From: Anaerolineales bacterium | GTDB lineage: Bacteria > Chloroflexota > Anaerolineae > Anaerolineales > UBA11579 | Direction: 5' to 3' | Length of the DNA stretch: 64,000 nucleotides | Assembly (NCBI GenBank): GCA_019637755.1 | Contig: JAHBVC010000002.1 | Span: forward strand, 124,001-188,000 | Shown here: positions 1 to 64,000 of the stretch, piece by piece | Layout of the letters: each line of letters opens with the position of its first letter | Numbering within the stretch: position 1 is the stretch's first letter | Notes under the pieces: model-generated | What the model was told of the DNA's origin: nothing | The model's database searches: none | The model's input: only the letters and a program-made list of their open reading frames with translations | Translations under genes and position numbers: made by a program

Positions 1-764
1 TAGGTACCCTTCTGGCTCATGTCACGGATGTTCATGTGGGTATCGCCGCCGGTGAGAATGGCGTGCTGCGGGTCAATATCCGGATCCGGCAGCACAATGT
101 CTGCCTTGAGGGCGCTGCTGCCCACATAGGCGGTAGGCCCGTTGGCGTGAATGAATTTATCCAGCACGAATTCGGTGCCTTTGAGTTTGCCGCTGACCAC
201 TTCCAGCCAGGCACGCGAGAGCAGCAAGACGATCAGCGCGATCAGCGCGCCGATGGCCGCGCCCAGCAGGCCCAGGCCAATCGCCTTGCCGATGAGCGCA
301 TCCGCAAGGCGCACACGCGCCAGCTCCAACAGCAGGCCGCCCAGCGCCCCACCCAACAGGCCGCCCAGAGCCGGCTTCCACATCTGCGAGCCGCTGCTGA
401 AGCCCAGCCCGGCGCCAATGAAGCCGCCGAACACGGCCCAGCCCACGGCACGCGTCCACGCTTCGCCGCCCAGCAGTTGGAAGGCGCCCTCGGCCAGTGG
501 CAGGCCGATAGCACCGCCCACCAGGCCGAACAGGCCATTTTGCAAACCGGCGCGCAGGGCATAACCGGCGCTGTGTAAGGCTACGCCTTCGCTTGTGCCG
601 ATGAGCGCGCCGATGCAGAAGCCGATCAGTCCGCCCACTACGACCTCACTGAGATAGACGTTCTGTGCAAACGACAGGCCGAGCACATTGCTGACCTGCC
701 AACCGATCAGGCCGCCAATGGCGCCCAACAGGGTGTAGTAATACAAACGCGTGATGCGGCTCAT
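1..764 (-). CDS. Glycine-zipper multi-pass membrane protein with C-terminal FHA-like segment (partial)
   Basis: This is the last visible gene of the ubiquitin-like operon and it runs off the left edge after about 254 residues. Its ATG at 764 overlaps the TGA of the JAMM gene as ATGA, so the two are probably translationally coupled. The first ~190 residues are hydrophobic and glycine-rich, with repeated GGxxG/GxxxG patterns that suggest six or more tightly packed membrane helices. The visible C-terminal part contains ADIVLPD, then an HA pair, then RDMSQKGT. This follows the FHA-domain pattern of strand, S/D..HA, D.S..GT. FHA domains bind phosphothreonine peptides, so a phospho-dependent membrane adaptor for the conjugation system is an inference. 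The FHA call rests on an incomplete domain. Confidence 0.75.
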   Translation of the reverse strand, partial: MSRITRLYYYTLLGAIGGLIGWQVSNVLGLSFAQNVYLSEVVVGGLIGFCIGALIGTSEGVALHSAGYALRAGLQNGLFGLVGGAIGLPLAEGAFQLLGGEAWTRAVGWAVFGGFIGAGLGFSSGSQMWKPALGGLLGGALGGLLLELARVRLADALIGKAIGLGLLGAAIGALIALIVLLLSRAWLEVVSGKLKGTEFVLDKFIHANGPTAYVGSSALKADIVLPDPDIDPQHAILTGGDTHMNIRDMSQKGT

Positions 765-1531
765 GAATCAGCCTCCGTTTGAGATTGGGATAGTTGCTCG
801 CCCGCCTGTGGAGTGTGTTCCGCAGGTGAGGGCGAAGCAGGCGCAGTGGGCTGCGTGTCTTCGGCCGGCGGCTGTGCGCTGGCGGGATGGGCTTTGAGGT
901 TGCCCCACTCCACTACGCTTTCCGTCCCGGCGGCATGCAGCTCATAGAAGCCGCGGTACTTGCGCGGTGAGAGTTCGCCCGCCTGACGCACGAACACGCC
1001 GCCGTATTTGGAATGTGGCTCCACCACCAGGGCAATTTGCCAAGGCTGCGGGAAGAAGTGATCGTGCAGCCAGGTGTCATAGCCAGAAAGAAAGATGCCC
1101 ATACGTGGGTGGGTGTGATACCAACCCACAATGCACTTGTCTTCGTATTGCTCTTCCAGCGCAGACAGCATGGCTACCTGGCTGTCATGCGTGAAGGTGA
1201 GGAAGGTGCTGCCTGAGCGCACTTGCTGCGCGGGCAGCAACGCCTCCACGATGATGAATTCAGTACCGGCCTGCGCATCATGGCACCAGCGCCCCGCCAA
1301 CCAGCCGCCCACCTCGTTGTCCATGTCGCTGGCGGCATGCACGCTAATGGTCTTGAACACATCTTGCGTCAAGAACACCGGCAGCGGCGGCTGGGCACTG
1401 TCTTCGCCCGCGGCCAGCCAGCGCTGGGCACGCGCCAGCGGCAGGCGCGCCGACTCGGGCGCGTGCTTGGCGCGCTGTAGCCCGGCGGCGTGTCCTTTGG
1501 GCTTGGTGGGGTCAGAGGTATTTGTGCTCAT
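761..1531 (-). CDS. JAB/MPN (JAMM) metalloprotease, deubiquitinase-like isopeptidase
   Basis: 256 aa from ATG 1531, preceded by AAAGG 8 nt upstream; a start further upstream at 1588 has no such site. A complete JAMM signature is present: Glu73 in NEVGGW, then H139-T-H141-P, Ser149 and Asp152 with the exact HxH-x7-S-x2-D spacing. JAMM proteins are zinc isopeptidases that process ubiquitin-like proteins or remove them from targets. The last ~35 residues are Pro/Ala/Gln-rich and probably disordered. The gene lies between the free Ubl and the FHA-like membrane gene in an operon encoding E1, E2 and RING, so removal of the Ubl from targets is the likely role. The free Ubl already ends in glycine, so maturation need not be required. 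Confidence 0.93.
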   Translation of the reverse strand: MSTNTSDPTKPKGHAAGLQRAKHAPESARLPLARAQRWLAAGEDSAQPPLPVFLTQDVFKTISVHAASDMDNEVGGWLAGRWCHDAQAGTEFIIVEALLPAQQVRSGSTFLTFTHDSQVAMLSALEEQYEDKCIVGWYHTHPRMGIFLSGYDTWLHDHFFPQPWQIALVVEPHSKYGGVFVRQAGELSPRKYRGFYELHAAGTESVVEWGNLKAHPASAQPPAEDTQPTAPASPSPAEHTPQAGEQLSQSQTEADS

Positions 1532-1597
1532 AATGCGGCCTTTGGCGGGGTGCGTGCCTGAGGGGAAGCAGGCACGCACCCCGTGCAAGCAGGCGGC

Positions 1598-1864
1598 TTA
1601 GCCCGCGGTGACGTCGGCAGTGATGATGAGACGGTCGTCGGCTGGTACGCCAGCCGCTTCCAGAGTCTCATCTTCTTTGAGCTCGCGGCCCAGCGCCTTG
1701 CTGTCCAGGCGGTAGCCCATCGGGCGGCCGTCGGGGCCAGTGGTGGGCAGCTCCAGCGTGGTGGCCAGCTCAGGAATGAGCTCCTTCACTTCCACATCGT
1801 TGGGCACTTCGGCGGTGCGGCTGCCCCCGGAGGGCAGTACTACGGTTACAGGAATATCAGCCAT
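1598..1864 (-). CDS. Free ubiquitin-like (beta-grasp) protein ending in Gly
   Basis: 88 aa with a good ribosome site (AAGGAGA) before the ATG. The sequence starts VTVVLPSGG and has the beta-grasp pattern of YukD/Ubl-type proteins. It ends in TADVTAG with a single C-terminal Gly, the expected site of E1 adenylation. It is a close paralogue of the N-terminal ~88 residues of the neighbouring E2 fusion, and a block of 62 nt (1671-1732) is identical to 2543-2604. It is most likely the modifier conjugated by this operon. Bacterial modifiers often lack a di-glycine, so the single Gly does not argue against this. The fold and role are inferred from pattern and neighbourhood. Confidence 0.85.
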   Translation of the reverse strand: MADIPVTVVLPSGGSRTAEVPNDVEVKELIPELATTLELPTTGPDGRPMGYRLDSKALGRELKEDETLEAAGVPADDRLIITADVTAG

Positions 1865-1887
1865 GTCTAGTCTCCTTTGGTAGACGA

Positions 1888-2736
1888 TTACTTCAACTTG
1901 ATACGGGGCTTTTGCTTGTCAGCGGGCTGCTTCTTGATGTGCACGCGCTCAGGGCGCAGCAGCTCACGCGTATCCACGGGGAAAAAGTGGGGATGCTTCT
2001 TGCGGTAGGCACGGCTCCAACGGGCAGCCTCAGCATCCCAGGGGAATGGCGGCTTGGTGGGGTCATCGTGAAAGTTCTTGTACTGCACCATCTCGCCAAT
2101 CATCAGCACCAGGCGGTCCAGCGAGCGGCTGGCCGTCCACCAGGCGGCATCCACGCACACCGTGCCATTGAGGTGGTTGATGTTGGGGTGCCACACCGGC
2201 GTGAGCCACTTCATGCCCGGCCAGCGCTGCGGATATTGGTTGTGCAGGTAGATCTCGACCTGATGTTTGTCGCCTAGCATCGGCTCACCTTTGTGATTGA
2301 CGGCGATAACGCCCTTGCACTTGTAGGTGACGATGTAGGTCTCCGGCGGCAGGTTGCGGTTAGCAGAGACGGCCTTGAACTCGATCAGGTCGCTCTGGGC
2401 GGCCAGCTCCTGCATGCGCTGCAGGTCTGCCTTGAGGCGGCGCATACGCGGGCTTTCGCCCAGGCTGACCGCGCCGGCGGTGATGTCGGCGGTCAAGATC
2501 AGGCGGTCTTCAGCCGGCACAGTGGCGGTTCCGAGCGTCTCGTCTTCTTTGAGCTCGCGGCCCAGCGCCTTGCTGTCCAGGCGGTAGCCCATCGGGCGGC
2601 CGTCTGGCCCTACGGTAGGCAACGCCAGCAGCGAGACCAGCTCCACCACCAATTCACGCACAGGAGCATCATCCGGCAGCTCCGCTTTGCGAGCGCCGCC
2701 GTTGGGCAGGATGATGGTTACCTCAATGTCAGCCAT
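1888..2736 (-). CDS. Ubl-E2 fusion: ubiquitin-like domain joined to an E2 conjugating-enzyme domain
   Basis: 282 aa, ribosome site GAGGAGA. Residues 1-88 are a Ubl nearly identical in pattern to the free Ubl and also reach ..TADITAG, but translation continues into a helical linker and an E2 (UBC-fold) domain at ~100-250. The E2 hallmarks are clear: a YPQRWPGMKW strand region, His183-Pro184-Asn185, and the predicted catalytic Cys194 in GTVCVD, followed by Trp199-Trp200 and a helix with LMIGEMVQY. The HPN-to-Cys spacing matches eukaryotic E2s. The C-terminus is Lys-rich. The protein should accept the Ubl thioester from the E1 encoded upstream. The built-in Ubl may recruit E1, E3 or the JAMM enzyme, or be a non-transferable copy; this part is inference. 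Confidence 0.93.
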   Translation of the reverse strand: MADIEVTIILPNGGARKAELPDDAPVRELVVELVSLLALPTVGPDGRPMGYRLDSKALGRELKEDETLGTATVPAEDRLILTADITAGAVSLGESPRMRRLKADLQRMQELAAQSDLIEFKAVSANRNLPPETYIVTYKCKGVIAVNHKGEPMLGDKHQVEIYLHNQYPQRWPGMKWLTPVWHPNINHLNGTVCVDAAWWTASRSLDRLVLMIGEMVQYKNFHDDPTKPPFPWDAEAARWSRAYRKKHPHFFPVDTRELLRPERVHIKKQPADKQKPRIKLK

Positions 2737-2752
2737 GTGTTCTCCTCAACTC

Positions 2753-3625
2753 TCAGTTCTGGTATGCGTGTGGCACCTGGCACACGCCAGTAATTTCCCA
2801 ACAATCTGCGTGGTGCCAGGTCTTGCAGATCTTGCAGATCTTCACGCCGCGACGGTCATTCTTGGTGACCGGCTCGAGGCAATACGGGCAGACATGTTGC
2901 TCGCGCGCACTGAGCGTGATGCCCGTACCGCGGGCCGCGCGCGTGCGCGCCGGCTTGGCTGAGCGCAGCTTGCGTGCCGGCGCTGTGTCAGGCGGCGCAA
3001 CAAAGCGAGACACGAAGCGTGCCCAGCGCGAGCGCGGCGCAGGTGATTGACGAGACGTTGTGGTGCGCACGCGGCTTTGGGAGGGCGAGGCATGCCTCGC
3101 CCCTACGCCGATGCGAGGGCGCTCAGACGGCCCATGCGCTTGTACCGCCTCGGCCTCGTGCTGCTGCTCGCGCGGCTCCACCATCACGGTGCGGCGGCTG
3201 GGTGCCCAGGCGGCCTGCCCGGCGGCCACGGCCAGCGCGGCGACCAGCAGCTGGATGCCCGCATCCAGCGGGGTGGCGATGGCATAGGTACGCAGCAGGT
3301 TGAGGCCCACGAAGCCCAGCGTCAGCGGGCTGAGCACGGCCAGGGCAATGATGCAGGCGAACACGGCGGTAACGGCGCGCAAGGCGGCGCTGCGGTGCGC
3401 CAGCAGCCGGCGCGTGATGAAGCTGGCCGCCACCCCCATGCCGATGATGACGACAAACTTGAGCAGAAAGGGCGAGAAGCGCGCCGGCAGCACGAAGAGC
3501 AGCGTCAGCCCGGCAGCCACCAACACGGTGAACAGCACGCACAGCGTGATGCGCCCCACGGCGCTCTCCACGAAGCGGCTCTCGTCTCCCAGCAGAAATC
3601 GTCTCATCGCCAATGCCTGTGCCAT
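2753..3625 (-). CDS. Membrane-anchored Prok-RING protein, candidate E3 ligase
   Basis: 290 aa, beginning 2 nt after the E1 stop codon. The N-terminal ~145 residues hold four hydrophobic segments (about 22-45, 50-71, 83-110 and 120-140). A basic, Ser/Pro-rich linker of ~90 residues follows. The last 45 residues contain C246-x2-C249, C264-x2-C267, H271/H272, C275-W, C282 and H286. This CxxC..CxxC..HxxCW..GC layout matches bacterial Prok-RING zinc domains. Together with an E1 and an E2 it is the obvious E3 candidate and would place ligation at the inner face of the membrane. An internal Met (residue 7) is a possible alternative start. Ligase activity is inferred. Confidence 0.88.
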   Translation of the reverse strand: MAQALAMRRFLLGDESRFVESAVGRITLCVLFTVLVAAGLTLLFVLPARFSPFLLKFVVIIGMGVAASFITRRLLAHRSAALRAVTAVFACIIALAVLSPLTLGFVGLNLLRTYAIATPLDAGIQLLVAALAVAAGQAAWAPSRRTVMVEPREQQHEAEAVQAHGPSERPRIGVGARHASPSQSRVRTTTSRQSPAPRSRWARFVSRFVAPPDTAPARKLRSAKPARTRAARGTGITLSAREQHVCPYCLEPVTKNDRRGVKICKICKTWHHADCWEITGVCQVPHAYQN

Positions 3626-3627
3626 GA

Positions 3628-5244
3628 CTAGTCGATCAGGTGCACGCGCCCAGCAGGGCTTTCACCCGGCACCGCCTCACCCAGGCGCACACGCGGGGCG
3701 TGCAGGCCGGGCACCGCCTCATCAAAATCGTTGAAGTGCAGCGCGGTGGGCAGATCGCCCGTCAATTCATAGAAACGAAATTCGGCGCCATTTGTAGCGC
3801 GCAGAATGTGCAGCGGCGGCACACCGACGCTGTGCAGCGTGCGCTGCAAGAAGTCTTCGCTGCCGGTGATGCTGTGGGTCAGGTTGACCTCGCGCATCTC
3901 GCCACAGGTTGGGCAGTGGCCAGCCTCAAAGCTGACATCTGCCAACGGCTTGAGCACGTGCTCCACGGTGTTGCAGGCGGCGCAGTTGAGCGAGAGCACC
4001 AGCTCCTGGTCCAGCTCCAGCACGGTGTCTGGCCCCAGGTCGCCGCGGGCAATCTCGAGCAGCTCAGCCAGCGTATTGGTCTCGGCACGCAACGGCAACT
4101 CGGTCACATCGCCGTAGATCCAGTGGCTTTCGCACTCTGCATCGGGCACATAGGCAGTGGTGTGCATGAAATTGGTGTAGCCGTTGTAGTGCAGCACTTT
4201 GCCCGGCTCCACCGGCATGTTGTGAATCAGCTTGAGCGCCTCTTGCGATTGCATGGCGCCGATGATGGATGCGATGGTGGGCGTGGTGGGCACTTTGCCC
4301 AGCAAGATGTTCTGGCGCGCCAGCAGCGGGCACGAATAGCGCAGCGCCAAATCCCGGCGGGCTTGCTCCGTGAGCGTGCATTCAAAGCAGGCGCCATCGC
4401 CGGGCACGAACACACGCGTCAAGCCGAGCATCTCTTGAATCGCGCCGTCCACCCAGGGCTTGTTCATCCAATGGGCGAAGCGGTTCACCGCCAAACGCGC
4501 CTCACGATTATCGAGGCAGCCGATGATGACATCCATGCGGCGGAATACGCCCAAGCCGATGTCTGTGGTGACATCGCCGTGCAGCGATTGCACGCGCACA
4601 TCCGGATTGACCTCAACGGCGCGTGCTGCGGCCAGGTGCGCCTTCTCACGGCCGCGGTCTTTCTCGCGGAACAGGATCGAGCGGCTCAGGTTGGCCGCCT
4701 CCACTTTGTCAAAGTCCACAATGTAGAGATGGCCAATGCCCATCAAGGCCAGGTTCTTGATGACCTCGTTGCCCAGCGCGCCCGCCCCCACCACCATCAC
4801 CCGCGCATTCTGCACCTTCTCGCGCTCCCACCAGGAGATGAACTCGAAAGTGCCCAGGCGGTCTTCTTTGAGGTTGGGGATGTGCAACGGCTTCTCTTTG
4901 GCCACCGGCAAACGCTTGGGGCCATCGCTGGCCTTAGGTTTGTTCGCGCGCTTGGCAGGTGCAGGTGGGGCCACATCTGCGGCCAGTTGGCGCGCCTTGA
5001 GCATGCGCGCCGAGGTGAGCTCATTGACGAACCAGCCCACGCCCTGCTGGGCATCCAGCAAGCCCGCCTCGGAGAGGATGCGCAGCGCCTCGCGCAGCGA
5101 GGAGCGCCCCACACCGAGCTCTTTGATAAGGTCACGCTCGGCAGGCAACTGGCTGCCGGCGGCGTATTGGCCATTGAGCAAACCGGCCGCCAGGCGGCCA
5201 GCAATGAGTTCGGGGACAGATTTGCGTGGGATGGAATTGGGCAT
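3628..5244 (-). CDS. GntR/FadR-type winged-helix fused to an E1-like (ThiF/UBA-type) activating enzyme
   Basis: 538 aa from ATG 5244. An in-frame start at 5307 was rejected because it would place the promoter and operator inside the coding region. Residues ~9-74 are a GntR-type winged helix: LPAERDLIKELGVGRSSLRE, then an A-L-x-x-L-x-x-x-G-L-L stretch and a wing. A charged linker leads to a ThiF/E1 adenylation domain with GAGALG (153-158), VDFD (176-179), NLSR (185-188) and CLDN (243-246). The segment ACFECTL, then 14 residues to Ser-Cys305-Pro, resembles the ECTL..CTxA region of UBA3, making Cys305 the likely thioester cysteine. CxxC pairs at 421/424 and 444/447 may bind zinc. It would activate the Ubl, pass it to the E2 and also bind DNA. 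Confidence 0.93.
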   Translation of the reverse strand: MPNSIPRKSVPELIAGRLAAGLLNGQYAAGSQLPAERDLIKELGVGRSSLREALRILSEAGLLDAQQGVGWFVNELTSARMLKARQLAADVAPPAPAKRANKPKASDGPKRLPVAKEKPLHIPNLKEDRLGTFEFISWWEREKVQNARVMVVGAGALGNEVIKNLALMGIGHLYIVDFDKVEAANLSRSILFREKDRGREKAHLAAARAVEVNPDVRVQSLHGDVTTDIGLGVFRRMDVIIGCLDNREARLAVNRFAHWMNKPWVDGAIQEMLGLTRVFVPGDGACFECTLTEQARRDLALRYSCPLLARQNILLGKVPTTPTIASIIGAMQSQEALKLIHNMPVEPGKVLHYNGYTNFMHTTAYVPDAECESHWIYGDVTELPLRAETNTLAELLEIARGDLGPDTVLELDQELVLSLNCAACNTVEHVLKPLADVSFEAGHCPTCGEMREVNLTHSITGSEDFLQRTLHSVGVPPLHILRATNGAEFRFYELTGDLPTALHFNDFDEAVPGLHAPRVRLGEAVPGESPAGRVHLID

Positions 5245-5266
5245 GTATGCAGCTCTCTGTGGTTTG

Positions 5267-5307
5267 TTGGTCAGACCAATATACCAGAGCAATCGCCGCA
5301 GAGTCAA
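5267..5307 (-). promoter_or_regulatory. Promoter with FadR-type palindromic operator for the ubiquitin-like operon
   Basis: On the minus strand a -35 box TTGACT (5302-5307) and a -10 box TATATT (5278-5283) are separated by 18 nt. A perfect palindrome TTGGTC-A-GACCAA (5267-5279) overlaps the end of the -10 and covers the predicted transcription start. FadR-group GntR regulators bind TGGTCnGACCA-type sites, and the first gene downstream encodes a GntR-type domain, so autorepression is likely. GGTC-rich degenerate spacers occur elsewhere in the window, so chance cannot be excluded, but the position argues for function. Confidence 0.75.
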
Positions 5308-5430
5308 TCAGCAAGTTTGAGAAGTTATGTTCCCAAAGTAACGCAGCCGAAAGCAAGAAACTACGAACCACAAAGCCACAAAGAGCACAAAGAAAATTCT
5401 TGGCGGTAAGGCCTGTATAATTCTCCCCAT

Positions 5431-5504
<74 letters not shown>

Positions 5505-5910
5505 CTACGTTCCGCCTACGGCGGAACTAATTGAGTTTCTACTCGGCTTCGCCGAGTGACGAAACTCATAGGCAGCAGCCTACGTTCCGTCCTCGACCAC
5601 AACTATCGAGTTTCACCTGGCTTCGCCGAGTGACGAAACTCATAGGCAGCAGCCTACGTTCCGTCCTCGACCACAACTATCGAGTTTCACCTGGCTTCGC
5701 CGAGTGACGAAACTCATAGGCAGCAGCCTACGTTCCGTCCTCGACCCACAACTAATCGAGTTTCACCTGGCTTCGCCGAGTGACGAAACTCTTAGGCAGC
5801 AGCCTACGTTCCGTCCTCGATCCACAACTAATCGAGTTTTCACCTGGCTTCGCCGAGTGACGAAACTCATAGGCAACAGCCTACGTTCCGTCCTCGCAAT
5901 GACAGAATGC
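5505..5910. repeat. Five ~75-bp tandem hairpin repeats plus a partial sixth
   Basis: Units begin with CTACGTTCCG at 5505, 5580, 5654, 5728, 5804 and 5881 (the last is partial), giving lengths of 74-77 bp. Each full unit contains the stem GAGTTTC..GAAACTC enclosing CTGGCTTCGCCGAGTGA; the first unit is the most divergent. The tail after 5893 reads CTCGCAATGACAG, which is the end sequence of another inverted-repeat family in this window. There is no gene here; the rest, to 6033, is AT-richer spacer with GATTAACTGATTAACC-like repeats. Confidence 0.9.
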
Positions 5911-6033
5911 TAACTGGTTGCAGGGGCAGAACATTATGTGCGAGAAACCTTCGCTTTGCTCAGATGTACGCAGACAGATACGATTAACTGATTAACCGAC
6001 TAAAGATTTCTTTGTGACTTTGTGGTTACAGGA

Positions 6034-6456
6034 CTATTCAGCCGGAACGACGGGGCGGATGCCGCGGTAGACGCGCGCACCCGAGATGGTACGCAAGATC
6101 GTCTGCGCCGGGCGCCCCAGCAGCTCACCGAGTTGCTCTGAGCTCATCGGCTGGTTGCCATTCATCAGGAAGGCGCGGAAGACGCTCTCGACCAGCGAGG
6201 TGCCCTCGGCCAGCGGCCCACCCTGGCTGGCGTAGTGGCCCATCAGCAGGAATTGCAGAATGTTCATGCGGCGCACTTCGCCGGTGTGTGCATCCACCCA
6301 ATCCACCAACTCATCACCGCGGATCTCGGCCAACTGGGCGTCTTGCTCGCTGCCCAGCAAGCCGCGTAGGTAGACGCGCCACTCGCGGTCATTCTCGCGC
6401 CACCAGTCAAAATCGATCTGGAAGGGCGTATCGGGCATGGGCTTGATCAGGCTCAT
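6034..6456 (-). CDS. Conserved-looking protein of unknown function, C-terminal helix-turn-helix-like
   Basis: 140 aa. The ATG overlaps the stop of the upstream 520-aa gene (ATGA at 6453-6456), so the two are cotranslated. The N-terminal part is acidic and Trp-rich (FDWWREND). The last ~50 residues, including SSEQLGELLGRPAQTILRTI, look like a helix-turn-helix. I do not recognise the family. The strict coupling suggests the two proteins act together, possibly on nucleic acid. Confidence 0.75.
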   Translation of the reverse strand: MSLIKPMPDTPFQIDFDWWRENDREWRVYLRGLLGSEQDAQLAEIRGDELVDWVDAHTGEVRRMNILQFLLMGHYASQGGPLAEGTSLVESVFRAFLMNGNQPMSSEQLGELLGRPAQTILRTISGARVYRGIRPVVPAE

Positions 6457-8015
6457 TCGGCCTCCGCCATACGGAAGTGCAAATGGCCCACATGCTCATA
6501 GCGCGGGTTGCCGGTCAGCTCGGCCAGAATGCGGCCGGGCGGGCAGCGCAGGGTCAGGTTCACGGCCGAGTAGATCTCGGCGGCGTGCACATTGCCCTGC
6601 AGGCTGAGCTTGGAAAGCTCCTGCAGCGTTTGCGCGACGATGCTCTCCAGATGGGCCGGCTGGCTGGCGCGCTTGAGCCAGATGGCATCCAGCGCGGCCA
6701 GATCGCCAGGCAGATAGATCATCATGCGCTCATCAAAGGCGCCATTGACTTGCTGTTTGAGGGTGGCATACACCACGCCGCCATCGGCCCCCACCAACGC
6801 GGTACGCACCCACTCCTTGCTAGAGCGGTGCGCTTCGCTGGAGACGATGATCTCGCCGGGCTTTTCGCCGCGGCGCAAGCGGATCAGGCTGCCGGGCATC
6901 AGGCCGCGCTTTTGCAACCAACCCAGCAAACCGTAGATATAACGCTCGCTGCGCACCACCCAGCCAGGGAAGCTCTCGCCGTTCTTCTCATCCACAAAGG
7001 TGAAGCGCACGCGCGGCGATTCGATGGCACTGGGGAACAACTTGGCCATCTTGGGCGTCAGCGGCAGCGTGCCGCCGCGCCAGTGCGGGAAGATCAGCGA
7101 AACCTCGACGAGCTCAGGGGCATTGTCATCGAGCAGATTATGGAAAGAGAGTTCATCATCCAGCGAACGCACCAAATCACGCATGTCTTCGCTGAGCGGG
7201 CTGGGATCGAAACCCACCGGGGTGTATTGCAAATACAGCGGCAACTTCTGTACCGCTTCCGGCTCCAGGCGGCGCAAGAACCAGGCCACCTCACCAGTGG
7301 AGCCGACCTCGTCAAAGCGCGGGTCGTTCTGCAGCGCCAAATCCAGCGAGAATTCAGCCAGCTTGAGGTTCACACCGTCGGGCAGCTCCACCTCGCCCAG
7401 CAGTTGGCTGGTGGGCAGCGGGCCGCCGCCGGCCATATCCAGGATCGCCTCGGCCACATTGAGCTGGCCTGGGTCTACGTCAACAATCAGCGCCTTGGGG
7501 AACCAGCGCCCGGCAATGTAGACAAACTCGGGGCTGGAGCGCAGCGCTGCCAACAAGGCGGGCAGGATGTCTTTGGCGTGCTGTTGGGCCTGCACCGCAG
7601 CACTCGGCTGGTCAGCATCTGGCTTGGGCGGGTCATTCAAAGCATGCTGCGCCAGGCCTGCGGCAAACTCGCGCGTTCGGCCATCTTCCATTTCCAGCTG
7701 GATGACATCAAACCCGCTGCTATTGATCACCTCGGCCGGGCGCACGGCGCGCACCTGTCCGCCGATATTCTTGAGCGCGGGGAAATACACCCGGTCACCC
7801 ACCGCATAGGTATCCTTGGGCAGGTAGGCGCGTTCGGCGGCTCCGTCTTTGGCTTGCGGGCGCGGGTTGGCGATGCGGTAGGCAATCAACTGCTCCGCCA
7901 ACGCTTCCGAGCCTAACGGGGTCTCTTGCTCCAGCAGGTAGGCGGAGAGAAACTCGAGATCGGCGTCTTCGATGGAATAGGATTGCCAGTCAATGGGGTC
8001 TGTACTTCGTTGCAT
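6453..8015 (-). CDS. 520-aa protein of unknown function
   Basis: First gene of a two-gene unit, with a TATAAT box at 8032-8037 on the minus strand ahead of the start at 8015. The N-terminus (EFLSAYLLEQETPLGSEALA) looks like a helix-turn-helix. Residues ~70-120 (TYAVGDRVYFPA, then IQLEMEDGRTREF) resemble an SH3/KOW-like beta-barrel. A long middle region has no familiar motif. The C-terminal ~100 residues are helical with a HARE-HTH-like feel. It is a soluble protein with no signal peptide or membrane segment. A nucleic-acid-related role is possible but unproven. Confidence 0.8.
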   Translation of the reverse strand: MQRSTDPIDWQSYSIEDADLEFLSAYLLEQETPLGSEALAEQLIAYRIANPRPQAKDGAAERAYLPKDTYAVGDRVYFPALKNIGGQVRAVRPAEVINSSGFDVIQLEMEDGRTREFAAGLAQHALNDPPKPDADQPSAAVQAQQHAKDILPALLAALRSSPEFVYIAGRWFPKALIVDVDPGQLNVAEAILDMAGGGPLPTSQLLGEVELPDGVNLKLAEFSLDLALQNDPRFDEVGSTGEVAWFLRRLEPEAVQKLPLYLQYTPVGFDPSPLSEDMRDLVRSLDDELSFHNLLDDNAPELVEVSLIFPHWRGGTLPLTPKMAKLFPSAIESPRVRFTFVDEKNGESFPGWVVRSERYIYGLLGWLQKRGLMPGSLIRLRRGEKPGEIIVSSEAHRSSKEWVRTALVGADGGVVYATLKQQVNGAFDERMMIYLPGDLAALDAIWLKRASQPAHLESIVAQTLQELSKLSLQGNVHAAEIYSAVNLTLRCPPGRILAELTGNPRYEHVGHLHFRMAEAE

Positions 8016-8083
8016 GAGAAACAGCGGCGGAATTATACCAAACCCTGCTAAGAAAGCTACAAAGTGAAGAGAAATCGATCAGG

Positions 8084-8217
8084 TGGCGGGTGGTTAGGTG
8101 GTCAGGTGGTCGATTGGTTAGTTGGTCGGTTGGTCAAAACCCATCTGTTAATCGGTTGATCAATGCAGCCGATTTTGCTTACAGCTTACGGCTTATGGCT
8201 TATGGCTTATGGCTTTT
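8084..8217. repeat. Degenerate GGTC/GTTAG spacer followed by GGCTTAT heptamers
   Basis: Between divergent genes. 8084-8145 is built of loose copies of GGTGGTCA/GTTGGTCG. 8181-8217 is a tandem array of the heptamer GGCTTAT (about four copies, the first diverged). Similar tracts recur at 19652-19705, 23879-23935, 24848-24915, 28911-28982 (GGTC type) and at 35145-35190, 36766-36850, 62281-62337 (heptamer type). Confidence 0.7.
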
Positions 8218-8237
8218 CAAACAGCTATACTTACGGC

Positions 8238-8471
8238 ATGAGCCCGCAAACTGGCTTCGTCAAAATCATCACGCTGCACGATCCCGCCCAGGCGGAAGTG
8301 TTGCGCGGGCTGCTCGAAGCACAAGGCATGCAAGTATTGCTGAGCAAGGAGGCCATCGGCCAGGTGTATGGCACCTTCGTAGGCAGTATGGGCGAGATCG
8401 ATGTGTATGTGGCCCGCGCCGCAGAGCCTGAGGCGCGCCAACTGATGAACGAGTTGCTTGGCCTGAGCTAA
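8238..8471 (+). CDS. DUF2007-family protein (putative signal-transducing domain)
   Basis: 77 aa from ATG 8238. An upstream in-frame start at 8163 would translate the heptamer repeat and is rejected. The sequence follows the DUF2007 pattern: VKIITLHDPAQAEVLRGLLE, then a G-M-x-V strand, a short loop, IDVYVA and a C-terminal helix. The family is small and PII-like in topology; its function is not established. A -10 box TATACT (8226-8231) ends 6 nt before the ATG, so the mRNA is probably leaderless. The 3' end overlaps the convergent M23 peptidase gene by 4 nt. Confidence 0.85.
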   Translation: MSPQTGFVKIITLHDPAQAEVLRGLLEAQGMQVLLSKEAIGQVYGTFVGSMGEIDVYVARAAEPEARQLMNELLGLS

Positions 8472-9931
8472 GGGTAGATATAGTTGAGCCAGTCCATCGG
8501 CTCCACCGCGGTACCGCCCACCCACACTTCCCAGTGCAGATGCGCCCCGGTGATGCGGCCGGTGGCCCCCACCAACCCGATCACCTGGCCGGTTTGCACT
8601 TCATCACCTTCGGCTACCAGCAGCTGTGATTGGTGCGAGTACGTGGTGTATACGCCGCGCCCGTGATCGATCACGGTGAAGTTTCCATGGATGACCGTCT
8701 CGCTGGCGTAGACCACCCGGCCGGGCGCTGGCGCCCAGATCTCGATCCCCACCCCGCCACCAAAGTCAGTGCCGCGATGGTAGTTCTCGTACACGCCTTT
8801 GTTGTAGCTGCGGTGAATACCAAAATCTGAATTGATCACATTGATGTACGGGTGCGGCGCGCCCCAATAGCCTGCCCAGCGTCGCTCGCCGCTGGCCGGC
8901 GTGGTCAGCTCCTGCTCCCACTGCAGCTCGCTGGCGTTTTGCTCCGGATCGAGGAATTGCAGATCGACCGTGAGCGATTCACTCGCATAACCGCCACTGG
9001 CGACGCGTACGGGCTGGCTGAAGCTAAACGGGCTGCCATCCGCCAGGGTGCCGGACAAAACAAAGTCATAGGTGCCGCTCTCGGCTTCGAGCGGCACCCC
9101 CTGTAGCGCCACTTGTTGCGTTTCACCTTCAGCGAAAAAGTTGAGCGCGTGGCCAAAGAACTCCCCGCCCAACACTACTTCAGGGTCAGCCGTGGCGGCC
9201 AGCACCAGCGTGCGGCCCTGCACAAAGCCTTGCCCCTGCACCTCAATGCCCTGCACGCCGTTGGGCAAGCCGCCGGGGCCAGCCGCCTGCACGCCCGGGG
9301 TGAAGAGCACATCTCCGGGGACGGCCCAGGCGCCGGGCAACTGGTTATAGCCCATCAAAGCCCAGGGATTATCGCCGCTGATCGCCGCCAGCTCCCACAG
9401 GGATTGGCCCGCGGCCACCAGCGCCCGGCCGCGCCCGGTGAGCTCACCGTGTTGGGTAGTGAGCATGGCGGGGAAGCCGTAATACATCTGATCCGGGCTG
9501 GTGAGTTGGTTGAGCCGCGCCATGCCCTCGCTGCTGAGCAGATAGCGCCGCTTGAGGCTGACGAAATTCTCGCCTAGGGGCACATCCAGGAACGAAAGCG
9601 TGCCTTCGATCCAATCGAGGCCGGGGATGATGAGCACATCGCCCACATTGAGGGCATTGGGGTTGGTGAGCTTACTGGCACTAATGATGTCTTGAATGGA
9701 AACATCAAAGCGCAACGAGATGCTGGAGAGCGTGTCGCCGGCCTGCACGATGTAGCGCACGCCGTCTTCTTCTTCCTGTTGGGCAAAGGCGGGTTGCGCC
9801 GCCACGGCCAAGAGCACAGCGGCGATCAGCCCTGCGGCGATGACGCTGCGCTTTGCCACCAGGTGGCGTACTGCAGCACTCTGGCTATATAGCCTCGAAA
9901 GCAAGTTGGTCAGCGAGTTGGAATTCTGCAT
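8468..9931 (-). CDS. Secreted LysM / M23-family metallopeptidase
   Basis: About 487 aa from ATG 9931; a GTG five codons upstream at 9946 is also possible. A signal peptide (VIAAGLIAAVLLAVAAQPAFA) precedes a LysM domain (YIVQAGDTLSSISLRFDVS..) at roughly 60-105, then a second, weaker LysM-like stretch. The C-terminal ~130 residues are a peptidase M23 domain with HRGTDFGGG and GAHLHWEVW, which supply the zinc ligands HxxxD and HxH. M23 enzymes cut peptide cross-links in cell walls; some are inactive regulators, but here the ligands are intact. The start lies inside the upstream DUF192 gene, giving a ~47-nt overlap, so the genes form an operon. Confidence 0.9.
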   Translation of the reverse strand: MQNSNSLTNLLSRLYSQSAAVRHLVAKRSVIAAGLIAAVLLAVAAQPAFAQQEEEDGVRYIVQAGDTLSSISLRFDVSIQDIISASKLTNPNALNVGDVLIIPGLDWIEGTLSFLDVPLGENFVSLKRRYLLSSEGMARLNQLTSPDQMYYGFPAMLTTQHGELTGRGRALVAAGQSLWELAAISGDNPWALMGYNQLPGAWAVPGDVLFTPGVQAAGPGGLPNGVQGIEVQGQGFVQGRTLVLAATADPEVVLGGEFFGHALNFFAEGETQQVALQGVPLEAESGTYDFVLSGTLADGSPFSFSQPVRVASGGYASESLTVDLQFLDPEQNASELQWEQELTTPASGERRWAGYWGAPHPYINVINSDFGIHRSYNKGVYENYHRGTDFGGGVGIEIWAPAPGRVVYASETVIHGNFTVIDHGRGVYTTYSHQSQLLVAEGDEVQTGQVIGLVGATGRITGAHLHWEVWVGGTAVEPMDWLNYIYP

Positions 9932-10253
9932 AACGTGACGGGGCACACTCTATCACATAGCGGGCGGCTTTGCGCGGCCACAGCACGCTACGCCAGCGGC
10001 GTGCGATTTGACAGTCTACCACCCGCAAATCTTCATCCAGCCACACGATGCAGAGATCAAAATACATGCCGAGCATATGGATGCTGGTGCCCAGGCGGCT
10101 GGCACGCGCCTCAGCCAGGATCAAGCCCTCTTCGGGGGCCAGGTGGCGCCGCCCGGCCAGCCCGCGCAGCTTGTCGCTAAAGCGGCTGGCGTAGCCGGCG
10201 CGCAGCGGGCGCTGCAGCGGGCGCGTGCGGTTATGAATGGCAACGGAGTGCAT
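9885..10253 (-). CDS. DUF192-family protein
   Basis: 122 aa from ATG 10253, with GGGGA eight bases upstream. An alternative GTG at 10268 lacks a clear ribosome site. The segment TSIHMLGMYFDLCIVWLDED, followed by RVVD and later YVIECAPSRYAE, matches the DUF192 core, a small beta-rich domain often secreted or tethered; function unknown. It lies between a response regulator and the M23 peptidase and its 3' end overlaps the latter. No signal peptide is seen. Confidence 0.85.
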   Translation of the reverse strand: MHSVAIHNRTRPLQRPLRAGYASRFSDKLRGLAGRRHLAPEEGLILAEARASRLGTSIHMLGMYFDLCIVWLDEDLRVVDCQIARRWRSVLWPRKAARYVIECAPSRYAEFQLADQLAFEAI

Positions 10254-10273
10254 GGGGCGGTTCCCCACCGCGC

Positions 10274-10684
10274 TCAGGGGGCGGTGGCGTCTTGCGCCTG
10301 GCTTTGGCGAGCCAGCACCGCTTCAACGCGGTCCACCAGCTCCTGCAGGCTAAACGGCTTGGAAATGTAATCGTCTACTTTGGCGATATGCAAGCCGAGC
10401 ACTTTATCGATATTCTGGGCTTTGGCGGTGACCACCACCACCGGAATGTGCTCAGTGGCCGGATCGGCTTTGAGTTGTTGGTAGACCTGCCAGCCATCCA
10501 TCTCAGGCATCATCAGGTCCAGCAGCACAATATCGGGTTTCTCGGCCCGGATCAGCGCCAAGCCCTTCACGCCCCCATTGGCGCCCAACACTTCAAACCC
10601 GCGCCGGCTCAAAATCAGGCGCATGAGGTCAATCATTTCCTGCTCGTCTTCTACGCACACTACTTTGCGGGTTTGTTCAGCCAC
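10274..10684 (-). CDS. Single-domain response regulator (receiver only)
   Basis: 136 aa, GTG start preceded by TGAGGA. A CheY-like receiver with the acidic pocket EDE near residue 12, the phospho-acceptor Asp in LLDLMMPEMDGW (~55), T in VVTAKA and the conserved Lys in ISKPFS. No output domain follows, so it must act by protein contact. No histidine kinase is encoded nearby. It heads a three-gene unit with DUF192 and the M23 peptidase. Control of cell-wall remodelling is a guess from context. Confidence 0.93.
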   Translation of the reverse strand: MAEQTRKVVCVEDEQEMIDLMRLILSRRGFEVLGANGGVKGLALIRAEKPDIVLLDLMMPEMDGWQVYQQLKADPATEHIPVVVVTAKAQNIDKVLGLHIAKVDDYISKPFSLQELVDRVEAVLARQSQAQDATAP

Positions 10685-10859
10685 AGAATCCTCAAAATAC
10701 CGCTACTACGTTGAGTTTACCACCTTCTCTCCGGCGCTCAGGCAGCCCAAACGTACTACTAGAGATGCCGGTTCTGCGCTATAATGCCGCCCGCTCTGCG
10801 GGTATCTTGCCCGCAGCCACGGAAAGTTATCGTTTGGAACCTAGAGGAGCTCGAGTTTA

Positions 10860-11417
10860 ATGATTGATGTCAACGACCTGCGCAAAGGCGTCACCTTTGA
10901 AGAAGACGGCAACCTGTTCAAGGTGCTGGAGTACTCGCACAACAAGCCTGGGCGCGGCAGCGCTACGATCCGTGTAAAGGCGCGCAACCTGCGCACTGGC
11001 TCCACGATCGACAAGACCTGGAACTCGGGCATGCGCGTGCAAGACGTGCGCCTGGATTACCAGAACGTGCAGTACCTCTACCAGGATGGCGATAACTATA
11101 TTTTCATGAACCAGGACACCTACGAGCAGCCCGCCCTGCCCTCCAAGGTGCTGGGTGACTCGGCTGAGTATTTGAAGGCCGGCATGGATGTAAAGCTGAC
11201 CTTCTACGGCGATGAGGCCCTGGACGTGGAGCTGCCTACCGCGGTGGACCTGGAAGTGACCCAGGCGGAGACGGCGGTGCGCGGCGATACCGCCACCGGC
11301 GTGAACAAGCTGGTGACCACCGAAACCGGCCTGCAGGTGCAGGTGCCAGCCTTCGTGAACCAGGGCGATACGATCCGCGTGGACACGCGCACCGGCGAGT
11401 ACGTCACGCGGGTGTAA
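10860..11417 (+). CDS. efp: Elongation factor P
   Basis: 185 aa, the usual length, with three beta domains: KOW-like EF-P N domain (~1-62), OB (~65-125) and a C-terminal OB. It relieves ribosome stalling at polyproline. The loop that reaches the peptidyl-transferase centre reads NKPGRGSA, with Arg32 at the tip where Escherichia has a modified Lys. No EarP or EpmA-like gene is visible here. A TATAAT box is at 10780-10785 and GAGGAG precedes the start. The gene is monocistronic. Confidence 0.97.
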   Translation: MIDVNDLRKGVTFEEDGNLFKVLEYSHNKPGRGSATIRVKARNLRTGSTIDKTWNSGMRVQDVRLDYQNVQYLYQDGDNYIFMNQDTYEQPALPSKVLGDSAEYLKAGMDVKLTFYGDEALDVELPTAVDLEVTQAETAVRGDTATGVNKLVTTETGLQVQVPAFVNQGDTIRVDTRTGEYVTRV

Positions 11418-11424
11418 CCCACAG

Positions 11425-11525
11425 CACGCATGCACAGATGGACACAGATGTAGAAAACCGATGAACGCAGATACCAGGTATCTGTGTTCATCGAAGTTAG
11501 TATCCGTGTTCATCTGTGGATAACG
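11425..11525. repeat. Inverted repeat of the ATCTGTGTTCATCTG type
   Basis: Downstream of efp. 11461-11492 forms a near-perfect hairpin (ATGAACGCAGATACC with GGTATCTGTGTTCAT). It is flanked by CACAGATG-type copies on both sides, and a further copy lies at 15880-15913. It lacks a T tract, so it is not a standard terminator. Confidence 0.75.
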
Positions 11526-11548
11526 TCAGCCCCGCTATAATCCCCCAC

Positions 11549-11878
11549 ATGATTACGCCTGCCGGCCGCGAGTGCCGCCATTTCCATGGCGACTACTACC
11601 GCGGCCGCAACATTGAGCGCTGCCGCCTGCTGGACGCCCACCGCCTGGCCTGGACACCAGCGCTATGCAACAACTGCCCAGTGCCCGAGATCCTGGCGGC
11701 CAACGCCTGTGAGCACCAGACGCTGCTGCCGCGCGTGCACAGGCCGCTATTCTTCATGCAGCCCAGCGTACAGGTCAGCGCCGAATGCAGCCAGTGCCAA
11801 TGCAGCGTCGAGGAGCCGCGCATCGGCTGCGGTCAGTGCCACCCATTGCCGCCAGTCTTCGTGGTAGGACCCGAATGA
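11549..11878 (+). CDS. Small Cys/His-rich protein of unknown function
   Basis: 109 aa from ATG 11549. TATAAT at 11536-11541 ends 7 nt before it, so the transcript is probably leaderless and the in-frame start at 11516 is excluded. The N-terminus CRHFHGDYYRGRNIERCRLL is followed by LCNNCP and more cysteines (CSQCQC, then GCGQC), giving about ten Cys and four His. Zinc or Fe-S binding is likely. I do not recognise the family. The last ~14 codons are echoed in the DNA at ~11940-11984 downstream. Confidence 0.7.
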   Translation: MITPAGRECRHFHGDYYRGRNIERCRLLDAHRLAWTPALCNNCPVPEILAANACEHQTLLPRVHRPLFFMQPSVQVSAECSQCQCSVEEPRIGCGQCHPLPPVFVVGPE

Positions 11879-12157
11879 GCTGGTGTTACGTTACTCGGCG
11901 CAGCCGAGTAGTAACGCCAACGCGTGGCGTAGCCACGCAACAGTGCCATCCGTTGCCACCAGTCTTTGTGGTGGGCCGGAATAGATGCGCCCTCGCTATG
12001 TCATTCCGAACAGCTTGATGCAGTACCACCAGGGTGCCTAACCCAGGCCAGTGAGGAACCCATTTAGAGATGTATTCGGAATTCACTCAGAAGCATCTGC
12101 ACTCCACTCAGCCCTTAACGGATTCCTCCTTGCGGCTACGCCGCTCGTCGGAATGAC
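11879..12157. repeat. Hairpin insertion, duplicated gene tail and GTCATTCCGA element
   Basis: 11885-11910 is a palindrome around TTACTCGGC-GCA-GCCGAGT. It is followed by a GCGTGGC-GTA-GCCACGC hairpin and then, at 11940-11984, a diverged copy of the last ~45 nt of the preceding gene. 12000-12157 is a REP/MITE-like element bounded by TCATTCCGA and TCGGAATGA; a second one lies at 35224-35363. No gene is seen here. Confidence 0.7.
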
Positions 12158-12174
12158 GAGGCACACGCAATAAC

Positions 12175-13077
12175 ATGACTCCTCGAACTAAAGCTATCTG
12201 GCAAGCACTCCTCGTCACCTTCTTGTGGTCCACCTCCTGGGTGCTGATCAAATTCGGCCTGGGCGAGATCCCGCCACTGCTGTTTGCTGGCCTGCGCTAC
12301 GGGCTGGCCTTCGTGATCATGTTGCCGTGGCTACTGCGCCCGGCTGCCCGGCGGGAGCTTGCGGGTCTGCAACGCAATGACCTCATTGCGTTGGTTTTGC
12401 TGGGCCTGGTGATCATCACGATCACACAAGGTTCTCAATTTATTGCATTGGCGCATATCCCCGCCCATACGCTAAGCCTGCTACTTAGCCTGAGCAGCTT
12501 ATCCATCGCCCTGCTAGGCGTAGTGTTCCTCGGCGAACGTTTGTACGGCCGCCAGTGGACGGGCGTGGCCATCTCGATCATTGGTGCGATTGTTTACTTC
12601 GGCCGGCTTGGCACAGTCTCCACCTTTGGGTTGGCGGTCGGCGTGCTCAACCTGCTGGCCACTTCCATTGGTGCCATCCAAGGGCGGGCACTCAACCGGC
12701 AAGCCAAGCTCTCCGCCCTCACCGTTACCGGGGTAAGCATTGGCGTGGGCTCTGCCGCCCTGCTGGTGCTGGGCCTGCTCACTGAGCCATGGCCGGCGCT
12801 CAGCCTGCGAGAGTGGCTCATCATCATCTGGCTGGCCGCGATCAACACCGCCTTCGCATTTACTCTATGGAACCACACGCTGCGCACCCTGCCCGCGGCC
12901 GAGTCGAGTGTGATCAACAATACGATGCTGATCCAGATCGCTATTTTGGGCTGGGTGTTCCTGGGCGAGCTCATCAGCCCGCCGCAGATCGCCGGTTTGC
13001 TGCTTACCGCGGCCGGCACGCTGCTTGTGCAGTGGCGCCCGCGCGCCGCCCAGGCGCCCAAATCGGCGGCAAACTAA
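12175..13077 (+). CDS. DMT-superfamily (EamA) transporter
   Basis: 300 aa with ten predicted membrane helices in two homologous EamA halves (about 8-140 and 150-290). The first half carries the typical W-S-T-S-W-V-L-I-K-F start and FLGERLYGRQW; the second has NHTLRTLPAAESSVINN and VFLGELISPPQ. The family exports or imports small metabolites and the substrate cannot be read from sequence. The gene is not obviously in an operon. The N-terminus follows a GTCATTCCGA-type repeat. Confidence 0.92.
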   Translation: MTPRTKAIWQALLVTFLWSTSWVLIKFGLGEIPPLLFAGLRYGLAFVIMLPWLLRPAARRELAGLQRNDLIALVLLGLVIITITQGSQFIALAHIPAHTLSLLLSLSSLSIALLGVVFLGERLYGRQWTGVAISIIGAIVYFGRLGTVSTFGLAVGVLNLLATSIGAIQGRALNRQAKLSALTVTGVSIGVGSAALLVLGLLTEPWPALSLREWLIIIWLAAINTAFAFTLWNHTLRTLPAAESSVINNTMLIQIAILGWVFLGELISPPQIAGLLLTAAGTLLVQWRPRAAQAPKSAAN

Positions 13078-13156
13078 CCCGTATCCCCATCGGATGGGTT
13101 GGGTTATAAAGTTTAAACCGCGCCCAGCGCGCAGCTCCCACGAAGGGCCATAAACA

Positions 13157-14413
13157 ATGAAGAAACGAATTGTAATTACTGGCGTAGGCTGCCTTAGCCC
13201 GCTTGGCAATGATGTCAGCAGTTCCTGGCAGGCGGCGGTGGCCGGGGTTTCCGGCGCCGGGCGCATTACCCATTACGACCCCAGCGACTACAAGACCCAA
13301 ATCGCCTGTGAGGTGAAGGGGTTTGACGGCGCGGCGCTGTACGGCACGCGCGAGGCGCGCCGCATGGATCGCTATTCGCAGTTGGGGCTGGCTGCCGCGC
13401 AGGAAGCGGTGAAGGACGCCAATCTGACGATCACCGATGCCAATCGTTTGCGCATCGGCGCCATCGTCGGCACCGGCATCGGCGGCGCCCACACCCTCTA
13501 TGAGCAGATCAAGACCCTGGTGGAAAAGGGGCCGGACCGGGTGAGCCCGTTCATGGTGCCGATGATGCTGGCCGATACCGTCGGCGGCATGATCGCCATC
13601 CATATGCAGATCCAAGGCCCCAACTTCGCCGTGGTGACGGCCTGCGCTACCGGCACCAATGCCATCGGCGAGGCCAGTGAGGTCATTCGCCGCGGCCAGG
13701 CCGACGTGATGCTGGCCGGCGGCGCCGAAGCCGCCATCGTGCAGCCCTCGGTGGCCGGCCTGGCCAACATGACCGCGCTGAGCACGCGCAATGCCGACCC
13801 GCAGCACGCCTCGCGCCCCTTCGACAAAGAGCGCGATGGCTTCGTGATGGGTGAAGGTGCCGCCGTGCTGGTGCTCGAATCGCTGGAGCACGCCCAAGCG
13901 CGCGGGGCGCGCATCCTCGGCGAGGTGTTAGGCTACGGCAGCACCAATGACGCCTTCCACATCTCCGCCCCCTCCGAAAATGGCCGCGGCGCGGCGGACT
14001 GCATGCGCATGGCGCTGGAACAAGCCGGCATGCAGCCCGCACAGATCGATTACATCAACGCCCATGGCACCAGCACGCCGCTCAACGACAAGAGCGAAAC
14101 GGCGGCGATCAAGAGCGTGTACGGCGAACGCTCCTACGATATGGCGATCTCTTCCACCAAATCGATGACCGGCCACCTGATGGGCGCCGGTGGCGCGCTG
14201 GAAGCGGTGTTCTCGCTCCTGGCGATGCGCGACGGCATCGTACCGCCGACGATCAACTATGAAGTGCCTGACCCGGCCTGTGATCTGAATTACACGCCCA
14301 ACACGGCCGTCAAGAAAGTGATCCACACCGTGATGTCGAACTCCTTTGGCTTTGGCGGCCACAACGCCAGCATCATCCTCGGCGCGGCGCAAGACGTGAA
14401 GGCAGCCGCCTGA
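13157..14413 (+). CDS. fabF: Beta-ketoacyl-ACP synthase II
   Basis: 418 aa, full length for KAS II. It condenses malonyl-ACP with acyl-ACP in fatty-acid elongation. The catalytic Cys is in VTACATGTNAIG (~165), with His in NAHGTSTPLND and in STKSMTGHLMGA, and the glycine-rich C-terminal SNSFGFGGHNA. The ribosome site is GAAGGG. The stop codon shares one base with the fabH start (TGATG), so the pair is coupled. Confidence 0.96.
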   Translation: MKKRIVITGVGCLSPLGNDVSSSWQAAVAGVSGAGRITHYDPSDYKTQIACEVKGFDGAALYGTREARRMDRYSQLGLAAAQEAVKDANLTITDANRLRIGAIVGTGIGGAHTLYEQIKTLVEKGPDRVSPFMVPMMLADTVGGMIAIHMQIQGPNFAVVTACATGTNAIGEASEVIRRGQADVMLAGGAEAAIVQPSVAGLANMTALSTRNADPQHASRPFDKERDGFVMGEGAAVLVLESLEHAQARGARILGEVLGYGSTNDAFHISAPSENGRGAADCMRMALEQAGMQPAQIDYINAHGTSTPLNDKSETAAIKSVYGERSYDMAISSTKSMTGHLMGAGGALEAVFSLLAMRDGIVPPTINYEVPDPACDLNYTPNTAVKKVIHTVMSNSFGFGGHNASIILGAAQDVKAAA

Positions 14414-15516
14414 TGCCTTACGCTCACGTCACCGGCTGGGGCATGTCCGTGCCAGAGAAAGTCATGACCAATGACGATCTGGCCAAGATCGTAGAAACCA
14501 ACGATGCCTGGATCCGCGAGCGCACCGGCATCCGCGAGCGCCGCATCGCCGCCAAGGGGCAGACCACCGCTTCGCTGGCTGCCGAGGCGGCGATCAACGC
14601 CCTGCGCGTGGCCAAGCTGCCCCCCGCTGAGCTGGACCTGATCATCGTGTCCACCTCCTCTCCCGAGCATATCTTTCCCTCCACCGCCAGCCTGGTACAA
14701 GACCGCATCGGCGCGGATCATGCCGGCGCGTTTGATCTTTCGGCGGCGTGCACTGGCTTCATCTACGCAGTGAGCATGGCTTCGCAATCGATCCGCAGCG
14801 GTGCGATCAAGAACGCCCTGGTGATCGGCGCCGAGACGCTCTCGCGCCTGGTGGATTGGAACGACCGCACCACCTGCATCCTGTTCGGCGATGGCGCCGG
14901 CGCCTTTGTGCTGCAAGCCTCCGAGCAGCCCGGCGGGGTACTCTCCTCCGTGTTGCGCTCCGACGGCTCGGGCGGCAACCTGCTCAGCGTGCCCGCGGGC
15001 GGCAGCGCCAAGCCCGCCTCGCAAGCCACCATCGACGCGGGCCTGCACTTCATCCACATGAACGGCAACGAGGTCTTTCGCTTCGCCACGCGCGTGATGG
15101 CGGCGGCCTCCAAAGAAGCGATGGACAAGGCCAACTTGGCTGTGGAGGATGTGGCGCTGATCGTGCCGCACCAGGCCAACTTCCGCATTATTCAGGCGGC
15201 GGCGCGTGGCCTCAAGCTGCCGATGGAGCGCTTCATGGTCAACATCGAGCGCTACGGCAACACCTCCACCGCCTCGATCCCGATCGCAGTGTGCGAGGCG
15301 GCCGAAGAAGGCCTGCTCAGCAAGGGCGACAATACCGTCCTGGTAGGCTTCGGCGCCGGGCTCACCTGGGGCTCGCTGGCCCTGCAGTGGACCGGGCCGT
15401 TTGCCGAGGCCGAGCCGATCCGCATGCGCCGCTACACGCGCTTCGTCTGGCTGCGCTCGCTAATGCGGCGCATCTGGCGCCGCATCGAGGGCTTGCTTTG
15501 GGGCCGCAAGGGCTGA
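14413..15516 (+). CDS. fabH: Beta-ketoacyl-ACP synthase III with a basic C-terminal extension
   Basis: 367 aa; usual FabH is ~320. The catalytic triad is present: Cys in SAACTGFIYA (~113), His in VPHQAN and Asn in ERYGNTSTAS. The enzyme starts fatty-acid chains from acyl-CoA and malonyl-ACP. The extra ~40 C-terminal residues are very rich in Arg and Trp (RMRRYTRFVWLRSLMRRIW) and could be an amphipathic membrane-binding helix. The gene overlaps fabF by one base and is followed by a terminator. Confidence 0.95.
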   Translation: MPYAHVTGWGMSVPEKVMTNDDLAKIVETNDAWIRERTGIRERRIAAKGQTTASLAAEAAINALRVAKLPPAELDLIIVSTSSPEHIFPSTASLVQDRIGADHAGAFDLSAACTGFIYAVSMASQSIRSGAIKNALVIGAETLSRLVDWNDRTTCILFGDGAGAFVLQASEQPGGVLSSVLRSDGSGGNLLSVPAGGSAKPASQATIDAGLHFIHMNGNEVFRFATRVMAAASKEAMDKANLAVEDVALIVPHQANFRIIQAAARGLKLPMERFMVNIERYGNTSTASIPIAVCEAAEEGLLSKGDNTVLVGFGAGLTWGSLALQWTGPFAEAEPIRMRRYTRFVWLRSLMRRIWRRIEGLLWGRKG

Positions 15517-15543
15517 CCTCAGACCGGCTGCACTCTCAATCTC

Positions 15544-15577
15544 AAACACGCTGCCGAAAGGCAGCGTGTTTTTTTTT
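15544..15577 (+). terminator. Rho-independent terminator after fabH
   Basis: AAACACGCTGCC-GAAA-GGCAGCGTGTTT forms a perfect 12-bp stem with a stable tetraloop and a run of Ts on the 3' side. Confidence 0.95.
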
Positions 15578-15584
15578 GTAATCC

Positions 15585-15913
15585 GTCATTGCGAACGAAG
15601 CAACCTGCATCAAAATCCCTTTAGAACCAGATTGCTTCGTCCGTTTGTGGCTTGCATTGCATGCAAGCCACAGTACTCCTCGCAATGACAGGTCTTGCTT
15701 TAGGCCTGCCCAAATAGCCCGTCATTGCGAGCGAAGCGAAGCAATCTGGTTTAGTCCCTGCCATACATTCAGATTGCTCCGTGCGCAGGCAAGCCTGCGT
15801 CTCGCAATGACAGGTCTTGCTTTAGGCCTGCCCAAAATAGCCCGTCATTGCGAGCGAAGCGAAGCAATCTGGTTTTTGCAGTTATCGGCGTCTATCTGCG
15901 TTCATCTGTGGCA
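15585..15913. repeat. Three GTCATTGCGAG/CTCGCAATGAC elements, two in tandem duplication
   Basis: Element 1 (15585-15689) and element 2 (15721-15811) are bounded by inverted ends GTCATTGCGA and TCGCAATGAC. Element 3 (15844-15875) is a 5' fragment. The DNA joining elements 1-2 and 2-3 is the same sequence (CAGGTCTTGCTTTAGGCCTG and on), so the block arose by tandem duplication of ~122 bp. 15880-15913 is an ATCTGCGTTCATCTGTGG-type repeat. No gene lies here; the ftsH promoter follows (TATAAT at 16002-16007). Confidence 0.88.
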
Positions 15914-16039
15914 CATTTTCCAGCAAGCCGTCACCGCCAGCCGCCACCGTAAGAGATGTATAAGAAGTAAGCCGAGGATAAACAAGCGGGGCGGGGGTTG
16001 GTATAATCCCGCGATTGTTCTAATTTCCGGAGGCCCCGC

Positions 16040-17929
16040 TTGAATAGCCCTCGTACTCGAGTTTCACTGATCTATATCCTCTTCCTGGCGGCGCTGGCCT
16101 TTTTCGTCGTCTTCAGCTTCCAACAGCAAACTGGCGCCCAGGAGACCCTGACGCTAAACCAGGTGGCTGCGGATATCAAAGCTGGGCAAGTGAGCCGGCT
16201 TGTGACTGACGAAGAAACCCTGCGCCTGGTGTACAGCGATGGCACCGAGCGCACCGCGCTGCGTGAAGCTGGCCAAACCACCGTGCAGCAACTGCTCGAT
16301 CTCGGCGTCACCGCCGAAGAGCTGGATGCACAGAATATCGAGCTGGAAGTGCGCCCCCCCAGCGCCTGGCTGGGCATCCTGACCGTACTGACCTACTTGG
16401 GGCCCTTGATCTTTGTCGGCCTGATCTTCTGGTTCGTGATGCGCCAGGCCCAAGGCAGCAACAACGCCGCCATGTCGTTTGGCAAATCGCGCGCCCGCAT
16501 GTTCTCCGGCGAAAACCCCACCGTCACGTTCAACGATGTGGCCGGTGTGGAAGAAGCCAAGGTGGACCTGCAAGAGATCGTTGAGTTCCTCAAAGAGCCG
16601 GAGAAGTTCATTGCCCTCGGTGCACGCATCCCCAAGGGTGTGTTGCTAGTGGGCCAGCCCGGCACCGGCAAAACCCTGATGGCCAAAGCCGTCTCTGGTG
16701 AGGCGGGCGTGCCGTTCTTCTCCATCTCCGGTTCGGAATTCGTGGAGATGTTCGTCGGTGTCGGCGCCAGCCGCGTGCGTGACCTGTTTGAGCAGGCCAA
16801 GCGCCATTCGCCCTGCATCATCTTCATCGATGAAATCGATGCGGTTGGCCGCCAACGTGGCGCGGGCCTGGGCGGCAGCCACGATGAACGCGAACAGACC
16901 CTCAACCAGATGCTGGTGGAGATGGATGGTTTCGACACCGATACCAACATCATCATGATCGCCGCCACCAACCGCCCCGACATTCTCGACCCGGCGCTGC
17001 TGCGCCCGGGCCGCTTTGACCGCCGCGTAACGATGGACCCGCCCGATGTGAAGGGCCGCGAAGCCATCCTGAAGGTACACGCCCGCGGCAAACCGCTGAG
17101 CAAGGAAGTCAAGTTGGAAACGCTGGCGCGCGCCACCCCCGGCTTCGTCGGCGCTGACCTGGAAAACCTGGTGAACGAGGCGGCGATCCTCTCCGCCCGC
17201 CGCAACAAGAAGACCATCGGGCAGGAAGAGCTGGAAGAAGCGGTGGAACGCGTGATGCTGGGCGGCCCTGAGCGCCGCAGCAAGCTGATCAGCCCGGAAG
17301 AGAAGCTGATCGTGGCCTATCACGAAGCCGGCCACGCCATCGTGGGCCACGTGCTGCCGAATGCCGACCCGATCCACAAGATCACCATCGTGCCACGCGG
17401 CCAGGCCGGTGGGTACGTACTGGCGCTGCCCGACGAAGATCGCGACATGATCAGCCGCAAGAAGCTGACCGAACGCATGATCGTGGCCCTGGGCGGCCGC
17501 GCCGCCGAAGAGCTGGTGTTCGACGACATCACCTCCGGCGCCTCGAGCGACATCCAAACCGTCACCAACATCGCCCGCCAGATGGTGATGCGCCTGGGCA
17601 TGAGCGAGAGCCTGGGCAACCGCGTGTACGGCCAGAAGGAAGAATTGGTTTTCCTGGGCCGTGAGATCTCGGAGCAGAAGGACTACTCCGAGGCGATGGC
17701 CGAGCAGATCGACAAGGAAGTTTTGAAACTGGTCAACACGGCCTACGTGCAGGCGCGCAAGATCCTGACCAAGTATCGCCGCGAGCTCAAGAAGCTCGCT
17801 GAGAAGCTGGTAGAGGTGGAAACCCTTACCCGCGAAGAGTTCGAGAAGATGATGCCTAAAGTGGCCCCCAAGCGCATCGGCGGAACGCCGGCGCTGGTGC
17901 CGGCCGCCAACGGGCGCAGCGCCAAGTAA
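16040..17929 (+). CDS. ftsH: ATP-dependent membrane zinc metalloprotease FtsH
   Basis: 629 aa. TTG start directly after GGAGG. Two N-terminal membrane helices (~7-28 and ~113-133) flank a small external domain. An AAA+ domain follows with Walker A GQPGTGKT, Walker B IIFIDEID and the second region of homology ([19 protein letters not shown]). The M41 protease domain has HEAGH (zinc) and a downstream Asp ligand. FtsH degrades membrane and short-lived regulatory proteins. Monocistronic, with its own terminator. Confidence 0.97.
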
Positions 17930-17945
17930 TCTACGAAGCAAAGAT

Positions 17946-17978
17946 AAAAAAGACCGGCCAAGGCCGGTCTTTTTTTTG
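17946..17978 (+). terminator. Terminator between convergent ftsH and acyl-AMP ligase genes
   Basis: AAAAGACCGGCC-AA-GGCCGGTCTTTT with T runs on both strands; it can end transcription from either side. Confidence 0.93.
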
Positions 17979-18006
17979 TCTTTATCACTCCAGCGAGTGC
18001 ATATCC

Positions 18007-19644
18007 TTAGCCGCCAAACTCACGCAGGTACTTCTCACGATTGTCTGTGCGGGCGTGCTTACCGCTGGAGGTCTTCAAAATCCAGCCGCGCGGCACAAAA
18101 CGCAGATCGCCCACAGTGACCTCGGTCTCTTGCACCACCTTGGCACGCAGCTCTTGCTCCGCGGCGGCCGGGTCAGCGCCCTCGTGCAGCTCGCAAAGGA
18201 TGATGACCTTCTCAGAGCCCATGCGCTCATCCAGCACGCCGAAGGCCACGGCGCGGCCGGGATACACGCCCGTGGTGCGGTTGGCAATGTCTTCAAGGTC
18301 TTGCGGGTAGATGTTCTTGCCGCCCACGATGAGCAGATCCTTCTTGCGGCCACTGATGTACAGCTCGCCGTCCGCCAGGTAGCCCATATCGCCGGTCAGG
18401 TACCAGCCATCGGCGGTGATGGCCTGCTCGCTAAGGTCCGGGCGCTTGTAGTAGCCGCTCAGCATGAATTCACTGCGTAAGCCAATCTCCCCTACCCTGC
18501 GCTCAGGCAGCGGGTTGCGTTCAGCGTCAAAGATGCCCAGCTGCACGCTTTCAATCGGCGCACCACAGCTCACCACGCGCTTACCCTCGGCAGCGGGCAC
18601 GGCCTCGCCGCGTTCTTGCAGCGCGGCAATCTCCACCACGTCTACCTTGGGCGGCTGGCCCAGCGCGGTCTGCGTGACGGCGAAGGTGTTCTCCGCCATG
18701 GCATAGCTCACGCCCAAGGCGTTGGGCGAGAAGCCAAATGGGGCCAGCTTCTCGGCAAAAATTTGGTGGCTCTCGTCATACACCGGTTCGGAGCAGTTGA
18801 TCACTGCCCGCCACGTGGAAAGGTCAAACTCGGCACCGGGGCGCACACTGCGCGCAATCAGCTTGTAGGCAAAGTTGGGCAGCCAGCACAGCGTGCCGCG
18901 GTGGCGGCCAATCGCCTCCAGCAGGCTGGTGGGCTGGCGCACCCACTCAAATGGCGACATGAGCACCAAATGCGTGCCGGTGAGGATGGGAATAACGAAG
19001 CCAGCAATCAGCCCCATGTCGTGATACAGCGGCAACCAACTAACGATGACATCCGTATCCGGGTTCAGCGCAATCGACTTGCCGTAGGCCTCAACCTGGC
19101 GCAGCACGGCGCGGTGCGAAAGGGCTACGCCCTTTTGCAGGCCGGTGCTGCCGCTGCTGTGTTGCAGCAGCGCCACCGCATCGGGGTCGAGCTGCGGCGT
19201 GGGTGGCAGGCTGGCGTTGGCGGTATCCGCCGTGGAAAGCACGGTGCAGTCAACATCCGCCAGCAGCTGAGCCAGCGAAGCGTAAAACTCGGGATAGGTG
19301 ATGACCACCTTGGCGCCCTCGTGCTCTACCAGGGTCTTGACGCGCTGGCGGTACAGGTCAGGATCGAGCTTCTCGGTCAAAAATGGAAAGATGGAGGGTA
19401 CTGCGCCCAGCAAGGTGGCGCCCCAGAAGGCGTACACCAGATCCAGCGAGTGCTGCAACACCAGAATGACCAGCTCCCCGGCGCCCAAGCCCGCGGCAGC
19501 CAGGCGGCCGCTGTAGGCTTGCGCCGCCTGCAAGAATTCGTGGCGCGTGATGGTGTGCTCGGCGCCGCGCTCAATGAAGGTGAGCGCGGGCTGCTGGGGC
19601 GCCTCAGCGGCGCGGGCGGTTAGGGTAGATACAAGCGTAGACAT
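18007..19644 (-). CDS. Acyl-AMP ligase / long-chain acyl-CoA synthetase-like enzyme (FAAL-like)
   Basis: 545 aa adenylate-forming enzyme. The ATP-binding P-loop is HSSGSTGLQKGVALSH (~165), and A8-type motifs include GWYLTGDMGYL and GRKKDLLIVGGKNIYP. The catalytic Lys is near LKTSSGKHAR at the C-terminus. The sequence looks closer to fatty-acyl-AMP ligases than to DltA. It is the last gene of a minus-strand operon after a carrier protein, two SGNH-type proteins and an MBOAT. In that setting it should load an acyl group onto the carrier protein, the role DltA has for D-alanine. Substrate unknown. Confidence 0.9.
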   Translation of the reverse strand: MSTLVSTLTARAAEAPQQPALTFIERGAEHTITRHEFLQAAQAYSGRLAAAGLGAGELVILVLQHSLDLVYAFWGATLLGAVPSIFPFLTEKLDPDLYRQRVKTLVEHEGAKVVITYPEFYASLAQLLADVDCTVLSTADTANASLPPTPQLDPDAVALLQHSSGSTGLQKGVALSHRAVLRQVEAYGKSIALNPDTDVIVSWLPLYHDMGLIAGFVIPILTGTHLVLMSPFEWVRQPTSLLEAIGRHRGTLCWLPNFAYKLIARSVRPGAEFDLSTWRAVINCSEPVYDESHQIFAEKLAPFGFSPNALGVSYAMAENTFAVTQTALGQPPKVDVVEIAALQERGEAVPAAEGKRVVSCGAPIESVQLGIFDAERNPLPERRVGEIGLRSEFMLSGYYKRPDLSEQAITADGWYLTGDMGYLADGELYISGRKKDLLIVGGKNIYPQDLEDIANRTTGVYPGRAVAFGVLDERMGSEKVIILCELHEGADPAAAEQELRAKVVQETEVTVGDLRFVPRGWILKTSSGKHARTDNREKYLREFGG

Positions 19645-19710
19645 CTAAAATGATCGAGACCAGCAGACCAAGTGACTAACGGACAGTCGCTTGGTCAATT
19701 AGTCCGCGGG

Positions 19711-19965
19711 TCACTTTGCGCGCCCGGCAATTAACTCAGCAAGTTGGTTGAGCGTGTCAAACGTCTCAGCATTCAGCTCGGTGTCATCAATACGCACACC
19801 CCAGCTCTGCTCTACGAACAGAGCCAAATCCACCAGCGAGAAGGAGTCGATTAGGCCACCAGAAATCAGCGCTTCATCTGCGCCAATGGTCTTGTCTGGG
19901 CGCTTGAGCAGCTCGGTGACGATGTAGGTATTCAGCTTGGAAATGATTTCGTTTTTATCGGTCAT
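19711..19965 (-). CDS. Acyl carrier protein (DltC-like role)
   Basis: 84 aa four-helix carrier protein. The phosphopantetheine attachment serine is in GGLIDSFSLVDL (~41). The spacing and GLIDSFSL core resemble both ACPs and DltC. The ATG overlaps the stop of the upstream SGNH lipoprotein gene by 4 nt. With the acyl-AMP ligase downstream and the MBOAT upstream it is best read as the carrier that presents the activated acyl group to the membrane acyltransferase. Confidence 0.93.
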   Translation of the reverse strand: MTDKNEIISKLNTYIVTELLKRPDKTIGADEALISGGLIDSFSLVDLALFVEQSWGVRIDDTELNAETFDTLNQLAELIAGRAK

Positions 19966-21242
19966 CGTGTCTCCACGCCCCAGTGTATCAGCGACTGGCG
20001 CAAGGTATCAAGAGTCTTCAGGCCTACATAGGAGCGCACGCTCCAGGCTTCGTAGGTGATGTGAAAATCAGGCGGCTGTAAACCCTTATCGCGATCCAAA
20101 TCCAGACCGTGATCGGGCAGCGGTTGGGCGGCGCGCCACCAGTTGATGAGCGGAATGTCGTAGTCGTAGGCTACGCGGGCGGTAGCCGCGTTGATGGCGT
20201 GGCCGCCTTCAACGTTGTCAGCCTTGGTGAGCAGAATAGGGATCACGTTGTGGGCCAGCGCGTAGTCCACCGCCTGGCGCAAGTAGTCTTCGTAGTTCTC
20301 AGCAGTGCGGCCTTCGTAGACGAATTCCATCGAGATAAAGATGAAGGATGGCTGCCAGGTGCGTATTTCGCAGGCCAGCGGGTCTTCGCCATTGTCACAT
20401 TCGGCCGGGTCAGCGCGCAGCGGCGTGAAGATGGCGGGGAAGTTGTAGCCGCCATCCACTGCCAAGCCATCACGATTGAAGGAACCCGTGAAGTGGCTGA
20501 CCGTCTCCAGCAGGTACTGCTCATCTGCCGGGAAGGAGAAGCGTTCAGGGATGTCATACACGCCCATGAACGCTTCAGGAATGTTTTGGCAATCACCCGC
20601 CACGGAAAAATGCTGCGGGTTGTTGCCCTGCGCCAAGCCGGCGGCATACACCTGCCCCAGCCACTCGCTAGGCTCAGGGATGATGGGCCAGCTGCGCCAG
20701 TCGGCCGGCAGCGGGCGCGTATCTGGCGTGGCGGTGTGCTGCGCGGCGGCGGCAGCCGGCGTGCTGGTGGCCGGCTCAGCCGGCTGTGCCGTAGCGGTGG
20801 CCTGTGCCTCGGCCATCTGCGAATTGCTGGCCAGCCCGCACATCTTCCACTCGCCGCCATCCACCACAGCGCTAAAGACGCGGCCACCCAGCTCATCCAG
20901 CTGGTCTTCACCACCGGCGTAGCTGTAGCGCACTTGGCCAGTGCAACTCACCAAGGCCGAGTCGCCCTCCTGCGCCAGCAGGCTGCAGTCGAGATTCTCA
21001 AGCTGAGTCTGCACGCCTTGATAAGCGGCAGCCTCCAGGCGCGCCTGCGCCTCCCAGGCTGAGCACGAGGCGTTGATGGCGCCCACCTCATCTACCGAGA
21101 CGAGCGCTTGCAGGTAGCTTTCCACGGCGGACGCCGGGGAGCCAGCCGCCGCGCCACCGGAGCAGGCGGCGAGCAGCAGCGCGAGAAAGATGAATTTAGG
21201 GATTGAGGTCAAACTGGGTAGAGAGGGTCTCAAGGAGTTCAT
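19962..21242 (-). CDS. Lipoprotein with C-terminal SGNH-hydrolase-like domain (DltD-like role)
   Basis: 426 aa. Signal peptide with lipobox LLLAACSG (Cys27). A small NTF2-like N-terminal region (~35-130) and a Thr/Ala/Pro-rich linker follow. The C-terminal ~230 residues have SGNH-like elements including VIPILLTKADN and a terminal DFHIT that may supply the Asp/His pair; the N-terminal Gly-Asp-Ser block is not obvious. It overlaps the upstream SGNH gene by 47 nt. It probably acts at the outer face of the membrane in the acylation pathway; catalysis is uncertain. Confidence 0.75.
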   Translation of the reverse strand: MNSLRPSLPSLTSIPKFIFLALLLAACSGGAAAGSPASAVESYLQALVSVDEVGAINASCSAWEAQARLEAAAYQGVQTQLENLDCSLLAQEGDSALVSCTGQVRYSYAGGEDQLDELGGRVFSAVVDGGEWKMCGLASNSQMAEAQATATAQPAEPATSTPAAAAAQHTATPDTRPLPADWRSWPIIPEPSEWLGQVYAAGLAQGNNPQHFSVAGDCQNIPEAFMGVYDIPERFSFPADEQYLLETVSHFTGSFNRDGLAVDGGYNFPAIFTPLRADPAECDNGEDPLACEIRTWQPSFIFISMEFVYEGRTAENYEDYLRQAVDYALAHNVIPILLTKADNVEGGHAINAATARVAYDYDIPLINWWRAAQPLPDHGLDLDRDKGLQPPDFHITYEAWSVRSYVGLKTLDTLRQSLIHWGVETR

Positions 21243-22314
21243 AAGTGAATTGAAGTGTACCCTGCGGGGTCAGGTGAATTGGCGTGTTGGTGAACTGATC
21301 GTTGGCGGCCGCCTGCCACAGGTCGGCGTAGTGCCAGCCTTGCGCGGCGGCCTCGGCGGCCAGCAGGCTGCGGTAGCCATCGTAGGCCCAGCGCGGATAG
21401 AAGGAGTTGTAGCGCAAGTCACTGTTGGCGCCAGCGCTGGCAAAGATGGGCTCGTTGATGACCAGCACGGGCACCTGCCCGGCGCGCGCCACCCCGGCCG
21501 CCAGCACTTCGAAGGCCAGTTGGTCGGCTAGCAGCGGCGACTGCAGGCTACCGTAAGCCTCGCTGGCCTCAAGGTCAATAGCGTGGCGGGCGTAGTTATC
21601 CGGAATGTGGACATCTATGCCAGTGGCGGCCCAGGCGAAGCCGTAGAGCTGCAAGCGCAGCAGGTCAGCCAGGTTGCGGCGCTGTTCGATGAAGAAGAGA
21701 TTTGAGATTGGAGATTGAGGTGCCTCGGACACGCTGACTGGCAGTTGGTAACGCTCCACAAGTGCAGAGACGCGTTGCGGGTTGTTCTGCACCAGCGGCG
21801 ACGCAAGTTGCTTGTCCCACGGGAACGCTTCGAGCGTTGTCGGCCACAGGATAAGGTCGGGTTGGTATTGCATGGCCTCATCTAGAAGCATCAGGTCTTT
21901 AGTGAGCGAGATGGTGGGATGGCCGAGGTTGTAGAAGACCACGCGGCGGCCATCGACACTGTGCAAGTTGGCGGAATTGAGCTGCGCTACCAGCGTATCG
22001 TCGTTCTCGAGTAGGAATCCCCATACCGATGAATCGCCGATCACGAAGACGCGGAACTCGTCCGCCGCCTTGGGCGCGCCAGCCAACACGTGGCTGGCAA
22101 ACATCGCCTCGACACTATAGAGGTTGAGGTTGTAGGAGCGTTGCGGGTCATCGCCATAGGGCAAACGCTCACGGCCGGGCAAGACGTGGTTGTACAGGCT
22201 CAATTGGCCCAGTGCTGGCATGGGGTTGAATACCCCACACAGCAGATTGAGGCCGAGGAACAGCAGCGCCGCTTTGACCAGCAAGCGCAACGGGGAGATT
22301 GTTTGTGTTTGCAT
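21196..22314 (-). CDS. Membrane-anchored SGNH/AlgX-DltD-like protein
   Basis: 372 aa with one N-terminal membrane anchor (~10-28). The SGNH block I is VFVIGDSSVWGFLLEND (~89-105) with the nucleophile Ser95 or Ser96. A C-terminal block NTPIHLTPQG probably carries the catalytic His. The fold class includes DltD, AlgJ/AlgX and PatB, which act outside the membrane with an MBOAT partner to transfer acyl groups to polymers. It starts 2 nt after the MBOAT gene. The target polymer is not apparent. Confidence 0.87.
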   Translation of the reverse strand: MQTQTISPLRLLVKAALLFLGLNLLCGVFNPMPALGQLSLYNHVLPGRERLPYGDDPQRSYNLNLYSVEAMFASHVLAGAPKAADEFRVFVIGDSSVWGFLLENDDTLVAQLNSANLHSVDGRRVVFYNLGHPTISLTKDLMLLDEAMQYQPDLILWPTTLEAFPWDKQLASPLVQNNPQRVSALVERYQLPVSVSEAPQSPISNLFFIEQRRNLADLLRLQLYGFAWAATGIDVHIPDNYARHAIDLEASEAYGSLQSPLLADQLAFEVLAAGVARAGQVPVLVINEPIFASAGANSDLRYNSFYPRWAYDGYRSLLAAEAAAQGWHYADLWQAAANDQFTNTPIHLTPQGTLQFTYELLETLSTQFDLNP

Positions 22315-22316
22315 GT

Positions 22317-23714
22317 TTAGCTCATCCCCAACAACACGCGCAGCACATGCAGCGCATCCTCAGGATGCGGCAGCACGAACCACACCCACCCCAGGGCAAC
22401 ATAGATGAATGTGCCTAGCACGGAGAGCGCATGCTGCCAGCGGGCGGGCGCCGGGGCGCCTTTGCGCGCGGCGGCAAACTGGCTGTGGGCGAACAAGCCC
22501 AATCCGTGCCACACACCCCAAATAAGGAAGTTCCATGTGACGCCATGCCACAAGCCGATGAGCGCCATCGTACTGACTTGCCCCACCAACACCACGGCCC
22601 ACACCGGCCATTGCTGTGTGCGCAGGAAGCGTGTGAGCGGATTGAAGAAGTAGGCCCGGAACCAGTGTGCCAGCGTGATGTGCCAACTGTTCCAGAAAGC
22701 GGTCAGGTTGGGCTGGTTGTACGGGCGGGCAAAATTCTCCGGCAGGCGCACACCGAATAGCAAACCCAAGCCGATGGCAATGTGGGTGTAGCCCGCAAAA
22801 TCAAAGAAGATGCGCCAGGCATAGGCGATCAGCAGCAACCACATCCACAGCGTGGAGCTGGTCTGCGCGCCAAGAACAGGATTGAGCGCAAAGTAGGCCA
22901 GCGCATCCGCCAGCACAAATTTCATAAACAGGCCGCTTACCAAGCGCTGCCCGGCGGCCTGCAACTCTGCCGCGCCGAGCACGAAGCTGGCTTGCACTTG
23001 CGGCACGAAGCGCTCCACGCGCTCGATGGGGCCAGCGGTCAGCGCGGGAAAGAAAACGACATAGGTCACGAAGTCACGCAGGCCGTAGTGCGCCAGGCGG
23101 CCCGCAGCGCGGTCTCGCAGGGTGTGAACCAGCCGGAAGGCAATGTAGGAGAAGCCCAGCCAGTTGAGGTCAAAAGCGGTAGCCAGGCTGGCGTCTTGCC
23201 CGCTCAGACTGCGCAGCGCCGCGCTGAGGCTGCGTGTCAGCGGCTCGGCTTTGAGCGCCACCAGCACGGCCAGCACCGCCAAAACAGCAGCGCTCAGGGC
23301 GGCAGCCCGGCCGCGGCCCCAGCGGCTGGCCAGCCAGGCCAGCACGCCTAGCACCAGCGCCAGCACAAAAACAAGCTCTACTTGCGGAGGGCGGCTGGCG
23401 GTGAGCAGCGGCGTGGGTAGGTAGCGCGTGGCGGCCAGCACCAGGCCGCCCAGCGCAAGCGCAGCGGCGGCCAGTTTGTCCTCACGCGTCAGGCTGGCGC
23501 CCGTGGGCAGCGTGAGCGCCCATACGATGGCGGCCAGGCCCAGGCTGGCGGCAGGCAGCCAAAAATCAAAGCCGCGCACCAGCGCGGCGGGTTGCAGCCA
23601 GAACACGGCCAGCGCCGAGGCGGCGAACAGCAGCCAGGGGCGGCTGATGCGGCCATAGGTGCGGCCAGCCAGCAAGCCCAGAATGGCAAAGATGAGGATT
23701 TGATGCAGAGTCAC
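22317..23714 (-). CDS. MBOAT-family membrane acyltransferase (DltB/AlgI-like)
   Basis: 465 aa, GTG start 15 nt after the DltX-like gene. Twelve or so membrane helices. The MBOAT signature is intact: ENFARPYNQPNLTAFWNSWH, and the conserved histidines His390 in LIGLWHGVTWNF and His403 in GVWHG. DltB-type MBOATs take an acyl group from a cytosolic carrier protein through a central pore for transfer outside. The neighbours supply carrier, ligase and SGNH partners, so this is the core of a Dlt-like system. Confidence 0.93.
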   Translation of the reverse strand: MTLHQILIFAILGLLAGRTYGRISRPWLLFAASALAVFWLQPAALVRGFDFWLPAASLGLAAIVWALTLPTGASLTREDKLAAAALALGGLVLAATRYLPTPLLTASRPPQVELVFVLALVLGVLAWLASRWGRGRAAALSAAVLAVLAVLVALKAEPLTRSLSAALRSLSGQDASLATAFDLNWLGFSYIAFRLVHTLRDRAAGRLAHYGLRDFVTYVVFFPALTAGPIERVERFVPQVQASFVLGAAELQAAGQRLVSGLFMKFVLADALAYFALNPVLGAQTSSTLWMWLLLIAYAWRIFFDFAGYTHIAIGLGLLFGVRLPENFARPYNQPNLTAFWNSWHITLAHWFRAYFFNPLTRFLRTQQWPVWAVVLVGQVSTMALIGLWHGVTWNFLIWGVWHGLGLFAHSQFAAARKGAPAPARWQHALSVLGTFIYVALGWVWFVLPHPEDALHVLRVLLGMS

Positions 23715-23729
23715 TTTAAGTGCCCCGGG

Positions 23730-23849
23730 TTAAAAGCCCTGGTAGATCCACAGCGGCGCGCTATCGCTAGTGACGATGAGTAGCGCGATGACAATAAGGC
23801 AGAGCAGCACCGCGTAGAAGTTCTCGCGGGAGAGTAGCTTTTTTAGCAT
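23730..23849 (-). CDS. DltX-like 39-aa membrane micropeptide
   Basis: A 39-residue gene immediately before the MBOAT. It has a basic N-terminus (MLKKLLSREN), one hydrophobic helix (FYAVLLCLIVIALLIV), then a short polar stretch and the C-terminus APLWIYQGF. DltX proteins in teichoic-acid D-alanylation operons have the same plan and end in a Phe-x-Tyr-x-x-Phe-type motif; here the end is Trp-Ile-Tyr-Gln-Gly-Phe. Work on DltX has proposed that its C-terminal Tyr carries the acyl group between DltB and DltD. Position, length, topology and terminal motif all agree. A TATAAT at 23859-23864 lies 9 nt ahead of the ATG. Confidence 0.82.
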   Translation of the reverse strand: MLKKLLSRENFYAVLLCLIVIALLIVTSDSAPLWIYQGF

Positions 23850-23858
23850 AGAGAGTAA

Positions 23859-23864
23859 ATTATA
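23859..23864 (-). promoter_or_regulatory. -10 box of the Dlt-like operon, probable leaderless start
   Basis: TATAAT on the minus strand, ending 9 nt before the ATG of the DltX-like gene. Initiation 6-7 nt downstream would leave a leader of only 2-3 nt. No clear -35 box is seen. The region from 23879 to 23940 is a degenerate GGTC-rich spacer. Confidence 0.55.
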
Positions 23865-23969
23865 CGAGTAGTTGCAGAGTCTCTTGGTCCATTGGTTGGC
23901 TGGTCAAGCTCCGACCAGTTAACTAGCAGACCAGATGACGGCCATATCTACTCAAGATACAATCATCCA

Positions 23970-24851
23970 ATGAATCGCTTTCTCCAACGTTTAGCTGACC
24001 CGCGCCCTATCCTGCTGGACGGCGCTACCGGCACCGAACTGCAGCACCGCGGCATCGACACCAGCACCTCCATCTGGAGCGCGCTGGCCCTGCTCGAGTC
24101 CCCCAAACTGGTGGAACAGGTGCACCGTGATTACCTCGACGCTGGGGCTGAAGTGATCATCACCAACACCTTCCGCACCCACCGCCGCAACCTGGAACAG
24201 GTCGGCCTGGGGGACGAGGCCGCCCGCCTGACCACGCTGGCCGTCGCCATCGCCCAGGCCGCCGTGCGCGCCAGCGGCAAGCCCGCGTATGTGGCCGGCG
24301 GCATCGCCCCGCTGGAGGACAGCTATACGATGGTGCCCCTGCCGCGCGAGGTCTACCTGCGCGAGCACGGCGAGATCGCGCGCACGCTGGCCGCCGCCGG
24401 CGTGGATTTGCTGCTACTCGAGACGATGAAGGACATCGCAGAGACCGAGGCTGCCGCCGAGGCCGCAAAGGCCACCGGCCTGCCCTTTGGCGTGAGCTTC
24501 ATCTGCAAGCTGGACGGGCGCCTGTTCTCCGGCGAAAGCATCGCCGATGCGGCGCGCGCCATCGAACCGCACGGCCCGGCCTTCATTGGCATCAACTGCA
24601 CGGCGGCGCCCTATCTACACCACGCGCTGCACGAGCTGCGCGCCGCTACCACGCTACCGCTGAGCGCCTATGCCAACCCCAGCGAGACCGAAGACTACAT
24701 CAACTGGGATCCCACCGCCGCTGAGCAGCCCGAAGGCTACGCCGAATTTGCCCGCCAATGGCTAGCGGATGGCGCCAAACTCATCGGCGGCTGCTGTGGC
24801 ACTACGCCGGAGCATATTGCTCATTTAAGAGAGTTGATTGCTCAAGAGTAG
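23970..24851 (+). CDS. Homocysteine S-methyltransferase family protein
   Basis: 293 aa from ATG 23970, with TACAAT 6 nt upstream (leaderless); the in-frame start at 23892 is rejected. The (beta/alpha)8 barrel starts LLDGATGTELQHRG and carries the zinc cysteines in IGINCTAAP and GGCCGTTPEH. Such enzymes transfer a methyl group from S-methylmethionine, betaine or SAM to homocysteine. It is short, like MmuM, and lacks the cobalamin domains of MetH. The methyl donor cannot be told from sequence. Confidence 0.92.
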   Translation: MNRFLQRLADPRPILLDGATGTELQHRGIDTSTSIWSALALLESPKLVEQVHRDYLDAGAEVIITNTFRTHRRNLEQVGLGDEAARLTTLAVAIAQAAVRASGKPAYVAGGIAPLEDSYTMVPLPREVYLREHGEIARTLAAAGVDLLLLETMKDIAETEAAAEAAKATGLPFGVSFICKLDGRLFSGESIADAARAIEPHGPAFIGINCTAAPYLHHALHELRAATTLPLSAYANPSETEDYINWDPTAAEQPEGYAEFARQWLADGAKLIGGCCGTTPEHIAHLRELIAQE

Positions 24852-24919
24852 TCGGTTAGTCGCTTGGTCTGTTAGTCGCTGACTTGACCAAAAAACTAAA
24901 AGACTACGAGACTATTTTT

Positions 24920-25663
24920 ATGGACCACTTCCGCAACATCTACACCCACAAAGCCGCCGCCTATCACGCACTGATCGCCGCCGAGGATGCAGATGGCAAC
25001 TTGCCAAAGGCGCTGAAACGCATAGCGCCTTTGGCGGGCGCACGCGTGCTGGACCTCGGCAGTGGCAGCGGGCGTATCCCCTTGTTGCTGCAGGGGTCGG
25101 GTTGCACCATCGTGGCCTCAGACCTGCATATGGCTATGCTGCTCGAGCAACAAAACCAAATCCTGTCATTGCGAGGAGTATTGTCGCAAGCGGCAAACGG
25201 ACCAAGCAATCCCCAAGCTGGCTGGCCGCTCGTCCAAGCTGACGGCCGCCAGACCCCCTTCGCCAGCGGCTGGGCCGATGTAGTTACCGCAGGCTGGGCC
25301 TTCGGGCACCTGGTGGGCTGGTACCCGGATACCTGGCAACAGCACGCCGGCCGCGCCATCGCCGAGATGCAGCGCACCGCCAAACCCGGTGGCACGCTGC
25401 TCATCATGGAGACGCTGGGCACGGGCGTGCTGCAGCCTGCCCCGCCGCACGCCGTGTTGGCAGCCTACTACGCCTGGCTGGAAAACGAGCACGGCTTCCA
25501 GCGGAGCACGCTGGCAACGGACTACGACTTCGGCAGCGTGGCACGCGCCGTGGAGCTGTGCCGCTTCTTCTTCGGCGAGGAGCTGGCCACGCGCGTGCAT
25601 GCCAACGGCTGGCAACGCGTGCCGGAATTTACCGGCGTGTGGAGCAAAAGGCTTGGCAATTGA
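24920..25663 (+). CDS. Class I SAM-dependent methyltransferase
   Basis: 247 aa from ATG 24920; a TTG at 24884 lies in a repeat-like spacer and is less likely. Motif I is VLDLGSGSGRIPLLL (~43-57) and motif II has Asp in IVASDLH. Between motif II and III the frame passes through ~50 nt of a dispersed repeat (25165-25214), adding roughly 17 residues. The rest looks like an ordinary methyltransferase (GGTLLIMETLGTG). The substrate is unknown. The 3' end overlaps the GIY-YIG gene. Confidence 0.88.
   Translation: MDHFRNIYTHKAAAYHALIAAEDADGNLPKALKRIAPLAGARVLDLGSGSGRIPLLLQGSGCTIVASDLHMAMLLEQQNQILSLRGVLSQAANGPSNPQAGWPLVQADGRQTPFASGWADVVTAGWAFGHLVGWYPDTWQQHAGRAIAEMQRTAKPGGTLLIMETLGTGVLQPAPPHAVLAAYYAWLENEHGFQRSTLATDYDFGSVARAVELCRFFFGEELATRVHANGWQRVPEFTGVWSKRLGN
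25165..25214. repeat. GTCATTGCGAG-family repeat fragment inside a coding region
   Basis: On the minus strand this reads GATTGCTTGGTCCGTTTGCC, then GCTTG, then ACTCCTCGCAATGACAGG. This matches the right half of the element at 15585-15689 (GATTGCTTCGTCCGTTTG.., ACTCCTCGCAATGACAGG). It keeps the methyltransferase frame open. Confidence 0.82.
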
Positions 25664-25952
25664 GCGAGAGTACTTTGTTTATATTCTTGGCAATGGCAAA
25701 GGTACGCTATATATCGGTGTAACCAATAACTTGGCCCGAAGGTTGTACGAACACAAGACTAAACAAGTGCCAGGCTTTACTGCCAAGTACGGAGTAGACC
25801 AGTTGTTATTTGCCGAGAGCTTCGGCAATGTTCACGACGCACTAGCCGCCGAGAAACAAATCAAGGGCTGGACAAGAAAAAAGAAACTGGAGTTAATCCG
25901 TACACAAAATCCCACTTTCGAAGATTTGAGCAAAGATTGGTTGGGAAGTTAG
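25653..25952 (+). CDS. Small GIY-YIG domain protein (UPF0213-like)
   Basis: 99 aa from a TTG at 25653, overlapping the end of the methyltransferase. The GIY-YIG core is FVYILGNGKGTLYIGVTNNL, then ARRLYEHK, ending with a helix containing EKQIKGW. Standalone UPF0213 proteins of this size are common; the fold is that of GIY-YIG nucleases but their function is unclear. The frame is open further upstream, but that stretch is only the shadow of the methyltransferase gene. Confidence 0.85.
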   Translation: MAIEREYFVYILGNGKGTLYIGVTNNLARRLYEHKTKQVPGFTAKYGVDQLLFAESFGNVHDALAAEKQIKGWTRKKKLELIRTQNPTFEDLSKDWLGS

Positions 25953-26062
25953 TCTAGGTCAGGGTGGATGCTTCGCATGCCGCTATGCGGCTGCTCAGCA
26001 TGACATTGCTTTCTAGCACCACTCAACTAATGTCGCCCGGGGCTAGAATCTATCTCTGCGCA

Positions 26063-26290
26063 AAATCGTTTTTAAGGCGCTCCTCGATCAACCTATTCTT
26101 CAAACGACAAGGTCATCCTGAGCACAGCGAAGGATCCAATCCTTATGCCAGTCGTAAACATCTGCGAAATACACCACGGGCAAGAGAGCATACTTGTTAG
26201 ACGCGATGATACGCACGACATCGTTTTCGAGATCCTCGATCAACCCTTTTTAAACGACAAGGTCATCCTGAGCGCAGCGAAGGATCCATT
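26063..26290. repeat. Two direct copies of a ~70-bp element with TCATCCTGAGCGCAGCGAAGG
   Basis: 26063-26138 and 26220-26288 share ATCGTTTT.., CTCGATCAACC.., AAACGACAAGGTCATCCTGA and CAGCGAAGGATCCA. Such TCATCCTGAGCG repeats are widespread in bacterial intergenic DNA. The stretch 25953-26318 holds no gene; 25970-26003 is a smaller inverted repeat (GGTGGATGCTTCGC.. / ..GCTGCTCAGCATGAC). Confidence 0.82.
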
Positions 26291-26318
26291 TTTACGCGTG
26301 AGTAACAATCAGGCGGGT

Positions 26319-28889
26319 TTATAAACGCTTCTTCCATTCCGCCAGCTTGTTCAGCGCCTCGATCGGCGACAAGCCGTCTAGGTCCAATTTCTTGAGCTCT
26401 TCCACCAGCGGGTGCTCAAACGCGAACAGCGGCGCCTGCGGCTCGCGAACGGCCACCACGCCAGCCGCCGGCTGCTGCCCGTTCGTCTCGAGCTCGGCCA
26501 ATATCTCCTGGGCGCGGGCCAGCACAGGGCGCGGCAGCCCGGCCAGCTGGCCGACGTGAATGCCGTACGAACGGTCCGCCCCGCCGGGAACGATCTTATG
26601 CAAGAACACAACGTTGCCATCGGCTTCGCTGACCGCCACGTTGTAATTACGTACGCCGGGCAGGGTATTGGCCAGCGCGGTGAGCTCGTGATAATGCGTG
26701 GCGAACAGCGTGCGTGCCTTGAGGCGCGGCTGGTTGTGAATGTGCTCGATCACCGCCCAGGCAATCGAGAGGCCGTCATAGGTGCTGGTGCCGCGGCCAA
26801 TCTCATCCAAGATCAGCAAACTGCGCGACGTAGCGTGGTTGAGAATGCTAGCCGTCTCGGTCATCTCCACCATGAACGTGGAATGGCCGGCGTGCAGTTC
26901 ATCTTGAGCACCGATGCGCGTAAAGATACGATCCACCAGGCCAATGCTGGCGCTCTCGGCGGGCACGAAGCTGCCCATCTGCGCTAGCAGCACAATCAGC
27001 GCCACCTGGCGTAGGTAGGTAGACTTACCGCTCATGTTGGGGCCAGTGATCAGGCGCACACACTCACCCTCTTCGAAGACGGTGTCATTGGGCACAAAGC
27101 GTTCTTGCGCCGGCAGCCAGCGCTCCACGACTGGATGGCGGCCGGCGATGATACCTAGCGCGCCATCGTCTTTGACGCTGGGGCGCACATAGCCCTGCAG
27201 CGCGGCTACTTCGGCCAGCGCGGCGAGCACATCCAGCGTAGCCAGGGCGCGGGCGCAGGCCAGCAGCGGCTCGGCGCTGGCGGCCAGCTGCACGCACAGC
27301 TCCTTGAAGAGGCGCGTCTCCACCGCCAAGATACGTTCCTCGGCGTTGAGCACCTGCGTCTCTACTTCTTTCATTTCTGGCGTGATGTAGCGCTCGGCAT
27401 TTACCAGCGTCTGCTTGCGAATGTATTCTGCGGGCAGATTGCCATCGTCCTTGGCTTTGGTGACCTCGATGTAATAACCGTGCACGCGGTTGTAGCCCAC
27501 CTTGAGCGACTTGATGCCCGTACGCTCGCGTTCAGCCGATTCAAGATTGGCAATCCATTCGCGCGCATGGCTGGTGGCCGCCATCAGCTCATCCAGCTCA
27601 CTCGAGTAGCCGGCACGCATTACGCCGATATGGCCGAGCACGGCGGGCGGCTCATCGGCTATGGCGGATTGCAGGAGCTTGAGTTCAGCTGCACAGTCTG
27701 ACAAACCAATCAAAAGAGCAGAGACTGGCGATTTGAGATTCACAGCGAGCTTGAGCACGGCTGGCAACGCCTCCAGCGTGCTGCGCATGGCAGCCAGATC
27801 ACGCGGCTGGGCCGTACCGCCCAGCACGCGGTTGACCATGCGCTCCAGATCCCCCAGCGGCTTGAGCGCGCTGCGCAGCTCGGCGCGGCGCATGCCGTCC
27901 GCATGCAGCCAGGCCACGCCCTCTTGCCGGGCGTGGATGGCACCCAACTCCAGCAGCGGCTTGCCGACCCACTGGCGCAGCAAGCGGCGCCCCATCGGCG
28001 TGACGGCACGGTCGAGCGTGCCTAGCAGCGAACCGGCTTGCTCGCCGCGCAGCGTCTCGGTAAGTTCCAGATTGCGGCGCGCCGAGGCATCCAGGTTCAT
28101 GAATTCGTCCAGCGTATAGGCGCGCAAGCTGGTCAGCAGCGCCAGGCTGGCGGGCTGCGTCTCCTGCACATATTGCAGCAGCGCCCCGGCAGCACGCGCC
28201 GCCAGCGGGCGACTGTCCAAGCCATAACTCTGTAGCGTGCTGGCCTTGAAGTGGCTCAAGAGCGCGTCTTTGGCGCGGGCCGGCTCAAACCGATAGGCCG
28301 GCCAGGCGCTGCCGTGTCCGGGCAAGCCCGCCAAATCGAGCTCTTTGTCGATGTATATGGTCTCGGCAGGCGCCAAGCGGCCGAGCTCTGCACGCAGGGC
28401 GGCGGCGTCCAGCTCGGTGGCGGCAAACTCCCCCGTGGTGAGGTCGGCATAGGCCAGGCCGGCGCGCCCCTCGTGCACCAGGGCGGCGGCCAGGTAATTG
28501 TTAGCGTCGCCGGGCAGCAGCCCCGGCTCCACCACCGTGCCGGGGGTAACGATGCGCACCACCTGGCGCGGCATCAGCCCCTTGATCGGCTCGCTGCCCA
28601 CTTGCTCACAAATGGCGACATGGTGGCCGCGCTCGATCAGGCGTGCCAGGTAGCTCTCAGCGGCATGGTGCGGCACACCCGCCATGGGCACCCGCGCCCC
28701 TTTGGCCACATTGCGCGAGGTGAGCACAATATCCAACTCTTTGGCTACCAGCTCGGCATCTTCATCAAAGGTTTCGTAAAAATCACCCAGGCGGAAGAAC
28801 AGAATCGCCCCCGGATGCTGGCGCTTGATGTCCAGATATTGCTGGCGCACTGGGGTGAGGGCCTCATTGAGCGAAGATTCGCTGCTCAT
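26319..28889 (-). CDS. mutS: DNA mismatch repair protein MutS
   Basis: 856 aa from ATG 28889. A TAGAAT box on the minus strand (28897-28902) ends 7 nt upstream, so the start at 28910 is rejected and the mRNA is probably leaderless. The mismatch-binding domain I has FFRLGDFYETF (the Phe-x-Glu motif), followed by connector, lever and clamp. The ATPase has Walker A GPNMSGKST, Walker B LLILDEIGRG and TFATHYHEL. It recognises mismatches and starts repair. No mutL is in the window. Confidence 0.97.
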   Translation of the reverse strand: MSSESSLNEALTPVRQQYLDIKRQHPGAILFFRLGDFYETFDEDAELVAKELDIVLTSRNVAKGARVPMAGVPHHAAESYLARLIERGHHVAICEQVGSEPIKGLMPRQVVRIVTPGTVVEPGLLPGDANNYLAAALVHEGRAGLAYADLTTGEFAATELDAAALRAELGRLAPAETIYIDKELDLAGLPGHGSAWPAYRFEPARAKDALLSHFKASTLQSYGLDSRPLAARAAGALLQYVQETQPASLALLTSLRAYTLDEFMNLDASARRNLELTETLRGEQAGSLLGTLDRAVTPMGRRLLRQWVGKPLLELGAIHARQEGVAWLHADGMRRAELRSALKPLGDLERMVNRVLGGTAQPRDLAAMRSTLEALPAVLKLAVNLKSPVSALLIGLSDCAAELKLLQSAIADEPPAVLGHIGVMRAGYSSELDELMAATSHAREWIANLESAERERTGIKSLKVGYNRVHGYYIEVTKAKDDGNLPAEYIRKQTLVNAERYITPEMKEVETQVLNAEERILAVETRLFKELCVQLAASAEPLLACARALATLDVLAALAEVAALQGYVRPSVKDDGALGIIAGRHPVVERWLPAQERFVPNDTVFEEGECVRLITGPNMSGKSTYLRQVALIVLLAQMGSFVPAESASIGLVDRIFTRIGAQDELHAGHSTFMVEMTETASILNHATSRSLLILDEIGRGTSTYDGLSIAWAVIEHIHNQPRLKARTLFATHYHELTALANTLPGVRNYNVAVSEADGNVVFLHKIVPGGADRSYGIHVGQLAGLPRPVLARAQEILAELETNGQQPAAGVVAVREPQAPLFAFEHPLVEELKKLDLDGLSPIEALNKLAEWKKRL

Positions 28890-29032
28890 GGGCGAAATTC
28901 TAACCGTCAAAAGCAGTCTCTTCGTCTTTTAGTCACCTGGTCGGGGATTTTTGACAAATTGACCAAGCAACCAGAAGACGAATAGGTCTTATAATCGAAC
29001 CACTATATTCTTAAGAAATGGAGGTTCAGACT

Positions 29033-30130
29033 ATGGCCAGCGTAACGTATGACCATGTCACAAAGCGTTTCGGGGATGTCCTCGCCGTAAACGACTTGAA
29101 TATTCACGTAGAGGACAAAGAATTTTTGGTGTTGGTTGGCCCTTCCGGCTGCGGTAAATCCACCGCCCTGCGCCTTTTGGCAGGCTTGGAAGAGATCAGC
29201 GGTGGCGAGATCCGCATTGGGGATCGCGTCGTCAATGACCTGCCGCCCAAAGACCGTGATATTGCCATGGTGTTCCAATCCTATGCGCTGTATCCGCACA
29301 TGTCGGTCTTTGAGAACATGGCCTTTGGTCTGCGCCTCCGTAAAATGGATAAAGCCGAGATCAAGCGCCGCGTAGACAATGCCGCCGCCATCCTGGGCAT
29401 TGAAGATCTGCTGCAGCGCAAACCGCGCCAGCTCTCCGGCGGCCAGCGCCAGCGTGTGGCCGTGGGCCGCGCCATCGTGCGCGAACCCAACGTCTTCCTG
29501 CTGGATGAGCCGCTCTCCAACCTGGATGCCAAGCTGCGCGTGCAAACGCGCGCCCAGATCAGCAAGCTGCACCAAGACCTCAAGACCACCTTCATCTATG
29601 TAACGCATGACCAAGTGGAAGCCATGACGATGGCCACGCGTATTGCCGTGATGAACCACGGTGTGCTGCAGCAGATCGACACCCCGCACAACCTGTACGA
29701 GCGCCCGGCCAACAAGTTTGTGGCCGGCTTCATTGGCTCCCCGGCGATGAATTTCTTCGACGCCAAGCTGGCCAAAGATGGCAGCAAGCTGGTGGCGGAT
29801 GCGGGCAGCTTCCAGGTGGCAGTGCCGGCCGAGAACAAAGCCGCAGCAGCCTATGCCGGCAAATCGGTCACCCTGGGCATCCGCCCCGAGGACATCCACA
29901 ACGCCAAGTTCACCCCGGCGGATATCACCCCGGCGCAGGTGGAAGCCACGGTGGATATTGTCGAGCTGATGGGTAACGAGATCGTAGCCTACCTCAAGGC
30001 CGGCGCAGCGGATTTTGTGGCCCGTGTCGACCCGCGCTCCCAGTACAAAGTGGGCGATAAGGCGCAGGTGGTCTTCAACACGCGCAACCTGCACCTGTTT
30101 GACAAGGACAGCGAGCAGGCCATCCGCTAG
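29033..30130 (+). CDS. Sugar ABC transporter ATP-binding protein (MsmX/UgpC/MalK-like)
   Basis: 365 aa from ATG 29033 behind GGAGG. The nucleotide-binding domain has Walker A GPSGCGKST, signature LSGGQRQRVA, Walker B VFLLDEPLSNLDA and the switch His in VTHDQ. A C-terminal MalK-type TOBE/OB domain (~240-365) follows. No permease or binding protein is next to it, so it probably serves several sugar importers, as MsmX does in Bacillus. TATAAT lies at 28990-28995. A terminator follows. Confidence 0.94.
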   Translation: MASVTYDHVTKRFGDVLAVNDLNIHVEDKEFLVLVGPSGCGKSTALRLLAGLEEISGGEIRIGDRVVNDLPPKDRDIAMVFQSYALYPHMSVFENMAFGLRLRKMDKAEIKRRVDNAAAILGIEDLLQRKPRQLSGGQRQRVAVGRAIVREPNVFLLDEPLSNLDAKLRVQTRAQISKLHQDLKTTFIYVTHDQVEAMTMATRIAVMNHGVLQQIDTPHNLYERPANKFVAGFIGSPAMNFFDAKLAKDGSKLVADAGSFQVAVPAENKAAAAYAGKSVTLGIRPEDIHNAKFTPADITPAQVEATVDIVELMGNEIVAYLKAGAADFVARVDPRSQYKVGDKAQVVFNTRNLHLFDKDSEQAIR

Positions 30131-30151
30131 CCGCGCGTTTGTGATATATAA

Positions 30152-30190
30152 ACGGTGTAAGGTGCGTAACGGTGCCTTGCACCGTTTTTA
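30152..30190 (+). terminator. Terminator after the MsmX-like gene
   Basis: ACGGTGTAAGG pairs with CCTTGCACCGT (one G-T pair) around a 12-nt loop and is followed by TTTTTA. Confidence 0.82.
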
Positions 30191-30209
30191 TTATCTAAAG
30201 GAAGTGCAC

Positions 30210-31418
30210 ATGCCCTACGACTACGTACCCGAATTGCTTAAGCCCAACGCCAGCAAGATTGTCTTGCTGGTGTTGGATGGCCTCGGCGGCCTGCCGCTGG
30301 TGCCCGGCGGCCCAACCACCCTCGAAGCCGCGCAGACCCCCAATCTGGACCGCCTGGCCGCCGAAGGCACGCTGGGCCGCACCATCCCCGTGCGCCACGG
30401 CGTCACCCCCGGCTCCGGCCCGGCGCACCTGGCGCTGTTCGGCTACGACCCGCTGCACTACCCGGTGGGCCGCGGCGTGATGGAGTCGCTCGGCGTGGGG
30501 CTGGATGTACCCGCCGGTGCGGTGGCGGCGCGCGGCAATTTCTGCACGCTGGATGCGGAAGGCAAGATCAGTGACCGCCGCGCCGGCCGCATTTCGTCGG
30601 AAGATGCGGCGCCCATCGTCGAGCAACTCAAGCAGATCGAGCTGCCCGGTGCCCGTGTTGAGGTGCGCCATGTGAAAGAGTACCGTTTTGCCGTGGTGAT
30701 CCACGGCGAAGGGCTGCACGGCGAGATTGACGATACCGATCCCCAGGTCACCGGCGCCCAACCGTTGCCCGCGGTGGCCCGCGACGACAAATCCGCCAAG
30801 GCCGCCGAGCTGTTCAACCAATGGATCGCCGCGGCGCACAAGGTACTGGCCGGCCAGCCCAAAGCCAACGGCATCACCCTACGCGGTTTTGGTGGCGACC
30901 CGCAGCTACCCCAATACCAGGATGCCTACGGCCTCAAAGCCGCCTGTGTGGCGGTGTACCCGATGTACCGCGGCGTCTCCAAACTGGTGGGCATGCAAAC
31001 GATCCTTTTTGATGGCGAAGCCCCCGCCGATGAGTTTGCTGCGGCGGCCAAGGTATGGAACGACTATGATTTTCTCTTCATCCACATCAAGAAGACCGAC
31101 AGCATGGGTGAGGATGGCAATTTCGACGGCAAGGTCAAGGTGATCGAGAGCGTCGATCAGGCGCTGCCGCAACTGCTGGCACTGAAGCCGGATGTGCTCA
31201 TGGTGACGGGTGACCACAGCACGCCGGTGAAGATGCGCAGCCACTCCTGGCACCCGGTACCGCTGCTGTTCTGGGCCCCCGAGCGCGGCTTGCCCGATGA
31301 GCAGACCCGCTTCGGCGAGCGCGCCTGCGCGCAGGGCGGGCTGGGCACGCTCCCCGCCACTCAGCTGATGGCGCTGGCGCTGGCCCACGCCGGGCGGCTG
31401 GAGAAGTTCGGCGCATAA
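30210..31418 (+). CDS. apgM: 2,3-bisphosphoglycerate-independent phosphoglycerate mutase, archaeal type
   Basis: 402 aa from ATG 30210 with AAAGGAAG upstream. It belongs to the alkaline-phosphatase superfamily: metal site VLLVLDGLGG, the nucleophile Ser in TPGSGPAHLALFGYDP, and downstream ligands in HIKKTDSMGEDG and VTGDHSTP. It interconverts 3- and 2-phosphoglycerate in glycolysis. An open frame reaching further upstream only reads through the previous gene. The gene is short (ApgM type), unlike the ~510-aa GpmI. Confidence 0.95.
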   Translation: MPYDYVPELLKPNASKIVLLVLDGLGGLPLVPGGPTTLEAAQTPNLDRLAAEGTLGRTIPVRHGVTPGSGPAHLALFGYDPLHYPVGRGVMESLGVGLDVPAGAVAARGNFCTLDAEGKISDRRAGRISSEDAAPIVEQLKQIELPGARVEVRHVKEYRFAVVIHGEGLHGEIDDTDPQVTGAQPLPAVARDDKSAKAAELFNQWIAAAHKVLAGQPKANGITLRGFGGDPQLPQYQDAYGLKAACVAVYPMYRGVSKLVGMQTILFDGEAPADEFAAAAKVWNDYDFLFIHIKKTDSMGEDGNFDGKVKVIESVDQALPQLLALKPDVLMVTGDHSTPVKMRSHSWHPVPLLFWAPERGLPDEQTRFGERACAQGGLGTLPATQLMALALAHAGRLEKFGA

Positions 31419-31438
31419 TCTATCCCGAGGAGAGTGAA

Positions 31439-31942
31439 ATGGCTTGGGCATTAGTGATCTTACGCATCATCCATATCTTCGCTGGCGTGCTGTGGGTTGG
31501 CGCCAGCTACACCATGGCGCTGTTCGTAACACCCACGGTGCACGCCTTGGGCGCCGATGGCCAGACATTCATGCAGACCATGGCACAGACAGGCAAAATG
31601 TCCAAGCGCCTGGGCATGGCTGGCGGGCTAACGTTGCTCTCGGGCTTGCTACTATACGGCCTGCTCTTTCATGGCCTGGCGCCACTCAACACCGGCAGCG
31701 GCCTGGCGCTGACCCTGGGCGGCCTGTTCGGTATCCTGGCTGGCTACATGGGCGGGCGCAGTGGGCGTTACGTCAAGCAGATGCAGGCTGTAGCCGCCGA
31801 GTTGACGGGCGGCGCCACAGCCGAACTGCAAGCCCGCATGGCGGCATTGCAAGAAGCGATGGCGACGAACGGCGCTATCACGACGATTCTGATGACGCTG
31901 TCGTTGCTCGGCATGGTGTTATCGGAATACTTTGTGATCTAA
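31439..31942 (+). CDS. Four-helix integral membrane protein (CopD/DUF2269-like)
   Basis: 167 aa following apgM by 20 nt with GAGGAGA before the ATG. Helices at about 5-27, 58-82, 88-108 and 145-165. The first, LRIIHIFAGVLWVGAS, has the His-plus-Trp pattern of CopD-like and DUF2269 membrane proteins. Function unknown; a possible heme or copper link is speculative. A strong terminator follows. Confidence 0.8.
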   Translation: MAWALVILRIIHIFAGVLWVGASYTMALFVTPTVHALGADGQTFMQTMAQTGKMSKRLGMAGGLTLLSGLLLYGLLFHGLAPLNTGSGLALTLGGLFGILAGYMGGRSGRYVKQMQAVAAELTGGATAELQARMAALQEAMATNGAITTILMTLSLLGMVLSEYFVI

Positions 31943-31945
31943 ACA

Positions 31946-31975
31946 AAAGCCCCAGCAAAGCTGGGGCTTTTTGTT
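31946..31975. terminator. Terminator between convergent genes
   Basis: AAAAGCCCCAGC-AAA-GCTGGGGCTTTTT, followed by a further T run; it serves both the membrane-protein gene and the flavoprotein gene that ends at 31979. Confidence 0.94.
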
Positions 31976-31978
31976 TTT

Positions 31979-32896
31979 CTACGCCTCGTCGGGGAAGTGC
32001 CAACTGCGCGTGATGGCCAGGGCGGCCAGGCCACCTTGGTGTGCCGCGCTCAGTGCACCACCCACCCCGAGAATATCACCCACTACCCACAGGCCCGGCG
32101 TGCTGCTTTGATAGAGCATATCGGTATGTATCTGCCCCTTGTCGCTGAGCTGCAGGCCAAACGTAGTGATCATTTGCTTGGTGAGGGGTTGCTGCTCCTC
32201 CGCAGGGCGCCATAGCAGCGTAGCGAGCGCCAGGTGCTCACTGCTGTCCAGCGTCACCGCCTGCACCTTGCCAGCCGAGTGATGCACTTCAGTGATCTTG
32301 CCCTCATGCACTGGCAAATCCATGCGCGCCAGGCGTTGGCGTTGCGCCTCGTCCAGTAGACCCTTTTCAGCGATGATGACCGCCTGCTGGGTCCAATTTT
32401 TGTAGATCAGCGGGATGTGCGCCAGGTACTCGGCCGAATCCGCTACCAAGCCCCACACGCGGTCACGGTTTTCGTAGCCATCGCAATACGGGCAGGAAAT
32501 GATGCTATCGCCCCAGCATTCGGCAAAACCAGGCACGGCCGGATACACGTCACGCAGGCCAAGCGCCAGGATGACCTGGCGTGCCTGCACCTGTGCCCCG
32601 CCGTCCAGCGCCAGCATGAAACCGTGTTCAGCGGGCTGCACATCCGCCACGCGTTCGGCGCGCAGCTCGGCACTGTCATAGATCGCGATCTGCTGCCAGG
32701 CTTGCTCGCGAATTTGGGCTGGCAGCAGCCCATCCAACCCGAGGAAATTGTGCACGCCATGCGAAGCGGCATTGCGCGGCGGCTCCGGCGCGTCGAAGAC
32801 AAGCACGTGCTTGCGCGTGCGCGCCAGAACCAAGGCCGCCTGCAAGCCTGCCGGGCCGCCACCAATGATGGCAATATCACAAGTTTGTACAGTCAT
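31979..32896 (-). CDS. Thioredoxin-reductase-like FAD/NAD(P) oxidoreductase
   Basis: 305 aa. FAD-binding GGGPAG near residue 12, a redox-active CPYC (~134-137) and a C-terminal FAD motif GLWVVGDILG. It is about the length of TrxB. The usual TrxB NADPH motif GxGxxA/G is not clear in VWGLVADSAEYLAH, so it may be a ferredoxin-type or flavin-only reductase of the TrxB-like group. No thioredoxin gene is adjacent. Confidence 0.88.
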   Translation of the reverse strand: MTVQTCDIAIIGGGPAGLQAALVLARTRKHVLVFDAPEPPRNAASHGVHNFLGLDGLLPAQIREQAWQQIAIYDSAELRAERVADVQPAEHGFMLALDGGAQVQARQVILALGLRDVYPAVPGFAECWGDSIISCPYCDGYENRDRVWGLVADSAEYLAHIPLIYKNWTQQAVIIAEKGLLDEAQRQRLARMDLPVHEGKITEVHHSAGKVQAVTLDSSEHLALATLLWRPAEEQQPLTKQMITTFGLQLSDKGQIHTDMLYQSSTPGLWVVGDILGVGGALSAAHQGGLAALAITRSWHFPDEA

Positions 32897-32926
32897 ACTG
32901 CCAAGACTGGGCGTAGCGCCGAGATA

Positions 32927-33580
32927 TTACTTGCCCAGGCGCGGCCGCATGCCGCGCCATAAGGCCAGCCCGCCCAGCAACGCGAGCCCGCCCAGGCCAA
33001 TAAACACATCCTGCCAGAAGCGCATCGGGAACAGGCGAATGAGCGTATCGGAGTAGTAAAACAGCCAGGTATCCCCTTCAAAGAAGAGGTGGTGAAATTC
33101 AGTAAAGAGCCAGTCAAAGCTGAGCGCCACCAGCACCAGCAAGGCCAGGATCAGCGTCACAGTAAAGGCACCGCCCTGCCCCAGCGCGGCGCGAAACTCG
33201 GCCAACAAGCCCAGCCGCCAGGCAAGCAAGCCGATGGCGACCAGCGCCAGCAGCACGCCCACCCAGACTTTGAGTGCCTGCTGGGTGAGCACTTTCACAT
33301 CGTACATGTGGCTGAGCTCGCGCTCGTTGTACAGCGGCGTGCCGTCTTCGAAAGTTTGGTCTCCTAGGAAGCTGATGTCCTCATCATTCATCAGGTAATC
33401 CAGCGCCAGCGGGGCGTAGTGCAAGCGCTCGGCTTGCGTCATGCCATAGCTATCCGCGGGGAAGCCGGGCATGTGATATTCAATGTTGACGAATAGTGGA
33501 GTCAGCAAGAGGCGCGTGGCAGTGAGCAGGATGGCGACTGGCACCAAAATGGGGACAAGGATACGAATGAGTTGCTTCAT
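32927..33580 (-). CDS. DUF1461 (TIGR01906-type) integral membrane protein
   Basis: 217 aa with about five membrane helices. It has the family landmarks ELSHMYDVKVL in the external loop and FHHLFFEGDTWLF.., TLIRLFPMRFWQD near the C-terminus. The function is unknown. Its ATG overlaps the end of the upstream spermidine-synthase-like gene by 4 nt. Confidence 0.88.
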   Translation of the reverse strand: MKQLIRILVPILVPVAILLTATRLLLTPLFVNIEYHMPGFPADSYGMTQAERLHYAPLALDYLMNDEDISFLGDQTFEDGTPLYNERELSHMYDVKVLTQQALKVWVGVLLALVAIGLLAWRLGLLAEFRAALGQGGAFTVTLILALLVLVALSFDWLFTEFHHLFFEGDTWLFYYSDTLIRLFPMRFWQDVFIGLGGLALLGGLALWRGMRPRLGK

Positions 33581-35130
33581 TGCAGGCTCTCGACTTCACC
33601 GGAGAGGACAAAGCGCAGCACCATGCTGTTGATGATCCGCTCGATCGGCGAGCGGTCATCGGTGAGCACCTGGCCGCCGCTGGGTGTCTCGCGGCGGTGT
33701 TCTAGCGTGCGCTGCATAGCGGCCAACAGCAGTGAATGGGTACCGTCGGCAGCCAGCCGGTCATAGTTGGCTTGCAGGTCGTCAAAACTGGTGGGCTGCA
33801 CCGTGGCATACACCAGCGAGTTGAAGGTATCGGGAATATCCATCACATGCACACTGGGGAAGACTTCTGAGAGCGTGGCCACCAGCGCCTCGATCAGGCG
33901 GCGGTCATTGGGGGCGCGGCCTACGTTGATCGCCAGTACGCCATCTGCGGTCAGGCGCTCACGGCACAGGGTGAAAAACTCCACGGTGGTGAGATGCGGT
34001 GGAATGTAGGGCGGGCGGTAAGCATCAATCTCGATCAGCGAATATATACGCGCGCTGTGCTCCAGCCCCCAGCGGCCGTCTACGGCCACGGCGGTCAGGT
34101 TGGGCATGGTCATGCCGAAGTACTCGCGGCCCACGGCGATGATGTCCGGATCGATCTCGTAGCCGTCGATCGGCACGCCCTCGCCCAACACGGCCGTGGC
34201 GCCACGCGCGCTGGTGCCCGCTGCCAGCCCGATGATGGCGATGGCCGAGACATCTTCCGGCTTGTAGCCAGGATTAAAAAACGGGCCGGCCAAAAATTGC
34301 TCCCACGGGCCGCGGAAATCGAGCACATCCGGATGGTAGATGGAGTGCACGCCCTGCCCTTCGTTCAAGCGCAGAAAGCGCACCCCGTCATACTCCAACA
34401 CTTGGATGTAGTTGTAGGCGGTTTCATCTTCGTAGATCTGCCCGCTGGTGGCCTTGAGGTTGCCCTGCGCCCACACCGCCGCCAGCACGGCAAGCACGGC
34501 GGGCAACGCCAGCCAACGGGCGGCCGCCTGCCAACTGACCGAGAGGCCCAGCCCCACCAAGCCTACGGCCATCAGCGCGAAGCTGAAGATCAGCATGCTG
34601 GCCGTGCTGCCGAACACCGGAATGAGCACCAGCACTGGCAAGAAGGTGCCGATGACCGAGCCTAGCGTGGAGAAAGCATAGATACGGCCCGAAGTTTGGC
34701 CAGCTTCTTTCTGGTCAGTGATGGCCAGGCGAATTGCGAACGGCGAAGCCGTGCCCATCAGCGTGATCGGCACAATGAATAGGATCAGTACGGAAACCAG
34801 CGAACCAGCCAACACGCCGACCTGCAGCTGGTCGAAGGCATCGGCTGCAGCGCGCAGCACCGGGCGCGCCACCAGCGGCACAATCCCGGCGGTGAAGCCG
34901 GCCCACAACTGGATCTTGTAGAAGGTTTCGAAGTGCGGCGAGCGATCGGCCCAGCGGCCACCGATGAAGTAGCCCAGCGTGAGATAGATGAGGATGAGGC
35001 CAATGATGCTGGCCCACACCAGGTTGCTGGTGCCGAAGACATTTCCAAGCAAACGCGAGGCGGTCAGCTCGACACCCAGGGTGGTGAGGCCAGAGACAAA
35101 TACGGCGAAAGTAAGATAACGGCGGGTCAT
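33577..35130 (-). CDS. Membrane protein fused to a spermidine-synthase-like domain
   Basis: 517 aa from ATG 35130. TATAAT on the minus strand (35137-35142) ends 6 nt upstream, which excludes the start at 35160 and implies a leaderless mRNA. The first ~215 residues are seven or so helices resembling half an MFS transporter (GVELTASRLLG, then GGRWADRSP). The rest is a Rossmann SpeE-like domain with IIGLAAGTSARGATAVLG and YEIDPDIIAVGREYF. Such fusions are common and their activity on polyamines is unproven. No speD is nearby. Confidence 0.9.
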   Translation of the reverse strand: MTRRYLTFAVFVSGLTTLGVELTASRLLGNVFGTSNLVWASIIGLILIYLTLGYFIGGRWADRSPHFETFYKIQLWAGFTAGIVPLVARPVLRAAADAFDQLQVGVLAGSLVSVLILFIVPITLMGTASPFAIRLAITDQKEAGQTSGRIYAFSTLGSVIGTFLPVLVLIPVFGSTASMLIFSFALMAVGLVGLGLSVSWQAAARWLALPAVLAVLAAVWAQGNLKATSGQIYEDETAYNYIQVLEYDGVRFLRLNEGQGVHSIYHPDVLDFRGPWEQFLAGPFFNPGYKPEDVSAIAIIGLAAGTSARGATAVLGEGVPIDGYEIDPDIIAVGREYFGMTMPNLTAVAVDGRWGLEHSARIYSLIEIDAYRPPYIPPHLTTVEFFTLCRERLTADGVLAINVGRAPNDRRLIEALVATLSEVFPSVHVMDIPDTFNSLVYATVQPTSFDDLQANYDRLAADGTHSLLLAAMQRTLEHRRETPSGGQVLTDDRSPIERIINSMVLRFVLSGEVESLQ

Positions 35131-35144
35131 GGGATGATTATAGC

Positions 35145-35412
35145 TGTCAGCTTTGAGCACTCAGCTTTAAGCTGTAAGCCGTAAGCAGTATCTATCTTCA
35201 GAAAAACAAGCGCCGCCTCTTTTGTCATTCCGAACGAGGGGTGCCTTTGCGCCGCCTTTAGCGGCGCAACCGAGGAGGAATCCTTTAGGGCACTCTATAA
35301 GGGTCGGGTCTTACATTGCCCTAAAGGATTTCTCACCATCGCTTCGCTCAGGCTCGGAATGACCCTATCTGCGAGGGTTTAGCTGAAAGCTGACGGCTTA
35401 CAGCTGACAGCT
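35145..35412. repeat. AGCTTTAAGC-type repeats and a GTCATTCCGA element
   Basis: 35145-35190 and 35385-35412 are degenerate AGCTGTCAGC/AGCTTTAAGC/CTGTAAGCC repeats. Between them 35224-35363 is a REP/MITE-like element with ends GTCATTCCGA and TCGGAATGAC and an internal TTTAGGGC..GCCCTAAA stem. No gene is present. Confidence 0.78.
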
Positions 35413-35451
35413 GCCTTTCACAAATCCCCGCTATCATGGTTATAGAGAGTG

Positions 35452-35964
35452 ATGCTGGTGACCACCAAGCCGGACTTTGAGACCCTGGTAGACGCTTACG
35501 GCGGCGAGTTGTTCGGTTACCTATGGCGCCTGCTGGGCGACGAGGCCGAAGCGGAAGACTGCCTGCAAGATGCCTACCTACGCGCCTACAAGGCCTACGA
35601 GCGCACCGCGCCCGACAATCTGCGCGCCTGGCTGTACAAAATTGCCACCAATACAGCACGCACGCGCCTACAACGCAACGGCCGCCACGCGGCACGGCAA
35701 ACCGAGCTGCACGAAGAGCATGCCTCCGGCGAAGCGCACGTAGAAACACAGGTGCTGCAGCGCATCAGCGCAGCAGCCGTACGGGCGGCAGTAGGCGGCC
35801 TGCCGCCCCAGCAGCAAGCCGCCCTGCTGCTGCGTAAGTATCAGGGACTGGAGTATGCCGAGGTGGCCGTCGCGCTAGGTTGCAGCGAGCAGGCCGCCCG
35901 CGCCCACGTCTACCAGGCGCTCAAAAAGCTGCGCGCCCAATTTAGCGAGGAAGATTATGGCTAA
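35452..35964 (+). CDS. ECF-type RNA polymerase sigma factor
   Basis: 170 aa from ATG 35452 (GTG one codon upstream possible). Sigma region 2 (~8-72) includes DEAEAEDCLQDAYLRAYKAY, and region 4 (~110-165) has LPPQQQAALLLRKYQGLEY and a helix-turn-helix AEVAVALGCSEQAARAHVYQ. There is no anti-sigma gene; the next gene, overlapping by 8 nt, is an Ogt-type protein. A link to alkylation stress is inferred. Confidence 0.9.
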   Translation: MLVTTKPDFETLVDAYGGELFGYLWRLLGDEAEAEDCLQDAYLRAYKAYERTAPDNLRAWLYKIATNTARTRLQRNGRHAARQTELHEEHASGEAHVETQVLQRISAAAVRAAVGGLPPQQQAALLLRKYQGLEYAEVAVALGCSEQAARAHVYQALKKLRAQFSEEDYG

Positions 35965-36616
35965 TTACAACAACTGGCTAGAGCACCACACCCCGGCCAG
36001 CAACGCTCTCGAACAGGCTCTGGATGCGGCCTACACCGCCAGGCCTAACGCTACAGCAACCCAGCGGGCGCAGGCGGCCGTACGCCGCAGCCTCGCCGCT
36101 CAGGCCGGCGCGCCCATGTACTACGACCGGGTGCAAGACACGCCGCTCGGCCCGCTGTGGATTGCCGTAGGTGAGCACGGCCTGCTGGCCATCGAATACG
36201 AGAGCAGCGAAGACAGCCTGCGCGCCTACCTGCGCAAGCTCGGCGGCCAGCCGCTGCGCTCTGCGGCGCAGGTGGCCGCCGCCGCGGAGCAAGTGCGCCT
36301 GTATCTACTGGGTGACACGCAGGCGGTGGACCTGCCGGTAGACCTCAGCCACCTGACTCCGTTCCAGCAACGCGTACTGCAAGAGACACGCCGCGTGCCG
36401 CGCGGCCAGGTGCGCACCTATATGCAAATTGCCACACGGCTTGGACAGCCGAAGGCTGTCAGAGCCGTAGGCCAAGCCCTGCGCCGCAACCCGATTCCCA
36501 TTGTGGTGCCCTGCCATCGCGTTGTGGCCTCAGACGGCACGCTGGGCGGCTACGGCGGCAAAATGCGTGATGCACGCAAGCTGAGCTTGCTGAAGCTAGA
36601 GGGTGTAAGTTTTTAA
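35957..36616 (+). CDS. ogt: Methylated-DNA-protein-cysteine methyltransferase (Ogt-type) with N-terminal extension
   Basis: 219 aa. The acceptor Cys186 is in VVPCHRVV, with the DNA-binding helix RTYMQIATRLGQPKAVRAVGQA split by usual spacing. The enzyme removes alkyl groups from O6-alkylguanine by suicide transfer. Residues 1-55 precede the normal Ogt start (YYDRVQDTPLGPLWIAV) and are an Ala-rich helix with NYNNWLEHH. This stands where an anti-sigma domain would be expected after an ECF gene. The start overlaps the sigma gene by 8 nt. Confidence 0.92.
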   Translation: MANYNNWLEHHTPASNALEQALDAAYTARPNATATQRAQAAVRRSLAAQAGAPMYYDRVQDTPLGPLWIAVGEHGLLAIEYESSEDSLRAYLRKLGGQPLRSAAQVAAAAEQVRLYLLGDTQAVDLPVDLSHLTPFQQRVLQETRRVPRGQVRTYMQIATRLGQPKAVRAVGQALRRNPIPIVVPCHRVVASDGTLGGYGGKMRDARKLSLLKLEGVSF

Positions 36617-36900
36617 CAGCAGCCATCAGCTATCAGCTATCAGCAGCTGGTTGCAGCAACGATTAATTGCGAGGATTGCGCTGTGCAAAGCACAGCGCGG
36701 ACGAAGCAATCCCCAGTATCAGCTTGGAGATTGCTTCGCTTCGCTCGCAATGACAAAGTCGATTTTTGCTTAGGGCTTATAGCTTACGGCTGTGCTACAC
36801 GCTAACTGCTGAAAGCTGATCGCTAGCCGCTAATAGCTAACCGCTATCTGCTAACATATCTCTGATGTAAGAGCGCCGCAGCTGCGCTCATCTAGCTAGT
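36617..36900. repeat. AGCTATCAGC spacers and a GTCATTGCGAG-family element
   Basis: 36665-36754 has ATTGCGAGGATTGCGC.. and ends GCTTCGCTCGCAATGAC, an inverted-repeat element. On both sides lie AGCTATCAGCT/GCTTATAGCTTACGGC-type tracts (36617-36645, 36766-36855). Nothing coding is seen up to the next gene at 36932. Confidence 0.78.
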
Positions 36901-36931
36901 ACTTCCGCCTCACACAGAAAGCGAGCACACC

Positions 36932-37882
36932 ATGCCCCCTACTCTCGGCATTCACCATATCACTGCCATTGGCTCTGACCCGCAGCGTTTGGTCGATTTC
37001 TATACACAAATCCTCGGCCTGCGTCTGGTCAAGAAGACTGTCAACCAAGACGATGTCAGCGCCTATCATCTCTTTTTTGGCGACCGCGAGGGTGGCCCGG
37101 GCATGGACCTGACCTTCTTCACCTTCCTGCCAGCCTCCCCCGGCAGCCGAGGCAATGGGCTGGTCACCAACATCAGCCTGGCCGTGCCCACGGGCGCGCT
37201 GCCCTTCTGGAAGGAGCGCTTCGATACCCTCGGCGTCAAGCACGAGGGCATCATCACCCAGCTTGGCTGGCAGCGCATCGTCTTCTATGATTACGATGAC
37301 CAGCGCCTCGAGCTGGTGGAAGTGGACCCGGCCACCTTTGACGACAAAGACTTGTGGACCACACCAGACATCCGCGCCGAGCATGCCATCCGCCAGTTCC
37401 ACTCCGCCCTGTTGAGTGTGCATGACAAACGCATGGTGGAGCCCATCCTGGCCGCCTTTGGCTACGAAGTGGAAAGCAGCGAGGGCAACCTGACCCGTTA
37501 CCACCTGCCCGGCCTGCAACGCGCCGAGTTTCTTGAGCTGGAAGAAGACGCTCGCAAGGCGCCGGGTTTCAACGCGTCAGGCACTGTGCATCACATCGCT
37601 TTCTCCGTAGCAGACGAAGAAGCGCAGCAGGCCGTGCGCCGCAGCCTATCTGGCATGGGGCTGTACCCCACTACAGTAATTGACCGCTTCTATTTCAAAT
37701 CGGTTTACTTCCGCACCCCGGCTGGCATCCTGTTCGAGCTGGCCACGATGGGGCCAGGCTTCACCGCCGACGAGCCGCTGGACACCCTGGGCGAAGCGCT
37801 CTCGCTGCCGCCCTTCCTTGAAGAGCATCGTGCGCAGATTGAAGCCGGCCTGACCCCGGTCACCGTGCGCCCGTTGCCGTAG
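36932..37882 (+). CDS. Glyoxalase-fold ring-cleaving dioxygenase (MhqO-like)
   Basis: 316 aa with two vicinal-oxygen-chelate modules (~4-145 and ~155-300). Metal ligands are likely His in GIHHITAIG, His in GTVHHIAFSV and Glu in ILFELATMGPGF. The family includes Bacillus MhqO, induced by quinones, and PcpA-like hydroquinone dioxygenases. The downstream gene is an MhqD-like hydrolase 12 nt away, the same pairing as in Bacillus, so quinone detoxification is likely. Confidence 0.9.
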   Translation: MPPTLGIHHITAIGSDPQRLVDFYTQILGLRLVKKTVNQDDVSAYHLFFGDREGGPGMDLTFFTFLPASPGSRGNGLVTNISLAVPTGALPFWKERFDTLGVKHEGIITQLGWQRIVFYDYDDQRLELVEVDPATFDDKDLWTTPDIRAEHAIRQFHSALLSVHDKRMVEPILAAFGYEVESSEGNLTRYHLPGLQRAEFLELEEDARKAPGFNASGTVHHIAFSVADEEAQQAVRRSLSGMGLYPTTVIDRFYFKSVYFRTPAGILFELATMGPGFTADEPLDTLGEALSLPPFLEEHRAQIEAGLTPVTVRPLP

Positions 37883-37894
37883 CACACCGCCAGC

Positions 37895-38491
37895 ATGAGC
37901 GAGTTCATCTACACTCACCAAGACCGCGGGCAAGCGCGCACCCTGTTCCTGCTGCACGGCACCGGCGGCGATGAGCACGACCTTATCCCGCTGGTGGAAC
38001 CAGCCAGCGAGGGTTACAACATTGTGGGCCTGCGCGGCAACATCTCCGAAGGCGGTATGCCGCGCTTCTTCGCCCGCCTGGCGATGGGCGTGTTCGACAT
38101 GGCCAGCATCGAGACCGAGACGGACAAGCTGGCCGCCTTCCTCACCCGCTGGTACGCCGAGCACGATACGGATGCCAAATCAGCCACCTTTGTGGGCTAT
38201 TCCAACGGGGCCAACATGATTCTGGCCACCCTGTTGCGCCACCCTAGCGTCATCACCAATGCCGCCCTGCTGCACAGCATGCTCCCCTTCGGCCCGCCGC
38301 AGCTCAACTTGATGAGCAAACGCTTCCTGGTCACCTATGGCGAGCGTGATCCGCTGATCCCCGCCGCTGAGGCACTCAACGTAGCTGCGGTGCTGCGCGC
38401 TGGCGGCGCCGACGTGGACACCTTCACCCACCCCGGCGGGCACGAGCTGACCCACACGGAGCAGGCCGCGCTGCTGGAATTTCTAAACTAA
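37895..38491 (+). CDS. Phospholipase/carboxylesterase family hydrolase (MhqD-like)
   Basis: 198 aa alpha/beta hydrolase: oxyanion region LFLLHGTGGDEHDL, nucleophile Ser in GYSNGAN, Asp in GERDPLIP and His in HPGGHELT. It is the size of MhqD/YfeB-type esterases and lies 12 nt after the dioxygenase. A frameshifted remnant of a second copy of its 3' end lies at 38583-38651. Confidence 0.92.
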   Translation: MSEFIYTHQDRGQARTLFLLHGTGGDEHDLIPLVEPASEGYNIVGLRGNISEGGMPRFFARLAMGVFDMASIETETDKLAAFLTRWYAEHDTDAKSATFVGYSNGANMILATLLRHPSVITNAALLHSMLPFGPPQLNLMSKRFLVTYGERDPLIPAAEALNVAAVLRAGGADVDTFTHPGGHELTHTEQAALLEFLN

Positions 38492-38502
38492 AGTTTCACC
38501 CC

Positions 38503-38543
38503 GACTCCCTGCGGGAGTTACCCCTCTCCCTGATGGAGAGGGG
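38503..38543. repeat. Two adjacent hairpins after the mhqD-like gene
   Basis: ACTCCC-TGC-GGGAGT (38503-38517) and CCCCTCTCC-CTGAT-GGAGAGGGG (38521-38543). They could act as a weak terminator but there is no T tract; they look more like a REP-type repeat. Confidence 0.6.
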
Positions 38544-38582
38544 TTGCTATAAGTCGAGCCAGAGCTTTCATCATCCAGGGGG

Positions 38583-38651
38583 TATCCCACCCGCGGTCAC
38601 GAACTGACCGACACCGAACAAGCTGCCCTGCTTGAACTCTTCTGGGCTTAG
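38583..38651 (+). pseudogene. Remnant of a second mhqD-like 3' end
   Basis: From 38595 the DNA reads Gly-His-Glu-Leu-Thr-Asp-Thr-Glu-Gln-Ala-Ala-Leu-Leu-Glu-Leu-Phe-Trp-Ala-stop. This matches the end of the intact gene (GHELTHTEQAALLEFLN) with different codon choices. The preceding CACCCGCGG is shifted by a 2-nt loss relative to the intact CACCCCGGCGGG, and nothing upstream matches. A diverged paralogue has been lost except for its tail. Confidence 0.68.
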
Positions 38652-39302
38652 CTACTGGGAAACAAGCTCCTGCCAGATGGTGTAACCAATATTCCCAACA
38701 GAACTCGTAATGGAAAAATGAACCTTGCACCCCTCAAAACTTCTGAAGTTAACTGTTTCAAAAACGGGCAAGAGTTGACCCTCTGATCTTTGATCATTTC
38801 TGTAGAAGGGAATAGTTTGATTTGAGGTCCCTGGACAGTCGAGGAGAACACTATTCAATAAATCATCAGCTTGAATAAGATATTTGATTTCACCCACTGG
38901 ACATCTAGTAAAACTCATCGTTGTATTGTTAGCTACCTGCTCTCTTATAACTACTCGACTCTCGCAACTCGTCCCCTGAGAGGCATCTCCAACTGCAGCA
39001 GTAGCACTTGTGCCTATCGAAGGTCTGTCTGTTGCTTCGGCAGAAGGAAAGTTAGAAATAGTACTTGATGGCGTTAGCTCAGTTTTATTCTCGTCTTCTT
39101 CTTGAGCACGAAAGAGTCCAGCTCCAAAGAACGAAGTTAGCAGAAATAAAATCCCCAAGCCCCCAACTAAAAAACGCCCAAAACCACTGAGGATTACAAA
39201 ATTACCAAGACGCCCTGCAAGGGCAGTTATAAGAACAACCGTCCCAAGAACTAGGAGTAGATTTGCACTTTCAGTTTGAAGCAGATACCCGAGTACATCC
39301 AT
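38652..39302 (-). CDS. AT-rich orphan membrane protein
   Basis: 216 aa from ATG 39302 with GGGAG upstream; a GTG at 39314 is less likely. Two or three hydrophobic helices (~14-35, 40-66) are followed by a Ser/Thr-rich external domain with four cysteines (TSCESR, TRCPVG, LDCPG, EGCKVHF) that could form two disulfides. I do not recognise it. Its base composition is clearly lower in GC than every neighbour, which suggests recent acquisition. Confidence 0.72.
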   Translation of the reverse strand: MDVLGYLLQTESANLLLVLGTVVLITALAGRLGNFVILSGFGRFLVGGLGILFLLTSFFGAGLFRAQEEDENKTELTPSSTISNFPSAEATDRPSIGTSATAAVGDASQGTSCESRVVIREQVANNTTMSFTRCPVGEIKYLIQADDLLNSVLLDCPGTSNQTIPFYRNDQRSEGQLLPVFETVNFRSFEGCKVHFSITSSVGNIGYTIWQELVSQ

Positions 39303-39428
39303 CTCAGCTCCCACTTTATTCTCTATAGTACAAATTCAAAAATAATGCACTTAAGACTTATCATACTATCATACAGGGATAGAGTTCCCAGTCATTGCGT
39401 ATAATTCCCCTCTCTGAAAGAGAGAACC

Positions 39429-42155
39429 ATGTCGAAAACTGCCAACCAAATCCGCCAAGATTATCTGGACTTCTTCGTTAACCGCGGCCACACCGAGGTA
39501 CCCTCTTCCTCGCTGGTGCCGGGCGGCGATGCCACCCTGCTGTTCACCAACTCCGGCATGGTGCAATTCAAAGACGTCTTCCTCGGCACAGACACGCGTG
39601 ACTACTCGCGTGCCGTGGACTCGCAGAAGTGTCTGCGCGTGGCGGGCAAGCACAACGATCTTGAAGATGTAGGTACGGACGACACGCACCACACCTTCTT
39701 TGAGATGCTCGGCAACTGGTCGTTTGGCGACTATTACAAAAAAGAGGCCATTGCCTGGGCCTGGGAACTGCTAACCCAGACATGGGGCTTGCCGGCAGAC
39801 CGCCTGTACGCCTCGGTGTTCAAGGATGACCAGGGCGAGATTGAGACTGACAAAGAGGCCGCCGACAACTGGCTGGCCCAGCCCGGCTTTGTGCCCGAGC
39901 ACCTGGTGTATTACGGCCGCAAGGACAACTTCTGGGAGATGGCCGACACCGGCCCCTGCGGTCCCAACAGCGAGATCTATTACGACTTTGGCCCGGAGTA
40001 CGGCGAGATCCAGAAGAACGCCGACGGCGAGCTGGCGCTCGACAGCCCGCGCTTCGTTGAGATCTGGAATCTGGTGTTCATTCAGTACAACCGCACTGGC
40101 CCCAAGGAGCTCAAGCCGCTGCCGGCCAAGCATGTCGATACCGGCATGGGCCTAGAGCGCATCGTCTCGGTGCTACAGAAGGTGCAGGGCAACTATCGCA
40201 CGGATTTGTTTACGCCGCTCATCGCCAAGGTGCAGCAACTGGCCGGGCAAACGGATGCTGAACGTGACGCCAACTTCACGCCCTACCGCGTGATTGCCGA
40301 CCATGCCCGCGCCGCCACCTTCCTGATCGCCGAAGGTGTGGTGCCTGGCAACGTGGGCCGCAACTATGTGGCGCGCATGATCATCCGCCGCGCTGCCCGC
40401 TTCGGCACTAAGCTCGGCCTGACCGAGCCGTTCATGGCCCAGGTGGCCGAAGCCATCATCGAACATTATGGCGAGGCTTACCCTGAGCTGGTCAAGAACC
40501 GCAAAGCCATCCTGGATGGCCTGACGCGTGAAGAAGAGCAGTTCCAGCGCACCGTCGAAAGCGGCACGGCCCATTTGGACGCACTGCTCGCCGGGCTGCC
40601 CGCCGGCGGCACGCTGGATGGCGCCCAGGCCTTTGACCTGTACGCCACCTACGGCTTGCCGCTGGAGCTGACGCGTGACGTGGCGCGCGAGCGCAGCTAC
40701 GCCGTAGACGAAGCGGGCTTCCTGGCCGCCATGGAGCAGCACCGGGCAGCCTCCGGTGCAGGCCAGGCCATGGGCGCGCTGGGCGGCGAACAAGCCGAAG
40801 CCTTTGCCGCCGTAGTGCAGCAGTTGCAAACCGAGAAGAAACTAAGCGATAAGGGCGTGAAGTACGACCCTTACGAAGACCTGGACGAACTCGACACCAA
40901 GGGCGAAGTGCTGGCCCTGGTGAAAGACGGCCAGCCGCTGCAGCAGGCTGCCGCTGGCGACACTGTGGCCGTGATTCTGCCCAAGACGCCCTTCTACATT
41001 GCCGCGGGTGGCCAGGTGAGCGACACCGGCATCATCCAGGCGGCGGACGGCAGCTGGGCCATCCAGGTGACCGAGATGCAGCAGCCCGCCGCCGGCGCCA
41101 TCGTGCATATTGGCGAAGTGGTCAACGGCACGCCCAAGCTGGGCGATGAAGCCATCGCCCGCGTGGATGCACGCCGCCGCCAGGACATCATGCGCAACCA
41201 CACCGCCACGCATCTGCTGCACGCTGCGCTGCATCAAATCGTTGGTGAGCACGCCCGCCAGGCCGGTTCGCTGGTGGCGCCCGACCGTTTGCGTTTTGAT
41301 TTCAACAATCCTGAAGCCGTTAGCAAGGACGCCCTCTCCAAAATCGAAGATCAGGTGAATGCCTGGGTGCTGGATAATTACGAGCTGGAAAAAGAGACCA
41401 AATCGCTGGAGCAAGCCAAGCAGGAAGGCGCAACCGCCCTGTTCGGTGAGAAGTATGGCGAGAAAGTGCGCACGATCGCCATCGGCAACGAAGATGCACC
41501 GTTCTCGTATGAGTTGTGTGGCGGCACACATGTTGAACACACCGGCGATATTGGCTTGTTCCTCATCGTCAGCGAAGGCAGCGCCGCCGCCGGAATCCGC
41601 CGCATCGAAGCGGTGACCGGGCGCGAGGCCTATGCGCTGGCGAAGGCGCGCAACGCCGCGCTGCAAGAAGCCGCCCGCACCCTCAAGACCACGCCTGACG
41701 AAGTGCCCGCCAAGACGGCGGCGCTGCAGAGCGAGCTCAGCCAGCTCAGCAAAGAGCTGGCCGCCGCCCGCCGCGCCCAGGCGCAGGAAAGCCTGGGCGA
41801 CCTGCTCACCAACGTTCCCCAAGTCTCCGGCGTGCCGGTGCTGGCGGCGGCCGTGCCCGGCGCCGATGCCGATGCGTTGCGCGCCCTGGCAGACAAGTTC
41901 CGCCAGCAGCATGCCAGCGGCGTAGCCCTGCTGGCCGCGGTGAGCGATAGCAGCGTCACGCTCATCGCCGCGGTCACCAAAGACCTGGTGGCGCGTGGCC
42001 TGCAAGCCGGCGAGCTTGCCAAGCAAGCCGCCGCCGTCCTTGATGGCCGCGGTGGCGGCAAGCCGGAGCTGGCCCAGGGTGGCGGCACAGACAACGGCAA
42101 GCTGGACGAAGCGCTGGCGGTGGCCGCCAGTTGGGTCGCACAAAAACTGGGCTAA
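39429..42155 (+). CDS. alaS: Alanyl-tRNA synthetase
   Basis: 908 aa, full length. The class II catalytic core (1-~240) has FTNSGMVQFKDVFLG and the TDTRDYSR stretch. The editing domain has HTATHLLHAALH and CGGTHVEHTGDIG, supplying the HxxxH and C-x3-H zinc ligands. The C-terminal C-Ala domain ends with a GGGGxxxxAQGGG-like block (GGKPELAQGGGTD). TATAAT at 39400-39405. Confidence 0.97.
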   Translation: MSKTANQIRQDYLDFFVNRGHTEVPSSSLVPGGDATLLFTNSGMVQFKDVFLGTDTRDYSRAVDSQKCLRVAGKHNDLEDVGTDDTHHTFFEMLGNWSFGDYYKKEAIAWAWELLTQTWGLPADRLYASVFKDDQGEIETDKEAADNWLAQPGFVPEHLVYYGRKDNFWEMADTGPCGPNSEIYYDFGPEYGEIQKNADGELALDSPRFVEIWNLVFIQYNRTGPKELKPLPAKHVDTGMGLERIVSVLQKVQGNYRTDLFTPLIAKVQQLAGQTDAERDANFTPYRVIADHARAATFLIAEGVVPGNVGRNYVARMIIRRAARFGTKLGLTEPFMAQVAEAIIEHYGEAYPELVKNRKAILDGLTREEEQFQRTVESGTAHLDALLAGLPAGGTLDGAQAFDLYATYGLPLELTRDVARERSYAVDEAGFLAAMEQHRAASGAGQAMGALGGEQAEAFAAVVQQLQTEKKLSDKGVKYDPYEDLDELDTKGEVLALVKDGQPLQQAAAGDTVAVILPKTPFYIAAGGQVSDTGIIQAADGSWAIQVTEMQQPAAGAIVHIGEVVNGTPKLGDEAIARVDARRRQDIMRNHTATHLLHAALHQIVGEHARQAGSLVAPDRLRFDFNNPEAVSKDALSKIEDQVNAWVLDNYELEKETKSLEQAKQEGATALFGEKYGEKVRTIAIGNEDAPFSYELCGGTHVEHTGDIGLFLIVSEGSAAAGIRRIEAVTGREAYALAKARNAALQEAARTLKTTPDEVPAKTAALQSELSQLSKELAAARRAQAQESLGDLLTNVPQVSGVPVLAAAVPGADADALRALADKFRQQHASGVALLAAVSDSSVTLIAAVTKDLVARGLQAGELAKQAAAVLDGRGGGKPELAQGGGTDNGKLDEALAVAASWVAQKLG

Positions 42156-42161
42156 CCGCGG

Positions 42162-42494
42162 GTGCGCAGGCTCTTCTCCGCCCAGGCCCTATTTCTGCTG
42201 ATCGCTGGCATTATCTTCAGCATCATCATTATCTCGATTGCCTACGAGACGCTGCTGCCTTTGCTACGCGCCGAGGCCTGGTTGGCCCTGCTATCCAACC
42301 TGATAGGCGTCTCACTCGTGCTAGCGGGCGCAGGCAGCGTGTGCTGGGGCGCCTGGCTGTTCCTGCGCGGCACAGGCGACGAGCAACCCACTACGCAGGC
42401 CGCAGCCTTACGCTCGTTTTTGCCGGGGCTGGCCTGGTTTCTCGGCGGTTTTGGGCTGATCATCGTGGGCAATCTCATCAGCCGTATTCACTAG
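42162..42494 (+). CDS. Small three-helix membrane protein
   Basis: 110 aa, GTG start 6 nt after alaS. Helices at about 8-30, 40-65 and 88-106. There is no recognisable family. Because of its spacing it is probably cotranscribed with alaS. Confidence 0.7.
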   Translation: MRRLFSAQALFLLIAGIIFSIIIISIAYETLLPLLRAEAWLALLSNLIGVSLVLAGAGSVCWGAWLFLRGTGDEQPTTQAAALRSFLPGLAWFLGGFGLIIVGNLISRIH

Positions 42495-42518
42495 CAATCT
42501 CATCCATCATTCAGAAGG

Positions 42519-42551
42519 TAGCGTAGCCAAAAACTGGCTACACTACGGGTG
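42519..42551. repeat. Hairpin GTAGCGTAGCCA / TGGCTACACTAC
   Basis: An inverted repeat with a 5-nt loop in the 97-bp gap before the next gene; no T tract. Confidence 0.55.
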
Positions 42552-42591
42552 CATCCGCCCACTTGGCCGCGTTCTTGCATCCCAGCTATCT

Positions 42592-42954
42592 ATGGTTACT
42601 CGCTATACCTTCTTCGGCCTCACCATCCTGTTCGGCCTGATCGCCAGCCTGTACCTCGGCTGGCAGTTGCGCCCGCTGTCTGCGGCCGATGCCGCGCCGC
42701 GTTTGCTGCGCGAAGATTTCGCCGCCGACTACGCCCTGATGGCCGCCGAGGCCTACGCCGCCGATGGCAACCTGAGCCGTGCCACGCACCACCTCGAATT
42801 CCTCAACGCCGAGAATCCGTTGCTGCCGCTGATCGCCGCGCTGGAATTTGGCCAGGAACACGGCTACGCCCAAAGCGACCTTAACCTATTGGCCGGTTTG
42901 GCCAGCGAACTACGCAGCCAGCGCCCCAACCTGGCCACTACGCCCACCCCATGA
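42592..42954 (+). CDS. Membrane-anchored helical protein, paralogue of the next gene
   Basis: 120 aa: one N-terminal membrane helix (~5-25) and an external TPR-like helical pair containing DYALMAAEAYAADGNLSRAT. The same pattern (QYRLMVALAYASSGDLNRAQ) is in the following gene, whose start overlaps by 4 nt. The function is unknown. Confidence 0.75.
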   Translation: MVTRYTFFGLTILFGLIASLYLGWQLRPLSAADAAPRLLREDFAADYALMAAEAYAADGNLSRATHHLEFLNAENPLLPLIAALEFGQEHGYAQSDLNLLAGLASELRSQRPNLATTPTP

Positions 42955-43727
42955 TGACCAAAACTCCGGCCAAGCGCCCCCCGCTGTATCTGCTCACCGG
43001 CCTCTTGCTCGGCGTGGTGTTCGGCTGCGTGCTCTCGTTTGTAGCCTTCCCGCTGCAGGTCAGCAGTGTCGGCCCGCAACACCTTGCCGCCGAATACAAG
43101 GACCAGTACCGCTTGATGGTGGCGCTGGCCTACGCCTCCAGCGGTGACCTTAACCGGGCGCAGGCGCGCCTGGCGCAACTGGGCGATGCTGACCCGGCGC
43201 GTGCGCTCAGCGCCCAAGCGCAACTGGCACTGGGCAACAGCGCCACGCAGCGCGAGGCGCGTGCCCTCGCCAGCCTGGCCAAGGATCTGGATACTTTCGA
43301 AGTCAGCGCACAATCCACCTCCGAGGCGGTGTTCACCCCCAATCCGGAAGAGGCCGGCGCGGCGGCCACGCCCTTCGCGGCCGCGGAAGGCGGCAGCTAC
43401 AGCTTGGGCAGCCGTGAGCTGCTGTGCGAAAGCAGCGAGACGCCGCCCTTGGTCAAGCTGTTCGTCTTCGACGCCAACGGCCAGGCCCAGGCCGGCGTGC
43501 GTTTGGCGATGAACGATGGCGAAGAAAGCAGCGAATTCTTTACCGGCGCCCGCCCGGATTTCGGCCCGGGCTACGCTGAATTTGAAATGACCCCTGGCTC
43601 CACCTACATCCTTTCGATTGCCGGCAGCGAGACGCTAGCCGGCCTGCAGCCCGCCGCCTGCATCACCGAGGCGGGCGACCCGGCCTGGGGTGCCTGGCTG
43701 CTGCTCTACAATCGTGCCCAGGAGTGA
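42951..43727 (+). CDS. Membrane-anchored protein with TPR-like segment and C-terminal beta domain
   Basis: 258 aa: N-terminal anchor (~12-33), TPR-like helices (~45-100), a linker, and a C-terminal domain (~145-250) resembling a carboxypeptidase-regulatory-like beta sandwich (LVKLFVFDANGQAQAGVRL). Two cysteines (LLCESSE, PAACITE) may pair. It is a tandem paralogue of the preceding gene with an added domain. Confidence 0.78.
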   Translation: MMTKTPAKRPPLYLLTGLLLGVVFGCVLSFVAFPLQVSSVGPQHLAAEYKDQYRLMVALAYASSGDLNRAQARLAQLGDADPARALSAQAQLALGNSATQREARALASLAKDLDTFEVSAQSTSEAVFTPNPEEAGAAATPFAAAEGGSYSLGSRELLCESSETPPLVKLFVFDANGQAQAGVRLAMNDGEESSEFFTGARPDFGPGYAEFEMTPGSTYILSIAGSETLAGLQPAACITEAGDPAWGAWLLLYNRAQE

Positions 43728-43823
43728 GCGCTTGCTTTGGGGTTTACATTCCAAATCGCCGCGGGATAGAATTTTCGCGTAGTTTCTACCGTTGCCAGGG
43801 GAAGTTCATTGGCACGGCACACT

Positions 43824-45434
43824 ATGCAAAAAAGTACGTCAACGCTTTCACCGCGGCACATTGGCTTCCTGCTGGCACTTAGCCTGCTGTATTTCCTCAC
43901 CCTGATCCTGCCCAACCATACCGGGGCACAAAACCCCGAGATGCTCGCCATTTTTGAGGTGGACGAGTTCGCCCAGTATGCCCACGCCGTGCGCATGGCC
44001 AGCGGCAGCGACACGCTGGTGGGCAGCCTGCGCAACTTCGTGGCCTACCAGCATTATTTCTACGGTTACCCGTTTTACTTCCTCTCCGCCTTGGTGCTCT
44101 TGCCGCTGCGCGTGCTCTTGGGCAGCGGCTGGGCCGCGCACACCAGCACGCTGGTGCTGGTATTACGCCAATGCATCAGCGTGCTGCCCAACTTGCTGAG
44201 CGTATGGCTGCTCACCTACGCGGCCACCGGGTTCGCCGCGCGCCTCAAAACCATTGTGTTGTTCGTATTGCTGCTGATCGTGCCCGGCCTGTTGGTGAAC
44301 AGCCTATGGTGGCACGCCGATGGGCTGGCGCTGTTATGCGTCAGCCTGGTGTTCTTTTGCCTGCGGCGCGATGGGCTGCGTTTTGGGCCGTATTTTTGGT
44401 GGGCCGCGGCCGCGGCCGGCCTTGGCCTCGGCATCAAATACAGTACAGCCTGGTTCGTGCTCACCATCCCCACGTATCTGTTCCTCGGCCTGCGGCGTGG
44501 CCGCCTGGGCCGCGGCCGGGCGCTGCGCCTGGCGGCAGGCTTCCTTGGCGTGATGCTGCTGGCCTTTGTGCTCAGCAATCCCCTGCTGCTGTTGCCGCAG
44601 GAGCGCGCCGAGCTGCTCGCCACCCAGCGCCTGCAATTCGAGCAGACCCGCCAGGGCATCCTGGTGGGCCGCCCTGCCTTCCTCGAGGGCGGGCGCCTGC
44701 CCACCTGGCTCACCAGCCACTACGGTGGCGGCGCCTTCCTGGCGCTGCTGGGCGCCGCGTTGTTGCTCGGCTGGGCGCGCCGCGCCACACGCCCGCAAGC
44801 CGCCCTGCTCAGCGCCTGGCTGCTGCCCGCCCTGTTCATCACTTTCAACGCCTCGTCTTTCCGGCCGCATTACTGGCTGCCGGTGCTGTTGCCTGCCATC
44901 ACCGCGCTGGTCTTCGTGCTGCCCGACTCGCTGGCCGATCTGCGCCGCGCCGCAGGCTGGCCGCGCCTGCTGCAATGGCTGGTCTTGGCGCTGCTGGGTT
45001 TCCAGGCGGCGCACTTCATGCGCACGGATGCTGGGCTGATCACCAGCACGCTACAGCGCGAACAAAATTCGCCCAGCCTGCAGTTTTACGGCGCGGTGCA
45101 AGCGCAACTGGCCGCCGCCAGCCCGGCGCAGCCGCTACGCATCTACCGCGATTGGAAGGTGTACTTTCCCAGCCGCGCGGGGCTGGAGGTGTTTATGGAT
45201 TGGGAACTGGGCAGCCTGGATATGCTCAACAGTGAGCAACCCGATATCCTGCTGCTGGAACGCGAGAATGTGCTTGCCTACGGAGACGCGCACTACCTGG
45301 CCAACGCGCCCGACCCCGCACGTTTGGAGCCGATGCACCGTTTCTACCGCGCCGCCCTGCTCCACCAGCTTGAGGGCTACACCTTGATGTATGAGGATGC
45401 TTTCGGGCTGATGTTTGTGCGCCCGGCCAATTAA
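43824..45434 (+). CDS. Integral membrane glycosyltransferase-like protein (GT39/ArnT-like)
   Basis: 536 aa from ATG 43824; a TTG at 43809 preceded by GGGGAAG is an alternative. About eleven membrane helices. An acidic pair in the first external loop (FEVDEFAQYAHAVRM) fits the catalytic Asp/Glu of GT-C enzymes that use polyprenyl-phosphate sugars. The C-terminal ~100 residues form an external domain. Acceptor unknown. Its 3' end overlaps the convergent polA by 4 nt. Confidence 0.83.
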   Translation: MQKSTSTLSPRHIGFLLALSLLYFLTLILPNHTGAQNPEMLAIFEVDEFAQYAHAVRMASGSDTLVGSLRNFVAYQHYFYGYPFYFLSALVLLPLRVLLGSGWAAHTSTLVLVLRQCISVLPNLLSVWLLTYAATGFAARLKTIVLFVLLLIVPGLLVNSLWWHADGLALLCVSLVFFCLRRDGLRFGPYFWWAAAAAGLGLGIKYSTAWFVLTIPTYLFLGLRRGRLGRGRALRLAAGFLGVMLLAFVLSNPLLLLPQERAELLATQRLQFEQTRQGILVGRPAFLEGGRLPTWLTSHYGGGAFLALLGAALLLGWARRATRPQAALLSAWLLPALFITFNASSFRPHYWLPVLLPAITALVFVLPDSLADLRRAAGWPRLLQWLVLALLGFQAAHFMRTDAGLITSTLQREQNSPSLQFYGAVQAQLAAASPAQPLRIYRDWKVYFPSRAGLEVFMDWELGSLDMLNSEQPDILLLERENVLAYGDAHYLANAPDPARLEPMHRFYRAALLHQLEGYTLMYEDAFGLMFVRPAN

Positions 45435-48223
45435 TCCAGCACCTGCATCTGGCCCCAGTTATCGCCCACCTTCACTTCAGTTTGCAAGGGCACGCTCAAC
45501 GTATACGCCGCGGCCATCTCCTCGCGCACCAGGGCGGCGGTCTGCGCCAATTCGGCTTCGGGCACCTCGAGCACCAGCTCGTCGTGCACCTGCAGCAACA
45601 TACGCGCCCCCAGCTTGGCCGCCGGCAGCGCCGCATCCACCCGCAGCATCGCCAATTTCATAATGTCCGCCGCGGTGCCCTGGATCGGGCTGTTGATCGC
45701 CTCGCGCTCCAGGCGGCTCTTGAGCACATAGTTCGTGCCGTCTTTCAGCCCCTGGAACAGGCGCCGCCGGCCGAGTAGCGTTTCAATATAGCCCAATTGC
45801 GCCGCGGTCTTCTTGGTATTGTCGATATAGGCGCGCACGCCGGGGAATTTTTCGAAGTACGCCTTGACGAAGTTCTCAGCTTCCGCCAGCGTCAGATCCG
45901 TGCTGCGCGTCAGCCCGAACGGGCTCATGCCATAGATCAGGCCAAAGTTCACCGCCTTGGCGTTGCGGCGTTGCTCACCGGTCACCTGTTCCGGCGCAAT
46001 GCCAAGGATCGCCGCCGCAGTAGTGACGTGAATGTCTTCGTTGTTGCGGAAGGCGTTCAGCATGGCCTCATCCTGAGCGATGTGCGCCACGATGCGCAGC
46101 TCGACCTGCGAATAATCCACGCCGAGCAATTTGTGCCCCGGCGCGGCAATGAAGGCGCGCCGCACGCGCCGGCCGAGCTCCGTGCGAATGGGGATGTTCT
46201 GCAGATTCGGCTCGCTGGAGGCGATGCGCCCGGTGACCGTGCCCGCCTGGTTGTACGAGGTGTGCACCCGCCCGGTGGCCGGGTTCACTTCCAGCGGCAG
46301 CGCGTCCACATAAGTGGTCTTGAGCTTGGAAAGCTCGCGATGGGTCAGGATCAGCTCCACCATGGGGTGCTCGGAGCTCATCGCTTCCAAAATATCGGCG
46401 GAGGTGGAGTACGCGCCGCTGGCGGTCTTGCGCACCCCGGCCGGCGGCGGCAACTTCAAGCGATCAAACAGCATGTGCGCCAATTGCTGCGGCGAGCTGA
46501 GGTTGAATTCTTCGCCAACCTGCTGGTACACCTCGGTGCCGATGCGCTCCAACTCCCTATTGAGCTCGGCGCCCATCTCCGCCAGGAAATTTGTGTCGAG
46601 CTTGATCCCGGCCATCTCCATATCGGAGAGTACGCGCACCAACGGCATCTCGATCTCGGCAAAGATGCGCTGGCCTTGCACCTGCGCAATGCGCTCGGCC
46701 AGAATGGGCTGCAGGCGCAGCACCACTTCGGCATCCGCGGCGGCATAACTGGCCGCCTGCTCGATCGGCACCTGCGCCATGGTGATCTGCTTGCGCCCCT
46801 TGCCGAGCAGCTCCTGGATCTCGGTCATCTCATTGTTCAGGCGCACCCACACCAGCCCCTTGAGGCCCAGGTTGCGCGAGCCGCTATCGGCCACCCACTC
46901 GGCAATCATGCTATCCATGCTCAACGGCTGTACCTTGAGCCCGTGGCGTGCCAGGATGACGTAATCAAAGCTGAGGTTATGGCCCCACTTGGGGATCGTG
47001 GGGTCGGTCAGCGGGCCGCGCAACGCCGCCACCACCTCCTCGATCGGCAACTGGCGGCCAAGCATCGGCTCGTGCCCGATGGGGATGTAATAGCCCTTGC
47101 CCGGCGCCAGCGCCAAGGAGATGCCCACCAAATCGCACTGCATGTGATCGGTGCTGCTGGTCTCGGTGTCAAAGGCGATCTGCTCGGCGCTGGCCAACTG
47201 CGCCGCCAGGCTGGCCAGCTTCTCGGCGGTGTCAATGATCTCTACGTCAATATCCACCGCCGGGCCGCGCGGGGCCGGGTTGTCCTCAGGGAACATGCCC
47301 AACTGGCCCAGCTTGGTATCCTGCGGCATGTTGCCCAGCTCCAACACGGTGCTGAGCCGCTTCATTAGCGAGCGAAACTCCAACTGGCGGAAGAGCTCTT
47401 GCACTTCCTGCGCCTTGATCTGATCCGTGCGGGCTTGCTGAATGCTGAAATCGATCTTCAAATCAGTAACGATGCGCGCCAGCTCATAGCTCAGTTGCGC
47501 CTTCTCGCGCCCGTCTTCAAACTTCTGGCGCTGGGCCGGCTTGAGCTTATCCAAATTCGCATAAATGTTATCGAGGGTTTGGTACTCGGCCAACAACGCC
47601 GCGGCGGTCTTCTCACCGATCCCGGCAATACCGGGGATGTTGTCGGATTTGTCGCCGATCATGGCTTTGAAGTCCACCACCTGCTCAGGCAACACCCCCA
47701 GGAATTCGAAGACATCCTGAGCGTAATAATCCTTGCCGTCCGCCAGCTGCTTGCCAGGCAGGCTGACGATGATGCGCTTATCCACCAATTGCAGCAGGTC
47801 TTTATCGCCGGTGATGATCTTGACCCCCACCCCTTCGCCGGCGACCTGCTTGGCAATGCTGCCGATGACGTCATCGGCCTCAAAGCCTTCCAACTCCAGC
47901 CGCGGGAAGCCGAACGCATCCACCATTTCGCGAATGCGCTCCATTTGGATGCGCAGGTCATCCGGCATCTTCTCGCGGGTGGCTTTGTATTCAGGGTAGC
48001 GCTTGTCACGAAAGGTCTTGCCCACATCGAAGGCCACGGCCATGTATTCGGGGCGCTCTTGCTCAAGGATGCGCAGCAACACCGAGGTGAAGCCAAAGAC
48101 TCCAGCGGTCGGCTCGCCCGAGCTGGTCGTCCAGCGGCTGCTACCCGCGCCGGCGCTGGTCAGGGCGAAATAGGTGCGATAGGCCAAGGCATGGCCATCG
48201 ATGAGATAGAGCGTTTGCGACAT
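45431..48223 (-). CDS. polA: DNA polymerase I
   Basis: 930 aa. Residues 1-~290 are the 5'-3' exonuclease (LYLIDGHALAYRTYFAL). ~330-510 is a 3'-5' exonuclease whose motifs are intact: DTETSS, NLSFD and YAAAD, so proofreading should work. ~540-930 is the polymerase with DYSQVELRIVAH (motif A), a motif B helix with RRNAKAVNFGLIYG, and QVHDELVLE (motif C). TACAAT at 48230-48235 lies 6 nt before the ATG (leaderless). Confidence 0.97.
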   Translation of the reverse strand: MSQTLYLIDGHALAYRTYFALTSAGAGSSRWTTSSGEPTAGVFGFTSVLLRILEQERPEYMAVAFDVGKTFRDKRYPEYKATREKMPDDLRIQMERIREMVDAFGFPRLELEGFEADDVIGSIAKQVAGEGVGVKIITGDKDLLQLVDKRIIVSLPGKQLADGKDYYAQDVFEFLGVLPEQVVDFKAMIGDKSDNIPGIAGIGEKTAAALLAEYQTLDNIYANLDKLKPAQRQKFEDGREKAQLSYELARIVTDLKIDFSIQQARTDQIKAQEVQELFRQLEFRSLMKRLSTVLELGNMPQDTKLGQLGMFPEDNPAPRGPAVDIDVEIIDTAEKLASLAAQLASAEQIAFDTETSSTDHMQCDLVGISLALAPGKGYYIPIGHEPMLGRQLPIEEVVAALRGPLTDPTIPKWGHNLSFDYVILARHGLKVQPLSMDSMIAEWVADSGSRNLGLKGLVWVRLNNEMTEIQELLGKGRKQITMAQVPIEQAASYAAADAEVVLRLQPILAERIAQVQGQRIFAEIEMPLVRVLSDMEMAGIKLDTNFLAEMGAELNRELERIGTEVYQQVGEEFNLSSPQQLAHMLFDRLKLPPPAGVRKTASGAYSTSADILEAMSSEHPMVELILTHRELSKLKTTYVDALPLEVNPATGRVHTSYNQAGTVTGRIASSEPNLQNIPIRTELGRRVRRAFIAAPGHKLLGVDYSQVELRIVAHIAQDEAMLNAFRNNEDIHVTTAAAILGIAPEQVTGEQRRNAKAVNFGLIYGMSPFGLTRSTDLTLAEAENFVKAYFEKFPGVRAYIDNTKKTAAQLGYIETLLGRRRLFQGLKDGTNYVLKSRLEREAINSPIQGTAADIMKLAMLRVDAALPAAKLGARMLLQVHDELVLEVPEAELAQTAALVREEMAAAYTLSVPLQTEVKVGDNWGQMQVLD

Positions 48224-48239
48224 GCAAAGATTGTACTAG

Positions 48240-48332
48240 GGAGAGGAGCGTAACTAGTGAAGAGTAACCAGTGAACAGTGAGGAGTGATCGGATCGAGGT
48301 GAACTTCCTGCTCACCAATCACTGTTCACAGC
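48240..48332. repeat. AGTGAACAGTGA-type inverted repeats
   Basis: The spacer between polA and the next gene is made of AGTAACCAGTGAACAGTGAG and its complement TCACTGTTCACAGCTCACTG with imperfect pairing; it may fold but no T run follows. Confidence 0.6.
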
Positions 48333-49631
48333 TCACTGTGTTGGAATACCCTGACGGGCACGCGTGTGCCTGATGAAATCCAGCACCTGCGCATCGCTGG
48401 GCAGGCCGCCGCTGACCACCAGAAAGCCCGGGGCAAAGAATTCGCCCGAGGGGTTCTCGCGCTGCATGCGCGCAAACTCTTCGAAGATGCGTTGCGAGAG
48501 ATGCTGATCCAGGCTGTGCACCACGCGCTCGGGCGCCGTTTCGGCGGGCAGGCTCACCATCCACTGTAAGAAGCCGGGCTGAATGTTGAGGTGCTCCAGC
48601 CGCCAGGCGAAGGCCAGGCACAACTGCGGCAGCCAGGCGGCCAGCTTCTCGGCCAGGTCACCTTCCAGGCGGTGCTCCGGCAGGCGCGGTAGCAACACAT
48701 AGGCATATTGCAGCGCGCTGCCGCTATGGGTGACGGCCACGGCGCCGTGGCGCACGCTGGGCTCGCTGGCGTACACAGCCTGCACAGACGCGTTTAGCGC
48801 CGGAGCAAGGTCGTAGGCCACTGGCGGCAGCGCTGCGGCCGTTGGCTCGCCGTTGCGGAGGCGCGCCTGCGGGGCGGCAGCCGCCAAGCTGGCTTCGCTA
48901 GCGCTGGCCATTGCCGCGGCCAATTTGTCCACCTGGCTGCGCATCTTGCTAAAGGGCACTTGGGTATCAAACACCAGGGCCAGCGTGTACTCGCGGCCCA
49001 GGGATGTGGCGTATAGCATGTAATCGGCCTGGGTCGCTTCCAGGCGCACAAAGCGCGCCAGGTCGGCTCCGGCGTCACCGGCGCTGGAGATCGCCGCCGC
49101 CAACTCCTGGGCGGCTGCCTGCGGCAACTCGCCGGCATAGGCCCATACTTCGGCGCCGCGCGTGATCAGCGCCGCCTGTGAAGCTGATTCGAGCGAGAGC
49201 TGTGCCAGGTGCTGGGCGGACAGTTTGGTATCGGCCAACCAGGCCGGCGCAGCGTGCGCGGCAGCCGGCGGTGCTGCGGCGGGCTGCAGCGGGCCATACA
49301 GCCGCTCGAGCGCCGCGGCCAGATCGGGCAAGTAAAACGGCTGCGGAATCAGCGCTTCCACCGGCCAGCCGTCCGCGGGCATGTCCTCCGCCAGGATCAG
49401 GATCAACTTGGTTGTGGGATGGGTCTGGCGCACCTGCTGGATGAACTCAGCCACATCCAACGCAGGGAAGTCTGCATCCAGTACCAACAGCTCCACCCCC
49501 GCCAGCGCCTGCAAGGCGCGTTGCGGCGTGGCCAGCCACTGCGCGTGCAGGGCGGCCGTATCCGCCAGCAGTTGGCGAACCATTTCGCCAAAGCCGCGGT
49601 TAGGGGTGAGGATGATGGCGTTGTGTGCCAT
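48333..49631 (-). CDS. Receiver-like / roadblock-like / inactive Y1-transposase-like fusion protein
   Basis: 432 aa from ATG 49631. Residues ~3-113 look like a CheY receiver (LLVLDADFP with the Asp, then LILILAED). ~130-245 resemble a roadblock/LC7 domain. ~308-420 resemble an IS200-type Y1 transposase (RAYT-like) fold, ending APGFLVVSGGLPSDAQVLDF. In that fold the catalytic HxH would fall on PGFLQWMVSLP and the Tyr on LDFIRHTR, so both are lost. I infer a domesticated, non-catalytic protein. All three domain calls are by pattern only. Confidence 0.6.
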   Translation of the reverse strand: MAHNAIILTPNRGFGEMVRQLLADTAALHAQWLATPQRALQALAGVELLVLDADFPALDVAEFIQQVRQTHPTTKLILILAEDMPADGWPVEALIPQPFYLPDLAAALERLYGPLQPAAAPPAAAHAAPAWLADTKLSAQHLAQLSLESASQAALITRGAEVWAYAGELPQAAAQELAAAISSAGDAGADLARFVRLEATQADYMLYATSLGREYTLALVFDTQVPFSKMRSQVDKLAAAMASASEASLAAAAPQARLRNGEPTAAALPPVAYDLAPALNASVQAVYASEPSVRHGAVAVTHSGSALQYAYVLLPRLPEHRLEGDLAEKLAAWLPQLCLAFAWRLEHLNIQPGFLQWMVSLPAETAPERVVHSLDQHLSQRIFEEFARMQRENPSGEFFAPGFLVVSGGLPSDAQVLDFIRHTRARQGIPTQ

Positions 49632-49704
49632 AAAAAGTGCCCAAAAAGGCAATTAAGTATAAGCGAAAGGGCTTAGTTTTTAACGATGCACTTTTTGCGC
49701 CAGA

Positions 49705-50991
49705 TCAGCGCGCCGTGCGGCGTTTGCGCCAGGCTTTGTAGGCGCGCTCCAGCCGCGCCCGCACAGCGCGCCAGGTGCCGTTCAGGCGTTGAGTCACACT
49801 GGATGAGCTGGCCGGCTCAGCTTTGGCCTCGCGTTTGGGCCACGGGTTGAGATCGAGCATTTTGCGCAGCGCAAAGGTGAACAGTAACTGCGCGCTGGCC
49901 AATACCGGCGCGGCCAGCAGCAGGCCCACGAAGCCCAGCAGGCTGGCCGCCACCAGGGCGGCCACCAGCACGGCTGCGGGGTGCACGCCCAAACGCTTGC
50001 CGAAGATACGCGGGCTGACCAGGTTATCGAATATCTGGTCCAGCACCAATGTGCCCACCACCACCACCACGGAATACGTAAACGGTTCGATGCCCAAATA
50101 ATTGCCGCCGGGCTGGAAGTAGGCGACCAGCGCCGCGGTGGCACCGGCCACCAATGGCCCCACATAAGGCACAAACTTAGCCAGGCCGGTAAGGAAGGCC
50201 AGGCCCAGCGCATTGTGCACGCCCAGAATGGTCATCAAGATCAGATAGGTCACCACCACCAGGGTGATGATGAGCAACTGGCCGCGTAGGAAGGTATCCC
50301 AAATGCGCGAGAGCTCGCGGCCAATGCGGCGAATATCGGCATCATGCCCGGTGTTGGCAATTTGCGCAAAGAAGGAAGGCACGCCCTCGGCATCCACCAA
50401 CAGGAAGTACGAGATGACGAAAACAAACGCGGCCCACCCCAGCGTACTCAGGGCGCCGGTGGCCAGGCGCCCGATCAGGCTGCCGGCCTGCCCCAGCACA
50501 GGCTGCAAGGTGGAGAGCAACTGTTGCCCCAAGGTAACGAAGCTGAGGTTGAACTCCTGCTCCAGCACGCGTTCCACCTCGGCCAACTGGATGGTGAATG
50601 GCCCCAGGTGGATCGTCTGGCTGCCCAACTGGCTGGCAAACTCCGGTAGATTGGTCACCAAGTCTTGCCCCGAAGAGATCAGCGCACTGATCTGATCCAC
50701 CGCCGCCGAGCCGCCCAGGATCGAGAGCCACACCACCAGGCCGAGGAAGGCAACAAAGATCAGGCTGACGGCCGCACGCCAATTCAAGCCGGTGGCCCGC
50801 GCCAGGCGCTCCACCCAGGGGTGCAAAATATACGAGATGATGAAGGCCAACAGCAGCGGGCCGATGAGATAGTTGAAGCGCACCAGAATGGCCGCCAATA
50901 AGGCCACCAGGCTGAGGCCAACCACCGTCTTGGTGGTGGCGCTCCAACGGTTATAGGTCGTCTTGCTGGGGATGCTCTTTTTCGTGGGCAT
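49705..50991 (-). CDS. AI-2E family transporter (PerM-like)
   Basis: 428 aa with eight predicted helices and the central amphipathic domain typical of the family (LISSGQDLVTNLPEF..). The C-terminal third has KFVPYVGPLVAGA and the conserved DQIFDNLVSPRIFGKRLGVH. The C-terminus is a long basic tail (RLERAYKAWRKRR). Members export autoinducer-2 or act as Na+/H+ antiporters; which applies here is unknown. Confidence 0.93.
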   Translation of the reverse strand: MPTKKSIPSKTTYNRWSATTKTVVGLSLVALLAAILVRFNYLIGPLLLAFIISYILHPWVERLARATGLNWRAAVSLIFVAFLGLVVWLSILGGSAAVDQISALISSGQDLVTNLPEFASQLGSQTIHLGPFTIQLAEVERVLEQEFNLSFVTLGQQLLSTLQPVLGQAGSLIGRLATGALSTLGWAAFVFVISYFLLVDAEGVPSFFAQIANTGHDADIRRIGRELSRIWDTFLRGQLLIITLVVVTYLILMTILGVHNALGLAFLTGLAKFVPYVGPLVAGATAALVAYFQPGGNYLGIEPFTYSVVVVVGTLVLDQIFDNLVSPRIFGKRLGVHPAAVLVAALVAASLLGFVGLLLAAPVLASAQLLFTFALRKMLDLNPWPKREAKAEPASSSSVTQRLNGTWRAVRARLERAYKAWRKRRTAR

Positions 50992-51062
50992 ATTGGCATT
51001 CTAGCGCAAAATGCAAAACGGGCGGGGCACTGCGTGCCCCGCCCGTCCGGTTACCCCTTGTT

Positions 51063-51317
51063 TTAGCGGCTGGTGCGCTTGCGCGCCGCTTTCTTCACTG
51101 CTTTTTTGGCCGTTTTCTTGGCGGCCGTTTTCTTGGCGGCCTTTTTGGGCGCGGCCTTTTTGGCGGCGGGCTTTTTGGCCGCCGGGGCTACTTGCAACGC
51201 GTCGAGATCGGCTTGCAGGTTGCGGGCTCGCAACGGGAAGCTGAGCAAATGCAGCGCGATGGCGCCAAAGGTGATCACGGCGCCCAGGATCAGGTAGTTG
51301 GTGGTTTCAATCGGCAT
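51063..51317 (-). CDS. CcmD-like small membrane protein with Lys/Ala-rich (histone H1-like) tail
   Basis: 84 aa from ATG 51317, 10 nt after ccmC. The first ~42 residues are one membrane helix and a short amphipathic piece (NYLILGAVITFGAIALHLLS), the size and place of CcmD. The last ~40 are AKK/AAKK/TAKK repeats as in histone H1-like tails. CcmD holds CcmC and CcmE together in heme export. The tail is cytosolic if topology follows CcmD. It is the last gene of the ccm operon. Confidence 0.75.
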   Translation of the reverse strand: MPIETTNYLILGAVITFGAIALHLLSFPLRARNLQADLDALQVAPAAKKPAAKKAAPKKAAKKTAAKKTAKKAVKKAARKRTSR

Positions 51318-51327
51318 GGAAATCTCC

Positions 51328-52044
51328 TCAGCGGCCCAGGGCCTGCATGCGCAACTGCTCAACCTTGTCGGCCAGCCAGCCCAGGCGCACGCGGTGCCAC
51401 AGCAGGGTGGCGCCAAACACGCTGAAGGCCAGCAGGCTGAAGAGCAGGGTGTGCAGCATGGGGCGGGTCATATCAAAGGTGCCCTGGGCACTGGGATCAC
51501 CGCTGCCGATGACCACCGGGTGCAGGGTGCGCCAGATGCGGATGGAAAAATAGGTCAGCGGCACGGTGACCGAAGCGAGGATGGCGTAGATGGCGCCAAA
51601 GCGGGCGCGGCGCTGCGGATCTTCGATGCCCTGGCGCAGCAGCATGTACGCCAGGTAGACCAGAATGAGGATGGTGAACGTCACCACGCGCGGGTCCCAG
51701 GTCCACCAGGTGTTCCAGGCCGGGCGGGCCCAGATCGAACCGGTGGTGACGCAGATGAAGGCGTACACCAGGCCGAGCTCAATGCAGGCCACCGCCCACA
51801 CATCCAGCTTGTGCTGCGGGCGGATCAGGTAAACAATGCCGAGCACGGCCGCCACGATCAAGACCGCCATTGCCACCCAGGCGCTGGAGACATGGAAGTA
51901 AAACAGGCGCTGCACCTGGCCCATCACGCGCTCGGTGGGCGCGTAGAAGAACACCATGTACAGGGTAGCCGCCATCAGCAGCGCCGACACTACGTCCAGC
52001 GCATGCAGGGCACGCGGCTTACGATCTAATGAAGTTGATGCCAT
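51328..52044 (-). CDS. ccmC: Heme exporter / cytochrome c maturation protein CcmC
   Basis: 238 aa from ATG 52044. Six helices with the tryptophan-rich heme motif WARPAWNTWWTWDPR between helices 3 and 4 and flanking His residues (QRLFYFHVSSAW, RIWRTLHPVV) as axial ligands. It attaches heme to CcmE. It follows ccmB by 7 nt. Confidence 0.96.
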   Translation of the reverse strand: MASTSLDRKPRALHALDVVSALLMAATLYMVFFYAPTERVMGQVQRLFYFHVSSAWVAMAVLIVAAVLGIVYLIRPQHKLDVWAVACIELGLVYAFICVTTGSIWARPAWNTWWTWDPRVVTFTILILVYLAYMLLRQGIEDPQRRARFGAIYAILASVTVPLTYFSIRIWRTLHPVVIGSGDPSAQGTFDMTRPMLHTLLFSLLAFSVFGATLLWHRVRLGWLADKVEQLRMQALGR

Positions 52045-52051
52045 AAGAAAA

Positions 52052-52726
52052 CTACTCCTCCACAATAAAATCGAAAAACATAAAACCCAAGGCGGGCATG
52101 ATGATGCCGTAGACGATCAAAATGTTCAGGCTGGGCCAGGCATACGCCCAGCCAAGCCCGTTCACCAGGGCACTGCTGGCGCGCACCGCTGCCACCAACA
52201 CGGGCAGCACCAACGGGAACAGTAGCACCGGCAGCAGCAACTCGCGGCTGCGTGCCTGCGCCGCCATGGCGGCCAACAGCGTGCCTACGGCACAAAAACA
52301 CCATGAGCCCAGCAGCAGCACCAGCCACAAGCCGGGGTGCGCCAGGTTCATGCCGTAGAAGAGAGCATAAAGCGGCAGGGTGAAAATTTCCACAACCAGC
52401 ATGAAAAATAAGTTCGCCAGGGTTTTGCCAAAATAGATCGCGCTGCGCTCCAACGGGGCCAGCAGCAAGCCATCCAGCGAGCCGCGCTCGCCTTCGGTGG
52501 CCAGGGTACGGTTGAGCCCCAGTGTGCCGGCGAAGGCAAAGGTGGTCCACAAAATGCCGCTGGCGATCTGGCGCCGGGTCAAGGCGTCAATATCCAGCGT
52601 AAAGGCAAAGATGAAGATCACCAGCACCACAAAGGCCAGCATGGCGGTCAGCATCTGTCGGCTGCGCCACTCAGCGGCTATATCTTTGCGCACGATGGCC
52701 CAAATGGCGGCGAAGTAACTAGGCAT
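52052..52726 (-). CDS. ccmB: Heme exporter permease CcmB
   Basis: 224 aa from ATG 52726, overlapping the end of ccmA. Six membrane helices; the family pattern AIVRKDIAAEWRSRQML at the start and TEGERGSLDGLLLAPLERSA in the first cytosolic loop. With CcmA it forms the ABC unit that releases holo-CcmE. A longer in-frame opening upstream is only a shadow of ccmA. Confidence 0.95.
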   Translation of the reverse strand: MPSYFAAIWAIVRKDIAAEWRSRQMLTAMLAFVVLVIFIFAFTLDIDALTRRQIASGILWTTFAFAGTLGLNRTLATEGERGSLDGLLLAPLERSAIYFGKTLANLFFMLVVEIFTLPLYALFYGMNLAHPGLWLVLLLGSWCFCAVGTLLAAMAAQARSRELLLPVLLFPLVLPVLVAAVRASSALVNGLGWAYAWPSLNILIVYGIIMPALGFMFFDFIVEE

Positions 52727-53423
52727 TGGCGCGCTCCACGGCATGCTGGTAGGCGCCTGGCAGCCGGCGGCCAAGCTGCGCCTTGGGCAACTGGGCGGCG
52801 ATGCGCCCCTGCGCCAGCAACACGGCACGCTGGGCCAGGCCGCCCACACGCTCGAGGTCATGGCTGGCGAGCAGGATGGCAACCCCGCGGTGCGCCTCGG
52901 CACGCAACACCGTATCCAGCAGATCGGCGGTGTGCAGATCCAACGCACTGTGCGGCTCATCCAGCAAGAGCACCCGCGGGCGGTGCAGCAGGGCGCGCGC
53001 CAGCGCCAGGCGCTGCAGCATGCCGCGCGAGAAGCCACGCACGCGCTCGCGGCGGCGGGCTTGCAAGCCTACCAACTCGAGCAGTTCGTCAATACGCGCC
53101 GCCGCGGCCGCTACGCCGTACAGGCGTGCAAAGAACTCCAGATTTTGGTCCGCGCTGAGGTCTTCGTAAAGCAGGGGTTGGTGGCCCAGGTAGCCCAGTT
53201 GGGCGCGGGCCGCGGCGGCCTGCTGCGGCAAGCGGCAGCCGGCCACTTCCACGCGGCCGTGGTTGGCCTGCGCCAGCCCGGCCAGAATGCGCAGCAAGGT
53301 GCTTTTGCCGGCGCCGTTGGGCCCGAGCAAGGCGACCACTTCGCCGCGGCGCACTGCCAGCTCGATGCCCTGCAAAACCGGGCGGTAGCCGTAACGCTTG
53401 CTGAGCTGGCTGATCTTGATCAT
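52719..53423 (-). CDS. ccmA: Heme exporter ATP-binding protein CcmA
   Basis: 234 aa. Walker A GPNGAGKST, signature GFSRGMLQRLALARALL, Walker B VLLLDEPHSALD and the His switch in ASHDLERV. Overlaps both neighbours by a few bases (cytochrome c gene upstream, ccmB downstream). Confidence 0.95.
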   Translation of the reverse strand: MIKISQLSKRYGYRPVLQGIELAVRRGEVVALLGPNGAGKSTLLRILAGLAQANHGRVEVAGCRLPQQAAAARAQLGYLGHQPLLYEDLSADQNLEFFARLYGVAAAAARIDELLELVGLQARRRERVRGFSRGMLQRLALARALLHRPRVLLLDEPHSALDLHTADLLDTVLRAEAHRGVAILLASHDLERVGGLAQRAVLLAQGRIAAQLPKAQLGRRLPGAYQHAVERANA

Positions 53424-55138
53424 CGCTTGAGTACGCGTTGCAATTGCGCCTTCAGCGCGCTGCGCTGGCGCTGGTAGCGGCCCTCGGCGATCTCGCCGCG
53501 GGCGTGGCGTTCATCCAGGCGGGCGATCTGCGCCAGCAGTTGCTGCGCATCGCGCTGCAGGTGGCGCAGCCACAACCAGGCAACGCCCACCGCGGCGGTG
53601 AGTACCGCCAGGCCGCTGATCACCGTATCGCTGGCCAGCAGGCTTTGCCAGCCCGCCCCACCCTGCGGATTACGCCCGCGCAATTGCAGTACGGGCGCTT
53701 CGCCGGCGGAGTAGCCCGCGGTGGAGAGATAGGCATCATACATGCGGCCTTCGATCTCTTGCTGGCCCATCGCGGTGAAATCGGTATTGGCCAGGCTTAC
53801 GCTGCCCGCCTGCACCAACACCACGACGGCGCGCACCGGCAGCTCGAGCGCCAAGGGCAGATCGAGGGTGCGCGTATACGGCATCTGGTAGGCGAACAGC
53901 AATTGGTAGCTCTGCAGGCCGGGCAACACGGCGCGCAGATCACCAAAGCCCTCGGCACTGGGCACATAGCGCTCGCCCAGGCTACCTTCGTTGAAGGCCA
54001 GATTGCTGGCCCCCTCCGGCAAACTGTATAGCAACACCGGCTCGTTCTCGGCGCGCGGCGTCACGGCACGGCTGCCGATGTTGGAGAGCACATACTGCGG
54101 CACTACACGCATCACGCCCGGTGCGTCGAACTCCAGGATCAGGGTGAGGCGTTCGATGGCCAACTGGTCAGTGTCGCTGGTGGTCTCGTAGACCGTGATC
54201 GGCTGGGCAAATTGCGTCTGGGCCGGGTCGGTGACGAATTCAGAGAAGTAGCTCAGCCCCAAATAATCCACCGAGGCGAAGAAGGTGCGCCCCGGCGCGG
54301 CCGGCACGCTATCGAAAGCAAAGCTGCCATCGGCAGCCAGGGGCACCGAGTCGGTATAGACCAGGGTCTGGCCTTCGTAGCCAAACAAACTCGCTGCCAG
54401 CCCGGGCGCCAATTGCCCATCGCTGCCGTCTTGCACCTGGCCGCGCAGGCGGCCGCTGGCGGGCGGCGCGGCGCTATCCGCCGCTTGCGTGCTGCCGCCG
54501 AGGGCGCGGGCCTGCACATAGCCGGCCAGTGCCACTAGCTCCGCCGAGGACAGGCTGGGCAGGCTCTGCTCCAGCGTCGCCACCAGCTCATGCCGGCTGA
54601 AGGCTGCCATGGCACGAATATCGTCCAGCGGCAATGCGGCGCGCAGGGCGTCGGCATGCTGGCTGAAGAGCGGCTCGGCCTGGCTGGCCAATTCATCCTG
54701 GCTGAGCGAATACACATAAGCCAGCACATCCCAGCGCTGTTGCAAGCTGAGTTGGTTGGCAAAGGGGGGCATGAAGTTATCCAGGTTGCCCTGGGTGATG
54801 GTGAGATACCAATCGGCCGGGCGGGCGGCATCCGCCAGGGTGGCGCTGCCGATGGCGGCCGGTGGCACGGGCAACTGCCCGGCTTGGGCGCCATCGCCCA
54901 GGCCGCGTGGCCCATGGCAGGCGGCACAATGCTCGCTGAATAGCAGCGCCCCACTTTGCAGGTTGGCGGCGGCGGGCGGATACTCCACCGGGAGCGGCGT
55001 GCTGACGGCCGTGCTGATCTGCGCCTCGGGGGGCGGGGTCACATCCCCCGCCAGCGAGAATTCGCAGCCGCTGAGCAGCAGGGCCAGCAGCCACGCGGCC
55101 AACGCGCCCAGGCGGCGCAGGTTGTGCGGTGCGGTCAT
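53420..55138 (-). CDS. Membrane-anchored c-type cytochrome lipoprotein
   Basis: 572 aa. Lipobox LLSGC (Cys25), one class I cytochrome c domain with heme site CAACH (71-75) and a candidate axial Met in NFMPPF. A large beta-rich external region (~200-500) follows, then a C-terminal membrane helix (~515-537) and a basic coiled-coil tail. It sits inside the ccm operon, so it is probably a substrate of the system and perhaps an electron donor. The beta region is not recognised. Confidence 0.87.
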   Translation of the reverse strand: MTAPHNLRRLGALAAWLLALLLSGCEFSLAGDVTPPPEAQISTAVSTPLPVEYPPAAANLQSGALLFSEHCAACHGPRGLGDGAQAGQLPVPPAAIGSATLADAARPADWYLTITQGNLDNFMPPFANQLSLQQRWDVLAYVYSLSQDELASQAEPLFSQHADALRAALPLDDIRAMAAFSRHELVATLEQSLPSLSSAELVALAGYVQARALGGSTQAADSAAPPASGRLRGQVQDGSDGQLAPGLAASLFGYEGQTLVYTDSVPLAADGSFAFDSVPAAPGRTFFASVDYLGLSYFSEFVTDPAQTQFAQPITVYETTSDTDQLAIERLTLILEFDAPGVMRVVPQYVLSNIGSRAVTPRAENEPVLLYSLPEGASNLAFNEGSLGERYVPSAEGFGDLRAVLPGLQSYQLLFAYQMPYTRTLDLPLALELPVRAVVVLVQAGSVSLANTDFTAMGQQEIEGRMYDAYLSTAGYSAGEAPVLQLRGRNPQGGAGWQSLLASDTVISGLAVLTAAVGVAWLWLRHLQRDAQQLLAQIARLDERHARGEIAEGRYQRQRSALKAQLQRVLKR

Positions 55139-55500
55139 TTACGCTTCCCCTGCTTGCGCTGTGTCTGTTTGTAGGCGGCGATTATCGCTTCGAGCTCATC
55201 CGCCTCGGCGCTGGCCGGTGCGGCCTCTTCCAGCGGCAGGCGCTCGATGGCGCGCAAGGCGGCGGCGCCTTCGGCCAGCAGCTGCTGGCGCTGCGGGCGG
55301 TAGATCTCTTCGGGCACCTTGCCCAGATCCCAATCGCCGTCCAACTCCAGTAGTGCATCCAGCACGCGTTGGTGCTCGGCCTGCAGGTCGGCCAGCGCTG
55401 GGTCGAGCGCGGCGTCACTCTCCACGATCAGCGGGCGGGCGACGAACAGGCCAGCCAGCACCAACAGGGCCAACAGGAGGAATAACGAACCAATATCCAT
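55135..55500 (-). CDS. CcmI-like N-terminal domain protein
   Basis: 121 aa: a single membrane helix (~5-24) and a cytosolic coiled coil with LQAEHQRVLDALLELDGDWDLG. This matches the short CcmI/CycH N-terminal region found in Chloroflexota operons, without the TPR part that binds apocytochromes in proteobacteria. ATGA-type overlap with the cytochrome gene. Confidence 0.78.
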   Translation of the reverse strand: MDIGSLFLLLALLVLAGLFVARPLIVESDAALDPALADLQAEHQRVLDALLELDGDWDLGKVPEEIYRPQRQQLLAEGAAALRAIERLPLEEAAPASAEADELEAIIAAYKQTQRKQGKRK

Positions 55501-56051
55501 CAGTCGAGCTCGAGCAGGCGGTCAACCACGCTGGTGATCTCAGCCAGTGAGGTATACGGCCCCACTTTCACCGAGGCGATCTCGCCCAGTTTGTTGATCA
55601 CAAAGGTCTCGGGCACACCGCGCGCCCGAAAAGCGGTATAGAGGGTGGTACCCAGATCTGGCCCATTTAAGTAGGTGATGCCGAACTTCTCCAGGAAGGC
55701 CAGCGATTCTTTTTCCGTATCCACATAGGCCACGCCCAAAAAGATCACATCGCCACGCGGCTGGTAATGCTGCCAGGCCTGCTCCAGGTGGGCGGCTTCT
55801 TGCTCACACGGGCCGCACCATGAGGCCCAGAAGTTGAGCACCACCACCTTACCCAGCAAATCCTGGCTGGTCAGGGTCTGCCCGTCAAAGGTGGTGAAGG
55901 TGAAGGCCGGCGCATCTTCGCCGCGGGTCAGAATGCCTTGCAACGAGCTACGCAACTGGATCGCCACCAGCGCCAGCAACAGCAGCAGCAGCCCCCAAGC
56001 CAGCAAACGCCCCCACAACGGAGTGGTGTTTTTTTCTGTCATCATCCTCAA
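55500..56051 (-). CDS. Thiol-disulfide oxidoreductase, TlpA/CcmG-like
   Basis: 183 aa. N-terminal membrane anchor (~14-32) and a thioredoxin fold with WCGPC in NFWASWCGPCEQEA. It is predicted to reduce apocytochrome cysteines outside the membrane. The TTG at 56051 has AAAGG seven bases upstream; ATG codons follow at 56045 and 56042. It overlaps ccmH by 4 nt. Confidence 0.92.
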   Translation of the reverse strand: MRMMTEKNTTPLWGRLLAWGLLLLLLALVAIQLRSSLQGILTRGEDAPAFTFTTFDGQTLTSQDLLGKVVVLNFWASWCGPCEQEAAHLEQAWQHYQPRGDVIFLGVAYVDTEKESLAFLEKFGITYLNGPDLGTTLYTAFRARGVPETFVINKLGEIASVKVGPYTSLAEITSVVDRLLELD

Positions 56052-56521
56052 CGGCGCGCCTTTAGCTCGTCTTCGAGCTGGCGTGCATAGGCATTATCCA
56101 GTTGTGGCCGCTCGGGCGCCGCGGTTGGCGCTTTACGCCAGCGCGCCAGGTTGCGCCCCAGCCACAACGCCGCCGCGGCGATCACCAGCGGCGGCAGCAG
56201 ATAGATCAGCCAGTTCAGCCCGCGGGCCGGCGGCACCGCCAGCACGCTCTGCCCGTACTGGGCGGCAAAATAATCGTAAACACCCTGCTCGCTGTAGCCC
56301 TGGCTGAGCAGATCGGCAATTTGCGCGCGCCACTGGGCGCAGGCAGCCGTGCCACACACATCCAACGGCACATTGGCGCACACCGGGCAATACAGATGCT
56401 TGGCTACCGCGTTGACCTGGTCAGCACTCGGCGTGCTGCCGGCTGCCAGCGGCGCGTTGGCCGGGCCAGCGCAGGCGGCCAGCAGCAGCATCAGCGCCGC
56501 GGCCCAGGCAGCCCACTTCAT
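56048..56521 (-). CDS. ccmH: Cytochrome c maturation protein CcmH (CcmL-type)
   Basis: 157 aa. Lipoprotein signal LLLAACAG, then the redox motif LYCPVCANVPLDVCGTAAC and a C-terminal membrane helix (~105-125). Standard CcmH has one CxxC; here two more cysteines follow within 12 residues. CcmH reduces apocytochrome c for heme attachment. Overlaps ccmF by 4 nt. Confidence 0.92.
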   Translation of the reverse strand: MKWAAWAAALMLLLAACAGPANAPLAAGSTPSADQVNAVAKHLYCPVCANVPLDVCGTAACAQWRAQIADLLSQGYSEQGVYDYFAAQYGQSVLAVPPARGLNWLIYLLPPLVIAAAALWLGRNLARWRKAPTAAPERPQLDNAYARQLEDELKARR

Positions 56522-58617
56522 GCGCGCTCCGCGTGGCCGCGCATGCGGCTGCGGCTGCGCTGGCCCAGGGCGCTGGGCTGCGCCTCAGGCCACGAGGCCA
56601 CCAGGGTGCCGAAGACGAAGACAAAGCCGCCATACCACACCCAATTCACCAGCGGGTTGACATACATTTTGAATGTAGCCCGGCTGGCGCTGACCGGTTC
56701 CCAATCCACTAGCAGGATGTAGACATCATTTTCCAAGGTGCTGCGCAAACCGGGAATGGTCATGGCTTGCTGTGATTCGTAGTAAAAGTCACGCCGCGGG
56801 TACAGTTGCGTCAGCCACTCGCCTTGGCGGTACACGTCGATCACCGCCCGGTCGACCAGGCGGCCATCCGGCGTTTCAAATTCGGCAAGCGAGACATATT
56901 CGATGCTGTAACTGCCCAGGCTCATGCGTTCGCCCACCGCCAGGCTGCCTTGGGTCTCCTGCTGGAACATTTCGATGCCGATGATGCCCACCGCCAGCAA
57001 GATCACGCCGAGGTGAATGACGTAGCCACCGTAGCGACGGCGGTTGCGCGCCACCAGGCGCCCTAACGCGGTGAGCGGGTTCTCGCCGCGCGCCACGCGG
57101 GCGCGTACGCCGCGCCAGAATTCATACAGGGTGACCAGGAAGACGAAGGCACAGATCCACAGCGAGAGCAAGGCCAGCGGCTGGCGCATACCGGCCACCA
57201 GCAGCCCGGCGAGCACCAGCAGCGAGAGCGCGAAGGGCTTCCACATGGCGCGGCCCAGCGTGCGCGCCGTGGAGGCGCGCCAGGCAGACAGCGGGGCGAT
57301 GCCCATAAGCAAGAGCAGCGCAGCCCACAGGGGGCCAGTGGCGCTTTCGTAAAAGATCGGCCCTACGGTGGCGCGCTGCCCGGTAAAAATGTGCGCCAGC
57401 GCCGGAATGGCCTGGCCGATCCCGCCGCTGGCCTCGCTAACGATCGGGAAGACCACGCCCCAGAAGCAGATCAGTAAGATGCCCATGAACAGCAGGTTGT
57501 TTACCAGGAAGAGCGCCTCGCGCGAGAGCAGTGAGGTCATCTGCACTTCTGATTTGAGCGTGTTCCAACGCTTGCTAAGCAGCGCCAGCGACACGATAAA
57601 GGTCACGGCGATAAAGACGAAGAACATCGGCCCGATGGCGCTCTGCGCAAACGCATGCACCGAGGACAGCACCCCCGAGCGCGTCAGGAAGGTGCCGAAG
57701 ATGACCAGACAATAGGTCAGGATGATCAGCAGCATGTTCCAATGTTTGAACATGCCGCGCTTTTCCTGGATCATTACCGAGTGCAGGAAAGCCGTGCCGG
57801 TCAGCCAGGGCATGAACGCGGCGATCTCCACCGGATCCCAACCCCAATAGCCGCCCCAACCGAGCACGTCGTAGGCCCAGCGGCTGCCCAGGATCAGGCC
57901 CAGCGAGAGGAACAGCCAGGCGATCAGCGTCCAGCGCCGCGTCACGCGGATCCAACGGTCATCGCCGCGCCCGGTCACCAGGGCGGCGATGGCGAAGGCA
58001 AACGGCACCACGAAGGCAACGAAGCCGGTATATAGCATTGGGGGGTGGATGATCATGCCCGGGTGGCGCAGCAAGGGGTTGAGCCCATTGCCGTCAAAGG
58101 GCACATACGGCAAAGCACCGCCCGGCTGCCACATGGCGGCCCACACGGTGCCGGTGACGCCGCGCCAATATCGCAGGAAGGGATTCTCGAAGAATAGGAT
58201 CAGCGCCAGGAAGAAGGCCAGCGTCGCCGCGCAAACGATCACCACCCAGGGCAGCAAATCACGATCGCGGCGCCAATCGCGCAGCATGACCACAAAGGTA
58301 AAGGTGGCCATCAGCCATGACCAGAAGAGCAACGAGCCCGCCTGCCCACCCCACAGCGCGGTGGCGCGCAGGTACAGCGGCATGCTGCGGCTGGTCACCT
58401 GGGTGACGTATTGCAATTGGAAATCAAAATTGATCAGAGAGTAAATCAGGCTGGCGCACGCCAGGGTGAGCAGCGGGAAGCCGAGCAACACAGCCGCGCG
58501 CGCGCTGGCCACCCAGCGATGCTGGCGGCGCCAACTGCCATAGGCCGCCGCGGCGCAGGCATACAGCGCCAGTAAGAATGCGACCAGCAGAGCAAAAAAA
58601 CCGAGGTCAGCAACCAT
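56518..58617 (-). CDS. ccmF: Heme lyase CcmF
   Basis: 699 aa with about 14 helices. The WWD-type heme domain reads GWGGYWGWDPVEIAAFMPWL, with conserved histidines in NPLLRHPGMIIHPPMLYTG and TAFLHSVMIQEKRG. It joins heme from CcmE to the apocytochrome. It begins 15 nt after ccmE. Confidence 0.96.
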   Translation of the reverse strand: MVADLGFFALLVAFLLALYACAAAAYGSWRRQHRWVASARAAVLLGFPLLTLACASLIYSLINFDFQLQYVTQVTSRSMPLYLRATALWGGQAGSLLFWSWLMATFTFVVMLRDWRRDRDLLPWVVIVCAATLAFFLALILFFENPFLRYWRGVTGTVWAAMWQPGGALPYVPFDGNGLNPLLRHPGMIIHPPMLYTGFVAFVVPFAFAIAALVTGRGDDRWIRVTRRWTLIAWLFLSLGLILGSRWAYDVLGWGGYWGWDPVEIAAFMPWLTGTAFLHSVMIQEKRGMFKHWNMLLIILTYCLVIFGTFLTRSGVLSSVHAFAQSAIGPMFFVFIAVTFIVSLALLSKRWNTLKSEVQMTSLLSREALFLVNNLLFMGILLICFWGVVFPIVSEASGGIGQAIPALAHIFTGQRATVGPIFYESATGPLWAALLLLMGIAPLSAWRASTARTLGRAMWKPFALSLLVLAGLLVAGMRQPLALLSLWICAFVFLVTLYEFWRGVRARVARGENPLTALGRLVARNRRRYGGYVIHLGVILLAVGIIGIEMFQQETQGSLAVGERMSLGSYSIEYVSLAEFETPDGRLVDRAVIDVYRQGEWLTQLYPRRDFYYESQQAMTIPGLRSTLENDVYILLVDWEPVSASRATFKMYVNPLVNWVWYGGFVFVFGTLVASWPEAQPSALGQRSRSRMRGHAERA

Positions 58618-58632
58618 GATCGGCGGGCGCGC

Positions 58633-59157
58633 TTAGCTGCCGCTTTGGGCAGGCAGGGCTTCTTCGTAGCGCGTGGGGCAGCGCAGCAGCAGGCCGTTCT
58701 CATCGGCGTAGAACACGCCGTCTTCACCCAGCTTGCCAGCCACGATGGCTTCCACCTCGTGGGCCAACAGGTCCGGCTTCACGCCCACATACTGCACGCG
58801 CAGTTGGCTGCGCGTCGGGTCATTCACGGCGGCATGCAATGCTTCGGCCAGGCCGCCATCATCATTGATGAGGCGCGTATCGGCCGGCATGTGCACCATG
58901 GTAAAGGTCAGCGTGAGCGTCTCGGGATCGTACTCGATCGTATCGCCGAGCACCGCCCCGGCCACGCGGGCCGGCTTGCCGACGGCTTCGGCACCGCGCT
59001 GGTTGAGCTCATCGATGGTGAAGAAGAACTGCGCCCCGGCCGCAGTCGAGGAGACGATGAGATAGACCACTGCCGCCAAAATCAGCAGGCCACCGATAAT
59101 AAATTTCTTGTTGCCGATGGGGGTAGGCAGCGGTTGGGCCAAGCTTGTACTGCTCAT
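58633..59157 (-). CDS. ccmE: Heme chaperone CcmE of the CxxxY type
   Basis: 174 aa from ATG 59157. One membrane helix (~18-37) and an OB-fold. The heme-linking motif is LLLRC160PTRY164 instead of the usual HxxxY. Cys-type CcmE is known from archaea and some sulfate reducers. It is the first gene of the operon; a TATAAT is on the minus strand at 59183-59188. Confidence 0.92.
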   Translation of the reverse strand: MSSTSLAQPLPTPIGNKKFIIGGLLILAAVVYLIVSSTAAGAQFFFTIDELNQRGAEAVGKPARVAGAVLGDTIEYDPETLTLTFTMVHMPADTRLINDDGGLAEALHAAVNDPTRSQLRVQYVGVKPDLLAHEVEAIVAGKLGEDGVFYADENGLLLRCPTRYEEALPAQSGS

Positions 59158-59205
59158 GTGCAATCTCTCACTTTCCGTAGAGATTATACCGCCTGCCTCG
59201 CGGGC

Positions 59206-59964
59206 CTACTCAATGGCGGCGCGTAGGCGTGCGGCCAGGCGGCCAAAGGCCGGCGAGTAGCGCAGTTGCGGGCGGCGCGGCCGCGGCAGGCGCACCGCCA
59301 GATCCAGCTTCAGCCCGGCCGGGCGCGGGCCAAGCACCAGCACGCGATCCGCTAAGTAAAGCGCCTCGTTGATGTCATGCGTAACCATCACCACGGTCTT
59401 GTGCTGCAGCTCCCAGATGCGCAGCAACTCCTCGCCCATCTTCTCGCGGGTCAGCGCATCCAGCGAGCCGAAGGGCTCATCCAGCAGCAGGAGCTGCGGG
59501 TCTTGCACCAGGGCACGGCCGATGGCGACGCGCTGCGCCATGCCGCCGGAGAGCGTGGCGGGTAACGCCTGCTCAAAGCCCTGCAGCCCCACCATTTGCA
59601 GCATGTCCCAGGCGCGGTCGATGGCGTCCGCATCGCCGCGCAACTCCAATGGCAGAGCTACATTGTCGAGCGCGCTGCGCCAGGGCATCAGATTGGCATC
59701 CTGGAACACCAGCCCCACCCCGGCTTGCGGGCCGCGCAACGGCTGGCCGGCAAAATGAACCCGGCCGTACCGCGGCGCCAGCAAGCCGGCCAGCACGCGC
59801 AGCAAGGTGCTCTTGCCGGCCCCCGAGGGGCCGAGCACGCATACGAACTGCCCGGCCGGCACCTGAAACGAGAGGTTGCGCAGAACAGCCAGCGCCCCAT
59901 GGCGGTCAGCATAGGCCGCCGAGAGCTTCTCGACGTGCAAGAGTGGCGTTGCCGCAGGCGTCAT
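59206..59964 (-). CDS. ABC transporter ATP-binding protein of the riboflavin importer
   Basis: 252 aa from ATG 59964, overlapping the upstream stop by one base. Walker [10 protein letters not shown], signature [15 protein letters not shown], Walker [14 protein letters not shown] and VTHDINEA. It belongs to the nitrate/taurine/thiamine-precursor (SsuB/ThiZ) group. It is the third gene after an FMN riboswitch and energises the RibXY-type importer. Confidence 0.92.
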
Positions 59965-60932
59965 TACTCCGCCGGCAGGTATTCGTTGCTGAAGGCCGCG
60001 CCCAGATCGAGGGGTGCGCTGAGCAAGCCCATCTCCAGCAGCACGGCTTGCATGTTCTCCCAGGCCTGCGGATCGGAGTAGCCCAGCGGTTCTGCCTGCC
60101 ACGATTCGATCGAGAGGGTAAGGACTTCCATCTGGGTGGCCTTGTCTTGCGCCGCCAGGCCCTCTACGTATTTTGTAGCAATCTCGTAGGCGGCCTCAGG
60201 GTCAGCGATCGTATCGGCCAGGCCGCGCAGGAAGGCGCGTACGAAGCCGCGCACCTGCTCAGGATGCTCGGCGAGCATCGTTTCGTTGGTCAGCAAGCCA
60301 TTGGCGGCCAACTGCACATAATCGGCCACGTGCAGCACATTGACCGCGTAGCCTTCGGCGCGCAGCTGCACCGGCTCGTTGTTGATGTAGCCCACCACGG
60401 CATCCTCCTGCCCGGCGGCCAACGCTTGCACTTGATTGAAGCCGATCGAATCAAGCTGCACATCCGCTTCGAGGATCTGGCGCTGGCTCAGCACGGCGCG
60501 CAGGCCGATGTAGGTGGCGCCGAACAAGCCGGGCAGGCCAATGCGCGCCCCTTTGAGGTCTTGCGGGGTCTGGATACCGCTCTCGGTCATGGCAACGATC
60601 GCCACCGGGAATTCCTGGTACCAGGCGCCGACATAGACGATGGGCAGACCGGCGGCGCGGCCGAGCAAGACCTGTTCGCCCGAGACGACGGCAAAGGGCA
60701 ACTGTCCGGCACCGACGAGGGCGACGCCATCGGTCTCAAAGCTGTAATCGAATTCAATGTCAAAACCCGCCTCAGCAAAGTAGCCGCGCTCAACGGCCAC
60801 GTAGAACGGCGCATACTGCACATTGGGGATGTAGCCCATCGGCAGGCGGATGGCCTGCCACGGGCCAGCCGGCGCGGCTGCCGCGCCGCAGGCGGCCAAC
60901 AGCAAGCTAATTGCGATCAGGGTCAAAGTCAT
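59964..60932 (-). CDS. ribY: Riboflavin ABC transporter substrate-binding lipoprotein (RibY-like, NMT1/THI5 family)
   Basis: 322 aa from ATG 60932 with lipobox LLLAACGA. The NMT1/THI5-like fold shows LPMGYIPNVQYAPFYVAVER and later DLKGARIGLPG. Relatives bind thiamine precursors, but the FMN riboswitch upstream points to riboflavin. The frame is open further upstream to 61103, but that stretch is a dispersed repeat (60959-61032) and would place the lipobox too far from the N-terminus. Confidence 0.9.
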   Translation of the reverse strand: MTLTLIAISLLLAACGAAAAPAGPWQAIRLPMGYIPNVQYAPFYVAVERGYFAEAGFDIEFDYSFETDGVALVGAGQLPFAVVSGEQVLLGRAAGLPIVYVGAWYQEFPVAIVAMTESGIQTPQDLKGARIGLPGLFGATYIGLRAVLSQRQILEADVQLDSIGFNQVQALAAGQEDAVVGYINNEPVQLRAEGYAVNVLHVADYVQLAANGLLTNETMLAEHPEQVRGFVRAFLRGLADTIADPEAAYEIATKYVEGLAAQDKATQMEVLTLSIESWQAEPLGYSDPQAWENMQAVLLEMGLLSAPLDLGAAFSNEYLPAE

Positions 60933-60958
60933 AGCCCGCGGCAAACGGAGCAATCGTA

Positions 60959-61032
60959 GATTGCACAATCCCCATGCCTGTCTTGCAATCCCAATTGGGG
61001 ATTGCTTCGCCGCAGAGCGGCTCGCAAAGACG
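60959..61032. repeat. GTCATTGCGAG-like repeat between ribX and ribY
   Basis: Contains ATTGCACAATCCCC..GGGGATTGCTTCGC and ends GGCTCGCAAAGACGG, a diverged copy of the inverted-repeat family seen at 15585 and 36665. It lies in the ribX-ribY gap and is in the transcript. Confidence 0.68.
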
Positions 61033-61051
61033 GTACGTGAGTGGGAGTTTT

Positions 61052-61858
61052 TCATTTTTCTCCAGAAAATAATGAAAGTGAATTGGATTTTTGTTGCCAC
61101 CACAACCAGCGGCGCTCGGCCAGTACCACCAGGCCATACAGGGCCAGCGCCAGGCCCACCAGGGCGAAGACCGCCACGAAGACCAGGGCGGTATCGTACT
61201 GGCCGCGGCCAACGTTGATGAGGAAGCCTAGCCCGCGGTCGGCGCCCACCAGCTCGCCCACCACCGCGCCGATGACCGAGAGCGTGGCGCCGATACGCAA
61301 CCCGGCGAGGAACACGGGCAGCGCGGCGGGCAGTTCGAGCAGGCGCAAGGTTTGGGCGCGGCTGGCCTGCAGCGAGCGCATCAGGTCACGCAGATCCTGC
61401 GGCACGCTATGCAGGCCGAGGATGGTGTTGATCAGGATGGGAAAGAACACGATCAAGGCACAGATCAGCGTCTTGGAGAGCAGACCCGGGCCAAACCAGA
61501 TCACCAGCAGCGGGGCCAGCGCCACGATAGGCACAGATTGGCTGGCGACGACAAACGGGGCCAGCAGGCGCTCCCAGCGCGGCGAGCGTGCCAGCCCGTA
61601 TCCGAGCAGCCCGGCCGCCACGGCGCCCAAGGCCAGGCCCAGCAGCACCTCCTGCAGGGTCACGAGTACATGGCGCAGCAAACTGCCATCTGCGATGGCG
61701 ACCAGGGCGCGTGCCCACACCGCACCCGGCGCGGGCAGAATGAAGGCCGGCAAGCCTGCCAGCTGCACCAGCGCTTCCCAAATGAGCAGGGTCACTAGCC
61801 CGACGAGCAGCGCCAGCAGCCCGGCGGGGATCGATCTTGCTTGCCGCTTACTTGCCAA
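61052..61858 (-). CDS. ribX: Riboflavin ABC transporter permease (RibX-like)
   Basis: 268 aa, TTG start with GTGAGG a few bases upstream. Six helices of the SsuC/ThiX permease type, with the cytosolic EAA-like loop (MRSLQASRAQTLRLLELPAALPVFLAGLRIG). It directly follows the FMN riboswitch and two terminators, so it is expressed only when FMN is low. Confidence 0.92.
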   Translation of the reverse strand: MASKRQARSIPAGLLALLVGLVTLLIWEALVQLAGLPAFILPAPGAVWARALVAIADGSLLRHVLVTLQEVLLGLALGAVAAGLLGYGLARSPRWERLLAPFVVASQSVPIVALAPLLVIWFGPGLLSKTLICALIVFFPILINTILGLHSVPQDLRDLMRSLQASRAQTLRLLELPAALPVFLAGLRIGATLSVIGAVVGELVGADRGLGFLINVGRGQYDTALVFVAVFALVGLALALYGLVVLAERRWLWWQQKSNSLSLFSGEK

Positions 61859-61874
61859 TCAGCACCTCACATAC

Positions 61875-61906
61875 AAAAACAGCCCCGATGCACTCATCGG
61901 GGCTGT
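61875..61906 (-). terminator. Second terminator of the riboswitch leader
   Basis: Minus strand ACAGCCCCGATG-AGTG-CATCGGGGCTGT followed by TTTTTG. It lies 16 nt before the ribX start and may also hide its ribosome site. Confidence 0.85.
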
Positions 61907-61941
61907 GGCGCGCAAAAAGCACACCGGTGCGCGCACTGCCG

Positions 61942-61980
61942 AAAAAACAAAAGCCCCAAAAGCGTTGCTTTTGGGGCTTT
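61942..61980 (-). terminator. First terminator of the riboswitch leader
   Basis: Minus strand AAAGCCCCAAAAGC-AAC-GCTTTTGGGGCTTT followed by TGTTTTTT. Between it and the aptamer are two further hairpins: 61999-62030 (AGCACTACCCGCA / TGCGGGTGGTGCT) and 62032-62050 (GCGGAG / CTCCGC), candidates for the antiterminator. Confidence 0.9.
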
Positions 61981-62050
61981 GGCATGCGCAAACACACCAG
62001 CACCACCCGCAACTTGGTGCGGGTAGTGCTTGCGGAGTCTTCGTCTCCGC

Positions 62051-62271
62051 GTCTTCTTTCATCCGGACTATACCGTCGGCCCCGGAGTTTCACCGGATCC
62101 TGCGCTCAAGAGCGCTCGTGGGCTGTACCACCGATCGGGAATTTTACGCAGCGGCTGGCGCCGCTGCTAATGGAGTTTGCTGTGCAACTCCACCGCCTTG
62201 GCGTTCAGAGTTGCGAAGCAACTCCGCCAGCATCGGCAACGCCGATACGTAATCACCCTGCCCCGAAGAGT
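62051..62271 (-). ncRNA. FMN riboswitch (RFN element) with a large insertion in P2
   Basis: On the minus strand the conserved RFN pieces appear in order: TTCGGGGCAGGGTG, AAATTCCCGATCGGTGGT, AGCCCACGAGCG, GGATCCGGTGAAACTCCGGG, GCCGACGGTATAGTCCGGAT, GAAAGAAGAC. This is the FMN aptamer that controls riboflavin genes. Between the first two pieces, where a few bases are normal, about 108 nt (62146-62253) are inserted. These form four hairpins, for example GAGTTGC-TTC-GCAACTC and GCAGCGGC-GCCA-GCCGCTGC. The rib genes start ~190 nt downstream. Confidence 0.95.
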
Positions 62272-62280
62272 ATTCAGTTG

Positions 62281-62337
62281 TTAGCTTATAGCTTATAGCT
62301 TATAGCTTATAGCTTATAGCTTATAGCTTATAGCTTG
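62281..62337. repeat. Eight tandem TATAAGC heptamers upstream of the riboswitch
   Basis: Minus strand (GCTATAA)n, so every unit contains TATAAG, a -10-like hexamer. It sits just upstream of the FMN aptamer and probably forms the promoter region of the rib operon. Confidence 0.85.
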
Positions 62338-62366
62338 CAAATTATACAACCTACATCTGCAAAACG

Positions 62367-62882
62367 TTACTTCGCGCCGCCTTCAACCGATTCGATGTCG
62401 GCCAGGGTGCTTTGCACGTACTGCTCCGCCAGCAACAGGTTGCCCGCCGAGCGTTCGATCACGCTGAGGATCGTGCTCATCTTGGAGACTTCTTCCAGTT
62501 GCTCATTGACGAACCAGCCGAGGAACTCCTGAGCAATGTAATCCTTCTCCTTGACGGCAATGTCCATCAAGTCGTTGATCTGGCGGGTCACTTCCTCTTC
62601 CCACTGCAGCGCCGCGCCCACCGCATCCTGCGGCGATTTGAAATCGGCGCGCGCCTGCGCAATGGCCGGCACGCCAACCGTGCCGCCCGCATCCAATACA
62701 TAGCGCACAAACTTCATGGCGTGGGCATTCTCTTCGGCCGCCTGCTCAAAGAACAGCTTGCCAAATAGCAGCATGTTTTCGGCAGTGAAGTACGCGGCGA
62801 TATTGACGTACTGCATGGCCGCGCCGAACTCGCGCCCCACCTGTTCATTGATCGCCTTCATCAAGTTTTGACTGATTAGCAT
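62367..62882 (-). CDS. Ferritin (Ftn-type)
   Basis: 171 aa from ATG 62882 with AAAGGAG upstream; a longer start at 62906 is less likely. A four-helix ferritin with ligands in REFGAAMQY (Glu), EENAHAMKF (Glu and His), QWEEEVTRQI and NEQLEEV. It oxidises and stores iron. Two palindromes upstream suggest metal-dependent control. Confidence 0.93.
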   Translation of the reverse strand: MLISQNLMKAINEQVGREFGAAMQYVNIAAYFTAENMLLFGKLFFEQAAEENAHAMKFVRYVLDAGGTVGVPAIAQARADFKSPQDAVGAALQWEEEVTRQINDLMDIAVKEKDYIAQEFLGWFVNEQLEEVSKMSTILSVIERSAGNLLLAEQYVQSTLADIESVEGGAK

Positions 62883-62928
62883 TTTTGCTCCTTTACCTTG
62901 GCCCATACTGTATCACATTTTCACCCCA

Positions 62929-62989
62929 GTTGATAATTAAAATCAACTAAATGTAAAACTCCTTCGTTATTTTTATGATTTATATCATA
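62929..62989. promoter_or_regulatory. Two palindromes upstream of the ferritin gene
   Basis: GTTGAT-AATTAAA-ATCAAC (62929-62947) and TATGAT-TTAT-ATCATA (62974-62989) in an AT-rich 170-bp gap. The first is the size of an iron-regulator site, but it is not a good match to the Fur or DtxR consensus. Confidence 0.5.
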
Positions 62990-63056
62990 CTAATTCGCAG
63001 GGTTAACCCACACAGGGCCAACCAAATGGTTGGCCCGGCGCTAGAGCTACAGGGGG

Positions 63057-64000
63057 TTAAGGGTTGGTGCCCGGCAAAGGCAGCAGGAAGGGATTGTCCG
63101 TAGGCACCAGCATCACTTGGATATTGGGCGCCAGCTTTTGAATGTATTCCAACGTGAGCACATTGGGGTTGCGCCCCAAGGCCTCCGCCAGCATGCGCAG
63201 CGCCTCAGCTTCGGCCTCCGCCTGGATCAAGCGTGCCTCGGCTTCACCTTGGGCGCGGATCACGGAGGCGTCGGCAGCGCCCTGCGCCACCTGGCGGGCC
63301 TGCTCGGCCTCCTGGCGGCGCTGCTCCACCACAAAGGCGGCCTGCTGCGCCTGTTGCTCGGCGATCTGCTTCTGCTCTACCGAGTCAGCATACTCTTCCG
63401 AGAAGGCAATGTTGCGCACCACAAAATCCACCAGTTCGATCCCGTTCATGGCGAAGCGGCGCTCCATTTCCTCGCTGACCAGTTGGGTCAACTCCATGCG
63501 CTTGCTGCTATAGACCTCTTCAACGCCAAACTGCGCCACCGCATCGCGAATAATGCCGCGCACGATCGGGCGCACCATGCCGTTGATGTACCGGTTTTGC
63601 CAACGGATATGTACATTGACGACTTCTTCGGGATCGATGGCAAAGATCACCGAGGCATCCACATGCACCACCTGCCCATCCGAAGTGCGCGCCTCCACAG
63701 CATCATCGCGGAAGACATCGCTCTCCTCAGGAATGACCGACATGGTATAGGTCTGGCGCGAGATGGTGTAAGGGATCACGTTCTCAGCAAAGGGCACCAC
63801 CCAATGCAAGCCCGGTTGCAGGGCTTCATCACGAATACCGCCCTGGGTGGCGCTGATCACTACGCCGCGCTCACTGGGCTGAATGAAGACCAGGCCGGCG
63901 GCCAGCGTGCTGATCAAGATCGCGGCGATCAACGCCACTGCGATCATCACTCCACCACCCGCCAAGGCTTTGCCACCCGTGCGGCTGCGCAGGGTGCGTA
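63057..64000 (-). CDS. SPFH/prohibitin-family membrane protein (probably 5'-partial)
   Basis: At least 302 aa. N-terminal membrane helix (VMIAVALIAAILISTLAAGL), then an SPFH domain (~30-200) with GVVISATQGGIRDEALQPGL and a long Ala/Glu/Gln-rich coiled coil (~205-270). Prohibitin-like proteins form rings around membrane proteases such as FtsH; ftsH lies elsewhere in the window. The frame stays open to the right edge with a plausible basic N-terminus (RTLRSRTGGKAL), so the true start may be outside. A TTG at 63965 and an ATG at 63947 are alternatives. Confidence 0.88.
   Translation of the reverse strand, partial: RTLRSRTGGKALAGGGVMIAVALIAAILISTLAAGLVFIQPSERGVVISATQGGIRDEALQPGLHWVVPFAENVIPYTISRQTYTMSVIPEESDVFRDDAVEARTSDGQVVHVDASVIFAIDPEEVVNVHIRWQNRYINGMVRPIVRGIIRDAVAQFGVEEVYSSKRMELTQLVSEEMERRFAMNGIELVDFVVRNIAFSEEYADSVEQKQIAEQQAQQAAFVVEQRRQEAEQARQVAQGAADASVIRAQGEAEARLIQAEAEAEALRMLAEALGRNPNVLTLEYIQKLAPNIQVMLVPTDNPFLLPLPGTNP

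Follow-up and report, generated by a model that had tools for sequence, protein, structure and literature searches.

A Dlt-like operon of the Anaerolineae, probably serving fatty-acyl transfer across the membrane

Six genes in a 64,000-nucleotide stretch of DNA from an Anaerolineales bacterium (the window) form an operon that probably encodes a relay of the Dlt kind, adapted to carry a fatty-acyl group across the membrane. There is good support for its gene set, its conservation and its split architecture; these were computed, as were the co-occurrence of the genes, the split motif, the protein families and the predicted folds, and from them we infer the chemistry, the acyl chain that is the cargo, the acceptor and the role of one of the SGNH proteins, S2. 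The same operon is present in other genomes of the class Anaerolineae (Chloroflexota).

THE OPERON AND ITS SURROUNDINGS

Frame inspection places the six genes head to tail on the minus strand, between 18007 and 23849, in the order X-B-S1-S2-C-A:

X, 23730 to 23849, minus strand: microprotein of 39 aa with a single transmembrane segment, a basic N terminus and a C-terminal acyl-shuttle-like hexapeptide, WIYQGF
B, 22317 to 23714, minus strand: DltB-like MBOAT of 465 aa, GTG start, with conserved WH and WHG histidines
S1, 21196 to 22314, minus strand: predicted membrane-anchored SGNH acyltransferase of 372 aa, with a GDSS nucleophile motif and a DltD-like overall architecture
S2, 19962 to 21242, minus strand: lipoprotein of 426 aa, with an N-terminal alpha/beta domain and an SGNH domain in which GDCQ (Cys218) replaces GDS
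C, 19711 to 19965, minus strand: dedicated acyl carrier protein of 84 aa, with a DSF phosphopantetheine site
A, 18007 to 19644, minus strand: fatty acyl-AMP ligase (FAAL)-like adenylating enzyme of 545 aa, with a FAAL-type insertion and the motif SWLPLYHDMG
Terminator-like hairpin, 17946 to 17975, no strand assigned: bidirectional, a 13-bp stem followed by a T run, between the operon and the convergent ftsH

The genes are closely packed: X is separated from B by 15 bp, B from S1 by 2 bp and C from A by 66 bp, and S2 overlaps both of its neighbours, S1 and C. The hairpin has the longest stem, in a region where terminator-like sites are no more frequent than the shuffled mean. A first-pass annotation of this DNA had read the group as a six-gene operon on the Dlt plan; all six frames are present there on the minus strand, and family searches and predicted folds agree with that reading. 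The module is self-contained, because no further neighbour recurs in more than seven of the compared loci. The window genome (G000) has a size of 2.26 Mb and is 96.8% complete.

CO-OCCURRENCE OF THE GENES

The constancy of the module was followed through 298 genomes of the class with a profile of X (presence at E<=1e-8) and a search for B (presence at E<=1e-55). Counts were tallied by hand from the match lists, with no correction for relatedness between genomes; the matches span many families. B is present in 70 of the 298 genomes and X in 71, including all 70 that have B. The one genome among the other 228 with X at this threshold (G021) is a fragmented assembly in which the frame is interrupted, and 25 genomes of the class with weaker MBOAT matches only have no X at E<=1e-8. 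S1 accompanies B in 67 of the 70 genomes and occurs in three of the remaining 228, all of them incomplete assemblies. In 45 of the 53 loci compared, X is the gene immediately upstream of B. X, B and S1 still occur together in genomes where X or S1 stands apart from B: X may be on another contig (G156), about 13 kb off (G201) or just behind A (G232). When 400 genomes were sampled from the phylum, every X found lay within the Anaerolineae. Leptolinea tardivitalis YMTK-2, a cultured relative, carries both X and B (locus L082).

The tie of A and C to the X-B-S1 set, measured by adjacency in the compared loci, is weaker than the linkage of these three to one another, because A and C stand beside B in only 26–28 of the 53 loci. 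S2 was considered as a core component and rejected, since, by hand count, no member of its family was found in 8 of the 70 B-bearing genomes and 17 genomes that lack B have one. S2 is an accessory component.

THE MICROPROTEIN X

X is real and not a chance frame, because it is conserved at the protein level across the Anaerolineae, is constantly tied to B and has a pN/pS of about 0.29, close pairs varying mostly at third codon positions. It is under purifying selection. In an alignment of 39 sequences E9, A13, P32, W34, I35, Y36, Q37 and F39 are invariant and G38 is nearly so; the string P-x-W-I-Y-Q-x-F is kept in 39 of 39. The charge and hydropathy of X are consistent with an N-in/C-out orientation. 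The earlier suggestion of a 39-aa micropeptide of this kind outside the Firmicutes is thus borne out.

The same annotation called the peptide a DltX, and as a statement of family membership this was not supported. Searches of Pfam with X gave matches at chance level only, and none to the DltX family PF12459. For a direct comparison, DltX sequences were drawn from further members of the class to which G298 belongs, because PF12459 was not found in the ten genomes, mostly of Bacillota, behind the fetched loci. Profile–profile comparison (hhalign) aligned the hexapeptide region alone, with a probability of 7.9%. The likeness of X to DltX is confined to the hexapeptide and the layout, and homology cannot be shown. 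On this evidence X is a putative functional analogue of DltX, built on the DltX plan, and by the Pfam test is not a member of PF12459.

THE MBOAT AND THE SPLIT MOTIF

B matches the MBOAT family (PF03062) and scores 203 bits with the DltB model TIGR04091, below the equivalog cut-off of 375. Its best matches in the PDB are DltB structures (6bug and 8jem; E 1e-62), and it stops where DltB stops. H345 and H390 are invariant. B is a DltB-type MBOAT without a fused C-terminal F-x-Y-x-x-F motif; the hexapeptide sits on X instead. Nearly all of the other bacterial MBOATs that were fetched, from other phyla, carry a fused C-terminal F[IL]YxxF, and so does the second MBOAT of the window genome, as FIYFQF. 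Judged by sequence and co-occurrence, the broad features of an MBOAT–SGNH relay are present: H345 and H390 in B, the invariant tyrosine in X, and S95 and H347, likewise invariant, in S1.

In a tree of 61 MBOAT rows, built by a quick search with SH-aLRT support and without bootstrap, the Anaerolineae B proteins form one group (support 99). A wider group, which adds DltB and two Clostridial MBOATs, is split from the rest with an SH-aLRT value of 99; the exact sister relation has a support of only 16. The tree fits a carrier-dependent, split ancestry common to B and DltB.

These data bear on the possibility that A and C are unrelated passengers and that the operon adds acetyl or other short acyl groups, in the manner of PatAB or AlgIJF. 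Of the bacterial MBOAT/SGNH pairs described so far, the majority are O-acetyltransferases with acyl-CoA as donor (PMC12148441), and the adjacency of A and C in about half of the loci would also suit such a system. However, both in the window and across many families of the class, A and C belong to the same gene string as the module, and B groups with the carrier-using DltB and not with the fused-motif MBOATs. A short-acyl system is, on balance, unlikely.

THE DONOR SIDE: LIGASE AND CARRIER

A belongs to the AMP-binding ligases. It scores 385 bits with a long-chain ligase model and 343 with a FAAL subfamily, and its best PDB matches are FAALs or FAAL-like loading enzymes, with 3pbk and 3kxw first, above all CoA ligases. 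An insertion of about 20 residues, of the FAAL type, is present in A and missing from the genome's own FACL, and the motif SWLPxYHDMG is kept. With the DltA model TIGR01734, A (P0006) scores only 20–22 bits against a cut-off of 560, and no protein elsewhere in the genome exceeds that cut-off. A FAAL is recognized here by the insertion together with a sequence match ahead of CoA ligases, and A shows both. By these sequence marks A is a FAAL-like ligase rather than DltA, as the first-pass annotation had proposed. FAALs transfer fatty acids to holo-ACP and do not accept CoA (PMC8460268). Because A carries the FAAL hallmarks, a fatty acid is the most likely cargo, as read from the ligase family, although FAAL-like ligases might use other carboxylic acids.

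C is a phosphopantetheine-binding carrier protein whose DSF site is found in most relatives. Its score with the DltC model TIGR01688 is 20.2 bits against a cut-off of 52, and the models nearest to it are the ACPs of the ornithine-lipid and cispentacin pathways.

D-Alanylation, or another aminoacylation, would require the FAAL-like enzyme to act in the place of DltA and to load D-Ala on C. The proximity of B to DltB, the construction of X on the DltX plan, the dedicated carrier and the DltD-like overall architecture of S1 are all what such a system would have. The ligase itself argues against it, with its strong long-chain and FAAL scores, its insertion and its motif set against a marginal DltA score, and so do the poor fit of C to DltC and the genome, in which no TagB/F-type teichoic acid gene was found. 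We regard aminoacylation as very unlikely, and a fatty acid remains the favoured cargo.

THE TWO SGNH PROTEINS

The Pfam SGNH matches of S1 and S2 are weak; the folds are clear by prediction. The model of S1, a confident one (pLDDT 91.5), comprises an N-terminal helix and an SGNH fold, and G93-D94-S95 and H347 are kept. Among the structural alignments shown, the longest for the S1 model are with DltD (285, 275 and 267 residues; Z 14.1, 14.1 and 13.8), although TesA-like folds reach a higher Z and the scores of other SGNH folds equal or exceed those of DltD. Comparison of S1 with sequence models of DltD gave no match.

The best structural matches of the S2 model are to TesA, CE3 esterases and PatB, the last (8tlb) with Z 13.9 and rmsd 3.0 over 172 residues. 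The nucleophile motif reads GDC in S2 of the window and in those operon copies that lie between S1 and C; some paralogues have GDS. Cys218 of S2 would fall on Ser10 of TesA in the structural alignment, provided that the first residues align without a gap. One may speculate that a thiol nucleophile might tilt the reaction towards transfer and away from hydrolysis. In many relatives the N-terminal domain of S2 is a free-standing gene upstream of X.

S1 and S2 had been taken for a duplication of the SGNH component. They were rejected as duplicates, since a comparison of their profiles gave a probability of 17.6% over 36 columns; on that comparison they are separate SGNH families.

The TesA-like folds of both proteins, the ACP models nearest to C and the knowledge that MBOATs acylate lipids too would also accommodate a lipid- or lipopeptide-making operon in which A and C supply acyl chains for a membrane lipid that B acylates and the SGNH proteins hydrolyse, but this is highly improbable, because strict co-occurrence with the Tyr-hexapeptide microprotein and the membrane-anchored S1 points instead to a relay to the outside, and no lipid-assembly gene recurs nearby.

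PROPOSED RELAY AND ITS ACCEPTOR

In the relay that we favour, A would activate a fatty acid as acyl-AMP and load it on the holo-form of C, as its FAAL hallmarks suggest. B would then accept the thioester-bound acyl group on the cytoplasmic side and pass it to Tyr36 in the W-I-Y-Q-x-F of X at the outer face, by analogy with the chemistry of DltB/DltX and PatA. From the acyl-tyrosine of X the group would move to Ser95 of the anchored S1, which would esterify an extracytoplasmic acceptor. The tyrosine-shuttle chemistry from B through X to the SGNH protein is modelled on Dlt and PatAB, the systems in which an acyl-tyrosine shuttle has been defined (PMC12148441). S2 might act after or beside S1, as a second transferase or as an esterase that trims or redistributes the group.

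Neither LpxC nor a TagB/F-type gene was detected in the window genome, which agrees with published work on Chloroflexota (PMC13319060). The acceptor is probably an envelope glycan or lipoglycan, and neither wall teichoic acid nor LPS; the lack of a TagB/F-type gene agrees, as regards wall teichoic acid, with the earlier proposal of a surface glycan as target in a lineage without teichoic acid. A nearby glycosyltransferase or polymer gene was considered as a pointer to the acceptor and dropped, as none linked to the operon recurs among the compared loci.

More tentatively, the operon may represent a third class of bacterial MBOAT/SGNH relay, one for the export of fatty-acyl chains, in which a FAAL-loaded carrier feeds a microprotein acyl-tyrosine and then a Ser-type and a Cys-type SGNH protein in turn, lipidating an envelope glycan or a surface lipoprotein of the Anaerolineae.

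RELATION TO KNOWN SYSTEMS

The closest parallel is DltXABCD of the Bacillota, which likewise combines a ligase, a carrier, an MBOAT, a single-TM microprotein with a C-terminal [FW]IY[NQ]xF and an anchored SGNH transferase, the MBOAT being of the DltB type and free of a fused motif. The Anaerolineae operon differs in that its ligase is FAAL-like and its carrier falls short of the DltC model, X is without a PF12459 match and has W in place of the first F, the gene order is X-B-S1-S2-C-A with an extra Cys-type SGNH lipoprotein, and the host, of the class Anaerolineae, has no detectable TagB/F. PatA/PatB and the other fused-motif pairs share the MBOAT, the SGNH fold and the passage of the group between them through an acyl-tyrosine in a C-terminal hexapeptide. 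However, in these the motif is fused to the MBOAT, the donor is acyl-CoA and there is neither carrier nor ligase, whereas in the Anaerolineae the motif is on a microprotein and both carrier and ligase are in the operon. The third comparison is with FAAL/stand-alone ACP pairs (the mycobacterial FadD32 type and the E. coli FAAL, 3PBK), which resemble A and C in the FAAL signatures and the stand-alone ACP alongside. To our knowledge, the acyl chain of the characterized pairs goes to PKS/NRPS products; the partner in the Anaerolineae is instead a transmembrane MBOAT relay.

MBOAT/SGNH pathways other than Dlt have been said to have neither a carrier nor a DltX-like microprotein (PMC12148441, 2025). 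The Anaerolineae operon is an exception to this statement, because both are present in it, outside the Bacillota. There is no report of this operon system among the papers found. If the proposed relay is correct, bacteria use a Dlt-type machine to attach lipid chains as esters to their outer surface, and the operon opens the little-known envelope of the Chloroflexota to experimental test. X is in addition a microprotein family conserved across the class for which no Pfam model matches.

Similar split modules are seen in CPR and Clostridia. Their presence there suggests a wider use of the Dlt architecture, in which the cargo can be exchanged.

Split and fused architectures

The window genome carries a second MBOAT with the hexapeptide motif fused to its own C terminus, so that fused and split architectures occur together in one cell.

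L072:7637-9079 (contig C1 of the window genome, G000), + strand: second MBOAT, C-terminal fused motif FIYFQF
L086:6548-10961, + strand: SGNH, DltB-like MBOAT, 43-aa ORF and acetate-CoA-ligase-like enzyme, Clostridiales contig
L098:3875-3994, + strand: DltX-like split microprotein ending MFIYNNF, Candidatus Peregrinibacteria contig
L096:3406-3654, + strand: DltX-like split microprotein ending EFIYVDF, Candidatus Chisholmbacteria contig

The Clostridiales gene string is a further split module with a non-DltA ligase. Its 43-aa ORF has a C-terminal FQYVGF, and a similar SGNH–MBOAT pair is found at L089, with a ligase gene on the opposite strand. The Peregrinibacteria and Chisholmbacteria microproteins each adjoin an MBOAT lacking the fused motif, and an SGNH gene accompanies them at both loci.

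Neighbouring genes and SGNH lipoproteins

Window 13157-17929, + strand: ketoacyl synthase genes (KAS-II-like, KAS-III-like) and ftsH, convergent to the operon
Window 19962-21242, - strand: SGNH lipoprotein of an Anaerolineae family (relatives at L033, L042, L048 and other loci)

The ketoacyl synthase genes may be linked to acyl supply. Many members of the lipoprotein family have Cys for the catalytic Ser of GDS, and in some loci GDS and GDC paralogues lie adjacent to each other.
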